Shown piece by piece: positions 1 to 64,000 of a stretch of DNA of 64,000 bases (positions are counted from its first letter, which is position 1; each line of letters begins with the position of its first letter). Source of the stretch: Celeribacter naphthalenivorans. GTDB lineage: Bacteria > Pseudomonadota > Alphaproteobacteria > Rhodobacterales > Rhodobacteraceae. Where the stretch lies: assembly GCF_020524585.1 (NCBI RefSeq), contig NZ_JAIVLK010000011.1:124001-188000 (forward strand), read 5' to 3'. Made by a program: the position numbers and the translations under genes. A model generated the notes under the pieces. It made no database searches and had not been told where the DNA came from. It saw only the letters and a list, made by a program, of their open reading frames with translations.

Positions 1-1
1 C

Positions 2-1621
2 AACTTCTTCACCTACGACCGCAACCGCCCGCTGCACGTCTTTGACGCGGCGACAGTGGAGGGCGGTCTGGTGATCGACCGCGCGAAAGGCGGCGAGGAG
101 TTGCTGGCGCTCGACGAGAAGACCTACAAAATGCCTGAAGGCGCGATGGTGATTTTCTCCGGTGGCAAAGTGGAGTCCATCGGCGGCATCATGGGCGGCG
201 AAGAGACCGGCTGTACGGATGAAACCACGGATGTGTTCGTCGAAGCGGCGTTCTGGAACCATCTCGACATCGCCAAAGGCGGCCGTGCGCTCAAGATCAA
301 TTCGGACGCGCGTTACCGCAACGAGCGCGGCATCGACCCGGCCTACAACATGCAGGCTCTGGACGATGCCACCGCGATGATTTTGGAACTTTGCGGGGGC
401 GAGGCCTCTGAGGTCGTGATCGCCGGTGAAGTGCCGGACGTGTCGCGGAGCTACAAACTCGACACCGACCGGGTGCAATCGCTCGTCGGCATGGACATCC
501 CAGCGGCGCGTCAGGTCGCCATTCTGGAGGCCTTGGGTTTCGTGATGGACGGCGATATGGCGCAGGTGCCGAGCTGGCGTCCTGACGTTCTGGGCGAGGC
601 CGATCTGGTCGAAGAGGTCGCCCGTGTCGAAAGCCTGACGCATTTGGAGCCGAAGCCGATGAAACGCCCCTCCGGCGTGGCGAAGCAAATCCTGACGCCG
701 ATGCAGGTGCGTGAATCTTCTGCGCGCCATCAGGCGGCAGGGCTTGGGTTCAACGAATGCGTGACCTACAGCTTCATCGACCAGAAATCGGCCGAGCTTT
801 TCGGCGGCGGCACGGATGCGGTGCGTCTGGAAAACCCGATCTCTTCCGAGATGAGCCACATGCGCCCGGACCTTTTGCCCGGTCTTTTGGCGGCGGCGAC
901 GCGCAACCAAGCGCGCGGTTTTGCCGATCTGAACCTGTTCGAATGCGGCCCTGCGTTTTTCGGCGGTGAGCCGGGCGAGCAGCGTGCGCAAATCTCCGGC
1001 CTGCGGGTCGGCGCGACGGGGGCGAAAGACGTGCACGGCGAGCGCCGCAGCTACGATCTCTATGACGCCAAAGCCGATGCGGAGGCCGTTTTGGCCGCCA
1101 TCGGCGCGCCCGCCAAGGCACAAATCCTGCGCGACACTTCGCCGTGGTTCCATCCGGGCCGCTCGGGCAAAATCTGCCTCGGGCCGAAAAAGGTTCTGGC
1201 CGAATTTGGCGAGCTGCACCCGAAGGTCCTCAAGGAGATGGGCGTCAAAGGCACCGCTGTGGCTTTCACCGTCTACCTCGAAGAGGCCCCGATGCCGCGC
1301 GGCACTAAAATCGCACGGTCGGCGTTCTTCACCAACGATCTGCAAGCGGTCGAACGCGACTTTGCCTTTGTCGTCGACAAGGGCGTCAACGCGCTTGATC
1401 TGGTGAACGCAGCCGGGGGCGCGGACAAGGCGCTGATCGAAGAGGTGCGCGTCTTTGACGAGTTCATCGGCGGCTCTCTGGGCGAGGACAAGAAATCTCT
1501 GGCGATCACCGTGCGCATTCAGCCCACGGGCGGAACGCTCAAGGAGAAAGACCTCGAAGAGCTGTCGGCGAAGATCATCGCCAAGGTCGAAAAAGCCACC
1601 GGCGGCACGCTGCGCGGCTGA
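2..1621 (+). CDS. pheT: Phenylalanine--tRNA ligase beta subunit, 5' end cut by the window
   Basis: Beta chain of the alpha2-beta2 phenylalanyl-tRNA synthetase, which charges tRNA-Phe in the cytoplasm. The reading frame is open from base 2, so only the C-terminal 539 codons are present and the start lies outside the window. The visible part opens in the B3/B4 editing region (FTYDRNRPLHVFDA), continues through a B5-like domain and the catalytic-like core, and ends with the FDX-ACB anticodon-binding domain, marked by AVERDFAFVV and by KDLEELSAKI near the end. The gene ends directly before a strong intrinsic terminator. pheS would be expected upstream, outside the window. Confidence 0.96.
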   Translation, partial: NFFTYDRNRPLHVFDAATVEGGLVIDRAKGGEELLALDEKTYKMPEGAMVIFSGGKVESIGGIMGGEETGCTDETTDVFVEAAFWNHLDIAKGGRALKINSDARYRNERGIDPAYNMQALDDATAMILELCGGEASEVVIAGEVPDVSRSYKLDTDRVQSLVGMDIPAARQVAILEALGFVMDGDMAQVPSWRPDVLGEADLVEEVARVESLTHLEPKPMKRPSGVAKQILTPMQVRESSARHQAAGLGFNECVTYSFIDQKSAELFGGGTDAVRLENPISSEMSHMRPDLLPGLLAAATRNQARGFADLNLFECGPAFFGGEPGEQRAQISGLRVGATGAKDVHGERRSYDLYDAKADAEAVLAAIGAPAKAQILRDTSPWFHPGRSGKICLGPKKVLAEFGELHPKVLKEMGVKGTAVAFTVYLEEAPMPRGTKIARSAFFTNDLQAVERDFAFVVDKGVNALDLVNAAGGADKALIEEVRVFDEFIGGSLGEDKKSLAITVRIQPTGGTLKEKDLEELSAKIIAKVEKATGGTLRG

Positions 1622-1645
1622 GGCTCAGGCCATTAGACGGAAAAG

Positions 1646-1674
1646 AAACGGCGCCTCAGCGGGCGCCGTTTTTT
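1646..1674 (+). terminator. Intrinsic terminator after pheT
   Basis: A perfect 10-bp stem (AAACGGCGCC at 1646-1655 with GGCGCCGTTT at 1662-1671) is followed by a run of T. The loop contains the stop codon of the convergent glycosyltransferase gene, so the hairpin also covers the 3' end of that gene. Confidence 0.9.
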
Positions 1675-3158
1675 AATGGGATGATGATATAGGGCACATC
1701 GCGGGTCACATCGGGGTCTTCGAACCGATAGGGCAGGGTGGCCATGGTCACCGGGCCAAGCTCGGTGGTCTCGGGTGTGAGACCATGGATCGCAAGTTTG
1801 CGCGCGATCTTTTCAGGCTCATCGATGCCGATCACGACAATGCGCTCCAGATCATCAGGGATTGAGCCGCCGGGTTGCGCCGGCAAAGCGGTCCATGAGG
1901 GGCGCAGATACTTCAAGTTGCCGGGATAGTAGAAATTGAAACTGACGACTGCGGGCGGCATGGCGCCTTCGGGCAGGTCCTGTTCGATGCGTTGCGCCAG
2001 AGCCTCGATGTCGAGAGAGTCGCTGCCCGCGCCGCGCAACCGCGTGTCGGCGATGGCGACAATGATCAAAAGCGCAAGACAGGCGCAAAACCGCAGGAAA
2101 TTGCGCAAGATACGGGGGCTAAGCGTGGGCGCGACCCAAAGCATGAGGCCAAAGGCGAAAGAGATCAGCAAGGGGATGAGCCAGCGCGCCTGAACGTCTG
2201 TGACGCCAAAGCCGATCACCGGAACCGCGACGATGGCCAGACCCGCGAGGCCTGACAGAAGCATCCAGCGTGCGAGCAAGGGCGCGGGACCGATCACAAA
2301 GATGCGTCGCCCATAGGGAAGGCGCAGACAGATCAGCGTCAGAAGGAGCAGGATGAGCCCGGCCAAGGTTTCCAGCAGCATGGTTGTGACACCAATGAGC
2401 GGGCGCGGCAGGGCAGTCAGGTCGGAGGGTCTGTAAAGCGTTTCACTGGTCGAGGTCGCCATATCCGGATGGGTCAAAATCCACCCCATGGGCAAGGCCA
2501 GAATAGCACAGGCGATGAGCAGTGTCAGAAGGAGATCTTTGCGCCAGAACACCCGGCGCAGTTCGGGAAAGGCGCCAGCGGTCAGCAAAAGAGGCAGGGG
2601 GAAGAGCCAGTAGTTATACTTCGTAATGCCGCCAAGCCCGAGTGCGATTCCGAGAAGAACGGCATGAGACAGCCTGTGCTCGTCTTTTTCCGCAGCCTCC
2701 AGACGCCGCGCAAAGACATTCATCGTTGCCGCGATCAGGGCCAGCATCGCGATGCTGTGAGACCCGGCGCGTTGCCCTTCCCAGGAGACATTCGGCAGCA
2801 ACAACAGCGACAGCGTGACCAGAATGGCGATCCTGACGGGCAAAAGGCGGCGAAACCCATCGAATGTCAGAGCATATGTGACGAAAAGCAGGATGTTTTT
2901 CGGAAGCGCGATGGCAAAAGTCGTGGGGCCGAAGAGGTCGAAGGCGAGGGCCTGAAACCAGTTGTAAAGCGGCGTCTGCGGGCCATAACCGAGACGATAG
3001 TCCTGCGCGAGGACGAACATTTCCGCTTCGTCGTACTCGAAGGTGCCACCAAGGAGCGTGCGCAAAACGGTGTGAATGGCAAAATAAGCGAAGAGGATGA
3101 GGAAAAAGGCGTTGGCGTCTCGCCGGTCGTGCGAGGTCTGCGCGCGTGTCATCATCAT
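1656..3158 (-). CDS. GT-C fold membrane glycosyltransferase (ArnT/PMT-like, GT39/GT83 type), copy 1
   Basis: Polytopic membrane protein of 500 residues with about ten or more hydrophobic helices. After the first helix it carries the acidic pair typical of the GT-C superfamily (FEYDEAEMF, around residue 45), followed by GYGPQTPLYNW. These enzymes move a sugar from a polyprenyl-phosphate donor to lipid, glycan or protein on the periplasmic face; the acceptor here cannot be told from sequence. It overlaps the upstream paralogue at 3155-3158 (ATGA), so the two are translationally coupled. The stop codon sits in the loop of the pheT terminator hairpin. Family assignment is firm; substrate is unknown. 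Confidence 0.8.
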   Translation of the reverse strand: MMMTRAQTSHDRRDANAFFLILFAYFAIHTVLRTLLGGTFEYDEAEMFVLAQDYRLGYGPQTPLYNWFQALAFDLFGPTTFAIALPKNILLFVTYALTFDGFRRLLPVRIAILVTLSLLLLPNVSWEGQRAGSHSIAMLALIAATMNVFARRLEAAEKDEHRLSHAVLLGIALGLGGITKYNYWLFPLPLLLTAGAFPELRRVFWRKDLLLTLLIACAILALPMGWILTHPDMATSTSETLYRPSDLTALPRPLIGVTTMLLETLAGLILLLLTLICLRLPYGRRIFVIGPAPLLARWMLLSGLAGLAIVAVPVIGFGVTDVQARWLIPLLISFAFGLMLWVAPTLSPRILRNFLRFCACLALLIIVAIADTRLRGAGSDSLDIEALAQRIEQDLPEGAMPPAVVSFNFYYPGNLKYLRPSWTALPAQPGGSIPDDLERIVVIGIDEPEKIARKLAIHGLTPETTELGPVTMATLPYRFEDPDVTRDVPYIIIPLKNGAR

Positions 3159-4639
3159 TGGTCCACGACCCCAAGGAGCACGCGCAACGGTTGGCTGCGC
3201 TCGCTATGATGGAAAGGCAGGTCGATTTGCTGACCGCTGACATAGTTGGCCTGAGCTGCATGAGGCCAATCCACTCGGGCGGCCAGCTCTTGCAGGGAGG
3301 CGTCCGTCTTTGAGGAGCGGCTTATGAGCAGAATATGCTCCGTGGTTTCCGCGCGCGCGGAGGCCGGAAGGTCGGAGCGGATGATCCACGTCGGTCTGAT
3401 CCGGGCAAGATTGCCGCCGACGTAGAAATCCGCGACGATCAGCGTGTCCTGCGGGAGGTTCATCTCTTCGATCTGCGTTGCAAGCGGGGCAAAGTCGAGG
3501 TCGCGCCGGGCGCCTTCTTTGTAGCGATCAAGCGACAGCCCTGCGATCACGAGAACCGCCAGAGCGGCGAGTGTCGCGCTATAGCCGATGGCGCTGCGCC
3601 GTGACAGGCGAGGCGTGAGCCAGAGGAACACGCCGATCACGAGGGGGAGCACAATCGGCAAGAGCCAGCGCGGCGTGATGTGCCCAACATCGGCCAGCCA
3701 AACGAGGATCAGCCCAGCGATGCCCAGAATGACAAATGTGCGCAAAAACAGTGTGGTCACGATATGCGATCCCTCGGCCGATCCCATGACGGCCTCGGCC
3801 TTGCGCGAAAAAACCCACAACACCCCGGCCACAAGCGCGGGCAGAAGGGTGAGGATCAGGACCCCCTGAATATAAAGGGAGCCCCCTTCCGGGATGATCT
3901 GTTTCGTGTCACCGGACATGTCCATTTTGCCGACGGAGGACAGGGAGAGATCGGGATTTTTGGCCATCCAAAGATAAGGTCCAGCCACAATCACCAGAGC
4001 AATAAGAGGGGCAATCAGCGTCCGGCGCGTGAGCATGCGGCGGGTCTGGGCGAGGCTCAGGGTGGCCAAAAGCAATCCGACTGGAATGGCCCAGAAATTA
4101 TACTTGGCGATCCCGCCCAGCCCAAGCGCCACACCGAACAACACCCAATGCCGCAATTGGCCGGTCTTCAGAGCCCAAAGATAGGCGGCGAAACTCGCGG
4201 CGATCGTCGCCAGCAACATGTTGGAATGTGTGGTCGCGCGTTGTGCTTCCCAGGCAATATCCGGGATGAGGAACAGAGAGACTGTCGTCAGCGCTGCCAC
4301 GCGCGCCGGGACAAAGGCACGTAAGCCGAGAAATAGACAGGCGTAGGTGGCCCAGAGCAACAGGTTCTTGAGCAGGGACAAGGCGAAAAGCGTGTCGCCA
4401 AAGAGCGCAAACAAGACGGTTTGCAGCCAATTGTAGAGCGGCAATTGCGGCCCGTAGCCCCATTGCAGGCCCGGTGTCATCAACAGCATCTCTGCCTCAT
4501 CGGTTTCAAGCGCGCCGCCAAGGATCAACCGCAAGGCCAATTGCGCGAGGAAATAGGCGGTGATGACCGCGAAAAACAGACGCGTGATACGGTGCGTGTC
4601 CGCAGGGTGGGAAAGGCGGGCCGAGGATGTCTCTGTCAT
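3155..4639 (-). CDS. GT-C fold membrane glycosyltransferase (ArnT/PMT-like), copy 2
   Basis: A 494-residue paralogue of the downstream gene, with the same layout: first helix, acidic pair in LETDEAEMLL (about residue 47), then GYGPQLPLYNWLQ, many membrane helices and a shorter soluble C-terminal part. Shared blocks such as GIAKYNFW versus GITKYNYW point to tandem duplication followed by strong divergence. It is the first gene of a two-gene minus-strand operon. No flippase, polyprenyl-phosphate sugar synthase or O-antigen gene lies nearby, so the glycan pathway is not revealed by context. Confidence 0.8.
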   Translation of the reverse strand: MTETSSARLSHPADTHRITRLFFAVITAYFLAQLALRLILGGALETDEAEMLLMTPGLQWGYGPQLPLYNWLQTVLFALFGDTLFALSLLKNLLLWATYACLFLGLRAFVPARVAALTTVSLFLIPDIAWEAQRATTHSNMLLATIAASFAAYLWALKTGQLRHWVLFGVALGLGGIAKYNFWAIPVGLLLATLSLAQTRRMLTRRTLIAPLIALVIVAGPYLWMAKNPDLSLSSVGKMDMSGDTKQIIPEGGSLYIQGVLILTLLPALVAGVLWVFSRKAEAVMGSAEGSHIVTTLFLRTFVILGIAGLILVWLADVGHITPRWLLPIVLPLVIGVFLWLTPRLSRRSAIGYSATLAALAVLVIAGLSLDRYKEGARRDLDFAPLATQIEEMNLPQDTLIVADFYVGGNLARIRPTWIIRSDLPASARAETTEHILLISRSSKTDASLQELAARVDWPHAAQANYVSGQQIDLPFHHSERSQPLRVLLGVVDQ

Positions 4640-4784
4640 GGCTGCTCTCTGAGGAGATTTTCGCTCACCCTAAAAGACTTTGTAAAAAAGCTGAATCGCA
4701 AATTTCCGGCGATGGCGGGGAGAGGCCTCCGAAGCCGATGGCGCGTGCGACGGCGCCGGATGTGCCTCTCTTGTTTTTCAGGCC

Positions 4785-5486
4785 TTACTCCGGGCGCGGC
4801 GGAATGTTGTTGGCCTTGGCCACCGCAGGCCGCGCATAGAAGCGCTCGACATAGGCCGGTACGTTTTTCAGATCGTGATAGCCCACAACCTCTTTTGCGC
4901 CGTAGAATTCCAGCACGTTGATCCAGGGCGCGATGGCCATATCGGCGATGGAGTAGTCGCCCATGATCCAGTCGCGGCCTTCGAGGCGCTGTTCGAGGAC
5001 GTTCAAAATCCGTTTGGCCTCGTTGATATAGCGATCACGTGCGGTCGGGTCTTCCATCGCGGCGCCTGCGAATTTGTAGAAGAACCCGAGCTGGCCAAAC
5101 ATCGGCCCGACGCCGCCCATTTGGAACATCAGCCATTGGATCGTCTCGTAGCGGGTTTTCGGGTCTTTCGAGAGGAATTTCCCGGTTTTCTCAGCGAGAT
5201 AAATCAGGATCGCACCGCTTTCGAAGAGTTCGATCTGAACGCCGTCCGGCCCGTTCGGGTCGATGATCGCGGGGATTTTGTTGTTCGGGTTGAGGGCAAG
5301 GAACTCCGGGCTTTTGACATCGGCGTCGGCGAGCGTCACGAGATGCGCCTCGTAGTCGAGCCCCATTTCCTCAAGCGCGATGGAGATTTTGACCCCATTG
5401 GGCGTGGGGTAGGAATAAAGCTGTAGCTTTTCCGGGGTCTCGGCAGGCCAGCGGGCGGTAATCGGGTGGGTGACGGGCTGGGGCAT
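4785..5486 (-). CDS. Glutathione S-transferase family protein (YfcG/YghU-like, Nu class)
   Basis: Cytosolic thiol transferase or disulfide reductase of 233 residues. The N-terminal thioredoxin-fold half has the [13 protein letters not shown] glutathione-site motif typical of Nu-class enzymes, then NKIPAI (cis-Pro) and [15 protein letters not shown] (the glutathione gamma-glutamyl contact). The C-terminal all-helical half contains [12 protein letters not shown], also characteristic of the YfcG/YghU group. It is transcribed away from mscL, sharing a 162-bp upstream region. The family is clear; the physiological substrate is not. Confidence 0.88.
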
Positions 5487-5561
5487 TCTGAACTCCTTGA
5501 GGGGCGGATGTTGCGTGTGTCTGGCTTCAAACTATTGCTTTTGCAGTTTAAAAAAACCGCT

Positions 5562-5571
5562 GCACATGTGC
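5562..5571. promoter_or_regulatory. 10-bp perfect palindrome between gst and mscL
   Basis: GCACATGTGC lies about midway in the 162-bp divergent region between the transferase and mscL. It is a perfect palindrome beside an A-rich tract (5550-5557). It could be an operator, but nothing else supports this. Confidence 0.25.
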
Positions 5572-5648
5572 GCCATTGTGCTATGCAATGTGCAGAGCCG
5601 TCTCTCGCAGGTGCGGCATCCTTCTCTAAGTTGTGTGGGGCATTCCAA

Positions 5649-6077
5649 ATGTTAAAAGAATTCAAGGCGTTCATCGCCAAGGGCAACGTCATGGACATGG
5701 CTGTCGGCATCATCGTCGGCGCGGCGTTCACCGCCATCGTCAAATCCATGGTCGATGATCTGATCAACCCGATCATCGGGATTTTCACCGGCGGTCTCGA
5801 TTTCACCAACCGCTACGCTGTGATTTCCGGCGATGTGGCGGCGGGCACCTCTTTGGAGGCGGCGCGCGAAGCGGGGGCGTCGATTTTCGCCTATGGCTCG
5901 TTCTTCATGGCCGTGATCAACTTTTTCATCATCGCTTTCGTGGTCTTCATGCTGGTGCGCTACGTCAACAAGGTGAAATCTTTGGCCGAGAAACCGGAAG
6001 AGGTTGTGCCTGAGGTTCCCGCCGGTCCGTCCGAGCTTGATGTGCTGATCGAAATTCGCGACTCGCTCAAAAAGTAA
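5649..6077 (+). CDS. mscL: Large-conductance mechanosensitive channel
   Basis: Homopentameric inner-membrane channel that opens under membrane tension and protects against osmotic down-shock. The chosen ATG at 5649 begins [20 protein letters not shown], the classic MscL N-terminus, and gives 142 residues, the usual family size. Longer upstream in-frame extension has no MscL similarity. TM1 contains [13 protein letters not shown], the periplasmic loop follows, and TM2 spans about residues 78-100 ([16 protein letters not shown]). The C-terminus has the helical bundle ([14 protein letters not shown]). A strong terminator follows. Confidence 0.96.
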
Positions 6078-6098
6078 GTCGCTTAAGTTTCTGAAACG

Positions 6099-6132
6099 AA
6101 AGGCCCGTTGGAGAGATCCAACGGGCCTTTTT
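6099..6132 (+). terminator. Intrinsic terminator after mscL
   Basis: A 13-bp perfect stem (6099-6111 with 6118-6130) with a 6-nt loop and a T-rich 3' flank, directly downstream of the mscL stop codon. Confidence 0.92.
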
Positions 6133-6272
6133 GCTGGCACCTGACGGCGACCAGCATCGGGGACACATCTCTAATACGCAGGCGCGTTCGGTTTCCGCCG
6201 CCGCTTGTCGTAAAAAAATAAACGTGAAAGATTATGGTCGAAATGACCGCGTAATCGGGAGAAATGCGCAAC

Positions 6273-6731
6273 ATGACGAAGCTCGATGACACAGATCGCC
6301 GCATTTTGCGCATTTTGCAGCGGCGTGGCCGCATTTCGAACGCCGATCTGGCGCAAGAGGCCAATGTGTCGAGTTCCGCCTGTCATCGTCGCGTGCAACG
6401 GTTGGAGGCCGAAGGGATCATCCGCGATTACGTCGCCCTTCTGGACCCGCGCCATCTCGATCGCCGGGCGACCGTCTTTGTCGAGGTCACTTTGACCAGC
6501 CAGGCGGACGATATTCTGGCCGCTTTCGAGAAGGCCGTGCGCAACATGCCGGACGTGTTGGAATGTCATCTCATGGCCGGCAAAGCGGATTACATCCTCA
6601 AGGTGGTGTCCGCCGACACCGACCATTTCGCCGAAGTGCACCGCCAACTCGTACGCCTGCCGGGGGTTCAGACGATGCAATCCTCTTTTGCCATGCGCAC
6701 GGTGTTCAAGACGACGGCCCTCCCGGTTTGA
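6273..6731 (+). CDS. Lrp/AsnC family transcriptional regulator
   Basis: DNA-binding feast/famine regulator, 152 residues from the ATG at 6273. The Shine-Dalgarno-like GGGAGAA (6257-6263) abuts the in-frame ATG at 6264, which is too close, but lies 9 nt from 6273, so the second ATG is preferred. N-terminal winged helix-turn-helix: LDDTDRRILRILQRRGRISNADLA then SSACHRRVQRLEAEGII. The C-terminal RAM ligand-binding domain carries VLECHLMAGKADYILKVVSAD. The sensed amino acid is unknown; no amino-acid gene is adjacent, so this is probably a stand-alone regulator. Confidence 0.92.
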   Translation: MTKLDDTDRRILRILQRRGRISNADLAQEANVSSSACHRRVQRLEAEGIIRDYVALLDPRHLDRRATVFVEVTLTSQADDILAAFEKAVRNMPDVLECHLMAGKADYILKVVSADTDHFAEVHRQLVRLPGVQTMQSSFAMRTVFKTTALPV

Positions 6732-6827
6732 TGCCGGTTCAACTGGCTCACGCAACCGGGATTTGGCGAAGCGCTCTTCCCTATGGTAAGGCTAACACAA
6801 GCCGCGTTTGGGAGGAGGCGGCGAAAA

Positions 6828-7784
6828 ATGCGCACAAGTCACGCTGATCACATCATTTCTGCGGTCGAATCAGACACGGTCGGGACGCGCCTGACCGCGA
6901 GTTGGCGGCGCTCGATGAAGAAACACGGGCTTGATCCGACCCGCACGCCGCAGCCAAGACGGTTCTCCGATCTCGAAATCCAGGAACGTCGCGCGCGGCT
7001 CGAAGGCTTTATGGATTTGGCCACGCCCAAGCTCGATCACCTGTTCCAGATGGTCGGCAACACCGGCTGTTCCGTTTTGATGACGGATCGCGACGGGGTC
7101 ATTTTGGATCAGCGCTCGAAAGATGCCGACAGCGACACGTTTCAGGCCTGGGGCCTTTGGGCCGGGTTCGATTGGTCGGAGCAATCCGAGGGCACCAACG
7201 GCATCGGCACCTGTATCGCCGAAGGCCGTAATGTCATCATTCATCGCGATGAGCATTTCATGAGCCGCAACACCGCGATGTCCTGTATGGACTCGCCGAT
7301 TTTCGGCCCCGACGGCGAATTGATCGCGGCGTTGGATGTGTCCTCCTGTCGCGCCGATCAGACGGAGGCCTACGCCCGTCTGATCGCGGGCGTTGTGGCG
7401 CAAACCGCGAAACAGATCGAAGCGGAGGCGTTCCGCGCGGCCTTTCCAAAAGCCCGGATCATCGCAGGGCCAGAGGATCGCCCCGAGGGCGCTGTTTTGC
7501 TCGCTGTGGATCAGGACGATCTCGTGATCGGCGCCACGCGGGCGGCGCGTCGGGCCTATGGTTTGGGGCTTGGTACGGTGATCGATCCGCGTCCGGCCTC
7601 TGATATTTTGGGGCGCGACAGCTCCGTCTCCGCCCTCGAGCGCGCCGAACGCGCCGCGCTCAAGCGGGCCATTGCGCGGGCGGGCGGCAATATGTCGGCT
7701 GCGGCGCGCGAACTTGGGATTGGACGCGCAACCCTTTATCGCCGGATGAAACGGCTCGGGATCGGCGAAAACGGCGAAAATTAA
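6828..7784 (+). CDS. GAF domain plus Fis-type HTH regulator (AcoR-like without AAA+ domain)
   Basis: Transcription factor of 318 residues. The start at 6828 is set by GGAGGAGG at 6811-6818, 9 nt upstream. Residues about 50-195 resemble the sensor part of AcoR-type regulators (SWRRSMKKHGLDP; SEGTNGIGTCIAEGRNV; SPIFGPDGELIAALDVSS). The C-terminus is a Fis-type helix-turn-helix (GGNMSAAARELGIGRATLYRRMKRLGI). The central sigma-54 AAA+ module (Walker A, GAFTGA) is absent, so it should act on a housekeeping-type promoter or as a repressor. It precedes an aldehyde dehydrogenase gene by 136 bp and probably controls it through the dyads in between. Confidence 0.85.
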   Translation: MRTSHADHIISAVESDTVGTRLTASWRRSMKKHGLDPTRTPQPRRFSDLEIQERRARLEGFMDLATPKLDHLFQMVGNTGCSVLMTDRDGVILDQRSKDADSDTFQAWGLWAGFDWSEQSEGTNGIGTCIAEGRNVIIHRDEHFMSRNTAMSCMDSPIFGPDGELIAALDVSSCRADQTEAYARLIAGVVAQTAKQIEAEAFRAAFPKARIIAGPEDRPEGAVLLAVDQDDLVIGATRAARRAYGLGLGTVIDPRPASDILGRDSSVSALERAERAALKRAIARAGGNMSAAARELGIGRATLYRRMKRLGIGENGEN

Positions 7785-7792
7785 CACGCACC

Positions 7793-7810
7793 TGTCTCAG
7801 AGGTGAGACA
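7793..7810. promoter_or_regulatory. Perfect dyad upstream of the aldehyde dehydrogenase gene
   Basis: TGTCTCA at 7793-7799 and TGAGACA at 7804-7810 form a perfect 7-bp inverted repeat with a 4-nt spacer, 8 nt after the regulator gene stops. Its size and symmetry fit the binding site of a dimeric Fis-type HTH protein, so the GAF-Fis regulator just upstream is the obvious candidate. Confidence 0.6.
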
Positions 7811-7838
7811 TTGCTGCGCTGCGTCTACTAAAGTCGGG

Positions 7839-7866
7839 GGTGACCCGAGTGATGTGAGCGGTCACC
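7839..7866. promoter_or_regulatory. Second dyad upstream of the aldehyde dehydrogenase gene
   Basis: GGTGACC at 7839-7845 and GGTCACC at 7860-7866 are perfect inverted arms with a 14-nt spacer, 54 nt before the preferred start codon. It could be an operator or a 5' UTR stem. Confidence 0.45.
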
Positions 7867-7920
7867 TTCGAAGAATAGGCTGACGTGGAGGACGTCATGC
7901 CAACACTTGAGGAGGACCCC

Positions 7921-9441
7921 ATGAACGTACAAACCGAAGCCAGCGCAAAATATGCGTCGCCTTTCAAATCCCGCTATGACAACTTCATTGGCGGCAAGTT
8001 CACCCCGCCGGTCAATGGCCGCTATTTCGACAACACCACGCCGATCACCGGCGAAAAAGTGTGTGAAGTGGCCCGTTCTGACGCGGCTGACATCGAATTG
8101 GCGCTGGACGCCGCCCATGCCGCGAAAACCGCTTGGGGCCTGACCAGCGCGACGGAACGCTCCAACATCCTGTTGAAAATCGCCGACCGCATCGAGGAGA
8201 ACCTCGAAATCATCGCCACCGCTGAGACCTGGGACAACGGCAAGCCGATTCGGGAAACCATGGCGGCCGATATTCCGCTCTCCGTTGACCATTTCCGCTA
8301 CTTCTCCGGCGTGCTGCGCGGTCAGGAAGGCACGATGTCCGAGATCGACGCGGACACCGTGGCCTATCACTACCACGAGCCGCTGGGCGTTGTGGGGCAG
8401 ATCATTCCGTGGAACTTCTCCATCCTGATGGCGGCGTGGAAACTTGCCCCGGCTCTGGCTGCGGGCAACTGTATCGTGATGAAACCGGCGGAACAGACGC
8501 CTGCCGCGATCATGGTGATGATGGAACTCATCGCCGACCTGCTGCCCGATGGCGTGCTCAACATCGTCAATGGCTACGGCGCCGAAGTCGGCGCACCTCT
8601 GGCCCGTTCGCCGCGCATCGCGAAAATCGCCTTCACCGGGTCGACCGCAACAGGCCGCATGATCATGCAATACGCCACCGAGAACCTCATTCCGGTGACG
8701 CTTGAGCTTGGCGGCAAATCCCCGAACATCTTCTTCTCCGACGTGATGCGCGAAGACGATGCCTTCCTCGACAAGGCTGTCGAAGGCTTCGTGCTCTTCG
8801 CCTTCAACCAAGGCGAGGTCTGCACCTGCCCGAGCCGCGCGCTCATTCAGGAAGACATCTACGAAGAGTTCATCGAACGCTGTATCGCCCGTGTGAAAGC
8901 CATCAAGCAAGGCGATCCGCGCGACATCAACACCATGGTCGGTGCGCAGGCGAGCTCCGAGCAGCAGGAGAAAATCCTGTCCTACCTGACCATCGGTCGC
9001 GAAGAAGGCGCCGAAGTGCTCGTGGGCGGTGACGCGGCCAAGTTCAACGGCGATCTGGCCGGTGGCTATTACATCCAGCCGACGATCCTCAAAGGCCACA
9101 ACAAAATGCGTGTGTTCCAAGAGGAAATCTTTGGCCCGGTTGTTTCCGTGACCACCTTCAAGGATGAAGCAGAGGCGCTTCAGATCGCCAACGACACCAT
9201 GTACGGCCTCGGCGCCGGTGTGTGGTCGCGCGATATGAACACCTGCTACCGCTTCGGGCGTCACATTCAGGCCGGTCGTGTTTGGGTGAACAACTACCAC
9301 GCTTACCCGGCCCACGCGGCCTTCGGTGGCTACAAACAGTCGGGTGTGGGTCGTGAGAACCACAAGATGATGCTCGATCACTACCAGCAGACGAAAAACA
9401 TGCTCGTCTCCTACAACCCGAACAAGCTGGGCTTCTTCTAA
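7921..9441 (+). CDS. NAD-dependent aldehyde dehydrogenase (ExaC/AcoD/AldB-like)
   Basis: Cytosolic enzyme that oxidises aldehydes, in this subfamily typically acetaldehyde, to the acid. The ATG at 7921 follows GAGGAGG by about 6 nt and gives 506 residues, the normal length for the ExaC group; an in-frame ATG at 7885 lacks such a site. Visible motifs are the NAD-binding [14 protein letters not shown], the glycine motif FTGSTATG, the [11 protein letters not shown] general-base region and the catalytic [13 protein letters not shown] (Cys301/Cys303). The C-terminal [20 protein letters not shown] is typical. It is followed by a DUF779 gene, a partner often seen beside this subfamily. The exact aldehyde is inferred, not shown. 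Confidence 0.93.
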
Positions 9442-9455
9442 ACCCAGCTCCCGCT

Positions 9456-9474
9456 AAGCCCGGGTTCCGGGCTT
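9456..9474. repeat. GC-rich hairpin after the aldehyde dehydrogenase gene
   Basis: AAGCCCGG (9456-9463) pairs with CCGGGCTT (9467-9474) around a 3-nt loop. It has no T-run, so it may be an mRNA 3'-end protecting stem rather than a terminator. Confidence 0.5.
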
Positions 9475-9478
9475 ATCC

Positions 9479-9527
9479 CGGGGCATATGCGCATACCTCC
9501 TCCCCCCTTGGGTGCGCATATGCCCCG
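9479..9527. promoter_or_regulatory. Long inverted repeat (15-bp arms) between aldehyde dehydrogenase and DUF779 genes
   Basis: Perfect arms at 9479-9493 and 9513-9527 enclose 19 pyrimidine-rich bases. Each arm contains nested palindromes (GCATATGC, TATGCGCATA). It ends 18 nt before the DUF779 start. No T-run follows, so it looks like an operator pair or a processing/stability hairpin that sets the downstream expression level rather than a simple terminator. Confidence 0.55.
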
Positions 9528-9545
9528 CTTTCGAAAGTCGGAACG

Positions 9546-9914
9546 ATGCCCCTTGATCGCGTGATCCTCACAGACGCCGCCCGCAGCCTTCTCGATGAGA
9601 TTGTCGCGGAGCATGGTCCCGTGATGTTCGTGCAGTCGGGCGGATGTTGCGATGGCTCGTCGCCGATGTGCTTCAAGGATGGCGACTATATGATCGGTTC
9701 GCGTGACATCAAACTGGGCGAAGTCGCAGGCGCGCCGGTTTGGATTTCAGAGAGCCTGTTCGAGATTTGGCGGCACAGCCAGATGATCCTGGACGCCGGT
9801 CCCGGCCATGGCGCGGGGTTTTCGCTGGATACCGGACGCGGTCGCTGTTTTCTGTCGCGCTCTCGTGTGTTCACGGATGAGGAATGGGCTGAGATCGAAG
9901 CCGCTGAGGCCTGA
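9546..9914 (+). CDS. DUF779 domain protein, aldehyde dehydrogenase-associated
   Basis: Small soluble protein of 122 residues of the DUF779 family, whose function is not established. Cysteines 34, 35 and 42 lie in QSGGCCDGSSPMC, with another at 101 (GRGRCFLSR) and histidines at 77 and 88 (GPGHGAGF), which could make a metal or redox site. It lies 104 bp downstream of the aldehyde dehydrogenase in the same direction, the usual context for this family, so a role in handling or protecting the aldehyde or the dehydrogenase is a reasonable inference. The intergenic stretch holds two hairpins. Confidence 0.85.
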   Translation: MPLDRVILTDAARSLLDEIVAEHGPVMFVQSGGCCDGSSPMCFKDGDYMIGSRDIKLGEVAGAPVWISESLFEIWRHSQMILDAGPGHGAGFSLDTGRGRCFLSRSRVFTDEEWAEIEAAEA

Positions 9915-10117
9915 TCGCCACTTGATGCGCAGCTCTCCCACGTATTAGCTCGAATGCCCGGCACATGGCCCTGACGGTCTTTTTTTTGGTAGAAATACTC
10001 ATATCACGCGCTCGGCAAACCACTTCCCCATGCGGCTTTCTGTAGACTCCCGCGCCCAAACCCGCTAAACGGCGCTATCTTGCGCCTGTGTTTGGGCGCC
10101 CATACGGATTTCCCCTG

Positions 10118-12076
10118 ATGCTGACGCCTCTCTCCGACGCCCTCGCCGAGCGCGGGTTCGACACTTTGACCGACGTGCAAACCGCCGTCACCGCCCCCGA
10201 GCTTGCGGAGGCGGATCTTTTGGTGTCGGCCCAGACGGGTTCGGGCAAAACCGTGGGCTTTGGTCTCGCCATCGCGCCGACGCTTTTGGGCGACGCTGAA
10301 CGGTTCGATCATGCCGGAAGCCCGCTGGCTCTGGCGATCGCGCCGACGCGCGAATTGGCGATGCAGGTGGCCCGTGAGCTTGAATGGCTGTACGGCAAGA
10401 CCGGCGTGCGCATTTCGACCTGTATCGGCGGCATGGATGCCCGCACCGAACGTCGTAGCCTCGAGCGTGGTGCGCATATCGTGGTCGGGACGCCGGGCCG
10501 TTTGCGCGACCACATCACGCGCGGTGCGCTGGATCTCTCCGACATTCGCGCCATTGTGCTCGATGAAGCCGACGAGATGTTGGATCTGGGCTTCCGTGAA
10601 GACCTCGAATTCATGCTGGGCGAAGCGCCCGAGGACCGTCGCACGTTGTTGTTTTCGGCCACTGTGTCGAAATCCATCGCCGAGATTGCAAAGACCTATC
10701 AACGCGATGCCGTGCGCGTCACCACGATCAGCGAGCGTGAACAGCACAGCGACATTTCCTATCAGGTGATCCAATGTGCGCCGCGCGATTCCGAGCATGC
10801 GATCATCAACCTGCTGCGCTATCACGACAGCCAGACCTCCATCGTGTTTGCCAACACGCGCGCTGCCGTCGCACGTCTGACCGCGCGGTTTGCGAACCGT
10901 GGGTTTGCCGTCGTCAGCCTGTCGGGCGAGCTGTCACAAGACGAGCGCAGCCATGCGTTGCAGGCGCTGCGCGACGGACGTGCCCGTGTGTGTGTTGCCA
11001 CCGACGTGGCCGCGCGCGGGATCGACCTGCCCAATCTGGAGCTGGTGATCCACGCCGATCTGCCGACCAACACCGAAGGTCTGTTGCACCGCTCCGGTCG
11101 GACGGGGCGCGCCGGTCGCAAAGGTATTTCCGCCCTGATCGCGCCGGATAACGTCTCGAAAAAAGCCGCGCGCTTGTTGAAATGGGCTAAGATCGATGCG
11201 GAATGGAAGTATGCTCCGACCGCCGAGGAAATCCTCGCGCTCGATGAGAGCCGTTTGATGGACGATCCGGCTTGGGCGGCTGAGCTGACGGAAGGTGAAC
11301 TGCAATTCGCCGAGAAACTCCACGACCGTTTCACGCCGGAACAGATCGCGGTCGCCTGTCTGCGCCTCTATCGCGCGGGGCTGTCCGCGCCTGAGGAATT
11401 GAACGTCCACACCGCGAAACGCCCGCAAGACCCGCGCGCCGAGTTCGGCCCGTCGGCTTGGGTGTCGCTGTCGGTCGGGCGCAATCAGCGCGCCGAGCCG
11501 CGTTGGCTTTTGCCGCTTTTGTGCCGCGCAGGGAATCTGGAGAAAGCCCAGATCGGCAAAATCCGCATGGAGGACGATGAGACCTTTGTGGAGCTGAAAG
11601 AATCCGCTCTGACGGGCTTCATGGATCACCTCGGTCCCAATGCGTCGCTCGAAGATGAGATCACCGTGACGGCTCTTCCGGGCGCGCCCGCGTTTGCGCC
11701 GCGTCAAAGCCCGGGCGGACGTCCCGGTAAAGGCGCTCCGAATAAGCGCTTCGACAAACCGCGTGGGAATACCTCGTCTCAGGAGTATCTCGAGGGGCAG
11801 GAACGTTCGCCGCGCTCTTTTGACAAAAAGCCCGCCGCCAAGAAGCCCTATGAGAAAAAGCCCCGCAAGGAACGCGATGATGCGGTTCATGCGCCTGCCA
11901 AGCCTGCGCGTAAACCGCGTGCTGCGGGTGCTGCTCCGGCTGGGGCCGGTAAACCCAAGGCCAAGTTCGAAAAGCCCAAATTTGACCGCTCCAAACCGGC
12001 AGGCAAAAAGCCGCATCGCAAAGGGGGCAAACCGCCCGCACGCGGTGGGGACGCCACGCCGCGTCGCAAGGGCTGA
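10118..12076 (+). CDS. DEAD-box ATP-dependent RNA helicase with basic C-terminal tail (DeaD/CsdA-like)
   Basis: RNA helicase of about 652 residues acting in ribosome assembly or mRNA turnover. RecA-like domain 1 has AQTGSGKT, PTRELAMQ, TPGRLRDH, DEADEML and SATVS. Domain 2 has IVFANTRAAVARL, VATDVAARGIDLP and HRSGRTGRAGRKG. A DbpA/CsdA-type RNA-binding domain is likely at about 455-540 (WVSLSVGRNQRAEPRWLLPLLCRAG). The last 110 or so residues are Lys, Arg, Pro and Gly rich, a disordered RNA-binding tail. ATG 10118 is preferred over the GTG at 10088 because homology begins there, though neither has a clear ribosome binding site. It converges with rpsU. Confidence 0.92.
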   Translation: MLTPLSDALAERGFDTLTDVQTAVTAPELAEADLLVSAQTGSGKTVGFGLAIAPTLLGDAERFDHAGSPLALAIAPTRELAMQVARELEWLYGKTGVRISTCIGGMDARTERRSLERGAHIVVGTPGRLRDHITRGALDLSDIRAIVLDEADEMLDLGFREDLEFMLGEAPEDRRTLLFSATVSKSIAEIAKTYQRDAVRVTTISEREQHSDISYQVIQCAPRDSEHAIINLLRYHDSQTSIVFANTRAAVARLTARFANRGFAVVSLSGELSQDERSHALQALRDGRARVCVATDVAARGIDLPNLELVIHADLPTNTEGLLHRSGRTGRAGRKGISALIAPDNVSKKAARLLKWAKIDAEWKYAPTAEEILALDESRLMDDPAWAAELTEGELQFAEKLHDRFTPEQIAVACLRLYRAGLSAPEELNVHTAKRPQDPRAEFGPSAWVSLSVGRNQRAEPRWLLPLLCRAGNLEKAQIGKIRMEDDETFVELKESALTGFMDHLGPNASLEDEITVTALPGAPAFAPRQSPGGRPGKGAPNKRFDKPRGNTSSQEYLEGQERSPRSFDKKPAAKKPYEKKPRKERDDAVHAPAKPARKPRAAGAAPAGAGKPKAKFEKPKFDRSKPAGKKPHRKGGKPPARGGDATPRRKG

Positions 12077-12103
12077 GGCGCGGCCTGATCGAAGACAAAA
12101 ACA

Positions 12104-12138
12104 AACCCCCGGAGCGAAAGCTGCCGGGGGTTGTATTT
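12104..12138. terminator. Intrinsic terminator between the DEAD-box helicase and rpsU
   Basis: AACCCCCGGAGC pairs with GCTGCCGGGGGTT (one bulged G) around a GAAA loop and is followed by a T-rich stretch on the plus strand. The A-rich 5' flank gives a T-run on the other strand, so it can serve both convergent genes. Confidence 0.88.
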
Positions 12139-12181
12139 TTATATATCCCGTAAGGGATCGTTCGAAACGTCGAACTCGCTC

Positions 12182-12388
12182 TTAGAGCATGCCTTCGCGC
12201 TGAGCTTTTTTACGAGCCAGCTTGCGGGCACGGCGGACGGCCTCGGCCTTCTCGCGCGCTTTCTTCACGGACGGCTTCTCGAAATGTTGCTTGAGCTTCA
12301 TTTCACGGAAAACGCCTTCGCGTTGAAGTTTTTTCTTCAGAGCCCGGAGGGCCTGATCGACGTTGTTGTCACGAACGCTAACCTGCAT
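12182..12388 (-). CDS. rpsU: 30S ribosomal protein S21
   Basis: Small basic ribosomal protein of 68 residues that joins the 30S subunit late and helps base-pairing with mRNA. The sequence [25 protein letters not shown] followed by [20 protein letters not shown] is diagnostic. It is a single-gene unit facing the helicase. The start at 12388 is preceded on the minus strand by a GGAAGG site and a small palindrome at 12389-12401. Confidence 0.97.
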
Positions 12389-12401
12389 GTGGTGTCACCA
12401 C
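12389..12401 (-). promoter_or_regulatory. Palindrome abutting the rpsU start codon
   Basis: GTGGTG-A-CACCAC directly precedes the rpsU ATG on the minus strand and partly overlaps the Shine-Dalgarno region. A stem here could control initiation, but it is short. Confidence 0.3.
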
Positions 12402-12500
12402 CTTCCTAAGTTAGATTTGCAAAAATTGCAGGAAGTGGCCGTATAGCAAAGTCATCCTAGCTTGTCTACTATGCCCGAGACCGTGAAGGAGGACAAAGAC

Positions 12501-13208
12501 ATGCCAACCACCGCTTATCCCGATCCGACCCGTGAAAAACTGCTCGATGCGGCTTTGATTCACGTGGTTTTCGACGGTTGGGGGCCGGAAACCTTTGCCT
12601 CTGCCGTGGCTGATTCGGGGGTGTCCGAGGCACTGGCCAAGGTCGCAGCCCCGCGCGGATCGGTCGATTTGGCGGCGGCCTATCACAAACGCGGCGACCG
12701 GGAGATGGTGGCGGCGTTGGAGGCGGCAGACCTGTCGGAGATGCGGTTCCGTGACCGGATTGCCCATGCGGTTTGGATCCGGCTGCAATCAGTTGATCGC
12801 GAAGTGGTGCGGCGCGGCATGTCGCTTTTCTCGCTGCCGATCTACGCGGCCGAAGGCACACGGCTGGTGTGGGAAACGGCGGATGCGATCTGGACCTCTT
12901 TGGGCGACAGTTCGAATGACGTGAACTGGTACACCAAACGCGCGACGCTGTCGGGGGTCTTTGCCTCAACTGTGCTGTTTTGGCTCGGCGACGACAGCGA
13001 AGGGTTTGTCGACACCAAGGCCTTTCTTGACCGTCGCATCGACGATGTGATGCAGATCGAGAAAGCCAAAGCCAGGGTGCGGGGCAACAAAGCATTGTCT
13101 GCCATGTTCGCGCTGCCCAATGCGGTCTTGTCGATGGTCAAGGCGCCTGCAGGTGTGGGCCGCAGTGATGTGCCGGGCACGCAGAGTGCGGGAGATGTGG
13201 CACAATGA
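12501..13208 (+). CDS. COQ9 family ubiquinone biosynthesis protein
   Basis: Homologue of COQ9, the lipid-binding factor that presents ubiquinone intermediates to COQ7-type hydroxylases. It has a TetR-like N-terminal helical fold (DPTREKLLDAALIHVVFDGWGPETFASAV) and the conserved C-terminal LFWLGDDSEGFVDTKAFLDRRIDDVM region. The ATG at 12501 follows AAGGAGG by 8 nt and gives 235 residues; the ATG at 12471 has no such site. Its stop overlaps the next start (ATGA at 13205), so it forms an operon with a quinone oxidoreductase-like gene. Confidence 0.88.
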   Translation: MPTTAYPDPTREKLLDAALIHVVFDGWGPETFASAVADSGVSEALAKVAAPRGSVDLAAAYHKRGDREMVAALEAADLSEMRFRDRIAHAVWIRLQSVDREVVRRGMSLFSLPIYAAEGTRLVWETADAIWTSLGDSSNDVNWYTKRATLSGVFASTVLFWLGDDSEGFVDTKAFLDRRIDDVMQIEKAKARVRGNKALSAMFALPNAVLSMVKAPAGVGRSDVPGTQSAGDVAQ

Positions 13209-14191
13209 GTTTGCCAGAGATGATGCGTGCGGTCGAAATTTCCGAAGCGGGGGCCCCTGAGGTTCTCAAACCCTGCACGCGCCCTGTGCCGAGGCCCAAA
13301 GCCGATGAGATCGTCATCAAACTGGCCTATGCCGGGGTGAACCGGCCTGACGCTCTGCAACGTGCGGGGCTTTATAACCCGCCGCCCGGCGCATCGGACC
13401 TGCCGGGCCTCGAAGGCGCGGGGGAGGTGGTCGCCGTGGGCGCTGCGGTCAGCGATTGGCGCATTGGCGATCAGGTCTGCGCGCTCTTGCCCGGGGGCGG
13501 CTACGCCGAATATGTCGCGACGCCTGCGGCGCATGCTTTGCCGGTGCCCAAAGGCATGTCTTTGAAAGAGGCTGCCTGCCTGCCCGAGACATTTTTCACG
13601 GTCTGGTCGAATGTCTTCATGCGTGGTGGTTTACAGGCCGGAGAGCGGTTTCTCGTGCATGGCGGCTCGTCCGGCATCGGCACGACTGCGATCCAGCTGG
13701 CACGGGCCTTTGGTGCGCGGGTGTTTGCCACTGCGGGCTCAGCGGAGAAATGCAAAGCCTGCGCAGGGCTGGGTGCCGAGCGCGTGATCAACTACCGCGA
13801 CGAGGATTTCGTAGAAGTGGCGAAAGCCGAAGGCGGTATGAACCTGATCCTCGATATGGTCGGCGGTAGCTATATTCCTCGAAACATCAAGGCACTGGCG
13901 ATGGAAGGCCGCTTGGTCAACATCGCCTTCCTGCAAGGCTCCAAAGCCGAAGTGAATTTCGCGCAGGTGATGATGAAACGCCTGACGCTTACCGGCTCGA
14001 CGCTGCGTCCGCAATCGGATGAGGCCAAGGCCAAGATCGCCTCGGCGCTTTTGACCAAAGTCTGGCCGCTCATCGAGGCGGGGCAGGTCGGCCCGGTGAT
14101 GGACAGCACCTATGCCTTGGACGATGCCGCGAAAGCGCATGCGCATATGGAAAACGGCGCGCATATCGGAAAGATCGTTCTCGAAATTTGA
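13205..14191 (+). CDS. NAD(P)H quinone oxidoreductase, zinc-independent MDR family (PIG3-like)
   Basis: Medium-chain dehydrogenase/reductase of 328 residues, translationally coupled to coq9. The N-terminal GroES-like fold carries AYAGVNRPDALQRAGLYNPPPGASDLPGLEGAGEV, as in TP53I3/PIG3 quinone oxidoreductases, and lacks the catalytic-zinc GHE motif. The Rossmann half has VHGGSSGIGTTAIQLARAFGA, an NADP-binding loop. It likely reduces quinones or other enones with NADPH; the link to coq9 suggests a role near the ubiquinone pool, which is inference. Confidence 0.9.
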   Translation: MSLPEMMRAVEISEAGAPEVLKPCTRPVPRPKADEIVIKLAYAGVNRPDALQRAGLYNPPPGASDLPGLEGAGEVVAVGAAVSDWRIGDQVCALLPGGGYAEYVATPAAHALPVPKGMSLKEAACLPETFFTVWSNVFMRGGLQAGERFLVHGGSSGIGTTAIQLARAFGARVFATAGSAEKCKACAGLGAERVINYRDEDFVEVAKAEGGMNLILDMVGGSYIPRNIKALAMEGRLVNIAFLQGSKAEVNFAQVMMKRLTLTGSTLRPQSDEAKAKIASALLTKVWPLIEAGQVGPVMDSTYALDDAAKAHAHMENGAHIGKIVLEI

Positions 14192-14243
14192 GTATTTGAG
14201 GCACAAAGGAAACCGCCTCGTCTCCTTTGTGCCAGAAATACTC
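14190..14243. terminator. Long two-part inverted repeat between convergent genes
   Basis: GAGTATTT (14190-14197) pairs with AAATACTC (14236-14243), and inside it GGCACAAAGGA (14200-14210) pairs with TCCTTTGTGCC (14223-14233), leaving a 12-nt loop and small internal mismatches. It overlaps the stop codons of both flanking convergent genes, so it probably ends both transcripts. Confidence 0.75.
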
Positions 14244-14883
14244 AGTCGATGGCCTCAAAAAGCGCATCGTCCAGCGTGCAGTCCCGGGTGACATCCGCGC
14301 CGCATTTGCGCGGCTCCAGATCGCGGGTCAGGCAGACGCGGACTTCTTGGATGCGTGAGGCTTTGCAGGTCACTGTGATCTCATTGGGCTCAAACGCGGG
14401 GTTGTCCTTAAGAAAGGCGTCTTCAATCACGGAGGCGGGGAGTTTCACGTCGTCTTTGAGTTTGCGAAACACCTCGGGGCGGGTGATGCGGTTGTAGGCT
14501 TCGCGTGAGAGGGCAAGAAAGTCTTGCGACGAGAGGCCGGAGCAGCGGCCGTGTTTCTTCCATTGATACCAAGCCGCCCCAGAAGTGCCCATGATGTCGG
14601 CCATGGCGGCGGTTTCGCGTTTCGACGGATCATGGGCGGTGGTGTTGCAATAAGATGGCCAGCCGCGCTCGTATTGCGGCCAGAGACCGTGCAGCACCCA
14701 GCCGAAGTCCTGATCGCATTGCGGCGAATTGCGCGCCTCGCCTTCGAGCGCACACCATGTCGGAGACCAGGACAGCGCCAGCACGTAATAGTCGAAATCC
14801 CCCGCAGGTTCGCCATCGGCGAAACCCGGCGTGGCAGTCAAAAGTCCAAGCCCCACTAGGGCACTCACGATGCGGTGACGCAT
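14242..14883 (-). CDS. Secreted ribonuclease T2 family protein
   Basis: Periplasmic or secreted endoribonuclease of 213 residues, cutting RNA through 2',3'-cyclic phosphates. A Sec signal peptide is seen (MRHRIVSALVGLGLLTATPGFADG). The two catalytic segments are GWVLHGLWPQY (CAS I, His) and WKKHGRCSG (CAS II, Lys-His). Many cysteines fit a disulfide-bonded exported enzyme. It stands alone on the minus strand. With the periplasmic cyclic phosphodiesterase at 24.6 kb it could serve RNA scavenging, but that link is speculative. Confidence 0.92.
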   Translation of the reverse strand: MRHRIVSALVGLGLLTATPGFADGEPAGDFDYYVLALSWSPTWCALEGEARNSPQCDQDFGWVLHGLWPQYERGWPSYCNTTAHDPSKRETAAMADIMGTSGAAWYQWKKHGRCSGLSSQDFLALSREAYNRITRPEVFRKLKDDVKLPASVIEDAFLKDNPAFEPNEITVTCKASRIQEVRVCLTRDLEPRKCGADVTRDCTLDDALFEAID

Positions 14884-15025
14884 TTTCTCTTTCCTCTTTT
14901 CTCGATCCGCACTATACAGCGCCCAAGTTCCCCGACAACGAGAACCGTCCCCAGCCGGGGAAAGCCCTTTGAGGCGACGGGAAAGGTGTATCCGGGGAGA
15001 GCCGCATTTTTAAGGAGTGTGACCC

Positions 15026-15763
15026 ATGGCAAAACCGATTATGGCAAAGGCCACCGCTGTTTGGCTGGTCGACAATACCACGTTGAGCTTCAAACAGATC
15101 GCCGATTTCTGTGGTCTGCATGAGCTGGAAGTTCAGGGCATCGCCGATGGGGATGTCGCGGGCGGCGTGCGTGGGTTCGATCCGATCGCCAACAACCAGC
15201 TGACCGCAGACGAGATCAAAACGGCGGAAGAAAATCCGCTGCACCGCTTGAAGCTCAAGTTCAACGCAGCCGCTCAGGGCGAAGAGAAACGCCGTGGCCC
15301 GCGCTACACGCCGCTGTCGAAACGTCAGGACCGTCCGAATTCGATCCTTTGGCTGGTGAAATTCCACCCGGAGCTTTCTGACGGCCAGATCGCGAAACTC
15401 GTGGGCACCACCAAGCCGACGATCCAGTCGATCCGCGAACGCACCCACTGGAACATCGCCAACATGCAGCCGATCGATCCGGTGGCTTTGGGCCTGTGTA
15501 AACAGACCGAGTTGGACGCTGCGGTTCAAAAAGCGTCGAAAAACCTCGCCGCTGGTATGACGGATGACGAGCGTCGCAAGCTGTTGTCGACCGAAGATTC
15601 CCTGTCTGCAGATGCGGACGAGCCGAAAATCTCGACCGCGATTTCCGGGCTGGAGACCTTCTCCCTGTCTCAAGACGACGAGGACGAGCGCGACGAGAGC
15701 GTGCCGGATGCCGACAGCTTCTTCAACCTGCCGGATTCGGATGACGAGGACGACGACGCTTAA
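15026..15763 (+). CDS. trcR: DUF1013 protein TrcR, RNA polymerase-associated factor
   Basis: Alphaproteobacteria-specific DUF1013 protein of 245 residues, described in Caulobacter as TrcR, which tracks with RNA polymerase and affects cell-cycle transcription. Motifs here are MAKATAVWLVDNTTLSFKQIADFCG and a second helix-turn-helix-like segment LSDGQIAKLVGTTKPTIQSIRERTHWN. The C-terminus is a long acidic tail (DDEDERDES; DSDDEDDDA). A TAAGGAG site precedes the ATG. It is a monocistronic unit ending in a strong terminator, convergent with recR. Confidence 0.88.
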   Translation: MAKPIMAKATAVWLVDNTTLSFKQIADFCGLHELEVQGIADGDVAGGVRGFDPIANNQLTADEIKTAEENPLHRLKLKFNAAAQGEEKRRGPRYTPLSKRQDRPNSILWLVKFHPELSDGQIAKLVGTTKPTIQSIRERTHWNIANMQPIDPVALGLCKQTELDAAVQKASKNLAAGMTDDERRKLLSTEDSLSADADEPKISTAISGLETFSLSQDDEDERDESVPDADSFFNLPDSDDEDDDA

Positions 15764-15785
15764 AAGGCGCCTCCTCTGTAAAAGC

Positions 15786-15815
15786 AAAACCCGGAGCCTT
15801 GGCTTCGGGTTTTTT
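15786..15815 (+). terminator. Intrinsic terminator after trcR
   Basis: AAAACCCGGAGCC pairs with GGCTTCGGGTTTT (one G-U pair), followed by more T. It lies in the gap before the convergent recR stop. Confidence 0.88.
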
Positions 15816-15831
15816 GTTGTTGGATGAGGTT

Positions 15832-16425
15832 TTAGAGGCGTTTGCGGGCCGTGAGCGCGGCGGTGATCGTGCCGTCGTCGAGGTAGTCAAGCTCGCCCCC
15901 GACCGGCACGCCCTGCGCCAGAGAGCTGATCTCGCAGCGGCCTGACAATTCGTCGGAAATGTAATGCGCCGTGGTCTGGCCATCGACGGTGGCGCCAAGC
16001 GCAAGGATCACTTCGCGCACTTGCTCATCGGCCACACGCTGGACCAACAAGGGAATGCGCAGCTCCTCCGGTCCGATGGCATCGAGCGCCGAGAGCGTTC
16101 CGCCCAGCACATGATAGCGGCCTTTGAACACGCCCGCGCGCTCCATCGCCCAGAGATCGGACACATCCTCAACAATACACAATTCGCCATTGGCGCGCCG
16201 ATCGTCGGCGCAGATGTCACAGAGATCGCCGGTGCCGATATTGCCGCAGCGCAGGCATTCGCGCGCGCTGTCGGCGACCTGTTGCATCGACTGCGCCAAG
16301 GGCTGCATCAACCGCCCGCGCTTCTGGATCAGGTGCAAAACGGCACGCCGCGCCGACCGAGGCCCAAGCCCCGGCAAGCGCGCCATCAGATCAATCAGAT
16401 CCTCGATGTCCTGCCGTCCGCTCAC
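15832..16425 (-). CDS. recR: Recombination mediator RecR
   Basis: Works with RecO and RecF to load RecA at gaps and damaged DNA. At 197 residues it has normal length. N-terminal helix-hairpin-helix ([23 protein letters not shown]), a four-cysteine zinc finger ([16 protein letters not shown]), the Toprim domain ([17 protein letters not shown] through the DGQTTAHY region) and a C-terminal Walker B-like tail. Last gene of the ffs-rsgA-dnaX-ybaB-recR block, 3 nt after ybaB. Confidence 0.97.
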
Positions 16426-16428
16426 GTT

Positions 16429-16773
16429 TTAGAACGGCATCTTGAAATCAGCCGGAAGGCCAAGGCCCTCGGTCAGGGATTTCATTTCGGTTTCGGATTT
16501 CTCGGCGGCTTTCGCCTGCGCATCTTTGATCGCGGCGAGGATTAGGTCCTCGACCACCTCTTTCTCATCGGGATGGAAAATCGACGGGTCGATGTCCAGC
16601 GCCGTGAGTTTGCCCTTGGCGGTCGCAGTCGCTTTCACAAGTCCTGCTCCGCTTTCGCCCACCACGGTCATGGTGTCGAGCTTTTCCTGAAGCTCGGCCA
16701 TATCCTTTTGCATTTGCTGGGCTTTTTTCATCATCCCGGCCATATCGCCGAGGCCGCCGAGGCCTTTCAACAT
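16429..16773 (-). CDS. ybaB: YbaB/EbfC nucleoid-associated protein
   Basis: Small DNA-binding protein of 114 residues, a dimer with a tweezer-like shape. MLKGLGGLGDMAGMMKKAQQMQKDMAELQEKL is the standard N-terminus, and DLILAAIKDAQAKAAEKSE the C-terminal helix. The start at 16773 is chosen for this homology; the frame stays open upstream but only into dnaX-overlapping sequence. It lies between dnaX and recR, an arrangement kept in many bacteria. Confidence 0.95.
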   Translation of the reverse strand: MLKGLGGLGDMAGMMKKAQQMQKDMAELQEKLDTMTVVGESGAGLVKATATAKGKLTALDIDPSIFHPDEKEVVEDLILAAIKDAQAKAAEKSETEMKSLTEGLGLPADFKMPF

Positions 16774-16804
16774 CACGTTTCTCCTAAATCCATGTGGGCC
16801 GCGT

Positions 16805-18571
16805 TCACTCTTCGAACGGGTCCCATTCATCTTCGACTTCCTGAAGCGCCTCAGTGGCGGCCTCAGAGGCAATTTTTTCCGGGGTGCGAACATCGGAGAT
16901 TTTCGCATCGGGGAACAGCTCGAACACTTTCGCCACGATGGGCTGTTGCATCGCTTCGGCACGGAGCGCCATCTCTTCGGCGTGTTCGATCTCGTAGATC
17001 GTGCGGACGTCCTCGGGGGCCTCCGCGATGGTGATCATCCAACGCACGCCGGTCAGGCGGTGAAGCCGGTCGGCCAAGCGTGGCGCGAGGTCCTGTGCGG
17101 CTTTGCCCCAAGGCTGAAACTCGATCCGCCCCGGCGCGTAGCGCGCAATGCGCATGTTCTCTTTCGCTTCGATCAAAAGCGTGCCGGCGCGGTGTTCTTC
17201 GAGCAGGGCGACGACGCTTTCGAAACTGGTGAAGCGGGCGAGAGAGGCCTCGGGGGCCAGTGCCGTCGCGGTCGCGGCGCCGGACGACATGGTCGCTCCG
17301 TGGACCGGGCCGCGGGGTGCCCCCTGTGCGCTTCCCTGCGCATGTGTCGTGCCGCCACCCGCAGGCGCGCCGCCTCCCGCCGGACCCGAAGGCGGCCGCG
17401 GCGGCGGGTTTTGTTCGTTCAACTTGCGCACCAAATCTTCCGGCATCGGCAGGTCAGCCACATGGGTGAGCCGGATGATCGCCATTTCAGACGCCATCAT
17501 CGCGTTGGGTGCGGCGGAGACCTCTTCGATGGCTTTCAACAGCATTTGCCACATGCGCGACATCACCCGCATCGGTAGTTTCTCGGCCATCTCCAACCCG
17601 CGCGCGCGCTCGTCGGGGCCAATGGTGGGGTCTTCAGCGGCGGAGGGCGTGATCTTGATCACCGACACCCAATGGGTGATTTCCGCCAGATCGCGCAGCA
17701 CGGCCAGCGGGTCGGCGCCGTCGGCATATTGCCCGCCCAATTCCTCAAGTGCACCTGCGGCATCGCCGCGCATGATCATGTCGAAAAGATCGAGCACACG
17801 GCCCCGGTCGGCGAGGCCCAGCATGGCGCGGACCTGATCGACGGTGGTCTCGCCTGCGCCATGGGAAATCGCCTGATCCAAGAGCGACAGCGCGTCGCGC
17901 ACAGAGCCTTCGGCGGCGCGGGTGATCAGGGCAAGCGCGTCTTGCGCCACCTCCGAGCCTTCTTTGCCTGCAATCGAGGAGAGGTGGTTCATCATCACCT
18001 CCGGCTCGATCCGGCGCAGATCGAACCGCTGACAGCGCGACAGCACCGTCACCGGAACCTTGCGAATCTCGGTCGTGGCGAAGATGAATTTGACGTGGGC
18101 GGGGGGCTCTTCGAGGGTCTTCAGGAGCGCGTTGAACGCACTCGTGGAGAGCATGTGCACCTCGTCGATGATGTAGATTTTGTAGCGCGCCGAGGCCGCC
18201 CGGTAATGCACCGAATCGATGATCTCGCGAATGTCGCCGACACCTGTGCGCGATGCGGCGTCCATCTCCATCACGTCGACATGACGCCCCTCGGAAATCG
18301 CGACACAATGCTCGCAGACGCCACAGGGGTCTGTTGTCGGCATGCCGGTGCCATCGGGGCCGATGCAGTTCATGCCCTTGGCGATGATCCGCGCGGTGGT
18401 GGTTTTGCCCGTGCCGCGAATGCCGGTCATGATAAACGCCTGCGCGATCCGGTCGGCGGCAAAGGCGTTTTTCAGGGTCCGCACCATGGCGTCCTGACCG
18501 ATCAGATCGACAAAGGTTTCCGGGCGATATTTGCGCGCCAGTACCTTGTAGCCGGTGGTGGTGTCGGTCAT
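16805..18571 (-). CDS. dnaX: DNA polymerase III subunits gamma/tau
   Basis: Clamp-loader ATPase of the replisome, 588 residues from the ATG at 18571 (MTDTTTGYKVLARKYRPETF). Walker A GIRGTGKTTTAR, a zinc-binding four-cysteine cluster (MNC then DPCGVCEHC), Walker B and box VI DEVHMLS, and the SRC sensor (LSRCQRF) are all visible. A Gly/Pro/Ala-rich linker (PPSGPAGGGAPAGGG) leads to the tau-specific C-terminal part ending EWDPFEE. I see no slippery heptamer of the E. coli kind, so a gamma form by frameshift is not supported. Confidence 0.96.
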   Translation of the reverse strand: MTDTTTGYKVLARKYRPETFVDLIGQDAMVRTLKNAFAADRIAQAFIMTGIRGTGKTTTARIIAKGMNCIGPDGTGMPTTDPCGVCEHCVAISEGRHVDVMEMDAASRTGVGDIREIIDSVHYRAASARYKIYIIDEVHMLSTSAFNALLKTLEEPPAHVKFIFATTEIRKVPVTVLSRCQRFDLRRIEPEVMMNHLSSIAGKEGSEVAQDALALITRAAEGSVRDALSLLDQAISHGAGETTVDQVRAMLGLADRGRVLDLFDMIMRGDAAGALEELGGQYADGADPLAVLRDLAEITHWVSVIKITPSAAEDPTIGPDERARGLEMAEKLPMRVMSRMWQMLLKAIEEVSAAPNAMMASEMAIIRLTHVADLPMPEDLVRKLNEQNPPPRPPSGPAGGGAPAGGGTTHAQGSAQGAPRGPVHGATMSSGAATATALAPEASLARFTSFESVVALLEEHRAGTLLIEAKENMRIARYAPGRIEFQPWGKAAQDLAPRLADRLHRLTGVRWMITIAEAPEDVRTIYEIEHAEEMALRAEAMQQPIVAKVFELFPDAKISDVRTPEKIASEAATEALQEVEDEWDPFEE

Positions 18572-18645
18572 GCGAGGGCCCTTTTCTGTGTTCCGCTCTA
18601 AGGTAAGGGCGGGGACCTCTCCCCGCAACCTCATTTCAGAGCTGC

Positions 18646-19689
18646 TCACTCGCCACGCCGGGCCTTTTTCGCCTTCATCGTGGTTTTCACCATTTTGGAG
18701 AATTTCCGCCCCCGCTCGCGGGCTTCTGCGATGGTCTCGGAGTTGCGGGTGTCCTCGTCCACCAGCTTGCGCCAGCGCTCGACACGGTCGGGATCGAGAT
18801 CTCCGGCCTCTACCGCGCGGCGCACGGCACAGCCCGGCTCGGTCTGGTGTTGGCAGTCGGAGAATTTGCACTCTGTGGCGAGGTCCGTGATGTCCTCGAA
18901 CAGCGTCGCGATGCCCTCGGAGGCGTCATGTAGCGCAAGCTCCCGCATCCCTGGCGTGTCGATCAGCCAGCCCCCCGCATGCATCCGGTGCATCGAGCGC
19001 GCGGTGGTGGTGTGCCGCCCCTTGGCGTCGTCCTCGCGGATGTCGCCGACCTCGATGTCTTCGCCGGTGAGGCCGCGCGCGATGGTGGATTTGCCCACGC
19101 CGGAAGAACCGACCAAAGCAATCGTCTGACCTGTGCCGCAATAGCGCTCAAGCCGGGCAATGTCCTCGGGCGACTTGGCGTTGATCAAGAGGACTTCGGC
19201 GCCGTCATAGAGGGCTTTGGCGCGGTCCTCGTAGATCTCTGCGGGCATGTCCTCGGGCTTGTCGGCCTTGGTGATGACGATCACTGGCGTGGCCTCTGCC
19301 TCAATCGCGATGGCGAGGTAGCGTTCCAGCCGCGCCTCGTTGAAATCGAGGTTGCAGGACGTGGTGATGAACAGCGTGTCGATATTGGCGGCGATCAACT
19401 GTGCCTGCGCCGCGAGGCCCGCGGCTTTGCGGGAGATCACCGTCTTGCGGTCCAACACGCGGATCAGCCGTTCGCCATCGGTGAGGGCAAAATCGCCCAC
19501 GGCCATGTCGGTCGCAACATGATCGCCCGTAAGCGCGATTTCGCGGCGCTCCAGATCGGGTGTCAGCGCCACGACGGAGCGGCGGCGCACTTCGGAGAGG
19601 CGCACGGGCGTGAGGGATTCGACTTCGGTGAGATCGAGCTGGCCGTTGAAAAACTGGGACCAGCCGAGGATATTGAGATTAGATGTCAT
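18646..19689 (-). CDS. rsgA: Ribosome small subunit-dependent GTPase RsgA
   Basis: Circularly permuted GTPase that checks late 30S maturation. From the ATG at 19689 it has 347 residues. An OB-fold N-terminus is followed by GTPase motifs in permuted order: TKAD (G4), GSSGVGKST (G1), DTPGMREL (G3). The C-terminal zinc-binding knuckle is CKFSDCQHQTEPGC. A TTG at 19704 could extend it by five codons. The very basic tail (KMVKTTMKAKKARRGE) fits rRNA contact. It lies between ffs and dnaX. Confidence 0.95.
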   Translation of the reverse strand: MTSNLNILGWSQFFNGQLDLTEVESLTPVRLSEVRRRSVVALTPDLERREIALTGDHVATDMAVGDFALTDGERLIRVLDRKTVISRKAAGLAAQAQLIAANIDTLFITTSCNLDFNEARLERYLAIAIEAEATPVIVITKADKPEDMPAEIYEDRAKALYDGAEVLLINAKSPEDIARLERYCGTGQTIALVGSSGVGKSTIARGLTGEDIEVGDIREDDAKGRHTTTARSMHRMHAGGWLIDTPGMRELALHDASEGIATLFEDITDLATECKFSDCQHQTEPGCAVRRAVEAGDLDPDRVERWRKLVDEDTRNSETIAEARERGRKFSKMVKTTMKAKKARRGE

Positions 19690-19717
19690 GAGACTGCCTT
19701 GCAAAACGCGAAAGGGC

Positions 19718-19741
19718 TTCCGCGCCGAACGGGCGGCGGAA
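19718..19741 (-). promoter_or_regulatory. Hairpin in the rsgA leader
   Basis: On the minus strand TTCCGC-C-GCC pairs with GGCGCGGAA around a 5-nt loop, followed by a moderately T-rich stretch, 28 nt before the rsgA start. It could be a weak attenuator terminator. Confidence 0.4.
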
Positions 19742-19779
19742 GGGAACGGTTTCGGGCAGTCCGATGATGGGAATAGGCC

Positions 19780-19815
19780 TTAAGCGGCTGCCCGAGGGGC
19801 GGTAGCGACAATCAT
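19780..19815 (-). CDS. Possible 11-codon leader ORF upstream of rsgA
   Basis: On the minus strand a perfect GAGGAGG (19822-19828), 6 nt before an ATG, opens a reading frame MIVATAPRAAA with stop TAA. It lies between the SRP RNA and rsgA. Its 3' half contains TCGGGCAG, the complement of CTGCCCGA downstream (plus-strand 19752-19759), so ribosome position on this ORF could choose between leader structures. No homologue is known to me. The support is the unusually good ribosome site and the pairing; the peptide itself may have no function. Confidence 0.4.
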   Translation of the reverse strand: MIVATAPRAAA

Positions 19816-19847
19816 CAATTTCCTCCTCGGCATGCAGTTAAGGTTTA

Positions 19848-19948
19848 GGTGAGAGGCTGGACAACGACCCAAGCGGGGCTCGTTACGGCTGCTTCCTTCC
19901 GGACCTGACCGGGTTGGCGAGGCGCTCGCCCGCGCCAACCTCTCACGG
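19848..19948 (-). ncRNA. ffs: Signal recognition particle RNA (4.5S, small bacterial type)
   Basis: On the minus strand the universally conserved SRP core CAGGTCCGGAAGGAAGCAG is present, containing the GGAA tetraloop and the internal loops bound by Ffh. The ends pair (GTGAGAGG with CCTCTCAC), and GTTGGCGCGGGCGAG pairs back near the middle, giving the expected single long hairpin of about 100 nt. It precedes rsgA and the dnaX-ybaB-recR cluster. The RNA targets nascent membrane proteins to SecYEG together with Ffh and FtsY. Confidence 0.95.
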
Positions 19949-19989
19949 CGTTACATAATGATGACAGTACGGGAAAGCAAGAGGGCGGT

Positions 19990-20895
19990 TCAACTGCCGA
20001 GGCGTCTGCGTTCGTCGCGCAAAAGTCCCGCAAGTCGGTGAAAGTCCGCGCTCCGCGCCGAGCTTTTGCGCCAGGCCAGAACCACTTCGCGCGGTTTGGT
20101 GCCGAAAAGCGGCGTCAGGTGAATGTCGGTGTTGCGCGTGACGCCGGCATCAATCGCCAGCTGTGGCAAAAGCGTGATGCCGAGGCCCTCTTCGACCATG
20201 GCGACGAGCGTCGGCAGCGATGTGGCCGCAAAGGTTTCGTCCTGTTTCGCGTGGCTCTCCGGGAAGGCCGAAAGCGCGTGACGTTGCAGACAATGCCCGC
20301 GCTCCAAAAGCAAAAGCGTCTCATCGTCCAAATCCGGCCCACCGATCGGGCGGTCAGACAATAGCCGGTGCCCCGGTGCTGTGGCCAGTTGGTAATCGTC
20401 CTCGAACAGGCTTTCCATCTCCAGATCGCCGGTCTCAAACGGCAGTGCAATCAGGATCACATCCAGCCGCCCGGCGCGTAGCCCCGCGATCAGGTGTTCG
20501 GTCAATTCCTCGCGCATGTAGAGCCTCAGATCGGGATAATCCTGACGCAGGCGCGGCAGCAGGCGGGGAAAGAGAAACGGCCCGACCGTCGGAATCGTGC
20601 CGAGTTTCAAGGTGCCACGCAGCGTGCCGGATTGGCTCTGCGCCAGCTCCACCATGTCCTGTGCCTCGGCCAGCATCACGCGGGCACGCGCCGCGATCTC
20701 TTCGCCCAGAGGGGTCATCAAAACGCTGCGCTTGGTGCGTTCGGCGATGGGGGTGCCGAGGATGTCTTCGAGTTCCTTGAGACCTGATGAGAGGGTCGAT
20801 TGCGTGACGAAACAAGCCTCGGCAGCACGGCCGAAATGCAGCTCATCGGCAAGAGCGGTGAGGAAGCGAAGCTGGCGCAGGGTGGGCAGGTTCAT
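19990..20895 (-). CDS. LysR-type regulator, OxyR-like with one redox cysteine missing
   Basis: 301-residue LysR-family regulator divergent from a 1-Cys peroxiredoxin gene. The N-terminal winged HTH is LRQLRFLTALADELHFGRAAEACFVTQSTLS. The effector domain matches OxyR around the peroxide-sensing site: LLERGHCLQRHALSAF, where Cys202 corresponds to E. coli Cys199. The partner expected nine residues on (E. coli Cys208) is Phe211. It is therefore OxyR-like but cannot form the usual intramolecular disulfide; it may sense by sulfenic acid or mixed disulfide, or not be a peroxide sensor at all. A regulatory role on the divergent peroxiredoxin is likely from position. Confidence 0.85.
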   Translation of the reverse strand: MNLPTLRQLRFLTALADELHFGRAAEACFVTQSTLSSGLKELEDILGTPIAERTKRSVLMTPLGEEIAARARVMLAEAQDMVELAQSQSGTLRGTLKLGTIPTVGPFLFPRLLPRLRQDYPDLRLYMREELTEHLIAGLRAGRLDVILIALPFETGDLEMESLFEDDYQLATAPGHRLLSDRPIGGPDLDDETLLLLERGHCLQRHALSAFPESHAKQDETFAATSLPTLVAMVEEGLGITLLPQLAIDAGVTRNTDIHLTPLFGTKPREVVLAWRKSSARSADFHRLAGLLRDERRRLGS

Positions 20896-21027
20896 TGATC
20901 GAATTTCTCAATTACTTTGATCTTTTTTATTCGTTTCAACAATGAATTCGCAAGAGCTATCTCTGTGTCATCGAAAGGGCGGCGACGCCTTGGAGCGAAA
21001 AACACATATAAAACAAAGGATAACGAT
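20896..21027. promoter_or_regulatory. Divergent promoter region oxyR-like / peroxiredoxin
   Basis: 132 bp between the two start codons, AT-rich compared with the surroundings. It holds TTGATC (20897-20902) and TTTGATC further on, as loosely repeated half-sites, but no clear four-part ATAG-type OxyR site. It must hold both promoters and probably the LysR-type operator. Confidence 0.5.
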
Positions 21028-21684
21028 ATGACCGATCACATCGAAACCATCACGGGCCCGCAGTTGAACAAACCCGCCCCGGCGTTTGAGGCACTGACCA
21101 CCGATGGCGTCAAAACCCTCGACGATTATAAGGGCAAATGGCTGATCCTCTTCTCCCACCCGGCGGATTTCACGCCCGTGTGCACCACGGAATTCATCGG
21201 TTTCGCGGGCAAGCAAGATGAGTTCAACGCCATGGGGGTCGAACTGCTGGGCCTGTCCATCGACAGCCACTATTCCCACATCGCCTGGATGCTGAACATC
21301 AAGGAAAACTGGGGTGTCGAGATCAAATTCCCGATCATCGCAGACCTGTCGATGAAAGTGGCTAATGCTTACGGCATGATCCAGCCGGGGGCTTCGGACA
21401 CGGCGGCGGTGCGGGCGACGTTCATCATCGACCCGAACGGCATCCTGCGCGCTATGGTCTATTACCCGATGAACGCGGGGCGGTCTGTGGATGAGATTCA
21501 CCGCCTCGTGGTGGCGCTGCAAGCGGCGGATGAGAACAAATGTGCGATGCCGGAGAACTGGAAGCCGGGGGATGCGGTGATCGTGCCGACCCCGCCGACC
21601 GCCGCCGCCGCGCAGGCGAAACTGGCCGAGGCACCGGAAGGGCAGAAGGTTGTGGATTGGTACTTCGCGACGCGTCAGCTCTGA
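21028..21684 (+). CDS. 1-Cys peroxiredoxin (Prx6 type)
   Basis: Thiol peroxidase of 218 residues that reduces hydrogen peroxide or organic peroxides. The ATG at 21028 follows AAAGGA by 7 nt. The peroxidatic site is HPADFTPVCTTE with the Cys about residue 51; WMLNIKENWG and the long C-terminal part (NWKPGDAVIVPTPPT) are typical of the Prx6 subgroup. Other cysteines (for example near NKCAMPENW) are not in the classic resolving position. Divergent from the OxyR-like gene, pointing to peroxide-linked control. Confidence 0.92.
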   Translation: MTDHIETITGPQLNKPAPAFEALTTDGVKTLDDYKGKWLILFSHPADFTPVCTTEFIGFAGKQDEFNAMGVELLGLSIDSHYSHIAWMLNIKENWGVEIKFPIIADLSMKVANAYGMIQPGASDTAAVRATFIIDPNGILRAMVYYPMNAGRSVDEIHRLVVALQAADENKCAMPENWKPGDAVIVPTPPTAAAAQAKLAEAPEGQKVVDWYFATRQL

Positions 21685-21702
21685 ACGTTCATGCCGAATG
21701 AG

Positions 21703-21730
21703 AAGGGGCGCCAGATCGGCGCCCCTTTTT
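21703..21730 (+). terminator. Intrinsic terminator after the peroxiredoxin gene
   Basis: AAGGGGCGCC (21703-21712) pairs with GGCGCCCCTT (21718-21727) around a 5-nt loop, followed by T residues. Confidence 0.92.
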
Positions 21731-21758
21731 GATCTTATCCCCGTGGACGTTCCGCGCA

Positions 21759-22523
21759 CTATCCTTGCGGGCGTTCCGCCCAACCGGCAAAGATTTTCTC
21801 CAGCGCCACTACGATGTAGTAAAGCAGGATGCCGAGGAAGGCCAAAGCGATCAGCACGGCGAACATCAGCGGGTAATCCGCGTTGATCTTGCCGCTGTCG
21901 AACAGGTGCCCGAGGCCTTTGCCGTGCGGCTCGACGATCTCCATCAGGTTGGTGCCGATGAAAGCCAGCGTCACCGCGACCTTCAACGCGCCGAAGAACT
22001 CCGGCAGGGTTTTCGGCAGGGCAATTTTCCAGAAAATCGTCCATTTCGAGGCGCCGAGAGAGCGCAAAATATCACGATATTCCGGCTCCAAAGTCGACAG
22101 CCCGATGGAGACCGCGACGGAGATCGGGAAAAAGGAAATCATGAAGGCGATGAGCACGGTGTTCAGATCATGCTGGCCAATGAGAATGAGCGCAATCACC
22201 GGCACGACGGTGGCTTTCGGAATGGCGTTAAAGCCGACCAAAAGCGGATAAAGCGCGTCGCGCATGGTGCGGGAAAAGCCCATGATCATGCCGATCAACG
22301 TACCGAAGACAACGGCGACCAAAAGCCCGACGACGGTGCGCCAGAGCGTTTGCCATCCGTAAATCAGGAATAGATTCCAATACTTTGCATAGGCCGGGAT
22401 CAGGTCGGAGGGGGAGGCCATTTTGTAGTTCGGCCATTGGTTCACCCAGACGATGAATTCCCAAAAGACGAGGAAAATGACGATGGCGATCATCGGCGTG
22501 GCGATCTTGCGGAAGGTTTTCAT
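21759..22523 (-). CDS. ABC transporter permease (SsuC/TauC/ThiX type)
   Basis: Inner-membrane permease of 254 residues with about six helices. The cytoplasmic coupling motif EYRDILRSLGASKWTIFWKIALPKTLPEFFGAL is the EAA loop of the nitrate/sulfonate/taurine/pyrimidine importer group. Its ATG overlaps the stop of the ATPase gene by one base (TAATG), so it is the last gene of a substrate-binding protein, ATPase, permease operon. Confidence 0.9.
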   Translation of the reverse strand: MKTFRKIATPMIAIVIFLVFWEFIVWVNQWPNYKMASPSDLIPAYAKYWNLFLIYGWQTLWRTVVGLLVAVVFGTLIGMIMGFSRTMRDALYPLLVGFNAIPKATVVPVIALILIGQHDLNTVLIAFMISFFPISVAVSIGLSTLEPEYRDILRSLGASKWTIFWKIALPKTLPEFFGALKVAVTLAFIGTNLMEIVEPHGKGLGHLFDSGKINADYPLMFAVLIALAFLGILLYYIVVALEKIFAGWAERPQG

Positions 22524-23317
22524 TATGCTGCCTCCTCGTCTTTCGCACGCCCTTGCGCGATCTCGATCTGGTGGCGCAGGCGGTGCAAAATCTCGGTCGC
22601 CTCGGGGGTGTAAATCACTTCCAGATCGGTGCGCCCATCGAGTTTGACGTTCTCCACATGCTGGGTCGTCGCCGGACGACCCGAGAGCACGATGACCTCA
22701 TCGGCGAGGTAGACGCTTTCGCGCAGATCATGGGTGATCAGCACGCCGGTGAACGGCTCCTCGGCGCGGAGCGCGTGCATGGTCTGCCAGAGGTCTTCGC
22801 GGGTAAACGCATCGAGCGCGCCGAAGGGTTCGTCCATGATCAACACGTCGGGCTTGTGCACGATGGCGCGACACAGAGAGGCCCGCTGACGCATGCCGCC
22901 GGACAGCTCAGACGGGCGTTTGTCCTCAAACCCCTCAAGGCCCACAAGCGCCAAAAGCTCGCGCCCGCGCTCCTCTTTTTCGCGTTTGCTCATCTTGTTC
23001 GGCACGATCTCTAGCGGCAGCAACACGTTCTGAAGGATCGTCCGCCATTCCAGCATCACCGGGTTTTGAAAGGCCATGCCGACGGTCGAGCGCGGGCTTG
23101 TCACCTTTTCACCATGGAGCCAAACCTCGCCCTGATCCGGCTTCATCAGCCCGGCGATGAGCTTCGTCAGTGTGGATTTGCCACAGCCGGACGGCCCGAC
23201 CACGGCGCAGAAATCGCCTTCGGGGACGGAGATGTTGAGGTCGTCGAGAACGGGCAGGGGGCCGTTGTCGGTCTTGTAGGCGTGGGTCACGCCTTTGATG
23301 TCTATGAGATTTGCCAT
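22523..23317 (-). CDS. ABC transporter ATP-binding protein (SsuB/TauB/ThiZ type)
   Basis: Energises the importer. 264 residues from the ATG at 23317 (MANLIDIKGVTHAYK). Walker A GPSGCGKST, Q-loop AFQNPVMLEW, signature LSGGMRQRAS, Walker B VLIMDEPFGALD and H-loop LITHD are all present. The longer frame upstream lacks family similarity. It is followed at once by the permease gene. Confidence 0.93.
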   Translation of the reverse strand: MANLIDIKGVTHAYKTDNGPLPVLDDLNISVPEGDFCAVVGPSGCGKSTLTKLIAGLMKPDQGEVWLHGEKVTSPRSTVGMAFQNPVMLEWRTILQNVLLPLEIVPNKMSKREKEERGRELLALVGLEGFEDKRPSELSGGMRQRASLCRAIVHKPDVLIMDEPFGALDAFTREDLWQTMHALRAEEPFTGVLITHDLRESVYLADEVIVLSGRPATTQHVENVKLDGRTDLEVIYTPEATEILHRLRHQIEIAQGRAKDEEAA

Positions 23318-23397
23318 TTTGTCCGCTCTTTTTGCCCGCATGAAAACGGGCGCGAGCCTCTTTGAGGTCCCGCGCCCGCCAAAGTCTTCGCGGTGGA

Positions 23398-24405
23398 TTA
23401 CTTCAGCATGCGCGCGTCAGTGGCGGGCAGGTAATCTTCGGTGAAATAGAGGCTCGCGTCAGGCTCTGCGTTGAACTCGTAGACCATTTTGAGCTGCTCA
23501 AGCGAGCCGGCAAAGCGCTCCGCATCGATCCCGCCCATGCCGTGTTCGGCGACGTAATCGGTGTAGACATTGCCCTCAAGCGCCAGTTCGAGACGGCGGG
23601 TCTCAAGGTCCAGATCAGAGGCCGGGTTGTACTTGATCATATATTCGACCGAGGCCTTCGGATCGGCCATGGCGTCTTTCCAGCCCATGGTCACGGCGGA
23701 GACAAAATCTTTGACCGCGTCCGGGTTCTCAGAGGCGAAATCGGTGTTCACAATCAACACGTTGCCGTAAAGGTTCACGCCGTAATCCGACATCATGATG
23801 GTCGAAATGTCATCTTCCGGCACGCCGAGGCGCACGAGGTTCAGGAAGGACGAAAAGTTAAAGCCAGTGACGGCATCGACCTTGCCCTCGGCCAGCATCG
23901 GCTCGCGGGTCGGGAAGCCGACCGGCTCGACAGTGATCGCCTCCATGTCGAGATCGTTCTCGGCGGCAAAGATCGGGAATTGCGCCCATGCGCCATCCGG
24001 CGGCGGCGCGCCGAGGATTTTGCCTTCGAGGTCTTTCGGAGCTTCGATGCCCAAAGATTTGCGGCCGACCACGGCGAATGCGGGTGCGTCATAGATCATC
24101 ATCATGCCGATGACCGGCGCGCCGGGGTTTTGGTCGAGGAATTTTACGAGGCTGTTGATGTCCGCCATGCCGACCGGAAACGCGCCGGTGGCGACTTTCG
24201 GAATGGCGTCGAGCGAGCCTTGGCCTGCGGAGATTTCAACGCTCAGATCAGCGTCGGAAAAATAGCCTTTTTCCAGTGCGGTGAAATAGGGGGCCGCGGG
24301 GCCCTCGAATTTCCAGTCGAGCGCGAAAGGCATCGCGGTCTCGGCGGTGGCGGCCGTCGCGGTCAGCGCAAAGGCAGCCATGGTGGTGATGGATTTGTAG
24401 AGCAT
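23398..24405 (-). CDS. ABC transporter substrate-binding protein (NMT1/THI5-like)
   Basis: Periplasmic binding protein of 335 residues from the ATG at 24405, which has a GGGGAA site upstream. Sec signal peptide MLYKSITTMAAFALTATAATAETA. The mature part resembles SsuA/ThiY proteins (FALDWKFEGPAAPYFTALEKGYFSDADLSVEISAGQGS; GIEAPKDLEGKILGAPP). These bind small molecules such as sulfonates, pyrimidine or riboflavin precursors; no THI-box or FMN riboswitch is visible, so the ligand stays open. First gene of the operon; an inverted repeat sits 40 bp upstream. Confidence 0.88.
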   Translation of the reverse strand: MLYKSITTMAAFALTATAATAETAMPFALDWKFEGPAAPYFTALEKGYFSDADLSVEISAGQGSLDAIPKVATGAFPVGMADINSLVKFLDQNPGAPVIGMMMIYDAPAFAVVGRKSLGIEAPKDLEGKILGAPPPDGAWAQFPIFAAENDLDMEAITVEPVGFPTREPMLAEGKVDAVTGFNFSSFLNLVRLGVPEDDISTIMMSDYGVNLYGNVLIVNTDFASENPDAVKDFVSAVTMGWKDAMADPKASVEYMIKYNPASDLDLETRRLELALEGNVYTDYVAEHGMGGIDAERFAGSLEQLKMVYEFNAEPDASLYFTEDYLPATDARMLK

Positions 24406-24444
24406 GTTTTTCCCCTGAAAAATTCCCTGTGTCATTCCGGCTCA

Positions 24445-24460
24445 GAATGGCGTGCCATTC
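24445..24460. promoter_or_regulatory. Inverted repeat upstream of the ABC importer operon
   Basis: GAATGGC and GCCATTC with a 2-nt centre make a perfect 16-bp dyad, 40 bp before the start of the binding-protein gene. A candidate operator; the cognate regulator is not adjacent. Confidence 0.45.
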
Positions 24461-24553
24461 AGGCGCCTGCGAGATTGAGGTTCACAATGATGTATACAAC
24501 CTTAATGCCTGCGTAAAAAAATGGCGGAAAAAATTTATTTGCCCATTTGGTAA

Positions 24554-24580
24554 ACAAAAAACGGCCACGTGATGTGGCCG
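24554..24580 (-). terminator. Intrinsic terminator after the cyclic phosphodiesterase gene
   Basis: CGGCCAC (24562-24568) pairs with GTGGCCG (24574-24580); on the minus strand a run of T (24555-24561) follows. It ends the minus-strand transcript from 26592. Confidence 0.88.
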
Positions 24581-24615
24581 CTTTGTCGATATGCGCTCAG
24601 GTCGGCCAATTCGGC

Positions 24616-26592
24616 TCAGAGCGTGATGCGGAATTGTGCGAATCCGTCTGTGCCTTCGCCCGCGTCCTCAATGGTCAGGCCTTTGAGATCAGAGAGATGC
24701 GTGCGCGCCGCAGGTCCGGTTTGGAACAACACGGTGGTGTCGCCCAGAGGTGCCAGCGACCAGTTGTTGTCGGCAGTCGGATTGACGGTGCCTTGCTCGA
24801 CGATATAGCGCACGATGATGTCGCGGTTGGTGTCCGGTCCTTCGAAAATCACCGTGGAGCCATCGGCGCCGGGGAAGGTGCCGCCGCCGCCCGCGCGGTA
24901 GTTGTTGGTGGCGACGATAAACTCCATGTCGTCGGTCACAGGCGCTCCGTTGAAGGTCAGGTTGACAATCCGCGAGGCGTCCGGGTTCAGCGGCTCGCCG
25001 TTGGCATCGAACCGCGAAGGCTGTGAAATGTCGATCTGATAGTCCACCCCGTCGATCACGTCGAAATTGTAGGAGGCGAAATTGGGGTTCAGCAGAACCG
25101 CATCTGTCGCGCCTTTCTCGACCTGATTGAACATGCCTGCGGAGCGCTCCAGCCAGCCTTTGAGCTGGGCGCCAGTGATGCGTACCGCGCGGATCGTGTT
25201 CGGGTAGAGGTAGAGATCGGCGACATTTTTGATCGCCACATCGCCCGGCGCCACATCGGTGTAATATTCCGGGCCGCCACGACCACCGGCCTTAAAGGGC
25301 GCCGCGGCGGAGAGGATCGGCAGGCCTTCGTGCTCCGTGCCTTTCATCATCTCGCCGATGTACCAAAGCTGGGCGTTTGAGACGATCTGCACCGACGGGT
25401 CATCGGCAACGAGCGCGAAATAGGAATGCAGCGGCGCATTGGTTTTGCCAACGGCGCGGCGCACATAGGCCAGCGTTTGGTCGTGAATGTCCTGCACGGA
25501 GGCCAGAACCGGCTCAACACTTTCCACCAGCGGCGTGATCGAGCGATCTTCTTCGCGGCGCGAGATCGGACGGGTCTCGACTGCGCTGGTCACCACACGC
25601 CAGGCTCCGCCTTCATATTCCAAAAGCAAATCCATCACGCCCAGATGCGAGCCCCAATAGCCGCCCATCACGGCGGGTTTGCCATGGATCAGACCCTTTT
25701 GGCTGTCGACGGCGGCATAGCCATCGTAGGTCGGAGAGGGGAAGACAAGGTGCGAGTGGCCTGTCAAAAGCGCATCCACCCCGTCGATTTCCGCAAGCGG
25801 CACGGAGGCGTTTTCCATGCCCTCGGTATGCTCTGCAGAGCCAATGCCAGAGTGGTTCAGCGCGATGATAAGATCGGCGCCTTTTTCTTTCATCTCAGGC
25901 ACATAGGCGCGGGCGGTCTCGACGATATCGCGGGCGTTCACATTGCCTTCGAGGTTCTTGCGATCCCACATCATGATTTGCGGCGGCACGAAACCAATGA
26001 GACCGATCTTGATCTTATGTGTTTCGCCCGCGCCATCGGTGATCTCGCGATCGAGGATCACATAGGGCGGCAAAAGTGTGACGTCTTCGCGGGGCGTGGC
26101 GCCCATTTCTTTGACGACGTTGGCGGAAATCACCGGGTAATTCGCGCCCGCCAGCGCCTTCATCAGAAAATCGATGCCGTAGTTGAATTCGTGGTTGCCC
26201 AAGGTCGAGGCGTCAAATCCCAGCGTGTTCATCGCAGTGATGACCGGGTGCATGTCGCCCTCTTTCATGCCGCGCTCATAGGCGATGAAGTCGCCCATCG
26301 GGTTACCCTGCAAGAAATCGCCATTGTCCAACAGCATCGCATTGGTCGCCTCGACGCGGATGTCATTGATATGCGCGGCGGTGCGGGCGAGGCCGACCGT
26401 GTCTACAGGCTTGTCGGCGTAATAGTCATAGGGAAACACATGAACGTGCAGGTCCGTGGTTTCCATAATCCGCAAATGGGCCTGGTTGGCGCTGGCGCGG
26501 GCCGAAAAGGGATGAAGAGCAATCAAAGCAGTTCCTGCGATTGTGCCGGACAGAAAACCCCGGCGATTTATGTGTTTTTTTAGATGGTTCAT
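24616..26592 (-). CDS. Tat-exported 2',3'-cyclic-nucleotide 2'-phosphodiesterase/3'-nucleotidase
   Basis: CpdB-like periplasmic enzyme that breaks RNA-derived 2',3'-cyclic nucleotides and 3'-nucleotides to nucleosides and phosphate. 658 residues from the ATG at 26592. A twin-arginine signal is visible ([27 protein letters not shown]). Metallophosphatase motifs are [46 protein letters not shown] and [11 protein letters not shown]. The C-terminal 5'-nucleotidase domain has [24 protein letters not shown]. It sits head-to-tail upstream of the NMT1-type importer but is separated from it by a terminator. Confidence 0.93.
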
Positions 26593-26857
26593 CTGGCTAC
26601 TCCATGTCTTGATACGGTGCCTGAGTCTGAGGGTGATGCGACCATCTTTCCGCCACAAGACAAAGATGTGACGTTTACGAATTTACCATTAGAAAACAGT
26701 CAGGCAATCCATTTTGGGTTGCCATTTGGGCTAAGCGCGCAACCTTAAATTGTATTATTGTTTTTTGTCGCAAAATGGCAACAGGGAATCTGTGTCGCGA
26801 TTGCCGAAATGTCGGGGTGTCTTGGTTCCGACGGGCAACCGGGCATAAGCCAATCAC

Positions 26858-27805
26858 ATGAAACAGGATTTGGTGCCGCTTGCTGGCGGAGAATTGAACA
26901 GAGCTGCGCATCTGAGGGCCAAGGCCGACGTGATGCGGGGGCAGGTGGATGCACTTGTGATGCCGATCTGGCGCGGGCATGTGCCGACGGATGCGGAGGG
27001 CGCCTTGGCGCTGCTCAGTGCCGCGCGCTTTGATGCGGCTGAGGCGCAGGAGCTTTTCCTCGGCCTTCTGCCCGGCGGTCAGCCGGTTTTTGCCCACGAT
27101 GTCAGTGCCTTCGAGCCACTGGTCGCAGATGACGATGCCGCGCGCCCTTCGCCGTGGTCGAGCGCAAGGCTGATGTTTGCGGAACTGGACGGGCTGACAT
27201 TCCGCGATCTGCGGGCGGTGATGACCACGCTCACGCCACTTGAGGCGGAGATGGCGGGCACGGCGCGGGGACTTTTCGAATGGCACCGTAGTCACGGGTT
27301 TTGTGCGGCCTGTGGCGCGAAGTCGGACATGTCTCAGGCCGGCTGGCAGAGGGACTGCCCTGCTTGCGGGGCCTCGCATTTCCCGCGCACCGATCCGGTG
27401 GTGATCATGCTGGTGACCCGTGGCAATTCCGTCCTTTTGGGGCGCAATGAAAATTGGCCGGAGCGGATGTATTCCCTGCTTGCGGGCTTCGTCGAACCGG
27501 GCGAACCCATCGAGGCGGCCGTGCGGCGCGAGGTTTTCGAAGAGGCAGGCGTGCGTGTCGGCAAGGTTTCTTACGTCACCAGCCAGCCTTGGCCCTTTCC
27601 GGCGTCTTTGATGTTGGGCTGTCGCGCGGAGGCGGAGAGCACGGAGATCATCATCGACCCGGTGGAGATCGAAGACGCCCGCTGGGTGCGGCGTGAAGAG
27701 TTGGCTCTGGCGATGGCTGGACAGCACCCGGAGATTTCCCCCGCAAGAAAAGGCGCCATCGCGCAAGTTCTGATGGCCAAGTGGCTTGCGGATGATTGGG
27801 AATAA
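26858..27805 (+). CDS. nudC: NADH pyrophosphatase / RNA decapping Nudix hydrolase
   Basis: Hydrolyses NADH to NMNH and AMP and can remove NAD caps from RNA. 315 residues. Zinc ribbon CAACGAKSDMSQAGWQRDCPACG, Nudix box GFVEPGEPIEAAVRREVFEEAGV, and the NudC-specific SQPWPFPASLMLG after the box. The N-terminal domain is as in alphaproteobacterial NudC. The ribosome site before 26858 is weak. It is followed after 39 bp by the SRPBCC gene. Confidence 0.95.
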   Translation: MKQDLVPLAGGELNRAAHLRAKADVMRGQVDALVMPIWRGHVPTDAEGALALLSAARFDAAEAQELFLGLLPGGQPVFAHDVSAFEPLVADDDAARPSPWSSARLMFAELDGLTFRDLRAVMTTLTPLEAEMAGTARGLFEWHRSHGFCAACGAKSDMSQAGWQRDCPACGASHFPRTDPVVIMLVTRGNSVLLGRNENWPERMYSLLAGFVEPGEPIEAAVRREVFEEAGVRVGKVSYVTSQPWPFPASLMLGCRAEAESTEIIIDPVEIEDARWVRREELALAMAGQHPEISPARKGAIAQVLMAKWLADDWE

Positions 27806-27844
27806 CGGAATAACCTATCTGCGGAAGGTAACAGGTGAGCAGGC

Positions 27845-28318
27845 ATGAAATTCTCGACGCGTCAGGACATTGAAGCCCCGGCAGAGTTTGTTTTCGAACA
27901 TTTCACGGATTTCGAAGGGCTCGAGCGTCAGGCCATGCGCCGTGGGATCGAGGTGGCGCGCAAGTCGCCGCATCAGCCGCGCGATGTCGGAGCTGGCTGG
28001 ACGCTCAAAGTGCCGTTTCGCGGTAAGATTCGCGACCTCGATGCCGAGATCGTCGAATGCGACGCGCCGAACATGCTGGCCGCGACGGCGGTCTCCGGCG
28101 GGTTGAATATGGAGATCAAGTCCGAGCTTGTGCCCCTGTCGCCGCAGCGCACACGGGTGACCATCGGCTATGAGGTGCGGCCCAAGACGTTGTCGGCGCG
28201 CATCCTCGTGCAATCGGTAAAATTTGCGAAAGCGACCCTGCAGAAACGCTTTGAGAAGCGGATTAAGAAATACTGCGAACACCTGTCGGAGCAATATCAG
28301 GGTGCGCCGAAGCGCTAA
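27845..28318 (+). CDS. SRPBCC (START-like) superfamily protein
   Basis: 157-residue protein with a predicted ligand-cavity fold: MKFSTRQDIEAPAEFVFEHFTDFEGLERQAMRRG at the N-terminus, and a long C-terminal helix (SARILVQSVKFAKATLQKRFEKRIKKY). Proteins of this family bind lipids or hydrophobic molecules or act as cyclases/hydratases; no function can be assigned. A GGTGAGCAGG stretch precedes the start. The stop codon is part of the palindromic element 28316-28429. Confidence 0.8.
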   Translation: MKFSTRQDIEAPAEFVFEHFTDFEGLERQAMRRGIEVARKSPHQPRDVGAGWTLKVPFRGKIRDLDAEIVECDAPNMLAATAVSGGLNMEIKSELVPLSPQRTRVTIGYEVRPKTLSARILVQSVKFAKATLQKRFEKRIKKYCEHLSEQYQGAPKR

Positions 28319-28429
28319 AGCGTTTCTCAAAAACTTGAGGCACTCAATTTTTGAGAAACGCAGCAATATCAATTCAGCGTGGCAACGTTTTTCGCTCAAT
28401 CTGATTCAGATTAAACGAAAAACGCTTTA
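28316..28429. repeat. 114-bp composite palindromic element (MITE/REP-like)
   Basis: The ends are 10-bp inverted repeats (TAAAGCGTTT and AAACGCTTTA). Inside are two hairpins: a 14-bp perfect stem (28320-28333 with 28348-28361) whose loop pairs again (TTGAG with CTCAA), and a second with arms CGTTTTTCG (28386-28394) and CGAAAAACG (28416-28424) around AATCTGA-T-TCAGATT (28398-28412). It contributes the stop codon of the upstream gene and lies before the convergent pheA end. Its form is that of a small mobile intergenic repeat, possibly also acting as a terminator. Confidence 0.7.
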
Positions 28430-28451
28430 ACCCTGTTTCGCTTTGGGAGTC

Positions 28452-29282
28452 TCAGGTCCGGCGCGGGTCGGCCGGGTAGACGCCCAGAATTTCCACCATT
28501 TCCGTGAAATAGCGCAGCTCATCCAGCGCCAGGCGGACGTTGTCGTCCTCCGGGTGACCTTCGATGTCGGCATAGAATTGCGTCGCGGTGAAGACGCCGT
28601 CGACCATGTAGCTTTCCAGTTTCGTCATGTTGATGCCATTGGTCGCGAAACCGCCCATGGCTTTGTAGAGCGCGGCGGGGATGTTGCGGACACGGAACAT
28701 GAAGGCGGTGACCATCTTGTCGGCGCGGCGTTCATAATTCGGCTCGCGGGCCATGATCAGGAACCGCGTGGTGTTGAGTTTGTGGTCTTCGATATGACGG
28801 GCCAGAACATCGAGGCCGAAAATCTCGCCCGCAAGCTCGGAGGCAAAAGCACCGATTGCGGGATTGCCTTCTTCCTTGACCGACCGCGCGGCGGCGGCAT
28901 TGTCGGACCAGTTGACGGTGGTGATGCCATGTTCGCGGATAAAGCCACGGGCCTGTCCCAAAAGCACGGACATGGCGCGGGCGGTTTTGATGTCGGAAAT
29001 CTGTGTGCCGGGAAGGCCCAGAAGGTTCACATGCACCCGCACAAAGGTCTCGTCGATGATATGCAGACCGGAGTCGGGCAAAAGATGATAGACGTCCTGC
29101 ACCCGGCCATAGGTCGAATTTTCGACCGCGATCATGCCGAGATCGGCGGCACCGGAGCGCACGGCCTCCATCGCGTCCTCAAAGGTCGGGCAGGGCAAGG
29201 GGTCGTAATCGGGACGGGCATCGGCGCAGGCTTGATGCGAATAAGAGCCGGGTTCCCCCTGAAATGCGATGCGAGCGGCCAT
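28452..29282 (-). CDS. pheA: Prephenate dehydratase
   Basis: Makes phenylpyruvate from prephenate in phenylalanine synthesis. 276 residues: catalytic PDT domain (IAFQGEPGSYSHQA; GMIAVENSTYGRVQDVYHLL; DNAAAARSVKEEGNPAIGAFASELA; NTTRFLIMAREP) and a C-terminal ACT domain for phenylalanine feedback (FRVRNIPAALYKAMGGFATNGINMTKLESYMVDG). No chorismate mutase domain is fused. Divergent from the cytochrome c gene. Confidence 0.95.
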   Translation of the reverse strand: MAARIAFQGEPGSYSHQACADARPDYDPLPCPTFEDAMEAVRSGAADLGMIAVENSTYGRVQDVYHLLPDSGLHIIDETFVRVHVNLLGLPGTQISDIKTARAMSVLLGQARGFIREHGITTVNWSDNAAAARSVKEEGNPAIGAFASELAGEIFGLDVLARHIEDHKLNTTRFLIMAREPNYERRADKMVTAFMFRVRNIPAALYKAMGGFATNGINMTKLESYMVDGVFTATQFYADIEGHPEDDNVRLALDELRYFTEMVEILGVYPADPRRT

Positions 29283-29404
29283 TTTTATCCCTTTTCCTGC
29301 GTTTGAACTGCGCTAACTTGTCCGGGTTTCGGTCTTATACCTTGAAATGAATCATGGGAAGCGGGTAGATATCGCGCGACGAACCTATAGGAACGGAACG
29401 CAAT

Positions 29405-29923
29405 ATGTTCAACACTATGACCCTTACCAAGATCGTGGGCGGCGTATGCGGCACATTCTTGATCTTCCTTCTCGGCAACTGGGCCGCCACTTCCATCTAT
29501 GCCATGGACGCCACCGGACATGACGGTGAACAGGTTCAGGCCTATGTTATTGCCACCGGCGATGACGATGCTGTGGAAGAAGAAGCGGTCGAAGTGAGCT
29601 TTGACGAACTTTTGGCTTCTGCCGATGCGGCGAAAGGCGAGAAAGTCTTTGGCAAATGCAAAGCCTGTCACAAGATTGACGGTTCGAACGGTACGGGGCC
29701 GCACCTCGATGGCGTGTTCGGGCGTGCGCTCGCCGCAGTTGGCGACTTTTCCTACTCGGACGCAATGGCGACCCATGGCGGCGTTTGGGATGCTGAGGCT
29801 CTGAACGCCTATCTGGAAAGCCCGAAAGACGCCGTGCCGGGCAACAAGATGTCCTTTGCCGGTCTGAAAAAGGTCGAAGATCGCGCCAACATCGTGGCCT
29901 ATCTTCAGTCGATCTCCGGCTAA
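29405..29923 (+). CDS. Membrane-anchored class I cytochrome c (CycM / cytochrome c-y type)
   Basis: Electron carrier tethered to the periplasmic face of the inner membrane, linking the bc1 complex to terminal oxidases. 172 residues: an uncleaved N-terminal anchor (TKIVGGVCGTFLIFLLGNWAATSIYA), an acidic spacer (DDDAVEEEAVE, about 53-63), then one heme c domain with C85-K-A-C-H89 and the axial Met in PGNKMSF. It precedes the yejA gene but has its own terminator. Likely an electron donor to the cbb3 oxidase coded at 50-53 kb. Confidence 0.93.
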   Translation: MFNTMTLTKIVGGVCGTFLIFLLGNWAATSIYAMDATGHDGEQVQAYVIATGDDDAVEEEAVEVSFDELLASADAAKGEKVFGKCKACHKIDGSNGTGPHLDGVFGRALAAVGDFSYSDAMATHGGVWDAEALNAYLESPKDAVPGNKMSFAGLKKVEDRANIVAYLQSISG

Positions 29924-29958
29924 ACGACGCTCTCCGCGCATCGCGTGCAGATTATGAG

Positions 29959-29988
29959 ACCCCCGCTGGCCGCACCAGCGGGGGTTTT
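29959..29988 (+). terminator. Intrinsic terminator after the cytochrome c gene
   Basis: ACCCCCGCTGG (29959-29969) pairs with CCAGCGGGGGT (29975-29985) around CCGCA, followed by T-rich sequence. Confidence 0.93.
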
Positions 29989-30124
29989 GTTTTGTGCAGA
30001 GCTTGGGATCGGCGCCTTCGATCACGTAAATTCGAGCGCATGTAACTTGCATCCCGGTGGTCCGGCACATTACCGTCTGTTGCAAGACACCCTGACGTCC
30101 TCAACGCCTCCCGGAGACCCGAAT

Positions 30125-32023
30125 ATGATCCAACGCCCCTTCGCCCGCGTCTTTCCTCTCATGGCAACGCTCGGCCTTATGTCCGGGGCGGCCTTGGCCC
30201 AGGAGGCTCAGAACGCTGCGGACAGCGATGGGGCCGACAAGATCATCACCTCGACCTGGTACTCAGACTGGGATGAGGCGAAATATGCCGAGCCTTTCGA
30301 TCATCTCGATTACGTCAATCCAGACGCCCCGAAAGGCGGCGAGATCATTCTTGGCACTGTGGGCACTTTCGACAGTCTGAACCCCTTTTCCACGCTGTCC
30401 GGCACGCCCGCCTCTCTGTCGTCTTCGATGTATGAGCGTTTGATGGTCGGGACCGCGGATGAGTATAAATCGGCCAGCTATTGCGTGCTTTGCGAGACCA
30501 TCGAATATCCGGAGAGCAAGGATTGGGTGATTTTCCACCTGCGTGACGATGTGACCTTTTCCGACGGCACGCCGATGACGGCTGAGGATGTGGCCTACAC
30601 CCACAATAAATTCATCGCCGAGGGCACGCCGTCCTGGCGCGCAGGCGTGTCCGCTATGATCGAAAAGGTCGAGGCGCTCGATGAGCACACCGTCAAATTC
30701 ACCTTTCAACCGGACATTCCGCGCAGCGGCTTGATCGGTCAGGCGGGCGCGACTCTGGTGATGAAAAAGGCGTGGTTCGAAGAGACAGGCCACCGGCTCG
30801 ATGAAAAGCGCTATGAGACCTCGCCGGGCACCGGGCCCTATATGCTGACCTCTTATGATCCCGGCCAATGGGTTCAATACACCCGCAATCCCGACTATTG
30901 GGGCGCGGAGCATCCGTTCAACGTCGGGCGCAACAACCTAGACACCATTCAGGTGACCTATTTCGGCGATACCATCGCGGCGTTCGAGGCCTTCAAAGCC
31001 GGGGACATCACCTTCCGCCAGGAAAACTCCTCGCTCGTCTGGGCGACAAATTACGATTTTCCGGCGCTTGAGAATGGCTGGGTGAAAAAGGAAACCCTGC
31101 ATAACGGCAGCATTCCCGGCGCCACCGGGTTCCTGTTCAACTTGCGGCGCGAGAAATTGCAGGACCGCAATGTGCGTTTGGCGCTGGGGCTGATGTACAA
31201 CTTCACCTGGACCAACGAGACGCTGCAATACGGGTTGTTTGCCCAGCGTGAAAGCTTTTGGCAAACGCCGGAGCTGATGGCGACCGGCCTGCCGGAGGGC
31301 AAGGAGCTTGAAATTCTCGAAGGCGTCAAAGACGATCTGCCCGAGGCGATTTTTACCGAAGAAGCCTTTTTGCCGCATAGCTCCGGCGACCGCTCTTTGG
31401 ATCGTCGCAATATGCGTCAGGCCACGGCTTTGCTGGCAGAGGCAGGTTACACTCCGGGCGATGATGGCAAAATGCGCAATGCTTCGGGCGAGGTCCTGTC
31501 CCTCGAAATCCTGCATTTCAGCCCGACCTGGGATCGGCTCATCAAACCCTATGTCGAAAACCTGACCGCGCTGGGCGTGGATGCCCGATACAACCGGATC
31601 GACCCGAACCAATATCAGGCTCGTAAGCAAAGCTTTGACTACGACATGATCTTCGACGGCTATTCTAATGGCTTCGAAGAAGGCGCCGGGTTCTTGCAAA
31701 AATACGGCTGTGAGGAAGTGGACGATATTTTCAACCCGGCGGGCTATTGCAACCCGGCGATTGAAACGATCGGCAAGGAAATCCTGAACGCCGAGACCTA
31801 TGAGGACATGGCGGCGATGGTCAAAGCCGCTGACCGGATCATGCGCTATGATTATTTCATCGTGCCGGCGCATATGAACGACAGCTATTGGGTCGCCTAT
31901 TACGACATGTATGAGCACCCCGATGAGGACACGATGCCGCCGCTCGATCTGGGGTTTTTGGATTTCTGGTGGGTGAATGCCGACCGCGAAGCGGAATTGC
32001 GTGCGGCAGGCGCGTTGAAGTAA
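30125..32023 (+). CDS. Peptide/microcin-C-type ABC transporter substrate-binding protein (YejA-like)
   Basis: Periplasmic binding protein of 632 residues from the ATG at 30125 (GGAGA upstream), first gene of a four-gene operon. Sec signal peptide with AALAQ cleavage near residue 25. The mature protein is an SBP family 5 protein of the YejA branch (FDHLDYVNPDAPKGGEIILGTVGTFDSLNPF; GTGPYMLTSYDPGQWVQYTRNPDYWG; FDYDMIFDGYSNGFEEGAGFLQKYG). In E. coli the Yej system takes up microcin C and peptides. The ligand here is probably oligopeptides. Confidence 0.92.
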   Translation: MIQRPFARVFPLMATLGLMSGAALAQEAQNAADSDGADKIITSTWYSDWDEAKYAEPFDHLDYVNPDAPKGGEIILGTVGTFDSLNPFSTLSGTPASLSSSMYERLMVGTADEYKSASYCVLCETIEYPESKDWVIFHLRDDVTFSDGTPMTAEDVAYTHNKFIAEGTPSWRAGVSAMIEKVEALDEHTVKFTFQPDIPRSGLIGQAGATLVMKKAWFEETGHRLDEKRYETSPGTGPYMLTSYDPGQWVQYTRNPDYWGAEHPFNVGRNNLDTIQVTYFGDTIAAFEAFKAGDITFRQENSSLVWATNYDFPALENGWVKKETLHNGSIPGATGFLFNLRREKLQDRNVRLALGLMYNFTWTNETLQYGLFAQRESFWQTPELMATGLPEGKELEILEGVKDDLPEAIFTEEAFLPHSSGDRSLDRRNMRQATALLAEAGYTPGDDGKMRNASGEVLSLEILHFSPTWDRLIKPYVENLTALGVDARYNRIDPNQYQARKQSFDYDMIFDGYSNGFEEGAGFLQKYGCEEVDDIFNPAGYCNPAIETIGKEILNAETYEDMAAMVKAADRIMRYDYFIVPAHMNDSYWVAYYDMYEHPDEDTMPPLDLGFLDFWWVNADREAELRAAGALK

Positions 32024-32058
32024 AGACGCTGAGAAAACAATAAAGAGCAGGACGGTTC

Positions 32059-33156
32059 ATGGGAGCCTATATTCTACGGCGTGTGTTGTTGATCATTCCG
32101 ACGCTGATCGGGATCATGGTGGTGAACTTTGCGCTGACGCAATTCGTGCCGGGCGGTCCAGTCGAACAGGTGCTTGCCAATTTGCAGGGCGAGGGAGACG
32201 TGTTCGAGACGATCACCGGCACCCAAGCCGATGCGGGCAGCGCGAATACGACCGAAAACACCGCCTATCAAAGCGAATACGCCGGTGCGCGGGGCCTTCC
32301 GCCCGAGTTCATTGCCGATCTGGAACGGCAATTCGGCCTCGACAAACCGCCGCTCGAGCGTTTCCTCACGATGATGTGGAACTACATGCGCTTCGATTTC
32401 GGAGAGAGCTATTTCAAATCCGAGGGCGTGCTCGATCTCGTTTGGGACAAGCTTCCTGTGTCGATTTCCTTGGGGCTTTGGGCGACCCTGATTTCCTATA
32501 TGGTTTCCATCCCTTTGGGCATTCGCAAGGCCGTGCGTGACGGCTCGCGTTTTGACACATGGACTTCAGGCATCATCATCGCCGCCTATGCGATCCCGAG
32601 CTTTCTCTTTGCGATCCTGCTTTTGGTTTTGTTCGCGGGGGGGTCGTATTGGCAGATTTTCCCTCTACGCGGTCTGACCTCTCCCGATTGGGATCAGATG
32701 TCTGTGCTGGGCAAGATTGGGGACTATTTCTGGCACATTGCCCTGCCGGTTCTGGCCTCCGTGATCTCGTCCTTCGCGACGCTCACGCTTTTGACCAAGA
32801 ACTCCTTCCTCGATGAAATTCGCAAACAATATGTGGTGACCGCTAAGGCCAAGGGGCTGCCTGAATCCCGCGTCCTCTACGGCCACGTCTTCCGCAATGC
32901 GATGATGATCGTGATCGCGGGCTTTCCGGGGTTGTTTCTGGGTGTGTTCTTCGGCGGATCGGTGATCATCGAGACGCTGTTCTCTCTCGATGGTTTGGGG
33001 CGTCTGGGCTATGAGGCCGCTCTCGCACGCGACTATCCGGTGATCTTCGGCACGCTGTTCTTCTTTGGCCTCATTGGTCTGCTGATCGGGATTTTGTCGG
33101 ATCTGATGTATGTCTTTGTCGACCCGCGGATCGACTTTGAGCGGAGGGACACATGA
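32059..33156 (+). CDS. yejB: ABC transporter permease (YejB-like)
   Basis: 365-residue permease of the oligopeptide/dipeptide type. It opens with [37 protein letters not shown], the YejB signature start; a long periplasmic stretch follows the first helix. The coupling motif is [25 protein letters not shown] and the C-terminus ends [18 protein letters not shown]. Translationally coupled to the next gene (ATGA at 33153). Confidence 0.94.
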
Positions 33157-34259
33157 AGATGTCCGAACTCAATCGCCGTCGCTGGCGGAATTTTAAATCG
33201 AACCGCCGCGCCTATTGGTCGCTGATCATTTTCTCGATCCTCTTTGGCCTGTCGCTCTTTGCCGAGTTCCTCGCGAACGACAAGCCGATCCTCGTGCAAT
33301 ATCGCGGCGGCTATTACATGCCGATCTTCAAATTCTACCCGGAAACCGAGTTCGGCGGCGATTTCAGGACCGAAGCCGTCTATCGCTACCCCGAGGTGCA
33401 ATGTCTGATCGAGACCGGCGGCATGGTCGACTGTTTCGACGATCCCGAAGCCTATCTCGAAGACGCCCAAGATGGCGTGGTCAATGGCGAAGAGATCGAG
33501 AAGGGCTGGATGGTCTGGCCGCCCATTCGCTATTCCTACAACACGCAGGTCGAGGGACCGGGGGCCGCGCCCTCGCCGCCGACGCGGCAGAACTGGCTGG
33601 GCACCGATGACACCAAACGCGATGTGGTCGCGCGGGTGATCTACGGTTTCCGCCTGTCGATTTTCTTCACCCTCGTGGTGTCGCTGGCCTCCTCGCTCAT
33701 CGGCGTCATTGCGGGCGCGATTCAGGGGTTTTTCGGCGGACGCACCGATCTCATATTCCAGCGCGTGTTGGAAATCTGGGGCGCGATGCCCGCGCTCTAT
33801 GTGATCATCATCCTCTTCGCCATATTGGGACGAAGTTTCTGGCTTTTGGTCTTTGTCACCATCCTTTTCGGCTGGACCGCGCTTGTCGGCGTGGTGCGGG
33901 CCGAATTCCTGCGGGCGCGGAATTTCGAATATATCCGCGCGGCGCGGGCCTTGGGCGTTGGCAACTGGACGATCATGTTCCGCCATATGTTGCCCAATGC
34001 GATGGTGGCGACCTTGACCATGCTGCCCTTCATCGTGACCGGCAATATTGGCATGCTGGCCTCTCTCGATTTTCTGGGCTTTGGCCTGCCGTCCTCGGCG
34101 CCCTCTCTGGGTGAGTTGACGCTACAGGCGAAACAGAACCTTCAGGCGCCTTGGCTCGCCTTCACCGCCTTTTTCACCTATGCCATCATGCTCTCGCTTC
34201 TGGTCTTCATTTTCGAAGGCGTGCGGGATGCGTTTGACCCGAGGAAGACCTTTCGATGA
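33153..34259 (+). CDS. yejE: ABC transporter permease (YejE-like)
   Basis: Second permease, 368 residues. N-terminal cytosolic segment [38 protein letters not shown], a long periplasmic insert, then five further helices with the coupling motif [27 protein letters not shown]. It starts inside the stop of yejB and its stop overlaps the ATG of yejF (34256), so the whole operon is coupled. Confidence 0.94.
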
Positions 34260-35863
34260 GCCTTTTAGAGTACAAAGACCTGCGGGTCGGCTTTCGGCAG
34301 GACGGCCAGGTGGTCGAGGCCGTGAAAGGCGTGTCTTTCTCGGTGGAGAAGGGCGAAACCGTGGCGCTCGTGGGCGAATCCGGTTCCGGCAAATCGGTGA
34401 CGGCGCTGTCCTGTGTGAATCTCTTGCCCGACACGGCAGTCACGCAAGGCTCGATCACCTATCAGGGGCAGGAGCTTGTCGGCGCGTCCGAGAAAGAGCT
34501 GCGCAAACTGCGTGGCAATGACATCAGCTTTATCTTCCAAGAGCCGATGACCTCTCTCAACCCGTTGCATACGTTGGAAAAACAGCTCTCCGAAGTGCTG
34601 CTCATTCACCATGGCATGACGGGTGTGGCTGCGCGTGAACGTGTGATTGAACTGCTTACTCAAGTCGGCATCCACGAGCCGGAGAGCCGTCTCAAAGACT
34701 ATCCGCACCAACTGTCCGGCGGACAGCGGCAGCGGATCATGATCGCCATGGCCTTGGCCAATCGCCCCGAGTTGCTGATCGCGGACGAGCCGACCACTGC
34801 GCTCGATGTGACCATTCAGGCGCAAATTCTCGAACTTCTGGCCGAGCTGAAACAAAGCCTCGGCATGTCGATGCTTTTCATCACCCATGACCTGAACATC
34901 GTGCGCAAATTCGCCGATCGGGTCTGTGTCATGAAGAATGGCGAGATCGTCGAGACCGGTGTCACGACAGAGATTTTCGACAATCCGCAGCACCCCTACA
35001 CGCAGATGCTTTTGGCCGCCGAGGCCACCGGTCATCCCGATCCCGTGCCCGCCGAGGCCGAAGTCGTGGCGGAGACCAAAGACCTGCGCATCTGGTTCCC
35101 GATCCAGCGCGGGTTTCTGCGTAAAACGGTGGGCTATGTGAAGGCGGTGAATGCCGCGACGCTCTCGGTCCGGGCGGGGGAAACCGTGGGGATCGTGGGT
35201 GAATCCGGGTCGGGGAAAACGACGCTGGCGCTCGCCATGATGCGGCTGATTTCCTCGCAAGGGCCGGTGGTTGTGCTGGGCCAAGACGTCCAGGGCTGGT
35301 CCAACCGCAAACTCCGCCCGCTGCGCGCCGATATGCAGATCGTGTTCCAAGACCCCTTTGGTTCGCTGTCACCTCGGATGACGGTGGAACAGATCATCGC
35401 TGAGGGGCTGGGCGTGCATCATGTCGAGGGGTACGCCTCCAATGAGCAGGCGGTGATCGACATCATGCGCGAGGTCGGCCTCGATCCCGAGACCCGGCAC
35501 CGCTATCCGCATGAATTCTCCGGCGGTCAGCGTCAGCGCATCGCCATCGCCCGCGCGATGATTCTACGCCCCCGTCTGGTGGTTCTGGACGAGCCGACCT
35601 CTGCGCTCGATATGACGGTTCAGGTGCAGATCGTCGAGCTGCTGCGTCGTCTGCAGGTCAAGCACAAGCTGGCCTACCTGTTTATCTCTCACGACCTGCG
35701 TGTGGTGCGCGCGTTGTCGCATCAGGTTCTGGTGATGAAACGTGGCGATGTGGTCGAGATGGGCACGGCGGAAGAAATTTTCGAGGCGCCGAAAGAGGCA
35801 TACACTCGGGCTTTGGTCAGTGCTGCGCTCGATCTCAAGGTGGAAGAGGGCGCGGGCGTCTGA
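34256..35863 (+). CDS. yejF: ABC transporter ATPase with two fused nucleotide-binding domains (YejF-like)
   Basis: 535 residues carrying both ATPase domains of the importer. Domain 1: [13 protein letters not shown], signature [36 protein letters not shown]. Domain 2: [14 protein letters not shown], signature [41 protein letters not shown]. Each domain ends with the Opp-type C-terminal extension ([29 protein letters not shown]). Last gene of the operon, followed by a terminator. Confidence 0.95.
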
Positions 35864-35891
35864 CGCCTTGCCTCTTCCTGTGTCGGACATG

Positions 35892-35923
35892 AAAAAGGCG
35901 ACCTGCAAGGGTCGCCTTTTTTG
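35892..35923 (+). terminator. Intrinsic terminator after yejF
   Basis: AAAAAGGCGACC (35892-35903) pairs with GGTCGCCTTTTT (35910-35921); T-rich 3' flank. It sits 26 nt before the convergent carboxypeptidase stop. Confidence 0.92.
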
Positions 35924-35948
35924 TATTCTCTGCGTTGGTTTCTGACGA

Positions 35949-37547
35949 TCAGGACGGTCCAACCGTCGAACATTCCGTGCCACGGGCTTCTAGGCGACGA
36001 CAGGTCATCGCGGCCATATCCTCTGTCATGCCGAGGAAGTTCGCGTCAAAGCCACGGTTGGTCCGTACCACTTTGCGCAGCGCACCATCGAGCATTTCGA
36101 TCTCTGTCAGAGCGGTCTTCAAAAGCTCCTTACGCGCGGCATATTCGGAATTATAGGTGCCGATGTTGATCCCCCAATAGCGGTTGCCGGAGGTCGAGAT
36201 TCGCGTGACGATTTCCGGCGCGACCTCTGGCACCACAGCCGAGGCCATTGCGGTTTCTGTCGGCATGAGGGCTGCGGCTGTCGGCTCAACTGACGCAAGC
36301 TGGATCTGCTCCGGGCGGGGCAGGGGGGAGATGCTGGGGGCAGCCGTAGCACTGGCCGCGACAAGGGTCGGCGTCGGCGCCTGCTGCGCCCGCGCGGTTT
36401 CTGCCAGAAGCGTGGTGGCCTCATCGGCGGCGCTGGTCGCGGCGGCCAGAAGAGCGGCCTCTTCTTCGGCCTTGGCAAGCGCATTGAGCACATCGTCAGA
36501 GGCGGCGAGGAGCATTTGCTCCTCCTCCGGTGCCAAGCCTTGCAGCGGGCGCGGTTTCGGCAGCGGGCTCGACGTTATCTTGATGTTCACGCGAATGACC
36601 TTGGAGGCCACGCGCGGATCGTCTTGGGTGCCTGCGACCATGACGGCACCGCCGACCTTGCCGAGATAGGGCGGTCTTGCGGGTTTCGAGACGGCCACGC
36701 GGCTGGGCGCACGTTTAAAGCCCAAATCCATCAGCTCCGTCACTTTGGCGTTGCGCGACACGGTGGAGCGCCCGCCGAACACGGTGGTGATGATGCGCTC
36801 GTCGCCGCGGTGCGCAGACGCCACGAGGTTGAACCCGGCGGCCGAGGTATAGCCCGTCTTGATCCCGTCCGCGCCGGCGTAGGAGCTTAAGAATCGCGAA
36901 TTGGTATGGGTGACGGTGCGCACGCCGGCATCGGCGGTCTGGCGCGAGAAAATGTTGTAATATTCCGGGTAATCGTAGAACAGGTGACGCCCCAGAACGG
37001 TCATGTCACGGGCGGTCGACAGGTGACCGGCCTCCGTCAGACCGTGCGCGTTCTTGAACGTCGTGCGCGACATGCCAAGTTCCTTGGCGGTGCGGTTCAT
37101 GCGGCGGGCAAAGGCGGCCTCAGACCCTTCGATGGCTTCGCCGATGGCGGTGGCGGCATCGTTGGCGGATTTCACGGCGGCGGCACGGATGAGATAGCGC
37201 AGCTTGATCTGCTGGCCCTGCTTGAGGCCAAGTTTCGACGGCGGCTCAGAGGCGGCATTGCGGGACACGGTGACCAAGTCGTCCAGCCCGATCTCGCCAT
37301 GTTCAATGGCCTCAAACGCGATGTAGAGCGTCATCATCTTGGTGAGAGAGGCCGGGTGCAAGCGCGTGTCGGCGTTGGTGGCATGAAGCACCTTGCCGTT
37401 GCGGGCATCCATCACGAGGGCCGCATATTCGGCCGCCATGGCGCGCGACGTCACAGAGACCGTCACCGCGAATGCGATCAGTAGGAGAGGAAAAATACGC
37501 CTTGAAACGGCACGCAGGATACCCCGCGCTTGCACGTTGCTCTTCAT
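35949..37547 (-). CDS. D-alanyl-D-alanine carboxypeptidase (DacF type) with SPOR-like C-terminal domain
   Basis: Trims the terminal D-Ala from peptidoglycan stem peptides in the periplasm. 532 residues. Signal sequence with AMAAEYA cleavage near residue 38. Penicillin-binding motifs: SLTK (Ser-x-x-Lys), SAND (Ser-x-Asn) and DGIKTG (Lys-Thr-Gly). After the PBP5-like part comes an Ala/Glu/Thr/Pro-rich low-complexity linker (about residues 345-450) and a C-terminal domain GNRYWGINIGTYNSEYAARKELL...GMTEDMAAMTCRRLEA of SPOR-like type, which would bring the enzyme to denuded septal glycan. Confidence 0.9.
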   Translation of the reverse strand: MKSNVQARGILRAVSRRIFPLLLIAFAVTVSVTSRAMAAEYAALVMDARNGKVLHATNADTRLHPASLTKMMTLYIAFEAIEHGEIGLDDLVTVSRNAASEPPSKLGLKQGQQIKLRYLIRAAAVKSANDAATAIGEAIEGSEAAFARRMNRTAKELGMSRTTFKNAHGLTEAGHLSTARDMTVLGRHLFYDYPEYYNIFSRQTADAGVRTVTHTNSRFLSSYAGADGIKTGYTSAAGFNLVASAHRGDERIITTVFGGRSTVSRNAKVTELMDLGFKRAPSRVAVSKPARPPYLGKVGGAVMVAGTQDDPRVASKVIRVNIKITSSPLPKPRPLQGLAPEEEQMLLAASDDVLNALAKAEEEAALLAAATSAADEATTLLAETARAQQAPTPTLVAASATAAPSISPLPRPEQIQLASVEPTAAALMPTETAMASAVVPEVAPEIVTRISTSGNRYWGINIGTYNSEYAARKELLKTALTEIEMLDGALRKVVRTNRGFDANFLGMTEDMAAMTCRRLEARGTECSTVGPS

Positions 37548-37722
37548 GATAACTCTGCCTCGTCATGCCGGATCATTTCGCCCAGCTTATTGACGTTAAG
37601 GTAGCACAAGCTTTCGTGCGAGAAAACAATGAATTTTCAAGGGTTTTCAGAGGGTGCTGACTTGCAACGCCAAATGTGGTGTGTCGGGGCTATTGTGCTA
37701 CCAAATCAGGCGGTGTTTGGGC

Positions 37723-38430
37723 TCAAGTTTTTTGAATCGCCTCAATGAGTGCGGGCAATTCGGTCAGGCGCGGCAATTCGTGAAAGCGCGGATGTCCGGC
37801 TGGCGCCTCTGCGTGTTCGATTTCCCAAGTGAAATTATGCGGCACGAAAACACCCCAGGCCCCGGCCTCAATCGGCGGAATCACGTCGGATTTCATCGAA
37901 TTTCCGACCATCATGGCGCGTTCGGGGGCGACATTGTGGCGGGCGAAGATTGTGCTGTAGACGGCGGGCGTCTTGGCGGAGACCACCTCGATCCCATCGA
38001 AAAGTTCGCCCAACCCGGATTGCGCCAGTTTGCGCTCCTGATCCAAAAGATCGCCTTTGGTGACCAAGAGAATCTCGTAGTCCTCGGCCAGCGCGCCGAC
38101 GGTTTCTTCGACGCCCTCAAGCAAGTGAATCGGATGGCGCAGCATCTCTTGCCCCGCAGAAATCAGCTCTTGGATCACAGAGGCAGGCACCCGTTCCTCG
38201 GTCACCTCAATCGCGGTTTCGATCATCGAGAGGACAAATCCCTTGATCCCGAATCCATAGGCCCCAAGGTTGCGACGTTCGGCGGCCAGAAGCCGCTCAG
38301 AGAGATGATCGGGCTCGGTGAAATCGGCCAGTAGGGCGGCAAAACGCTCCTGCGTCATGCGGAAAAACTGTTCGTTTTCCCAAAGCGTATCGTCGGCATC
38401 AAAGGCGATTGTGGCGAGTTTTTCGGTCAT
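37723..38430 (-). CDS. HAD-superfamily hydrolase
   Basis: Predicted phosphatase of 235 residues. HAD motif I FDADDTLWE (nucleophile and acid-base Asp), motif II LLVTKGD, motif III Lys in SAKTPAVY, motif IV MVGNSMKSDV. The helical cap lies between motifs I and II. The substrate is not deducible. It is transcribed away from clpS with 115 bp between the start codons. Confidence 0.88.
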   Translation of the reverse strand: MTEKLATIAFDADDTLWENEQFFRMTQERFAALLADFTEPDHLSERLLAAERRNLGAYGFGIKGFVLSMIETAIEVTEERVPASVIQELISAGQEMLRHPIHLLEGVEETVGALAEDYEILLVTKGDLLDQERKLAQSGLGELFDGIEVVSAKTPAVYSTIFARHNVAPERAMMVGNSMKSDVIPPIEAGAWGVFVPHNFTWEIEHAEAPAGHPRFHELPRLTELPALIEAIQKT

Positions 38431-38545
38431 CCGGTCGGCGCTCCTTTACCGGTTTGGGCATAACGCTCTTTATTCATGCGCAAAAGGGGCTATATATCGG
38501 CAAAGGTGAACCCAAACCCCAGAGACGCGACAATCGGAGGCCCGA

Positions 38546-38893
38546 GTGATCCTCGCACCGCAGATGATGGCTGACAATGACGACCGTTCGGATGAGGACG
38601 GCGATGTCGGTCTTGCGCTCAAACCCAAGCCCAAGACAAAGCGCCCGCCGCTTTACAAGGTCATGTTGCTCAACGACGATTACACGCCGATGGAGTTCGT
38701 CGTGCTGGTGCTTGAACGATTCTTCGGCATCGGACATGCGCAGGCGACCGAGATCATGTTGACCGTGCACAAAAAGGGCCTCGCCGTGGTTGGCGTGTTC
38801 CCGCATGAGATCGCGGAGACCAAGGTCACGCAGGTCATGGATTTCTCCCGTCGCCATCAGCATCCGCTGCAATGCACCATGGAAAAGGAATAG
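38546..38893 (+). CDS. clpS: ATP-dependent Clp protease adaptor ClpS
   Basis: N-degron adaptor that hands N-end-rule substrates to ClpAP. 115 residues from a GTG start at 38546, chosen because GGAGG lies 5 nt before it; ATG codons at 38564 and 38567 lack a site. The core is [28 protein letters not shown] with the hydrophobic pocket residues, then [12 protein letters not shown] and [16 protein letters not shown]. clpA is not in the window. Confidence 0.95.
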
Positions 38894-38911
38894 GCGTTTC
38901 GCCTTTCTGAC

Positions 38912-39898
38912 ATGGTGTCCCCGCGTCTCTCCCTTCTGCTAGACGGAGCCGTCCCGGCCCGTGTCGTGGTCTATAGACCGCGCTCCGACGCTGAACTTTC
39001 CGCGCTAAAAGGTGCTGAGGTGCAGATCGTGCAGGGCTTTAAACCCGATGTCGACGCCTTCAAAGCGCAAGGCTATGAGGTCGTGACCGAAGCAGACGGT
39101 CAATTCGATCTCGCCATCGTCGCGGTGCCGCGGGCCAAGGCCGAAGCGCGTGCCTTGATTGCCGATGCTGCCCTGCGCGCGGATCAGGTCATCGTTGACG
39201 GGCAAAAGACCGATGGCATCGACAGCATTTGGAAAGACATCAAGAAAAGGGTCGAGACCCAGGTCGTCTCGAAGGCGCATGGCAAGGCGATCCGGTTTTC
39301 GGGTGGCGCGTCGGGTGGCGATTTCTCGGACTGGGCCAATCCCGGCCCGCTTCATTTGATCGAGGGCTTTACCACCCGTCTAGGCGTCTTCTCCGTTGAC
39401 CGCATTGACAAGGCGTCCGAGGCGCTGGCCGAGGCTTTGCCCGCGAAACTTCCCCCCCGCATCGCCGATCTCGGTGCGGGCTGGGGCTATCTGTCCCGCG
39501 CGATTCTGGCGCGCGAAGGCGTGAAAGAGCTGCATCTCGTGGAGGCCGAAGCCGCCGCCATCGCCTCCGCCAAAGACAATATCACGGATGACCGCGCGCA
39601 GTTTCATTGGGAAGACGCCACCAAATTCAAACCGCCGCATCTCTTGGACGCGGTGATCATGAACCCGCCGTTTCACACCACGCGGGCGGCGGACCCGGCG
39701 CTGGGTCAGGCCTTTATCGCGGCGGCGGCCGGCATGCTCACGCCGCAGGGCCAGCTTTGGCTGGTCGCCAACCGGCAACTGCCCTATGAGGCGACACTTG
39801 CCTCTCTCTTCGGCACGGTCGATGAGATTGCCGTCACCGGCGGTTTCAAATTGCTTCACGCTGCGAAACCCCTTCGCAGAGCGGCCACAAAACCCTAA
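38912..39898 (+). CDS. Class I methyltransferase, RsmC/RlmG-like (16S rRNA guanine-N2)
   Basis: 328 residues with an inactive N-terminal methyltransferase-like half and an active C-terminal half, as in RsmC. SAM-binding motif I IADLGAGWGYLSRAIL and the catalytic NPPFHTTRA (N-P-P-F of N-methyltransferases) are clear. RsmC methylates G1207 of 16S rRNA; whether this protein has the same target or that of RlmG cannot be decided here. It follows clpS by 18 bp and may share its transcript. Confidence 0.85.
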   Translation: MVSPRLSLLLDGAVPARVVVYRPRSDAELSALKGAEVQIVQGFKPDVDAFKAQGYEVVTEADGQFDLAIVAVPRAKAEARALIADAALRADQVIVDGQKTDGIDSIWKDIKKRVETQVVSKAHGKAIRFSGGASGGDFSDWANPGPLHLIEGFTTRLGVFSVDRIDKASEALAEALPAKLPPRIADLGAGWGYLSRAILAREGVKELHLVEAEAAAIASAKDNITDDRAQFHWEDATKFKPPHLLDAVIMNPPFHTTRAADPALGQAFIAAAAGMLTPQGQLWLVANRQLPYEATLASLFGTVDEIAVTGGFKLLHAAKPLRRAATKP

Positions 39899-39929
39899 GG
39901 TCGCTGTTAACGGAAACAGGGAGTCTCTG

Positions 39930-40742
39930 ATGAGCTTTTCGATTGAGGGCAAGGTGGCCATCATTACAGGTGCCGCCAATGGTGTCGGTCTGTCCGTCGC
40001 GCGGCATTTTCTGGAACAGGGCGCCTATGTGATGTGCGCCGATATGGATGAGGCCAGCCTGATCGCCGAATATGGCGAAGAGGCGGAGGCCGAAGAGACC
40101 AAAATGGCCTATTTCGCCGGGGATTTGCGCCAAAAACTGACCATCGCCAATCTGCTTTCTGCGACGATTGATGCCTTCGACGGGGTCGACATCCTCGTGA
40201 ATGCCTCGCGTCAGGTGTTGATGAGCGATCCTCTCTCGGTCGAGGAGGACAATGTTTCCGATCTTCTGGAGCAGAACCTGATGACTTCGCTGCGTCTGAC
40301 GCAACAGGTGGCGAAATGGATGATCAAGAACTCTGAGAAATCCGATGACGACGAAGGCTTGGTCGGCTCGATCGTCAACCTGTCGTCGATTGCGGCGCGG
40401 CGGTGTCAGCCGGAGCTTTTGGCCTTTTCCATCTCATCTGCGGCGGTCGATCAGATGACCCGTGCCATGGCCGTGTCTCTCGCGCCGCATCGCATCCGGG
40501 TGAATGCGGTGGCCTTCGGGTCGGTGATGAGTTCGAGCCTCAAGGACAGATTGGCCGAAAACCCGGATTTTCGGGGCGAGATTGTGTCAAAGACACCCCT
40601 CGGCCGCGTCGCCCCCGCCTCGGAAGTGGCGGAGACGGTGCAATATCTGACGTCGGATTGTTCCGGGTTTATGACCGGGCAAATCCTGACGGTCGACGGT
40701 GGCCGGACCCTGGTGGATCCGGTGCTTGCGCCCACGCACTGA
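39930..40742 (+). CDS. Short-chain dehydrogenase/reductase-like protein lacking the YxxxK catalytic pair
   Basis: 270-residue SDR-fold protein from the ATG at 39930. The cofactor motif TGAANGVG (residues 13-20) is intact, NAS replaces the usual NAG (91-93), and the Ser of the active site is kept (NLSSIAAR, 150-157). Where SDRs have Tyr-x-x-x-Lys, this protein has Phe166-S-I-S-Ser170. C-terminal GRVAPASEVAETVQYLTSDCSGFMTGQILTVDGG is standard. It probably binds NAD(P) but may not be a normal dehydrogenase. It follows the methyltransferase gene by 31 bp and converges with a lipoprotein gene 3 bp away. Confidence 0.88.
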   Translation: MSFSIEGKVAIITGAANGVGLSVARHFLEQGAYVMCADMDEASLIAEYGEEAEAEETKMAYFAGDLRQKLTIANLLSATIDAFDGVDILVNASRQVLMSDPLSVEEDNVSDLLEQNLMTSLRLTQQVAKWMIKNSEKSDDDEGLVGSIVNLSSIAARRCQPELLAFSISSAAVDQMTRAMAVSLAPHRIRVNAVAFGSVMSSSLKDRLAENPDFRGEIVSKTPLGRVAPASEVAETVQYLTSDCSGFMTGQILTVDGGRTLVDPVLAPTH

Positions 40743-40745
40743 GCC

Positions 40746-41120
40746 TTACTCAGGATATTGAATTTTGCAGGAGTCGACGGCGGCCTGCGCCTGAACCGAA
40801 AGCTGCGCCTCTTTCTTTTTGAGAGCGGCGAGTTTTGCGGCCTCGGCATCGAGGTCGATGGATTTTGGCACGCGTCGGGTTTGGATGTCGGGCTCACGGC
40901 AATAGATCGCCTTACCCTCATCCGTGGTGCCACAGCGGCGAATGTCGTAGTCGACATATTGTTTTTCGACCAAGGCATAGCCGCGTGACAGATTGCCCTC
41001 GGCTTCGGCGATAAAACCTTGCACCTGACGCAAATCTTTGGTCGCGCGCGAGATGCACATCTGTTGTTCGGAACAGGCCGCGAGAAGCGGCACAATGGCG
41101 AGGGGAATGAGCCAACGCAT
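40746..41120 (-). CDS. Small predicted lipoprotein, unknown function
   Basis: 124 residues. Signal peptide with lipobox: MRWLIPLAIVPLLAACSEQ, so Cys16 would be lipidated. The mature part has two or three further cysteines, a central polar region and a charged helix (DLDAEAAKLAALKKKEAQLSVQ) that may form a coiled coil. I recognise no family. It converges with the SDR-like gene and diverges from hemF with 127 bp between. Confidence 0.7.
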   Translation of the reverse strand: MRWLIPLAIVPLLAACSEQQMCISRATKDLRQVQGFIAEAEGNLSRGYALVEKQYVDYDIRRCGTTDEGKAIYCREPDIQTRRVPKSIDLDAEAAKLAALKKKEAQLSVQAQAAVDSCKIQYPE

Positions 41121-41247
41121 AACGAGTCTCCTTTTGACATTCTACGCCACCATAGCGCCTTTCCGCCGCAGGGGAAGGGAACTTGCCGCCGCCACAGGAT
41201 TGCTGTTACCTCTGGCATGCTGCGCAGAAAGAGAAGGACCACGCCGG

Positions 41248-42141
41248 ATGAGCCACGAGATGACGACCGAAAAAGAACGCGCGAGCGCGTGGTTTCGCAA
41301 CCTGCGCGATCAGATTGTCTCGGCTTTTGAAGCCCTCGAAGACACGCAGTTGAGCGGTCCTTTCGCCGGGCATCATGCGGGCCGGTTCGAGGTGACCGAG
41401 ACCGAGCGCGAGTCGGAAGACGGCTCGGACGCGGGCGGCGGATTGATGTCCGTCATGCGTGGCGGGCGCGTGTTTGAGAAGGTCGGCGTCAATGTCTCCA
41501 CCGTTTACGGTACTCTGGGAGAACGTGCCCAAATGGCGATGGCCGCGCGCAAAGGTTTGCCGGGGATGAAGGACGATCCGCGGTTTTGGGCGGCGGGCAT
41601 TTCTTTGGTCGCGCATATGCAGAACCCGCATACGCCCGCTGTGCACATGAACACCCGGATGTTCTGGACCCCGCATGGCTGGTGGTTCGGGGGTGGGTCG
41701 GATTTGAACCCCTGCATCGAATATTCTGAGGACACGGCGGCGTTTCATGCGGTGCAAAAAGACCACTGCGACGCGCATGATCCCGACTATTACCCGCGCT
41801 TCAAAGCCTGGGCGGACGAGTATTTCTACATCCCGCACCGGGGCCGCGCGCGGGGTGTCGGCGGCATTTTCTACGACGATCTCAACACAGGAGATTGGGA
41901 AAAGGATTTCGCCTTTACCCAAGACGTCGGCCGCGCCTTCCTTCCGGCTTTTCTCGGTGTGACAGAAAAACGCCGCGACATGCCGTGGTCGGAGATGGAC
42001 AAAGATCGCCAACTCGTCCACCGGGGCCTCTATGCCGAATACAATCTTGTCTATGACCGGGGCACGAAATTCGGGCTCGAGACCGGGCACAACCCGGATG
42101 CGGTCCTGATGTCCCTGCCGCCGATGGCGAAATGGGTGTGA
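41248..42141 (+). CDS. hemF: Oxygen-dependent coproporphyrinogen III oxidase
   Basis: Aerobic step from coproporphyrinogen III to protoporphyrinogen IX. 297 residues from the ATG at 41248 (MSHEMTTEKERASAWF), with AGAAGGA upstream; an ATG at 41260 is a possible alternative. Signature stretches: GGGLMSVMRGGRVFEKVGVN, SLVAHMQNPHTPAVHMNTRMF, WWFGGGSDLNPC, RGVGGIFYDDLN, EYNLVYDRGTKFGL. Complements the oxygen-independent HemN coded at 46.6 kb. The LysE gene starts 5 bp downstream. Confidence 0.97.
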   Translation: MSHEMTTEKERASAWFRNLRDQIVSAFEALEDTQLSGPFAGHHAGRFEVTETERESEDGSDAGGGLMSVMRGGRVFEKVGVNVSTVYGTLGERAQMAMAARKGLPGMKDDPRFWAAGISLVAHMQNPHTPAVHMNTRMFWTPHGWWFGGGSDLNPCIEYSEDTAAFHAVQKDHCDAHDPDYYPRFKAWADEYFYIPHRGRARGVGGIFYDDLNTGDWEKDFAFTQDVGRAFLPAFLGVTEKRRDMPWSEMDKDRQLVHRGLYAEYNLVYDRGTKFGLETGHNPDAVLMSLPPMAKWV

Positions 42142-42146
42142 TCTGA

Positions 42147-42755
42147 ATGTTCGGCGAGGGGCTCTGGGCTTTTCTTCTGACCTCTGTGGCGATTGAAGCG
42201 ACGCCGGGGCCGAACATGGCCTATCTCATCGTGCTGGCCGCGATCGAGGGGCGCCGCGCGGGCTACGCCGCAGTCGCCGGTGTGGCACTTGGGTTGTTGA
42301 TCGTCGGGGTCTTGGCGGCGATGGGAGTGGCGGCTTTGATCTCTGCTTCGCCCCTGGCGTTTCAGGTGCTCAGATGGGCTGGCGTCGCCTATCTTTTGTG
42401 GCTGGCTTATGACGCCTGGCGTCCGGAAAAGGCGGAGCCCAACGCCTTTGCGGGCAAAAACGCCCGCTATTTCCGGCGCGGGTTGATCGTCAACCTGCTG
42501 AACCCGAAGGCGGCGGTGTTTTACGTGGCGATGCTGCCGCAATTCGTCTCGCCGGGTGGGCCGATCCTGACACAGACCATAACGTTGTCGGTGATCTATG
42601 TGGCGGTGGCGACGCTTGTGCATCTGAGTCTGGTGACGCTCGCCGATCTGGCGCATGGCACTTTGACCGATCCGAAACGCCGCCAAATCGTGAGACGCGC
42701 GATGGCGCTCGCTCTGGTCGCCATCGCCCTGTGGTTCGCGATCAAAACCGCCTGA
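42147..42755 (+). CDS. LysE/RhtB family amino-acid exporter
   Basis: Inner-membrane translocator of 202 residues with about six helices. The family pattern is clear: TSVAIEATPGPNMAYLIVLAAIEGRRAGYAAVAGVALG near the start and FRRGLIVNLLNPKAAVFYVAMLPQFV in the middle. Substrate unknown (amino acids or derivatives). It lies 5 bp after hemF and its stop codon abuts that of hemE (TGA|TCA). Confidence 0.9.
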   Translation: MFGEGLWAFLLTSVAIEATPGPNMAYLIVLAAIEGRRAGYAAVAGVALGLLIVGVLAAMGVAALISASPLAFQVLRWAGVAYLLWLAYDAWRPEKAEPNAFAGKNARYFRRGLIVNLLNPKAAVFYVAMLPQFVSPGGPILTQTITLSVIYVAVATLVHLSLVTLADLAHGTLTDPKRRQIVRRAMALALVAIALWFAIKTA

Positions 42756-43790
42756 TCAGACGGTCTCTCTCAACGTCTCAATCATCAGGCTGACGTTGTC
42801 CGGGTCCGCATCCGGCGTGATGCCATGGCCGAGGTTGAAAATATGCGGGCCTTTCGAGAAGGCCTCGCGCACATGGCGCACCTCGTCGATCAGGGCCTGA
42901 CCGCCTGTCACCATATGCGAGGACGCCAGATTGCCCTGCACGCAGCCGTCCACCTGCACATGTTCGGCGCCCCATTCGGGCGTCACGGAATTGTCCAACG
43001 CAACGCAATCGACGCCGGTTTTCTTGTGGAAGCCGATGTAGCCGTCGCCCGCCTCGCGCGGGAAACCGATCACCGGGATGTCGCCATGGCGGCGCTTCAA
43101 TTCGCGGGTGATGATCCGCGCTGGCTCGACTGCGTATTTCTCGAAGGCATCGCCTTTGAGGCTTCCCGCCCAGCTGTCGAAGATTTTCACCACTTCGGCA
43201 CCCGCACGGATTTGCATGTCGAGATATTCGATGGTCGAAACGGTCAACAGGTCGATGACTTTCTCGAACAAGGCATTGTTGCCTTCGCGGAGCGCATGCG
43301 CAGGTCCCTGATCCGGCGTGCCACGGCCCGCGATCATATAGGTCGCGACGGTCCAGGGCGCACCCGCAAAGCCGATGAGCGTCGTTTCTTTTGGCAGCTC
43401 GGTCGAGAGGATTTTCAAGGTCTCATAGATCGGCGACAGCTTGTCGTGGATGTCGTCCTTGCCCTTGAGCTTGGCGAAATCCGCATCTTCGGTGATGGTC
43501 GAGAGGCGCGGGCCTTCGCCGGTGACGAACCAGAGATCGGCACCCAAAGCCTGCGGCAGCAAGAGGATGTCGGCAAAGAGGATCGCGGCGTCAAAGCCAA
43601 AGCGCCGGATCGGCTGCAAAGTCACCTCGGCGGCCAGATCGGAGTTGTAGCACAGCGACAGGAAGTCCCCGGCCTCGGCCCGCGTCGCGCGATATTCCGG
43701 CAGATACCGCCCGGCCTGACGCATCATCCAGATCGGCGGAACCTTTTGCGTTTCGCCTTTCAGAGCTTTCAGGATCGTCTTGTCGGTCAT
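42756..43790 (-). CDS. hemE: Uroporphyrinogen decarboxylase
   Basis: Turns uroporphyrinogen III into coproporphyrinogen III. 344 residues from the ATG at 43790, with GGGAGG upstream. [20 protein letters not shown] is the family signature; [28 protein letters not shown] and IFDSWAGSL follow, and [16 protein letters not shown] ends the protein. The frame stays open upstream but only into antisense of hemC. Divergent from hemC, sharing a 129-bp region. Confidence 0.97.
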
Positions 43791-43919
43791 CTGGGCCTCC
43801 CATTCATGCTGCCCCGCACTGGTCCCTGCCTTGCGCGGATTTGTCAAGCGCACAAGGCACTTTCCCCGCTTGTCACTTCTCTTGTTGTCAGGCCGATCTG
43901 CCGCAGGTAAGCCTTGGCC

Positions 43920-44864
43920 ATGACATTGACGCTTCCGACCCCCGCTCAACCGCTTAAAATCGGCACCCGTGGCTCCCCGCTTGCGCTGGCGCAGGCCTAT
44001 GAGACGCGCGCGCTGTTGATGCAGGCTTTCGATCTGCCCGAAGCGGCGTTTGAGATTGTCGCGATCTCCACGCGGGGCGACCGGGTACAGGACCGCGCGC
44101 TGCGCGAGCTGGGCGGCAAGGGCTTGTTCTCGAAAGAGATCGAAGACCGGCTGTTGAACGGCGAGGTCGATATTGCGGTGCATTCGACGAAAGACATGTC
44201 GGTGGAACAGCCCGCGGGGCTGGTGCTCGGCACGTTTTTGGAGCGCGAAAACCCCTTTGACGCCTTCATCACGCTGGATGGCAAGGCGCTTGCCGATCTG
44301 CCGCAGGGCGCGACCGTTGGGTCGTCGTCCCTGCGCCGCAAAGCGCAGCTCTTGAACAAACGCCCCGATCTCAAGGTCGTCGAATTCCGCGGCTCGGTTC
44401 AGACCCGGTTGACCAAACTCGAAGAGGGCGTGGCCGACGCCACCTTCCTCGCCATGGCTGGGCTCAACCGTCTGGGCTATGACGACGTGCCGCGTCAGGC
44501 AGTCACCGCCGAAGAGATGCTCCCCGCCGTGGCGCAGGGCGCGATTTCCATCGAACACCGCGAGGCTGACAGCCACATCGCCGAGATGCTCGACGCGCTG
44601 CACCATGTGCCGACGGGGCAGGCGATGGCCTGTGAACGCGCGTTTCTGGCGAAACTCGACGGCTCCTGCCAAACCCCGATCGCGGGTCTGGCGCAGATCG
44701 ACGGCGGCACCCTGCGTCTGCGTGGAGAGATTTTGCGCACGGATGGCTCGGAGAGCCTGATGGATGAAATCTCCGGCCCTGTCGAAGATGGCGCGGCGAT
44801 GGGCGTCGAACTGGCGACGAAGCTCTTGGAACGTGCGGGCGCCGGGTTCTTTGACTGGAAATAA
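43920..44864 (+). CDS. hemC: Hydroxymethylbilane synthase (porphobilinogen deaminase)
   Basis: Polymerises four porphobilinogens to hydroxymethylbilane. 314 residues from the ATG at 43920; an AGGTAAG site at 43905-43911 fits it better than the TTG at 43914. [53 protein letters not shown] and [10 protein letters not shown] are typical; [11 protein letters not shown] carries the Cys that binds the dipyrromethane cofactor. Divergent from hemE. Confidence 0.97.
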
Positions 44865-44881
44865 CGCTTAAGCCCTTTCGC

Positions 44882-44926
44882 CCGGAACCAAGCCGCAGGC
44901 GCCGGGCGAGCGCCTGCCCGTTCCGG
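44882..44926. repeat. Nested inverted repeat downstream of hemC
   Basis: CCGGAAC (44882-44888) with GTTCCGG (44920-44926) encloses GCAGGCGC (44895-44902) with GCGCCTGC (44910-44917). GC-rich hairpin without a T-run, between convergent genes; may act as a 3' stability or termination element. Confidence 0.6.
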
Positions 44927-44931
44927 CGGTC

Positions 44932-45017
44932 TGGCGCTTTGCGACTTGAGTACAGAGTTCAAGCCTCTTTCGGATGACGCTTGCATAAAGTGCTTCAGAT
45001 ATATGCCGGAGCGCCAG
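44932..45017. other. Possible structured RNA or structured DNA element
   Basis: CTGGCGCT (44932-44939) and AGCGCCAG (45010-45017) would close an 86-nt domain with two inner stems: CTTGA/TCAAG (44945-44949, 44959-44963) and GCATA/TATGC (44983-44987, 45002-45006). It is not a tRNA: there is no T-loop box or 3' CCA arrangement. It lies in the 202-bp gap between convergent genes. Function unknown. Confidence 0.3.
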
Positions 45018-45066
45018 CCCACGGTCAGGCGCGCGCCTTGTAAGCGATAGTCCTGATCGGCCTTTC

Positions 45067-46461
45067 TCAGGGCAGCGTTTTACCCGGATTCAAAATCCCC
45101 TTCGGATCGAAGGCCGCCTTCACCGCGCGCATCATCTCCAAAGCCACCAGGTCCTTGCGCCGCCGCATCGACGGCAGTTTCGACAGCCCGATGCCATGTT
45201 CGGCAGAAAAACTGCCGCGCATGTCTTTGACGATGTCCTCCACTGCTTCCATCAACGGATCGGCCAGATCATCCGTGCTCGGATAGACCGTGTAATGAAT
45301 GTTGCCATCGCCCAGATGGGCCACGACACAGGTGCCGAAACCGGGATCGAGCGTGCGCAGCGTGGTCTCGGCGCGGCTCAGGAAGGTTTCGATCTGATCC
45401 AGAGGCACACAAAGATCGTTGATCACCACGGGCTTGATCGCCACCGAAATCTCCGCTGCCGCCTCGCGAATTTCCCACATCACACGGCGTTGCGCCTCGC
45501 TCTGTGCCAGTGCCGCATCAAGCACCAGCCCCTCTTCGAACATCTCGCCCAGCGTCTCTTCGAGATGCGCGGCGAGCGGCAGCTGGCCGGTCTCATCGGC
45601 CGTGCAGTCGCGCGCCATGGTCGAGGCGATTTCGAGGAAAATCGTGTGATCCTGATCATGGCCCAAAGGCGGGGTCAGGTCGGCGCGGAAGCGTTTCAAA
45701 TTCTCCATATAGTCGCGCGGCATATACTCAAACGCCTCGACCATGCCGCCGGTGCGGGTTTGTAGCGCATTGAGCAGATCGAGCGCAGCAGACAAGTCCG
45801 GCACGGTGACCATGGCGGAGGCATAGGCCAAGGGCAGGGGCGCGAGTTTCACCACGGCGGCAGTGATCACGCCCAGCGTGCCTTCGGAGCCAATGATCAG
45901 ATCGCGCAGGTCGTAGCCCGAATTGTCCTTGTGCAGCTCGCTCATGAGATCGAGCACACGGCCATCGGCCAAAACGACCTCAATACCAAGGCAGAGGTCG
46001 CGGGTGTTGCCGTAGCGCAGCACATTGGAGCCGCCCGCGTTGGTGGCCAGAGTGCCGCCGATCCGCGCGGAACCCTTGGCGCCGAAGGTCATTGGATAGG
46101 TCAGGCCATGCTCGGCGGTGGCCTCGTGCAGGTTTTGCAGGATCACCCCGGCCTCAACCACAGCGAGGCGCGCCTCGGGACGGATTTCGCGAATGGTTTG
46201 CATCCGGTCGAGAGAGAGGACCAAGGCACCCTCCGCTGCGGTGGCCCCCGTCAGTCCGGTGTTGCCGCCCATCGGCACAACGGGTGTGCCGGTCTCATGG
46301 CAAAGGGCCAGAATGGCGGAGACCTCTTCGGTCCGGGCGGGGCGCACCACGGCCAGCGGGGTGGTTTCATATTTTCCGACCCAATCGCGACCATAGGGCA
46401 GGGCATCCTCGCCCGTGAGCACATGCGGCGTGATGGATTGAAGGCGGGAAAGAATGTCCAT
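45067..46461 (-). CDS. FAD-linked D-2-hydroxyacid dehydrogenase (GlcD/D-lactate/D-2-hydroxyglutarate type)
   Basis: Flavoprotein of 464 residues oxidising a D-2-hydroxyacid, passing electrons to quinone or ETF. N-terminal PCMH FAD domain: VVRPARTEEVSAILALCHETGTPVVPMGGNTGLTGA, GGTLATNAGGSNVLRYGNTRDL, GSEGTLGVITAA. C-terminal FAD-oxidase domain: VVAHLGDGNIHYTVYP and FSAEHGIGLSKLPSM with substrate-binding histidines. Which acid is used (lactate, 2-hydroxyglutarate, glycolate) is not clear; GlcE and GlcF partners are absent, which argues against glycolate oxidase. Confidence 0.9.
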   Translation of the reverse strand: MDILSRLQSITPHVLTGEDALPYGRDWVGKYETTPLAVVRPARTEEVSAILALCHETGTPVVPMGGNTGLTGATAAEGALVLSLDRMQTIREIRPEARLAVVEAGVILQNLHEATAEHGLTYPMTFGAKGSARIGGTLATNAGGSNVLRYGNTRDLCLGIEVVLADGRVLDLMSELHKDNSGYDLRDLIIGSEGTLGVITAAVVKLAPLPLAYASAMVTVPDLSAALDLLNALQTRTGGMVEAFEYMPRDYMENLKRFRADLTPPLGHDQDHTIFLEIASTMARDCTADETGQLPLAAHLEETLGEMFEEGLVLDAALAQSEAQRRVMWEIREAAAEISVAIKPVVINDLCVPLDQIETFLSRAETTLRTLDPGFGTCVVAHLGDGNIHYTVYPSTDDLADPLMEAVEDIVKDMRGSFSAEHGIGLSKLPSMRRRKDLVALEMMRAVKAAFDPKGILNPGKTLP

Positions 46462-46527
46462 GGTCGGTCTCCGGTTGCTCTGCCGGGTGTCTTTTATATC
46501 TGCGGGGAAGGCAAGGGGCGGACAGCA

Positions 46528-46552
46528 AAAGACCCGCCATAAGCGGGTCTTT
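46528..46552 (-). terminator. Intrinsic terminator after hemN
   Basis: AAAGACCCGC (46528-46537) pairs with GCGGGTCTTT (46543-46552); the A-rich 5' flank on the plus strand becomes the T-run of the minus-strand transcript. It lies 23 nt beyond the hemN stop. Confidence 0.85.
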
Positions 46553-46574
46553 GGTAGGGGCGTGAAGGGGGGGC

Positions 46575-47930
46575 TTAGACCGCCGAGGAATGCTGTGCCT
46601 GTGTCATGTCATAGGCATCGAAATGCCGGGCGATCATGCGGGTCAGAGGCCGCGCCTCTTCGCGAATGACGATGCGCTCCGGCGAAATGTCGAGCATCTC
46701 GGGGAAGGCCTCTTGCACGCTGGTCGCAAAGGCGTTGAACTGTTCGGCGGAGAGGCCGAAATTCTGTGCGAGCTCTGCGGCTTCGACGCGGAAGTCGCAC
46801 ATCAAGGCCTCGATGATGCGCCCGCGCAGGTGATCCTCTTCGGTGAACACATGACCTTTCGCGATGGGCAGTTTTCCGGCGCGCACCTCGGCCTGATATT
46901 TCGAGGTCGAGGGCTGGTTCTGCGCATAGCCATGCGGGTATTTTGCAATCGACGAGGCGCCGACGCCCACCATGGTCGGGCATTTGTCGTCGGTGTAGCC
47001 TTGGAAATTGCGGCGCAGCTTGCCGGTGCGCAGTGCCACCTCAAGCCCGTCGCCTTTCTTCGCGAAATGGTCGATGCCGATCTCGGCGTAATCGTCCCAG
47101 ACAAAAAGATCGCGGGCGATGTTGAACAGATCAAGCCGCTCTTCGGGGGTCGGCAGCGCGTCGGTCGGGATCATGTTCTGCCGCCGGGCCATCCACGGTA
47201 CATGGGCATAACCGAAAAGCGCCACGCGGTCGGGCGAGAGCGACAGAAGTTTCTGCACGCTTTCGGAGATTTTCTCGGGGGTCTGACCGGGCAGACCGTA
47301 GAGAATATCGGCGTTCAAAGACCGGATGCCGCGTGCGCGGAGCCCATCCACGGCGGCTTTCGTCGTCTCATAGGACTGGATGCGGCCGATGGTTTCCTGA
47401 ATTTGCGGATCGAAATCCTGCACGCCGATGGAGGCGCGGTTCATCCCCGCCTCGGCCAGCGCATCGAGACGCGCGTCGTCGATCTCGTTCGGGTCGACCT
47501 CGACGGAGAACTCATAATCCTGCGCGAAAGGGGCCACATCGCGGATCGCGGCGGAAAGGTCCGCGATCATCTCGGCTTCGAGCAAAGTCGGCGTGCCGCC
47601 GCCCCAATGCAGGTGACCGATCTCGATGCCCTCGGGAAGCTGGGCCTTGATCAGCGCCAATTCCGCCTTGAGCGTTTCGACATAGGTGGCCACGGGCCCC
47701 GCCGTGCTCGTGCCCTGCGTGCGGCAGGCGCAGAACCAGCAGAGGCGCCGACAGAAGGGGACATGCACGTAGAGCGAGATTGGCTGTGCAGAATCTAGGG
47801 TATTAAGCCAGCCTTGCACATCCTCCGCAGAGGTTGTGTTGCCAAAATGCGGCGCTGTCGGATAGCTCGTGTACCGTGGCACACGGGCATCGAAGAGGCC
47901 GAGCTTGCGGAGTTGCGTGTGTTTGTTCAT
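46575..47930 (-). CDS. hemN: Oxygen-independent coproporphyrinogen III dehydrogenase (radical SAM)
   Basis: Anaerobic route to protoporphyrinogen IX. 451 residues from the ATG at 47930 (MNKHTQLRKLGLFDARVPRYTSYPTAPHF). Radical-SAM cluster motif HVPFCRRLCWFCAC (C-x3-C-x2-C plus one extra Cys), then HWGGGTPTLLE, FSVEVDPNEID, ASIGVQDFDPQIQ and GLPGQTPE. An ATG at 47966 would add 12 residues but lacks a ribosome site and overlaps the FNR box. No Shine-Dalgarno is visible at 47930 either. Divergent from fnrL under a shared FNR box. Confidence 0.96.
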   Translation of the reverse strand: MNKHTQLRKLGLFDARVPRYTSYPTAPHFGNTTSAEDVQGWLNTLDSAQPISLYVHVPFCRRLCWFCACRTQGTSTAGPVATYVETLKAELALIKAQLPEGIEIGHLHWGGGTPTLLEAEMIADLSAAIRDVAPFAQDYEFSVEVDPNEIDDARLDALAEAGMNRASIGVQDFDPQIQETIGRIQSYETTKAAVDGLRARGIRSLNADILYGLPGQTPEKISESVQKLLSLSPDRVALFGYAHVPWMARRQNMIPTDALPTPEERLDLFNIARDLFVWDDYAEIGIDHFAKKGDGLEVALRTGKLRRNFQGYTDDKCPTMVGVGASSIAKYPHGYAQNQPSTSKYQAEVRAGKLPIAKGHVFTEEDHLRGRIIEALMCDFRVEAAELAQNFGLSAEQFNAFATSVQEAFPEMLDISPERIVIREEARPLTRMIARHFDAYDMTQAQHSSAV

Positions 47931-47965
47931 AGGGATACGCTCTAGTGAATCATAGGTCTGGCGCA

Positions 47966-47979
47966 TTGACCCAGATCAA
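47966..47979. promoter_or_regulatory. FNR/FnrL box between hemN and fnrL
   Basis: TTGACCCAGATCAA matches the FNR consensus TTGAT-N4-ATCAA with one change. Its centre is 42.5 bp from the hemN start and 24.5 bp from the fnrL start: a good activator position for hemN and a likely autorepressor position for fnrL. Confidence 0.88.
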
Positions 47980-47996
47980 GAATTGCGAGCGCACCG

Positions 47997-48737
47997 ATGA
48001 GCGACATGACATTTGACCACAAGGAATGCGGTTCCTGCCCGATCCGCCACCGCGCCGTATGTGCGCGATGCGAAGCGGATGAGCTCGAAGAACTCGATGC
48101 GATCAAATATTATCGCTCCTATGAGGCAGGCCAGCCGATTGTCTGGTCCGGGGACCGTATGGATTTCGTGGCCTCCGTCGTGACCGGCGTGGCGTCCTTG
48201 AGCCAGGCGATGGAAGACGGGCGGACCCAGATGGTGGGGCTTTTGCTGCCGTCGGATTTCCTTGGACGTCCGGGGCGCGATGCGGCGCCTTATGATGTGG
48301 TCGCGGTGTCCAATCTGACGCTGTGCTGTTTTCGGCGCAAACCCTTTGAGCAGATGATGCTGCGCACGCCGCATGTCAGCCAGCGCCTGTTGGAAATGAC
48401 GCTCGATGAATTGGACGCGGCGCGGGAATGGATGTTGATTCTCGGGCGCAAGACGGCACGGGAAAAGATTGCTTCTCTGCTGGCCATCATCGCCCGGCGC
48501 GAAGCGTCTCTTGAGCTGACCACCGCCGGAGACGGCATGGATTTCGAACTGCCGCTGACGCGGGAGGCGATGGCGGATTATCTCGGGCTGACGCTGGAAA
48601 CCGTGTCGCGGCAAATCTCTGCGTTGAAACGCGATGGGGTGATCACGCTTGAGGGTAAACGCAAGGTGGTGATTCCCGATTTCGATCGGCTTCAGATCGA
48701 AACCGGCGATGACACCGATGGCGGTTTGATGATCTGA
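47997..48737 (+). CDS. fnrL: Crp/Fnr family oxygen-responsive regulator FnrL
   Basis: Global low-oxygen regulator of 246 residues. Four N-terminal cysteines (C11, C14, C22, C25 in KECGSCPIRHRAVCARCE) plus another in the cyclic-nucleotide-like domain (LTLCCFRR) fit a [4Fe-4S] sensor. C-terminal HTH: LPLTREAMADYLGLTLETVSRQISALKRDGVI, with the ETVSRQ recognition helix for TTGAT sites. Divergent from hemN; the FNR box lies 17 bp before its start, so autoregulation is likely. Weak ribosome site. Confidence 0.94.
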   Translation: MSDMTFDHKECGSCPIRHRAVCARCEADELEELDAIKYYRSYEAGQPIVWSGDRMDFVASVVTGVASLSQAMEDGRTQMVGLLLPSDFLGRPGRDAAPYDVVAVSNLTLCCFRRKPFEQMMLRTPHVSQRLLEMTLDELDAAREWMLILGRKTAREKIASLLAIIARREASLELTTAGDGMDFELPLTREAMADYLGLTLETVSRQISALKRDGVITLEGKRKVVIPDFDRLQIETGDDTDGGLMI

Positions 48738-48760
48738 AACGGGTCGACAAGACAGCATAA

Positions 48761-48790
48761 AAAAACGCGCCCTGAGGCGCGTTTTTCTTT
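48761..48790 (+). terminator. Intrinsic terminator after fnrL
   Basis: AAAAACGCGCC (48761-48771) pairs with GGCGCGTTTTT (48776-48786) around CTGA; T-rich on both strands, so it may also end the convergent usp transcript. Confidence 0.93.
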
Positions 48791-48806
48791 TTAGGTCAAT
48801 GAGATG

Positions 48807-49646
48807 TCAGTGCGACATCAGCACCGGAAGCTCGGCAAGCTCGAGCATATGTCGGGTTGCGCCACCCAAGATGGATTCGCGGAACCGCGAGTGGCCGTAG
48901 GCGCCCATCACCAGCATGTCGGCGTCCTTGTCGGTCAATTGCCGCATCAACACGTCGGAGACGCGGGGCATGGTTTTGGCCAGAACGGAAACTTCGGCAC
49001 GCACGCCATGACGCACGAGCATCTGGCACAGGGTGCCACCCGGATCGGAGCGGTCGGGCCCGTGTTGCGGCGGGTCGATGATGGTGATGTCCACCAGATC
49101 GGCCTTTTGCAGGATCGGCAGAGCGGAGCGCACGGCGCCCAGAGCCTCGGCGCTTTCGTTCCAGGCCACGACCACGCGGTCGATGTTCTCCGGGACGTTC
49201 ACGCCATCGGGGACGACGAGCACAGGCACATGGCCGGAGAAGAGCGCGGCTTCGAGAATCTCTTCGTGTTCATGGCCGCGACCGGCGCCATAGGGGCGGG
49301 GCAGGACGACCACATCGGAGAAGCGCAGGAAATGCGCGAGCTGCGGCGTGAGGCCAGCCATTTGGGCCGTCACCGGATTGGAGACCCAAGGGATTTCCTC
49401 GGCCTTGAGGTAAGCGTTGACCTCTTCCTCGATTTTTTTGCTGTCGGCCTGCGCCTGTTGCAGGTTGTCCTGCAGCGCCATGGCGTTGGTGCCAGCGTAA
49501 TAAAAGCCCGGCTGTGTCCGGTCGAGGCCGAGGCAGATCACGTCGAGGTGCCCCTCTTCGCGTCGGGCCAGAGCCACCGCTGCGTCAAGCGCATGACGGT
49601 CGGCGTCCATATTGCAGATGATGGTTGTGATGGTCTTGAAGGGCAT
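48807..49646 (-). CDS. Universal stress protein with two UspA domains
   Basis: 279 residues from the ATG at 49646, with GGAGGCGGA upstream. Domain 1 (about 1-145) is degenerate: it ends GHVPVLVVPDG but lacks the glycine ATP loop. Domain 2 (about 150-279) has VVVAWNESAEALGAVRSALP and the nucleotide loop MGAYGHSRFRESILGGATRHML. Such proteins support survival under energy or oxygen limitation. A perfect FNR box lies 66 bp upstream, between it and ccoN. Confidence 0.9.
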   Translation of the reverse strand: MPFKTITTIICNMDADRHALDAAVALARREEGHLDVICLGLDRTQPGFYYAGTNAMALQDNLQQAQADSKKIEEEVNAYLKAEEIPWVSNPVTAQMAGLTPQLAHFLRFSDVVVLPRPYGAGRGHEHEEILEAALFSGHVPVLVVPDGVNVPENIDRVVVAWNESAEALGAVRSALPILQKADLVDITIIDPPQHGPDRSDPGGTLCQMLVRHGVRAEVSVLAKTMPRVSDVLMRQLTDKDADMLVMGAYGHSRFRESILGGATRHMLELAELPVLMSH

Positions 49647-49711
49647 GTCCGCCTCCATTCGCGTATCTATCGTTTCTGAACAGATCATGAGTCCATTCAG
49701 AGAGTATCGCA

Positions 49712-49725
49712 TTGATTGAGATCAA
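49712..49725. promoter_or_regulatory. FNR box upstream of the universal stress protein gene
   Basis: TTGATTGAGATCAA is an exact TTGAT-N4-ATCAA. Centre 72.5 bp before the usp start, so a class II promoter would give a leader of about 30 nt. Confidence 0.9.
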
Positions 49726-49904
49726 CAAAAATACCCCTCTTTACGGTTTGTGCACGCGAAGGTTGCATTTTGTCTTTGTGAAATCGCCGAGAAGGGGCAG
49801 AATTGTCCTGCGAACAGGACTGCGGACAGACCTGCGACGGATCATCGCGGTTCAAAAGAGAGAGACTGGGAATTTAACGCAGAAAAATCCTAAATGTGAG
49901 TGTT

Positions 49905-49918
49905 TTGACTCAGATCAA
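49905..49918. promoter_or_regulatory. FNR box upstream of ccoN
   Basis: TTGACTCAGATCAA, one change from consensus; centre 113.5 bp before the ccoN start, giving a leader of about 70 nt if the site is at -41.5. Confidence 0.88.
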
Positions 49919-50024
49919 GGCTGGTCACAGAGATGTGAGACAAACCGCTCACTGTCGGCACCCGTGGGTCGAATGCGGGACGACTATGCCCAGAGAACAG
50001 GGCGAATGAACGAAGGGACGCAAC

Positions 50025-51620
50025 ATGTGGAACTATATCAAGCTGGCAGTGCTGGGGATCGCCGTGATTCTCTTCGGCCTTGCCGCCAACTACGGGCGTG
50101 ATTTTGCATATCAAGTGCATGCGCTCATCTTTATGGCCGCTGCAGCCATCACCTTTATCTACACCCTGCGCACGACGGGTGACGTCAAACCGGCTCCGAC
50201 CGGCTATCTTGACGGCGTTGTGCGCGCCGGTGTCATCGCCACCGCCGGCTGGGGCGTTGTGGGCTTCCTCGCGGGGACGTTCATTGCCTTCCAGCTTGCT
50301 TTCCCGCAGTTGAACTTCGAGTTCCTGCAAGGATACGGCAACTTTGGGCGTCTGCGCCCGCTGCACACTTCTGCGGTGATTTTCGCCTTTGGCGGCAACG
50401 CCTTGATCGCGTCTTCTTTCTACGTGGTGCAGCGCACCTCGGCGGCGCGTCTTTGGGGCGGCGGCCTCGGCTGGTTCGTGTTCTGGGGCTATAACCTTTT
50501 CATCGTCCTGGCCGCGACCGGCTATCTGATGGGGGTGACCCAGTCGAAAGAATACGCTGAGCCGGAATGGTACATCGACCTCTGGCTGACCATCGTCTGG
50601 GTGGCTTATCTGCTGGCCTTCATGGGCACGATCTTCAAGCGCAAAGAAAAGCACATCTACGTCGCCAACTGGTTCTACCTGTCCTTCATCATCACCATCG
50701 CGATGCTGCATATCGTCAACAACCTAGCGATCCCGATCTCCTTCCTGGGCTCGCGCTCGGTCATGGTGATGTCCGGCGTTCAGGACGCGATGACACAGTG
50801 GTGGTATGGCCACAACGCTGTGGGCTTCTTCCTGACCGCAGGCTTCCTGGGCATGATGTACTACTTCGTGCCGAAGCAAGCCGAACGTCCGGTGTTCTCC
50901 TATAAACTGTCGATCATCCACTTCTGGGCGCTGATCTTCCTCTACATCTGGGCCGGTCCGCACCACCTGCACTACACCGCGCTGCCCGACTGGGCGTCGA
51001 CGCTGGGCATGGTGTTCTCCGTGATCCTCTGGATGCCGTCCTGGGGTGGGATGATCAACGGTCTGATGACGCTGTCCGGCGCATGGGACAAACTGCGCAC
51101 CGATCCGGTCATCCGTATGATGGTGATTTCCATCGGCTTCTACGGCATGTCGACCTTTGAAGGTCCGATGATGTCGATCCGGGCTGTGAACTCGCTGTCT
51201 CACTACACCGACTGGACCATCGGTCACGTGCACTCCGGTGCTCTGGGCTGGAACGGGATGATCACCTTTGGTGCTCTGTACTTCCTCGTGCCGCGTTTGT
51301 GGAACCGTGAGCGTCTCTATTCGCTCGGTCTGGTGTCCTGGCACTTCTGGCTCGCCACCATCGGCATCGTGCTCTACGCCGCGTCGATGTGGGTGACCGG
51401 TATCATGGAAGGCCTGATGTGGCGCGAAGTCGACAGCCAAGGCTTCCTCGTGAACGCTTTCGCCGACACCGTGTCCGCCAAACATCCGATGTATGTGGTG
51501 CGTGCTTTGGGCGGGGTGCTCTACCTCACCGGCTCGATCATCATGTGCTACAACCTCGTCATGACCGTGCGTCGCAGCCCCGTGAAAGCGGTGGAAGCTG
51601 CTGCCGTGCCGGCCGAATAA
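50025..51620 (+). CDS. ccoN: cbb3-type cytochrome c oxidase subunit I
   Basis: Catalytic heme-copper subunit of the high-affinity oxidase, 531 residues, about 12-14 helices. Conserved parts: [30 protein letters not shown] (heme b ligand His), [30 protein letters not shown] (Cu-B His and the Tyr region), [20 protein letters not shown] (Cu-B histidines) and [20 protein letters not shown] (heme ligands). It heads ccoNOQP under an FNR box. Preceded by GAAGGGA. In the family it reduces O2 at nanomolar levels and pumps protons. Confidence 0.98.
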
Positions 51621-51635
51621 GGGAGGGTTTCGAAT

Positions 51636-52361
51636 ATGGCTCTCATTGATAAGCATAAGATCATCGAAACCAACGGAACGCTTCTCATGGTTGGCGCCCT
51701 TTTGGTCGTCACCGTGGGCGGGATCGTCGAGATCGCTCCGCTGTTCTACCTGGAAAACACCATCGAGGATGTAGAGGGTGTACGCCCCTACTCGCCCTTG
51801 GAGCTCACCGGTCGGGAAATCTATGTGCGTGAAGGCTGCTATGTCTGTCACTCGCAGATGATCCGCCCGATGCGCGACGAGGTGGAACGTTACGGTCACT
51901 ACTCGCTGGCGGCGGAATCGAAATACGATCACCCGTTCCAGTGGGGGTCCAAGCGGACCGGACCCGATCTGGCCCGTGTGGGCGGTCGTTATTCGGACGC
52001 CTGGCATGTGGATCACCTCACCGACCCGCAATCCGTGGTCCCGGAATCGGTGATGCCCAAATATGGCTTCCTCGCGGATCGCTACATCGATGGCGAATAC
52101 ATCGAGGATCTGTTGTCTGCGCATCGCATCGTGGGTGTGCCTTACACCGATGAGATGATCGAGGTCGCGAAAGAAGACTTTGCAGCTCAGGCTGACCCGT
52201 GGGCCGACACCGATGGCCTTCTGGAACGCTACCCCGGCGCTGTCGTGTCCAACTTCGACGGTCAAGACGGTATCACGGAAATGGACGCCCTCATCGCCTA
52301 TATGCAGATGCTCGGTACTCTGGTCGATTTCTCGACCTTTACGCCCGACGCCTCCCGCTAA
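51636..52361 (+). CDS. ccoO: cbb3-type oxidase subunit II, monoheme cytochrome c
   Basis: 241 residues: an N-terminal anchor helix ([21 protein letters not shown]) and one heme c site, [14 protein letters not shown], with the axial Met likely in [13 protein letters not shown]. It passes electrons from CcoP to CcoN on the periplasmic side. Starts 15 bp after ccoN with a GGGAGGG site. Confidence 0.97.
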
Positions 52362-52373
52362 GGAGTTGATGAG

Positions 52374-52553
52374 ATGGATTATCACATCCTTCGCGAATTT
52401 GCCGACAGCTGGGTGCTTTTGGCCATGTTCCTGTTCTTTGTGGGCGTTGTGATCTGGGCGTTTCGCCCGGGCTCCCGCAAGGAACATCGTGACACGGCCG
52501 ACATCATCTTCCGGCATGAAGACAAACCCGCCGAAAAGGAGGCGAGGACATGA
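52374..52553 (+). CDS. ccoQ: cbb3-type oxidase subunit CcoQ
   Basis: Small single-helix subunit of 59 residues: MDYHILREFADSWVLLAMFL then FFVGVVIWAFRPGS, with a charged cytosolic tail ending EKEART. It stabilises the CcoP-CcoNO core. AAGGAG lies 8 nt before the ATG; the stop overlaps the ccoP start (ATGA at 52550). Confidence 0.93.
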   Translation: MDYHILREFADSWVLLAMFLFFVGVVIWAFRPGSRKEHRDTADIIFRHEDKPAEKEART

Positions 52554-53431
52554 GCAATAAGAAAGACGTGGAAACCACGGGCCATTCGTGGGACGGGATC
52601 GAAGAACTGAACAACCCGCTTCCCCGTTGGTGGCTTTACACCTTCTATCTCTGCATCATCTGGGGCATCGCCTACACCATCGCCATGCCCGCATGGCCGC
52701 TGGTCAAAGGCGCCACCACCGGGATGCTCGGCTGGTCGACCCGCGCCGAAGTGGCCGACAAGATCGCCTCTTTCGAGGAGATGAACGCAGCCGTGAACGC
52801 CGAACTGGCCGCCGCCGACATCACCGCGATCGAGGTGGGATCGGACGTGCACAACTATGGTGTGAACATGGGCGCTGCCGTGTTCCGGGCCAACTGTTCG
52901 CAGTGTCACGGCTCGGGGGCGGCTGGCAACAAAGGTTACCCGAACCTGTTGGACAACGACTGGCTTTGGGGCGGCACCATCGACGAGGTGGCATATACCG
53001 TGCAGCACGGTGTGCGCAACGAAACCGATGAGGCCCGCTACTCCGAGATGCCGAAATTCGGCGCCGACGAGTTGCTGACCGATGAGGAAATCGATCAGGC
53101 CGTGGCCTTCGCCATGTCCCTGTCCGATCCCGAAGGCGACGGCACCAACCTCGTGGGGGGCACCTATGATCTCGAACTCGCGGCCGCGGGTGCGGAAGTG
53201 TTCGAAATCAACTGTGCTTCTTGTCACGGCGAAGACGGCACGGGTGACATCTACCAAGGTGCTCCGAACCTGACCGACGCCATCTGGCTCTACGGTGGCG
53301 ATCACGACACGGTTTACGAGACGGTCTACTACGCCCGTTTCGGCGTGATGCCGGCCTGGGGCCAGCGTCTGTCGCAAGCCGAAGTGAATGCAGCCGCGCT
53401 CTACGTCCACCAGTTGGGCGGCGGCCAATAA
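52550..53431 (+). CDS. ccoP: cbb3-type oxidase subunit III, diheme cytochrome c
   Basis: 293 residues. Cytosolic N-terminus with HSWDGIEELNNPLPRWWLYTFY, one anchor helix, then two heme c domains: CSQCH (about 122-126) with YSEMPKFG as Met ligand, and CASCH (about 222-226) with GVMPAWG. It takes electrons from soluble or membrane cytochrome c, probably including the anchored cytochrome at 29.4 kb. Last gene of ccoNOQP. Confidence 0.98.
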   Translation: MSNKKDVETTGHSWDGIEELNNPLPRWWLYTFYLCIIWGIAYTIAMPAWPLVKGATTGMLGWSTRAEVADKIASFEEMNAAVNAELAAADITAIEVGSDVHNYGVNMGAAVFRANCSQCHGSGAAGNKGYPNLLDNDWLWGGTIDEVAYTVQHGVRNETDEARYSEMPKFGADELLTDEEIDQAVAFAMSLSDPEGDGTNLVGGTYDLELAAAGAEVFEINCASCHGEDGTGDIYQGAPNLTDAIWLYGGDHDTVYETVYYARFGVMPAWGQRLSQAEVNAAALYVHQLGGGQ

Positions 53432-53521
53432 CACTCGAATCCGGGCGGCAACGCTCGGGTTGCGGCACCGGCCCTTGATCCTGTTCGCGCGTTTCTTCGG
53501 GGTCGGTGTCCACAAATTTTG

Positions 53522-53553
53522 AAAGCCGCGGCACCTCAGCGCCGCGGCTTTTT
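53522..53553 (+). terminator. Intrinsic terminator after ccoNOQP
   Basis: AAAGCCGCGGC (53522-53532) pairs with GCCGCGGCTTT (53541-53551), followed by T. Confidence 0.92.
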
Positions 53554-53648
53554 CTATTGATTTTTTCTTCGCGTCGGGAGGTGTGAGGCAGCATGTCGCA
53601 GGAAAAAGGCGTGTTTTTGATGCATCTTTGCTCGAGGGTCACAAAAGT

Positions 53649-53662
53649 TTGATTCACATCAA
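53649..53662. promoter_or_regulatory. FNR box upstream of ccoG
   Basis: TTGATTCACATCAA is an exact TTGAT-N4-ATCAA; centre 70.5 bp before the ccoG start, so a class II promoter gives a leader of about 30 nt. Confidence 0.9.
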
Positions 53663-53725
53663 AGCTCTGTAAACCCTCGCCCGCAATAAGGTGAAAACGC
53701 GAACAGTGTGAAAAGGCAATGCTCC

Positions 53726-55171
53726 ATGAGCTCTACCGACACCCCCCCCGAAGAAAAACTTTACGCCTCCCGCGAGCCGGTTTTCCCGCGTCGTGTGAAG
53801 GGCAAGTTTCGGAACCTCAAATGGATCATCATGGCAATCACGCTGGGGATTTATTACCTCTCGCCGTGGATTCGGTGGAATCGGGGGCCTGAGCTGCCGG
53901 ATCAGGCGATCCTGATCGATCTGGCGCATCGTCGTTTCTTCTTTTTCTGGATCGAGATCTGGCCGCATGAATTCTATTTCATCGCGGGTCTGTTGATCAT
54001 GGCGGGGCTTGGCCTTTTCCTGTTCACCTCCGCCGCCGGTCGGGTGTGGTGTGGCTATGCTTGCCCGCAAACCGTCTGGACGGACCTTTTCATTCTGGTC
54101 GAACGCTGGATCGAAGGCGACCGCAATGCGCGTCTGCGTCTGCATCGTCAAAAGAAATGGGATTTCCGCAAAGTCCGCCTGCGGGTCGTCAAATATATAA
54201 CCTGGATTCTCATCGGTCTGGCGACCGGCGGGGCCTGGGTGTTCTATTTCACCGATGCGCCGACGCTTTTGGTCGATCTGGTGACCGGGCACGCCCATCC
54301 CGTGGCCTATCTGACCATGGCGATCCTGACCGCGACCACCGTGTTCTTTGGCGCCATTGCCCGTGAACAAATCTGTATCTACGCCTGTCCTTGGCCGCGT
54401 ATTCAGGCCGCGATGATGGATGAAGACACGCTGGTCGTTGGCTACCGTCACTGGCGGGGTGAACCGCGCGGCAAACACCGCAAGGGCGCAGGCGCGGAGA
54501 ACCTCGGCGATTGTATCGACTGTATGGCCTGTGTGAACGTCTGCCCGATGGGCATCGATATTCGCGACGGGCAACAGCTTGAGTGCATCACTTGCGCGCT
54601 TTGCATCGACGCCTGCGACGAGATGATGGAGAAGATCGGCAAGCCGCGTGGCCTGATCGACTATATGGCGCTGACCGACGAGCCGCGTGAGATTTCTGGC
54701 CAAGAGCCGAAGCCTGTGTGGAAACACATCTTCCGCCCACGCACCATTCTTTACACGGTGCTTTGGTCCGGCGTTGGCTTTGCTTTGCTGTTCGCGCTGT
54801 TCATCCGCGCCGACATCGACATGACCGTGGCGCCGGTGCGCAACCCGACCTATGTGATGCAATCCGATGGTGCGATCCGCAACATTTACGATCTGCGTCT
54901 GCGCAACAAGCATGGCGAAACCCGCGAGTTCCGTGTTAGTGTCACAGGCAACGATACTCTGACGGTGACGTTGCAGGATTCCGACACGGATGCGGGCGAC
55001 ACGATCCCGGTGAATGCCGATGAAATGCGGATTGTGCGCGCCTATGTCGAAGCCCCCGCAGGGTCTGAACCGGCGATGTCCGACCGCACAGAGTTCACCT
55101 TCTGGGTTGAAGACGACGTGTCCAACGAACGCGTTTCCGTCGACTCGGTGTTCAATGGGCGAGGGCAATAA
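53726..55171 (+). CDS. ccoG: cbb3 oxidase accessory protein CcoG (FixG), polyferredoxin-type
   Basis: Membrane iron-sulfur protein that reduces Cu(II) for oxidase copper delivery. 481 residues from the ATG at 53726 (MSSTDTPPEEKLYASREPVFPRRVKGKFR); a GTG at 53708 is less likely. Membrane-side Cys motifs CGYACPQTVW and CIYACPWPRIQ, two [4Fe-4S] motifs CIDCMACVNVCPMGID and CITCALCIDAC, and a C-terminal Ig-like domain. First gene of ccoGHIS under its own FNR box. Confidence 0.96.
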   Translation: MSSTDTPPEEKLYASREPVFPRRVKGKFRNLKWIIMAITLGIYYLSPWIRWNRGPELPDQAILIDLAHRRFFFFWIEIWPHEFYFIAGLLIMAGLGLFLFTSAAGRVWCGYACPQTVWTDLFILVERWIEGDRNARLRLHRQKKWDFRKVRLRVVKYITWILIGLATGGAWVFYFTDAPTLLVDLVTGHAHPVAYLTMAILTATTVFFGAIAREQICIYACPWPRIQAAMMDEDTLVVGYRHWRGEPRGKHRKGAGAENLGDCIDCMACVNVCPMGIDIRDGQQLECITCALCIDACDEMMEKIGKPRGLIDYMALTDEPREISGQEPKPVWKHIFRPRTILYTVLWSGVGFALLFALFIRADIDMTVAPVRNPTYVMQSDGAIRNIYDLRLRNKHGETREFRVSVTGNDTLTVTLQDSDTDAGDTIPVNADEMRIVRAYVEAPAGSEPAMSDRTEFTFWVEDDVSNERVSVDSVFNGRGQ

Positions 55172-55173
55172 AC

Positions 55174-55647
55174 ATGGCACGCGAAATCACTGGAAAAGAG
55201 ATTACCGGCAAACACGTCCTCATCATCACGGTGTCGGCCTTTGCCATCATCATCGGTGTCAACATCTTCATGGCCGTTCAGGCCGTGAAGACCTTCCCGG
55301 GCTTGGAAACCGCCAACTCCTACGGCGTCTCCCAGACCTTCAACCGCGACAAAGAGGCTCAGGAAGCCTTGGGTTGGACGGTCGAGGCGGTGGACGATCA
55401 GGAAAACCTTTTTGTCTATATTCGCGATGCGGAAGGCAACCCCGTCGAGGTCGCCGAGATCAGCGGCACTCTGGGCCGCGCGACCACCGTGGTGGACGAC
55501 CAAGACCCCGAGTTCGTGTTCAATGGCGAGGCTTACGTGGCCGAAACCGGCAAGCTGGCTGAGGGCAACTGGAACTATCGCATGGTCGCCAAGGCCGTAG
55601 ATGGCACGCATTTCACCCAGCGCATCGTCATTCATGTGAAGCGCTGA
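55174..55647 (+). CDS. ccoH: cbb3 oxidase assembly protein CcoH (FixH)
   Basis: 157 residues: one N-terminal helix (HVLIITVSAFAIIIGVNIFMAV) followed by the FixH domain (AVKTFPGLETANSYGVSQTFNRDKEAQEALGW and a beta-rich end with GNWNYRMVAKAVDGTHFTQRIVIHVKR). Needed for early assembly of CcoN. Begins 2 bp after ccoG, so probably translationally coupled. Confidence 0.93.
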   Translation: MAREITGKEITGKHVLIITVSAFAIIIGVNIFMAVQAVKTFPGLETANSYGVSQTFNRDKEAQEALGWTVEAVDDQENLFVYIRDAEGNPVEVAEISGTLGRATTVVDDQDPEFVFNGEAYVAETGKLAEGNWNYRMVAKAVDGTHFTQRIVIHVKR

Positions 55648-55663
55648 ACGCGGGAGACCAAGC

Positions 55664-57841
55664 ATGTCTGAGGTCCAAATCTCGGCCTGTCCGGCCTGTG
55701 TCGCCGCCCCCGCGGCCGAAGAGGCGGCGCATGCGCGTGATGTGCGCGACACTCGGTTTGTCCTGTCCCTGCCTGCGATCTATTGCGCGGCCTGTATTTC
55801 GGGCGTCGAACGGGAGCTGACGAAACAGCCCGGCGTGCGCGCAGCAAGGGTCAACCTGACCCTGAAACGCGCGCAGATCGAGGCCGACGAGGACGTCTCT
55901 GTCGACACGCTGATCGGCGCGCTGACACGTGCGGGATACGAGGCCTACGAGTTGGACGCGGGCGCAATCTCCGCGACCGAGACCGACAAGAAAGGCCGCG
56001 CCATCCTGACCCGCATCGCGGTGTCGGGGTTCGCGATGATGAACGTGATGCTCCTGTCCATCGCGGTCTGGTCCGGCGCCTCAGATGTCACCCGCGATAT
56101 GTTCCACTGGATCTCCGCCGCCATCGCCTTGCCCGCGATCGCCTATGCCGCGCAGCCGTTTTTCGGCTCCGCCTGGACCGCGCTCAAGGCCAAGCGCCTC
56201 AATATGGATGTGCCGATCTCGCTCGCCATTCTCCTGGCGGGCGGCATGTCTCTGTTCGAGACCATGGAATCCGGGCGGCACGCCTATTTCGATGCGGCTT
56301 TGTCGCTGACCTTCTTCCTGCTGGCCGGGCGCTATCTTGATTACCGCACCCGCTCTGTGGCGCGCTCCGCCGCCGAAGAACTTGCCGCCCTCGAAGTGCC
56401 CCGCGCCACCCTGGCCGACGGCACGGTTGTGTCGATCACCGATCTGGCAAAGGGCGCGTTGGTCCGCGTCGTGCCCGGCGCGCGGGTGCCGGTGGATGGC
56501 ATCGTCGTCGAAGGCGCCTCCGAGTTGGATCGCTCTTTGCTCACGGGCGAAAGCCTTCCGGTTGAGGCGGGTGTGGATACCATCGTCTCGGCAGGCGAGG
56601 TCAACCTGACCGGCCCGCTGGTGGTGAAGGTCACCGCCGCGGGCGAAGACAGCTCGCTGCACCGCATGGCCGATCTCGTCGCCATGGCGGAAACCTCGCG
56701 CAACAAATACACCTCTCTGGCCGACCGCGCGGCGCAGATTTACGCGCCTGCCGTGCATCTTTTGGCGCTTTTTGCCTTTGTCGGCTGGATGATCGGCACG
56801 GGCGATGTGCGGCATTCGTTGAACATCGCCGTTGCGGTTTTGATCATCACCTGTCCCTGTGCCTTGGGGCTTGCTGTGCCCGCCGTGACCACCGCCGCCT
56901 CGGGACGGCTGTTCCGCTCCGGTATGTTGATCAAATCCGCCACCGCGCTCGAGCGTCTGGCCGAGGTTGACACGGTGGTCTTTGACAAGACCGGCACCTT
57001 GACCGAGGGCAAGCCGGAGCTGTCGAACCTCCGCGAGATCCCGCCGCATGCGCGTGGCGTAGCGATGGCCTTGGCCGCGGGTTCCGCGCATCCTTTGTCC
57101 GCAGCACTTTATGACGCCACACGTGCCGCCGATGTGATCCCGGCCAATGTGACGAACATCCGCGAGGTGCCGGGGCAGGGTGTCGAGGGCGAATTGAACG
57201 GCGAACCTGTGCGTTTGGGCCGCGCCACTTGGCTCGGCGCAGAGGCCCTGTCGCAAACCGCGACTTATCTCAAGATTGGCGAGGAAACCCCCGTCGCTTT
57301 CGCCTTTGTCGATCACCTGCGCGACGGCGCCGCCGAGGCGGTTGCCGCGCTGAAACGTCAGGGCAAGGATGTGGTCCTGCTCTCCGGCGATGCGCCCGCC
57401 GCCGTGGCCGACATCGCTCAGCGGATCGGCATCGAAGCCTGGGATGCGGAATGCCTGCCGGAAACCAAAGCCCTGCGCGTCGGCGAATTGACCCGCTCGG
57501 GGCGCAAGGTTTTGATGGTCGGCGATGGCCTCAACGACACCGCAGCACTTGCCGCCGCCCATGTGTCGATCTCGCCGGCCTCTGCTTTGGAGGCGACGCG
57601 CGTCGTCTCCGACATGGTGCTCTTGGGCAAAACGCTGGCCCCTCTGGGCGAGGCCACGCAGGTCGCCGTTTCCGCCACCAAGCGGATCAAGGAAAACTTC
57701 AACATCGCGACGCTTTACAACCTGATCGCTGTGCCGATTGCCCTGGCGGGGTTCGCCACGCCTTTGGCCGCCGCCTTGGCCATGTCGTTCAGCTCGATCA
57801 CCGTGTCGCTCAACGCTTTGCGCCTCAGAGGAAAACCATGA
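55664..57841 (+). CDS. ccoI: Cu+-exporting P1B-type ATPase for cbb3 assembly (CcoI/FixI, CopA2 type)
   Basis: 725 residues. N-terminal heavy-metal-associated domain with a CAAC metal motif (AIYCAACISGVERELTK), transmembrane CPC motif (CPCALGLAVPAVTTA), phosphorylation site VFDKTGTLTEGK, actuator LLTGESLPVE and hinge MVGDGLNDTAALA. The extra N-terminal CPAC (ISACPACVAAP) is a possible second copper site. It loads copper into the periplasm for CcoN rather than detoxifying. Overlaps ccoS by 4 bp. Confidence 0.96.
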   Translation: MSEVQISACPACVAAPAAEEAAHARDVRDTRFVLSLPAIYCAACISGVERELTKQPGVRAARVNLTLKRAQIEADEDVSVDTLIGALTRAGYEAYELDAGAISATETDKKGRAILTRIAVSGFAMMNVMLLSIAVWSGASDVTRDMFHWISAAIALPAIAYAAQPFFGSAWTALKAKRLNMDVPISLAILLAGGMSLFETMESGRHAYFDAALSLTFFLLAGRYLDYRTRSVARSAAEELAALEVPRATLADGTVVSITDLAKGALVRVVPGARVPVDGIVVEGASELDRSLLTGESLPVEAGVDTIVSAGEVNLTGPLVVKVTAAGEDSSLHRMADLVAMAETSRNKYTSLADRAAQIYAPAVHLLALFAFVGWMIGTGDVRHSLNIAVAVLIITCPCALGLAVPAVTTAASGRLFRSGMLIKSATALERLAEVDTVVFDKTGTLTEGKPELSNLREIPPHARGVAMALAAGSAHPLSAALYDATRAADVIPANVTNIREVPGQGVEGELNGEPVRLGRATWLGAEALSQTATYLKIGEETPVAFAFVDHLRDGAAEAVAALKRQGKDVVLLSGDAPAAVADIAQRIGIEAWDAECLPETKALRVGELTRSGRKVLMVGDGLNDTAALAAAHVSISPASALEATRVVSDMVLLGKTLAPLGEATQVAVSATKRIKENFNIATLYNLIAVPIALAGFATPLAAALAMSFSSITVSLNALRLRGKP

Positions 57842-57996
57842 ACGTACTCGTCTATCTCATCCCGATCTCGATCTTTCTCGGCGGGCTTGGGCTTGCGGGG
57901 TTCTTCTGGTCGATCCGCTCGCGGCAATATGACGACCCGGACGGGGATGCGAACCGCATCCTCACCGGCGATTATGACGATCACCCAAAGCCCTGA
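57838..57996 (+). CDS. ccoS: cbb3 oxidase assembly protein CcoS
   Basis: 52-residue single-helix protein: MNVLVYLIPISIFLGGLGLA then FFWSIRSRQYDDPDGDANRIL, with the conserved RSRQYDDPDGDA after the helix. Required in relatives for heme and copper insertion into CcoN. Starts at ATGA overlapping the ccoI stop; ends 6 bp before the convergent tesA stop. Confidence 0.94.
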   Translation: MNVLVYLIPISIFLGGLGLAGFFWSIRSRQYDDPDGDANRILTGDYDDHPKP

Positions 57997-58002
57997 ACGA
58001 CC

Positions 58003-58686
58003 TCACTCGCGCGCCAGATCGGCGAGTTCGGCAACCTTCGGCCCCATCGCCTCGACAATGACCGAGACGCCGGTTGCATTCGGGTGAATGCCATCGGGCT
58101 GCATATGGGTGTCGAGCATCTGTTCCCAAGGTGCCAAATCGGTGAGCGGTTTCAGGAAACCTTCGAAATAGAGTGTGCCGAACTCTTCGGCCAGTTCCGG
58201 ATAGATCGCATCGAATTGTGCTTTGTATTCGGCACCATAGTTGCCCGGGGCCTGCATGCCGACCAGCAGAACGGGAATGTCCTTCGCCTCTGCCGCCTCC
58301 AGAATGCCGGTCAAATTGGCGCGCGACAGCTCCGGTGACAGACCGCGCAACAGATCATTGCCGCCAAGCGCCACGATCATCCCGTCGATATCCGGCGTCA
58401 GCGTCCAATCGACTCGGCTCAGCCCGCCCGCCGTTGTGTCGCCGGACACACCCGCATTGACGATGGTCGTCTCGGCCTCATGCGCGTCGAGCCAGCGTTG
58501 CAGCTGTGCAGTGAACCCGTCCTGTTGGATAAGCCCGTAGCCTTGCGTCAGGCTATCGCCCAACGCGACAAGACGCACAGGCTCAGCGGTGGCCATCGCG
58601 GGCAGGCTCATCAAGACAATCTTGACCAAGATGAGAGAGAGACGGTTGCCGAGGCGGCGGGCCGCCCCATATGTGACAAAGATCAA
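58003..58686 (-). CDS. tesA: Periplasmic GDSL esterase / acyl-CoA thioesterase I (TesA-like)
   Basis: SGNH hydrolase of 227 residues. Block I LVALGDSLTQGYG (catalytic Ser), block II NAGVSGDTTAGG, block III VALGGNDLLRG and block V QPDGIHPNATG (Asp-His). The N-terminal signal (NRLSLILVKIVLMSLPAMATAEP) indicates export. The start is a TTG at 58686, chosen because AGGAGG lies 7 nt upstream on the minus strand. Only 25 bp separate it from the start of the divergent ABC ATPase gene, the same tesA/ybbA-ybbP arrangement as in E. coli. Confidence 0.9.
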   Translation of the reverse strand: MIFVTYGAARRLGNRLSLILVKIVLMSLPAMATAEPVRLVALGDSLTQGYGLIQQDGFTAQLQRWLDAHEAETTIVNAGVSGDTTAGGLSRVDWTLTPDIDGMIVALGGNDLLRGLSPELSRANLTGILEAAEAKDIPVLLVGMQAPGNYGAEYKAQFDAIYPELAEEFGTLYFEGFLKPLTDLAPWEQMLDTHMQPDGIHPNATGVSVIVEAMGPKVAELADLARE

Positions 58687-58711
58687 TAAGATACCTCCTC
58701 AAGGACCCATC

Positions 58712-59395
58712 ATGACAGAGCCGATCATCGCCACCCAAGACATCCAGCTGTCTCTGGATGGCAATGCGGGGCCAGTCGACATTTTGCGCGGCATTTCGCT
58801 GGAGGTCAAACGCGGCGAGACGCTTGGGCTTGTTGGGCCGTCTGGGTCGGGCAAGTCGTCGCTCCTCATGGTTTTGGGTGGGCTGGAACAGGCCAGCGGC
58901 GGTCGGGTGTCGGTGCTCGGGCGCGACCTGAGTGCTATGAACGAAGATCAACTGGCGCAGTTTCGCAGGGATCATATGGGGGTGGTGTTCCAGTCTTTCC
59001 ACCTCATTCCGACCATGACGGCCTTGGAAAATGTGGCGATCCCGTTGGAACTTGCAGGTGTCACGGATGCGTTCGAGCGCGCGCGGGCGGAATTAGAGGC
59101 CGTGGGGCTTGGTGCGCGCGCAGATCATTACCCGGCGCAAATGTCGGGCGGCGAACAGCAACGTGTCGCCTTGGCGCGGGCCTCTGCGCCGCGTCCGGAA
59201 TTGCTTTTGGCGGATGAGCCGACTGGCAATCTCGACGGCACGACAGGCGAGGCGATCATGGAGCTGTTGATGGGCTTGCGGGATCGTCATGGCGCGACCT
59301 TGGTGATGGTGACGCATTCCCCGGAACTCGCGGCGCGCTGTGACCGTGTTGTGCGGTTGCGCGACGGTCGGATTGATGCGGAGCCACAGGCGTGA
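58712..59395 (+). CDS. ybbA: ABC transporter ATP-binding protein (YbbA/LolD-like)
   Basis: 227 residues from the ATG at 58712 with AAGGA 6 nt upstream. Walker [27 protein letters not shown], signature [14 protein letters not shown], Walker [13 protein letters not shown]. MacB/LolD-type ATPase, paired with the following large FtsX-type permease (GTGA overlap at 59392). Such systems move lipids or hydrophobic molecules, or do mechanical work across the envelope; the cargo of YbbAP is not settled, but neighbouring tesA suggests a lipid or acyl substrate. Confidence 0.93.
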
Positions 59396-61908
59396 GCACG
59401 CGGCTGGCATGGACCATCGCCCGGCGCGAATTGCGCGCGGGCGTCAAGGGCTTTCGGGTTCTGATCCTCAGCCTTCTGTTGGGTGTCGCGGCGATTGCGG
59501 CGGTGACCTCTGTGCGCGACGGGATTTCCAAAGGCCTCGCCCGCGAGGGTGCCGCACTTTTGGGCGGCGATGCGGAGATGGAATTCACCTATCGTTTTGC
59601 CAGCGAGGACGAACGTGCCTGGATGGATGACCATTCTCTGGCGCTTTCCGAAATTGCCGATTTCCGCTCGATGCTGGGCGCGGGGGAGGAACGCGCGCTG
59701 ACGCAGGTGAAAGCCGTCGATGGCGCCTATCCCCTGATTGGCACGGTCGGGCTTTCGCCGGATATCCCGCTGTCTGACGCACTGGCCGGTCAGGACGGTG
59801 TGCCCGGCATTGTGCTGGATCGCATGTTGTTCGAACGGCTGGGCCTTGAAATCGGTGACCGTGTGACCTTGGCCGATGTGCCCTTTGTCGTCATGGCCGA
59901 GTTGACCCGCGAACCGGATGGCGCGGGTGCGGGGTTCTCGCTTGGGCCGCGCAGCATCACCTCTCTGAGCGCCTTGCAAGGCTCCGGCCTTTTGGCGCCC
60001 GGCACTCTGTTCGAAAGCGCTTATCGGCTGAACCTGCCGGCCAATACCGATCTCGATGCGCTCAAAACCCGTGCCGAGGCCGAGGTCGCTTCCGGCGGTT
60101 TTCGCTGGCGCGATTCCCGCAACGGTGCCCCCGGCGTGAACCGGTTCGTGGATCGGCTCGGCTCCTTTCTGGTGCTCGTCGGTCTGGCGGGGTTGGCGGT
60201 CGGCGGCGTCGGTGTCTCTGCCGCTGTGCGCGCCTATCTGGATCGCAAAATCTCGGTCATCGCCACGTTGAAAACCCTTGGCGCCGAGCGGCGCACCATC
60301 TTTCTCGCCTATGCGTTTCAGATCGGCACATTGTCGGGGTTTGCCATTCTGGGCGGGCTCATTATTGGGGCCCTGCTGCCGCTGCTCGCCTTCCCGATCA
60401 TCCGCACGCTTCTGCCGGTGCCGGTCGAGGCGACGCCGCATCTCATGCCCCTCGTTGAGGCTGCGCTTTACGGTCTTTTCGCCAGCGCGATTTTCGTGCT
60501 TTGGCCCCTCGCGCGGGCCGAGCGCATTCGTCCGGCGGCCCTCTATCGCGATGCGTTTTTCGGTCTGAAGGGCTGGCCGCGTTGGCCTTATCTTGTGGCG
60601 ATTGTCCTGCTGATTGCCTCACTCGTGGGTGTGGCCGTCAGTTTTTCCGACAGCAAAAGCCTTGTGCTCTGGGCCTTCGCCGGGCTGGCCGTCGCCTTCG
60701 TGTTTCTCGTGTTGGCCGGCCGTGCCCTAAACGCGATTGCGCGTCGCCTGTCGCGTTGGCGGCGCGCGCCTCTGCCCTTGCGTTTGGCGCTTGGGTCCAT
60801 CGGCGGGCCGGGGGGCGAAGCGGTCTCTGTCGTGCTGTCCCTCGGGCTCGGTCTCACGGTGCTCTCCGCCATCGGCCAGATCGACGCCAATATGCGCGGG
60901 GCCATTGCGCAGGAGCTTCCGGAACGCGCACCCTCCTATTATGTCGTTGATATTCAACCGGATCAGATCGACGGTCTCACCGCGCGGGTCACGGGTGATC
61001 CCGGCGTCAGCCGGTTCGAAAGTGCGCCGATGCTCAGAGGTCTGATCACCCAGATCAACGGTCGCGATGCTCAAGAGGTCGCGGGGCCTCATTGGGTGCT
61101 GCGCGGAGATCGGGGCATCACTTACGCAGAGTCGCCGCCAGACAACACCGAGGTGACCGAAGGCACATGGTGGAACCCAGAAGACAGCACGCCGCAGATC
61201 AGTTTCGCCGCCGAAGAAGCCGCAGAAATGGGTTTGAAACTCGGCGATGAGATGACAGTCAACATCCTCGGGCGCGACATCACCGGGACGATCACCTCGT
61301 TTCGCAATGTGGATTTTTCCGGCGCAGGCATGGGCTTTGTCTTGACCATGAACCCCGCCGCCCTCGCAGGCGCCCCGCACACCTGGATCGCGACGATCTA
61401 TGCCGAAGAAGAGGCCGAGGCGCCGCTGATCCGCGATCTCGCGCGCGCCTATCCGAACATCACCACGATCCGCGTCCGTGATGCCATTGACCGTGTGGTC
61501 TCCGTGCTGCAAAGCATCGCAAGTGCCACAACTTTGGGTGCGATTGCGACGCTGGTGACCGGTGCCGTGGTTTTGATCGGCACGGCGGCGGCGGGCGAGG
61601 AACGTCGGCGCTATGAGGCGGCGGTGTTGAAAACCTTGGGCGCGCGGCGGGCGCGGATTCTGACAAGTTTTGCGTTGCGCGCGTTGATCCTTGGGTTGGG
61701 CGCGGGGCTGGTGGCTTTGATCTCTGGCGCGACGGCGGCTTGGGCAGTGCTTCATTTCGTGATGGAGGCCGATTTCACCCTGTCGCTCGGGGCCGCGCTT
61801 TGGATCATTATGGGCGGTATTTTTGTGACGTCTTTGACATCGCTCTTGTTCTCATGGCGCGCCATGCGGGTGCGCCCCGCACGTGTGTTGCGGAGCGCAG
61901 AGAGTTAA
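59392..61908 (+). CDS. ybbP: FtsX-family ABC permease (YbbP-like), ten-helix type
   Basis: 838 residues, GTG start inside the ybbA stop. One N-terminal helix, a large periplasmic domain with the MacB-like part (AREGAALLGGDAEMEF; GDRVTLADVPFVV), then FtsX domains with paired helices (LVGLAGLAVGGVGVSAAVRAYLDRKISVIATLKTLGAERRTIFLAY and later ERRRYEAAVLKTLGARRARILTSFALRA). The repeat of the LKTLGA coupling motif shows two FtsX cores. Partner ATPase is YbbA. Confidence 0.93.
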   Translation: MSTRLAWTIARRELRAGVKGFRVLILSLLLGVAAIAAVTSVRDGISKGLAREGAALLGGDAEMEFTYRFASEDERAWMDDHSLALSEIADFRSMLGAGEERALTQVKAVDGAYPLIGTVGLSPDIPLSDALAGQDGVPGIVLDRMLFERLGLEIGDRVTLADVPFVVMAELTREPDGAGAGFSLGPRSITSLSALQGSGLLAPGTLFESAYRLNLPANTDLDALKTRAEAEVASGGFRWRDSRNGAPGVNRFVDRLGSFLVLVGLAGLAVGGVGVSAAVRAYLDRKISVIATLKTLGAERRTIFLAYAFQIGTLSGFAILGGLIIGALLPLLAFPIIRTLLPVPVEATPHLMPLVEAALYGLFASAIFVLWPLARAERIRPAALYRDAFFGLKGWPRWPYLVAIVLLIASLVGVAVSFSDSKSLVLWAFAGLAVAFVFLVLAGRALNAIARRLSRWRRAPLPLRLALGSIGGPGGEAVSVVLSLGLGLTVLSAIGQIDANMRGAIAQELPERAPSYYVVDIQPDQIDGLTARVTGDPGVSRFESAPMLRGLITQINGRDAQEVAGPHWVLRGDRGITYAESPPDNTEVTEGTWWNPEDSTPQISFAAEEAAEMGLKLGDEMTVNILGRDITGTITSFRNVDFSGAGMGFVLTMNPAALAGAPHTWIATIYAEEEAEAPLIRDLARAYPNITTIRVRDAIDRVVSVLQSIASATTLGAIATLVTGAVVLIGTAAAGEERRRYEAAVLKTLGARRARILTSFALRALILGLGAGLVALISGATAAWAVLHFVMEADFTLSLGAALWIIMGGIFVTSLTSLLFSWRAMRVRPARVLRSAES

Positions 61909-61917
61909 ATCACTGGT

Positions 61918-63081
61918 TTAGTGTGCGGGCAAAAGCGCCTTGGCCACGGCATTGGCGATCACTTGTTCCTCGTCCGTTGGCAGGACGAAGACAGGCGTGG
62001 CGCCTTTTGAAATTCGTGTTGCGTTTTGAGCGTTGGCTTTGGTGTCGGGTTCGATGCCCAAAAAGCCCAGGCGTTCGATGATCTGGAGGCGGATGTTCGG
62101 CGAGTTCTCCCCGATGCCGCCACAGAAGACGAGCGCATCAATGCCCGAAAGCGTCGCCGCCATGGCACCGATCTCGCGTCGAACACGGTAGACGAAATAC
62201 TCGACAGCATCTTTGGCGCCCTGTGCGTCCGAGGCTTCGAGCACCTGCATGTCATGGCTGATGCCCGACAGGCCCAGAAGTCCGGATTCGTAATAGAGCA
62301 TGTGGGTCAGCTCCTTGGCTGTCATGCCCTCTGTCTCCATGAGATACAAAAGGATGCCGGGGTCGAGGTGGCCTGAGCGGGTGGACATTGGAATGCCATC
62401 CAGCGGCGAAAATCCCATAGAGGATGAGATCGACACTCCATTGTTGACCGCGCAAATCGACGCGCCACTGCCAAGGTGACACATGATGATCCTTTTGCCA
62501 TGCAGCTCGGGATGGTCGCGCACGAGCTGATGCGAGACATAATCGTAGCTCAGCCCGTGAAAACCGTAGCGCTTCACGCCCTGTTGGTAATATTTGCGCG
62601 GGATGGCGTAGATGTCGTTTTCCCAAGGGTGGTTGCGGTGAAATGCGGTATCGAAACAGCCGATTTGCAAGGCGTAAGGGAAGGCCTCCTTGGCTGCGTT
62701 GACCGCCGACAGGTTGTGCGGTTGGTGCAGTGGCGCCAGCGGGTTGAACGTCGCCAGATCGGCCAGCACGTCTTCGGTCAGTTCCGTGGGCGTGGCACGC
62801 AGGGGGCCGCCATGGACGATCCGGTGCCCGACGCCCGCGACGTCTTGGCCATCGAGCAGGGGCGTGATTTCGGCCAAAATAACCTCAAGTGCTTGGGTTT
62901 GATCCCGCGCGTCGATGAGTTTTGTGTCCGTCGGCCCGCCGGATTTGAATTTGAAACTGGGGGTCGATCCGATGCCCTGCACCAGACCTTGCGCCAGACA
63001 ATCCGGCGTTTCGCCAGAGGTGTAGAGCGCGAATTTAACCGAAGAAGAGCCCGCGTTGATCGTGAGAATACGTTGGCCCAT
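61918..63081 (-). CDS. ackA: Acetate kinase
   Basis: Interconverts acetyl phosphate plus ADP and acetate plus ATP. 387 residues from the ATG at 63081 (MGQRILTINAGSSSVKFALY). Family patterns: GHRIVHGG, FDTAFHR, YGFHGLSYDYVS, CHLGSGASICAVNNGVSISSSMGFSPLDG, RSGHLDPG, and FCGGIGENS. The start overlaps the stop of the pta gene by one base, so the two are one operon for acetyl-CoA/acetate conversion. Confidence 0.97.
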   Translation of the reverse strand: MGQRILTINAGSSSVKFALYTSGETPDCLAQGLVQGIGSTPSFKFKSGGPTDTKLIDARDQTQALEVILAEITPLLDGQDVAGVGHRIVHGGPLRATPTELTEDVLADLATFNPLAPLHQPHNLSAVNAAKEAFPYALQIGCFDTAFHRNHPWENDIYAIPRKYYQQGVKRYGFHGLSYDYVSHQLVRDHPELHGKRIIMCHLGSGASICAVNNGVSISSSMGFSPLDGIPMSTRSGHLDPGILLYLMETEGMTAKELTHMLYYESGLLGLSGISHDMQVLEASDAQGAKDAVEYFVYRVRREIGAMAATLSGIDALVFCGGIGENSPNIRLQIIERLGFLGIEPDTKANAQNATRISKGATPVFVLPTDEEQVIANAVAKALLPAH

Positions 63082-64000
63082 CAGGTGATCTCCCGCGCGC
63101 GCTTGGCGTGAAGGGCCGCCACGGCGCATGAGGCCAAACGCGATTTGTCGCTGTCGGAGCGTGAGTTCAAAACGATCGGGCAGCGCGCGCCGATCACCAC
63201 ACCGGCAGCTTCTGCATGGGCAATGAAGGTCAATTCCTTGGCCAGCATATTGCCGCTTTCAAGGTTCGGCACGATGAGGATTTCGGCATGTCCAGCGACA
63301 CCGCCTTTGAGCCCTTTGGTCTTGGCGGCGGTCAGGCTGACCGCATTGTCCATGGCGAGCGGGCCGTCCACGATCCCGCCTTTGATCTGGTCACGATCCG
63401 CCATTTTCGAGAGCGCCGCCGCGTCTAATGTGGATGGGATTTTAGGATTGACGGTTTCGACGGCGGAAAGGACGCCCACTTTCGGGGTGTCGATGCCGAG
63501 GCTGATCGCCAGATCGATCGCGTTTTGCACAATGTCGACTTTGGTGGGCAGGTCCGGCGCGATGTTGATGGCGGCGTCCGAGACCATCAACAGATGATCG
63601 AGGCCGGGCACATCCATCACGAAAATATGGCTGAGCCGACGCCCGGTTTTGAGGCCGCCATTCGAACTGAGGATGGGGCGCAAGAGATCGTCGGTGTGCA
63701 GGTGGCCTTTCATGATCGCGCTGGCGCGGGCTTCGCGGACCATGGTGACGGCCAGTTGCGCGGCTTCGCGATGAGTGGTGCAATGGATCAACTCGATACC
63801 ATCGAGTGACAACCCAAGTTCTTTCGCGGTGCTGCGGATTTTATCTTGATCACCCAAGAGAATGGGCGTGATCAGATTGTGTTCAGCCGCCATCATGGCG
63901 CCGCGCAGCGAATTTGGCTCTTCCGGGGCGACCACGGCCATACGAGTGGCGGGGAGATCGGCAGTCATTTCGAGCAATTTGTCGAAGTGTCGATGGCTTT
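63081..64000 (-). CDS. pta: Phosphate acetyl/butyryltransferase, 5' end cut by the window
   Basis: Transfers the acetyl group between CoA and phosphate, feeding AckA. The frame is open to the window edge (upstream residues SHRHFDKLLE), so the true start is outside and the TTG at 63977 is not taken as a start. Visible: MAVVAPEEPNSLRGAMMAA, IMKGHLHTDDLLRPIL, VMDVPGLDHLLMVSDAAINIAPDL, PSTLDAAALSKMADRDQIKGGIVDGPLAMDNAVS. This is the short, catalytic-only PTA type, which in related bacteria may be fused to an N-terminal MaoC hydratase domain. Confidence 0.9.
   Translation of the reverse strand, partial: SHRHFDKLLEMTADLPATRMAVVAPEEPNSLRGAMMAAEHNLITPILLGDQDKIRSTAKELGLSLDGIELIHCTTHREAAQLAVTMVREARASAIMKGHLHTDDLLRPILSSNGGLKTGRRLSHIFVMDVPGLDHLLMVSDAAINIAPDLPTKVDIVQNAIDLAISLGIDTPKVGVLSAVETVNPKIPSTLDAAALSKMADRDQIKGGIVDGPLAMDNAVSLTAAKTKGLKGGVAGHAEILIVPNLESGNMLAKELTFIAHAEAAGVVIGARCPIVLNSRSDSDKSRLASCAVAALHAKRAREIT

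Follow-up and report, generated by a model that had tools for sequence, protein, structure and literature searches.

A palindromic repeat in a stop codon of Celeribacter naphthalenivorans: a mobile element with probable ties to IS630

In the genome of Celeribacter naphthalenivorans, the gene of an SRPBCC-like protein ends inside a 114-bp palindromic element. What kind of element is this, how did it come to occupy the end of a gene, and does it serve there as a functional 3′ end? From the comparison of sequences we regard it as likely that Celeribacter harbors here a non-autonomous MITE of the IS630 type, with an anatomy resembling that of the CIR repeats, and that this MITE would be moved in trans by a transposase of the IS630 family. 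Positions without further label refer to the window, the whole analyzed stretch of 64,000 nucleotides; genomes and loci are cited by our own G and L numbers.

Anatomy and distribution of the element

The first-pass annotation had described terminal inverted repeats of 10 bp enclosing two strong hairpins, and direct reading bears this out. Including both TA copies, the element spans 28316–28429 on the plus strand, as also indicated by its other copies and by an empty site in a relative (L146). It is bounded by perfect 10-bp repeats, TAAAGCGTTT at 28316–28325 (plus strand), which is identical to the outermost 10 bases in most of the IS630 ends examined, and AAACGCTTTA at 28420–28429 (minus strand). 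DNA folding of 28316–28430 yields two hairpins with −30.1 kcal/mol, compared with −11.2 (sd 2.5) kcal/mol in 200 dinucleotide shuffles of the same stretch, none of which was as good (z −7.5 for the element). The left arm (28320–28361, plus strand) resembles in its outer half end A of IS630 (ACTTGAGGCA versus ACCTGAGACA), with the motif off by one base because one A of an A run is missing. A linker (28362–28385, plus strand, delimited by the fold) joins it to the right arm (28386–28424, plus strand), which contains AATCTGATTCAGATT at 28398–28412 and from the right end inwards is similar to end B of IS630, AATCTGAATC. The loop of this arm carries GATTC, an instance of GANTC, at 28403–28407 (plus strand), that is, at bases 23–27 from the right end.

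The gene upstream (27845–28318, plus strand) matches Pfam Polyketide_cyc2 (PF10604, E 1.4e-9), which we take to be a member of the SRPBCC superfamily. As the annotation had noted, its stop codon is supplied by the element: TAA at 28316–28318 forms the first three bases of the repeat, and the left copy of the TA target (28316–28317) provides bases 1 and 2 of this codon. The right TA copy, placed by the empty-site alignment, lies at 28428–28429, and the convergent gene of a prephenate dehydratase (28452–29282, minus strand) has its stop 23 bases past the element. No Rfam family reached the gathering score in 24000–33000, and no promoter-like sites were found at the window copy.

The annotation would have regarded the structure as a local terminator pair had no other copies existed, but the genome holds many. 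A blastn search with element and flanks gave 42 matches, corresponding to 25 places after overlapping and self-inverted ones were merged, 20 of them with both ends. Matches were obtained in 8 of 81 genomes, all of them Celeribacter (20 genomes of the genus in the set, including the own genome). Following a deeper search of five of the 8 genomes, 118 copies were fetched and 116 kept, two of G006 (L090, L092) being removed since their 40 left-flank bases equaled those of another copy. The kept copies comprise 25 in the own genome, 38 in G006, 33 in G019, 11 in G003, four in G016, three in G015 and one each in G014 and G004; the counts for G006 and G019 may be low, since scoring covered 40 of 56 and 40 of 43 candidates, respectively. 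Both ends were found in 105 of the 116, with lengths of 112–117 bp, and the remaining 11 were excluded from target and length counts. The element is thus short, lacks a transposase gene and occurs in many copies, as is characteristic of MITEs. An exact 21-base pattern recovered 20 stretches in Celeribacter sp. HF31, Celeribacter sp. PS-C1 and C. persicus DSM 100434 (taken as G019, G016, and G003).

Beyond the genus, a sequence model of the Celeribacter element detected relatives in six other genera among 149 genomes of the family (own included, 25 candidates per genome). One of these stretches, L202, which lies at a contig end and was unread, was left out of the other-genus set, and both L202 and L204 (83 bp) were left out of the end comparison. 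The plasmid collection contained no blastn match to the MITE itself, and model R2 gave no match in three 50-kb pieces (150 kb) of S. meliloti pSymB. Applied to the whole class, R2 matched one of 288 other genomes, a result that is uninformative on absence because only 12 candidates per genome were scored. Variants of about 70 bp with similar termini, shorter than the two-arm form, were matched by R2 at L062:5011–5080 and L066:2161–2231 (E 0.0001–0.003). As a separate observation, the contig ends C4 (L061:1–532) and C10 (L062:1–31) share a stretch ending in GAGACACGCTTTA, which on C4 adjoins a small, secreted-looking gene of 113 aa and is probably an assembly break in a repeat.

Mobility, target sites and stop codons

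Joined flanks of ten own copies were searched in the genus, and the 20 stretches fetched allowed nine loci to be aligned. At five of them a clean empty site with a single TA was present, whereas the filled sites have TA on both sides, the target duplication that the annotation had suggested looking for. At the window locus, G006 (L146) reads CGC-TAACCCTG and the own genome CGC-TA-element-TA-ACCCTG; the other clean empty sites correspond to L010 (in G019), L012 (G016), L014 (G006 and G019), and L015 (G006). Other relatives at these five loci have diverged beside the stop, some reading TGA. No clean junction was obtained at the remaining four loci. Two of them, L013 and L022, have diverged at that point, and at L017 and L019 the relatives show TCA, which corresponds to a TGA stop on the opposite strand. 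The window locus of G019 (L149) contains a decayed copy with a partly deleted left arm, and the gene stop is TGA. On the basis of these alignments the element is mobile, with empty sites kept in relatives. It sits at the TA of Y-TA-R: position −1 holds C or T in 95 and position +1 A or G in 94 of 105 copies.

One identical sequence recurs in 12 kept copies of G006 and four of G019, which speaks for a recent burst; the former represent nine independent places, because three of the 12 share one site in an IS3-type element. Five G006 copies occupy one and the same position within a split transposase gene of IS3 type, the type being assigned by eye (L090:2501–2615, L092:2501–2615, L093:1581–1695, L100:2501–2615, and L103:1279–1393). 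This IS3-type element apparently spread together with the inserted MITE, possibly mobilized by an intact copy.

Since both ends of the element start with TAA, it can enter a TAA or TAG stop in either orientation and leave the protein unchanged, as insertion at the TA renews the stop as TAA. At 53 element ends the stop of the host gene is the terminal TAA, and the implied codon before insertion is TAA in 38, TAG in 10, TAT in four and TAC in one; the five non-stop codons belong to the IS3-borne site (three) and to truncated copies (two). The window copy likewise inserted into a TAA stop, that of the SRPBCC-like gene. The idea of a repeat reused as a gene's 3′ end therefore holds in so far as the element provides the stop codon, but the gene was not truncated, because TAA is already present at the empty site of the relative. 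We consider the window copy to be probably a neutral passenger in a stop codon.

How frequently such fusions arise depends on the yardstick. After shared sites were merged, which was done across genomes only in this analysis, 88 independent sites remained, 87 of them in the six main genomes, and 42 of the 87 are fused to a TAA or TAG stop; all stop-codon counts are approximate because genes were called by our own codon-score finder. Compared with YTAR sites of element-free intergenic stretches, stop codons included, of which 84 of 361 (23%) lie in stops, insertions at YTAR are enriched (38 of 72, p 6e-8), and they remain so when divergent gene pairs are left out (38 of 69 versus 33%, p 1e-4). 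Measured against the same intergenic stretch, 43 of 87 sites are stop sites where 26.6 would be expected from all TA sites, and the excess is small when only YTAR sites are considered (39 of 70 observed, 34.1 expected). The effect thus mostly reflects availability, and we do not claim an enzyme that seeks stop codons. The high share of stop-codon sites may be explained by the scarcity of YTAR in coding DNA together with the purging of insertions into genes and promoters. Among the stretches from other genera, 7 of 19 read as stop-fused with our gene finder (L200, L203, L205 at both ends, L207, L210, L213, L221). A single element apparently stops both convergent genes at L075 (G019) and L205 (G085), one gene call being weak in each. 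The case illustrates a rule by which a TA-targeting element with TAA ends can enter the stops of compact genomes with the protein left intact; gene 3′ ends thereby become a refuge for MITEs.

The arms of the element are maintained as pairs. In an alignment of 32 of the 87 distinct Celeribacter copies, 96.0% of the cells pair, and 15 double changes were counted versus 2.3 in shuffles. A wider alignment of 31 chosen sequences, with orientation set by hand, has 81.6% of the cells paired and changes on both sides in 29 of 37 pairs (169 cells versus 67.8 in shuffles); across these sequences most of the stem sequence has been replaced, whereas pairing, length, and end motifs are kept.

Such covariation would be expected if the element were kept mainly as a functional 3′ end, for instance as a bidirectional terminator, an mRNA stabilizer, or an RNase III site, with mobility being secondary. 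The distribution of the copies points in the same direction, as convergent genes flank 39 of the 87 independent sites, compared with 75 of 435 background pairs, and divergent genes four of 87, compared with 83 of 435. However, purging of promoter and coding insertions would give the same bias and fits the depletion between divergent genes; moreover, only 15 of the 88 independent sites are common to two or more copies. The terminator role proposed by the annotation finds no counterpart in the window either, where 28200–28560 contains no terminator-like site with a T run and neither hairpin is followed by one. A primarily functional 3′ end is therefore unlikely in our view.

The putative IS630 partner

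If the element is a MITE, an autonomous relative with matching ends should exist. The own genome contains no match to DDE_3 (IS630), nor do G006, G019, G015 and G016, so that the genomes richest in copies lack the mover of the recent burst. Within the genus, DDE_3 was detected in two of 20 genomes. G007 harbors seven IS630 copies of 1057 bp, with TAAAGCGTTTC at 13 of their 14 ends, and G003 (C. persicus) a single IS630 of 1100 bp, whose DDE part is assigned to the IS630 family by NCBIfam (126 bits). Besides these, 141 plasmid records match the IS630 of the genus, many of them along a short segment; coverage is at least 80% in 21, and 11 of the 21 were read, giving a total of 19 IS630 copies with 11 distinct sequences of each end. 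Their target agrees with that of the MITE, with a pyrimidine at −1 in 17 and a purine at +1 in all 19. The search for a matching transposase thus succeeded for IS630 in G007, G003, and plasmids, but in the own genome neither DDE_3 nor Y1_Tnp was found. Together with the copies and the TA duplication, these IS elements with matching ends substantiate the suggested small non-autonomous mobile repeat.

An IS630-type mover is inferred because the IS630 elements of the genus and of plasmids share with the MITE 10–11 end bases, the target, and inner motifs. The inner motifs, situated about 20–28 bases from the end, are CTGAGRCA for end A and TGAATC for end B, with one of them in each arm of the MITE. 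Among the IS630 copies, GANTC occupies bases 23–27 of end B, which lies 5′ of the transposase, in 18 of 19 and those of end A in none, whereas end A has G[AC][GT][AG]C at these bases in all 19. Of 105 copies of the Celeribacter MITE, 78 have GANTC at bases 23–27 counted from the right end and two have it at this distance from the left end, where composition would give about 0.003 per end; the loop motif of the window copy is accordingly lost in about a quarter of copies. For L034 and L022, bases 18–28 score as end A on the left and as end B on the right (p 0.0005 for both, the floor with 2000 shuffles). Extended to 29 exemplars (10 from Celeribacter, 18 from other genera, one from another family), the comparison gave p<0.01 for 48 of 58 ends, the other 10 not reaching this value, and GANTC occurs at bases 23–27 of an end in 21 of the 29. 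Independence applies solely to comparing the Celeribacter MITE with the IS of the genus, because the MITEs of other genera were detected with a model of the Celeribacter element and the plasmid IS through similarity to a single IS. In genus g10, L197 shares 27 of its initial 29 bases, counted by eye, with end A of the IS630 at L169. Likewise by eye, distant plasmid IS630 copies of Azospirillum and Mesorhizobium gave paired ends with GANTC at bases 23–27 of one end; two of the four distant copies (L239, L242) yielded no convincing pair of ends. MITE and IS630 ends differ around bases 12–17. We assume that the arms of the MITE arose as inverted duplications of two IS ends.

Alternatively, the pairing of the arms might result from hairpin-templated repair or gene conversion instead of selection, with the kinship to IS630 limited to the terminal repeat. 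Stems of other genera that are largely rewritten and yet paired are compatible with such a process, but the above-mentioned 48 of 58 ends whose bases 18–28 beat shuffles at p<0.01 argue against kinship of the terminal repeat alone, although the exemplars are not independent, and we hold this explanation to be improbable. A REP- or BIME-type palindrome moved by a RAYT (Y1 transposase), as the annotation had also considered for this short, palindromic, intergenic element with hairpins, is highly improbable, as the own genome lacks a Y1_Tnp match (the same control search was positive in 5 of 14 known genomes) and TA on both sides together with terminal inverted repeats points to a DDE transposase.

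Inspection by eye of lone TIR-like sites in 12 stretches of the own genome revealed no second inverted end with a transposase between, and some of these sites are variant elements. Two elements 1.1 kb apart in G006 (C1:1351104–1352421) looked like an IS, but were rejected because the 337-aa gene between them reads as a membrane protein by eye. In C. persicus (G003), a variant of the same anatomy lies inside a decayed IS630 transposase gene (L144:1867–1979), one end of this IS being TAAAGCGTTTC.

Relation to CIR and other repeats

RIME of Sinorhizobium is a palindromic alphaproteobacterial repeat of about the size of the Celeribacter element. For CIR, the Caulobacter CcrM-associated intergenic repeats, the original paper is reportedly that of Chen and Shapiro of 2003. 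In the passage on CIR of a review (PMC2229807) they are intergenic repeats of Alphaproteobacteria of about 110 bp, with two long arms and a linker, GANTC in a loop, and TA termini; no TIR is listed there, target duplication is left open, and more information on the mechanism of mobility is called for. By this description the Celeribacter element resembles CIR in size, in its two arms and linker, in GANTC in the terminal loop of one arm, in its TA termini and in its intergenic location, but, unlike CIR as reviewed, shows TIRs, a TA at either flank, and a partner of the IS630 family. The extracts seen of a 2024 MITE review name CIR as strictly intergenic and do not contain the term IS630, and the titles and abstract beginnings of the literature searched included no link of CIR or GANTC repeats with IS630.

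The closest mechanism is that of RUP of S. pneumoniae, a 107-bp MITE with TA target and the IS630-like termini of IS630-Spn1 (PMC2229807, PMC3049150); it differs in sequence and phylum, and according to the entry in PMC2229807 has no other functional motif. Provision of stop codons has likewise been described for BOX of S. pneumoniae, for 36 upstream genes without strong evidence of truncation (PMC3049150), and for QMITE of Coxiella, with at least two cases of QMITE1 (PMC5896051); in the relevant passages of these papers, neither is described as IS630-type with TAA-ended termini. Bru-RS of Brucella (103–105 bp, 35–40 copies; PMC2267715) is, by its description, a similarly sized palindromic repeat of Alphaproteobacteria. 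MITEPye1 of Paracoccus yeei is a MITE from the same order, but is described with termini of the IS1182 family (PMC11578231).

We tentatively extend the reading obtained for Celeribacter to CIR as a class, aware that this is rather doubtful: these repeats might be IS630 MITEs in which each arm is an IS end folded on its own inverted copy, GANTC might be the inner motif of end B, and stops might be safe landing sites since the termini read TAA. Methylation by CcrM may then time the transposition of IS and MITE to replication, a proposal based on the location of the GANTC of end B just upstream of the transposase gene. By analogy, Dam methylation times IS10 transposition to replication. CcrM has been demonstrated in Paracoccus aminophilus of the same order (PMC3925955), and CcrM gating of IS630 transposition becomes a directly testable idea. 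The extension would also suggest a mobility mechanism for a repeat class whose mechanism is left unresolved in the CIR passage of PMC2229807, and a simple origin of GANTC.

Two findings outside the main comparison concern such elements elsewhere. In another alphaproteobacterial family, L224:1501–1601 is a two-arm element with the 15-mer AATCTGATTCAGATT in its right arm and TAGAGCG and CCCTA ends. The conjugative plasmid pow41 of Octadecabacter sp. SW4 (NZ_CP042820.1; L227, L228) carries a CIR-like element at 34090–34205 and also a related IS630 at 72169–73222, where no gene is listed.
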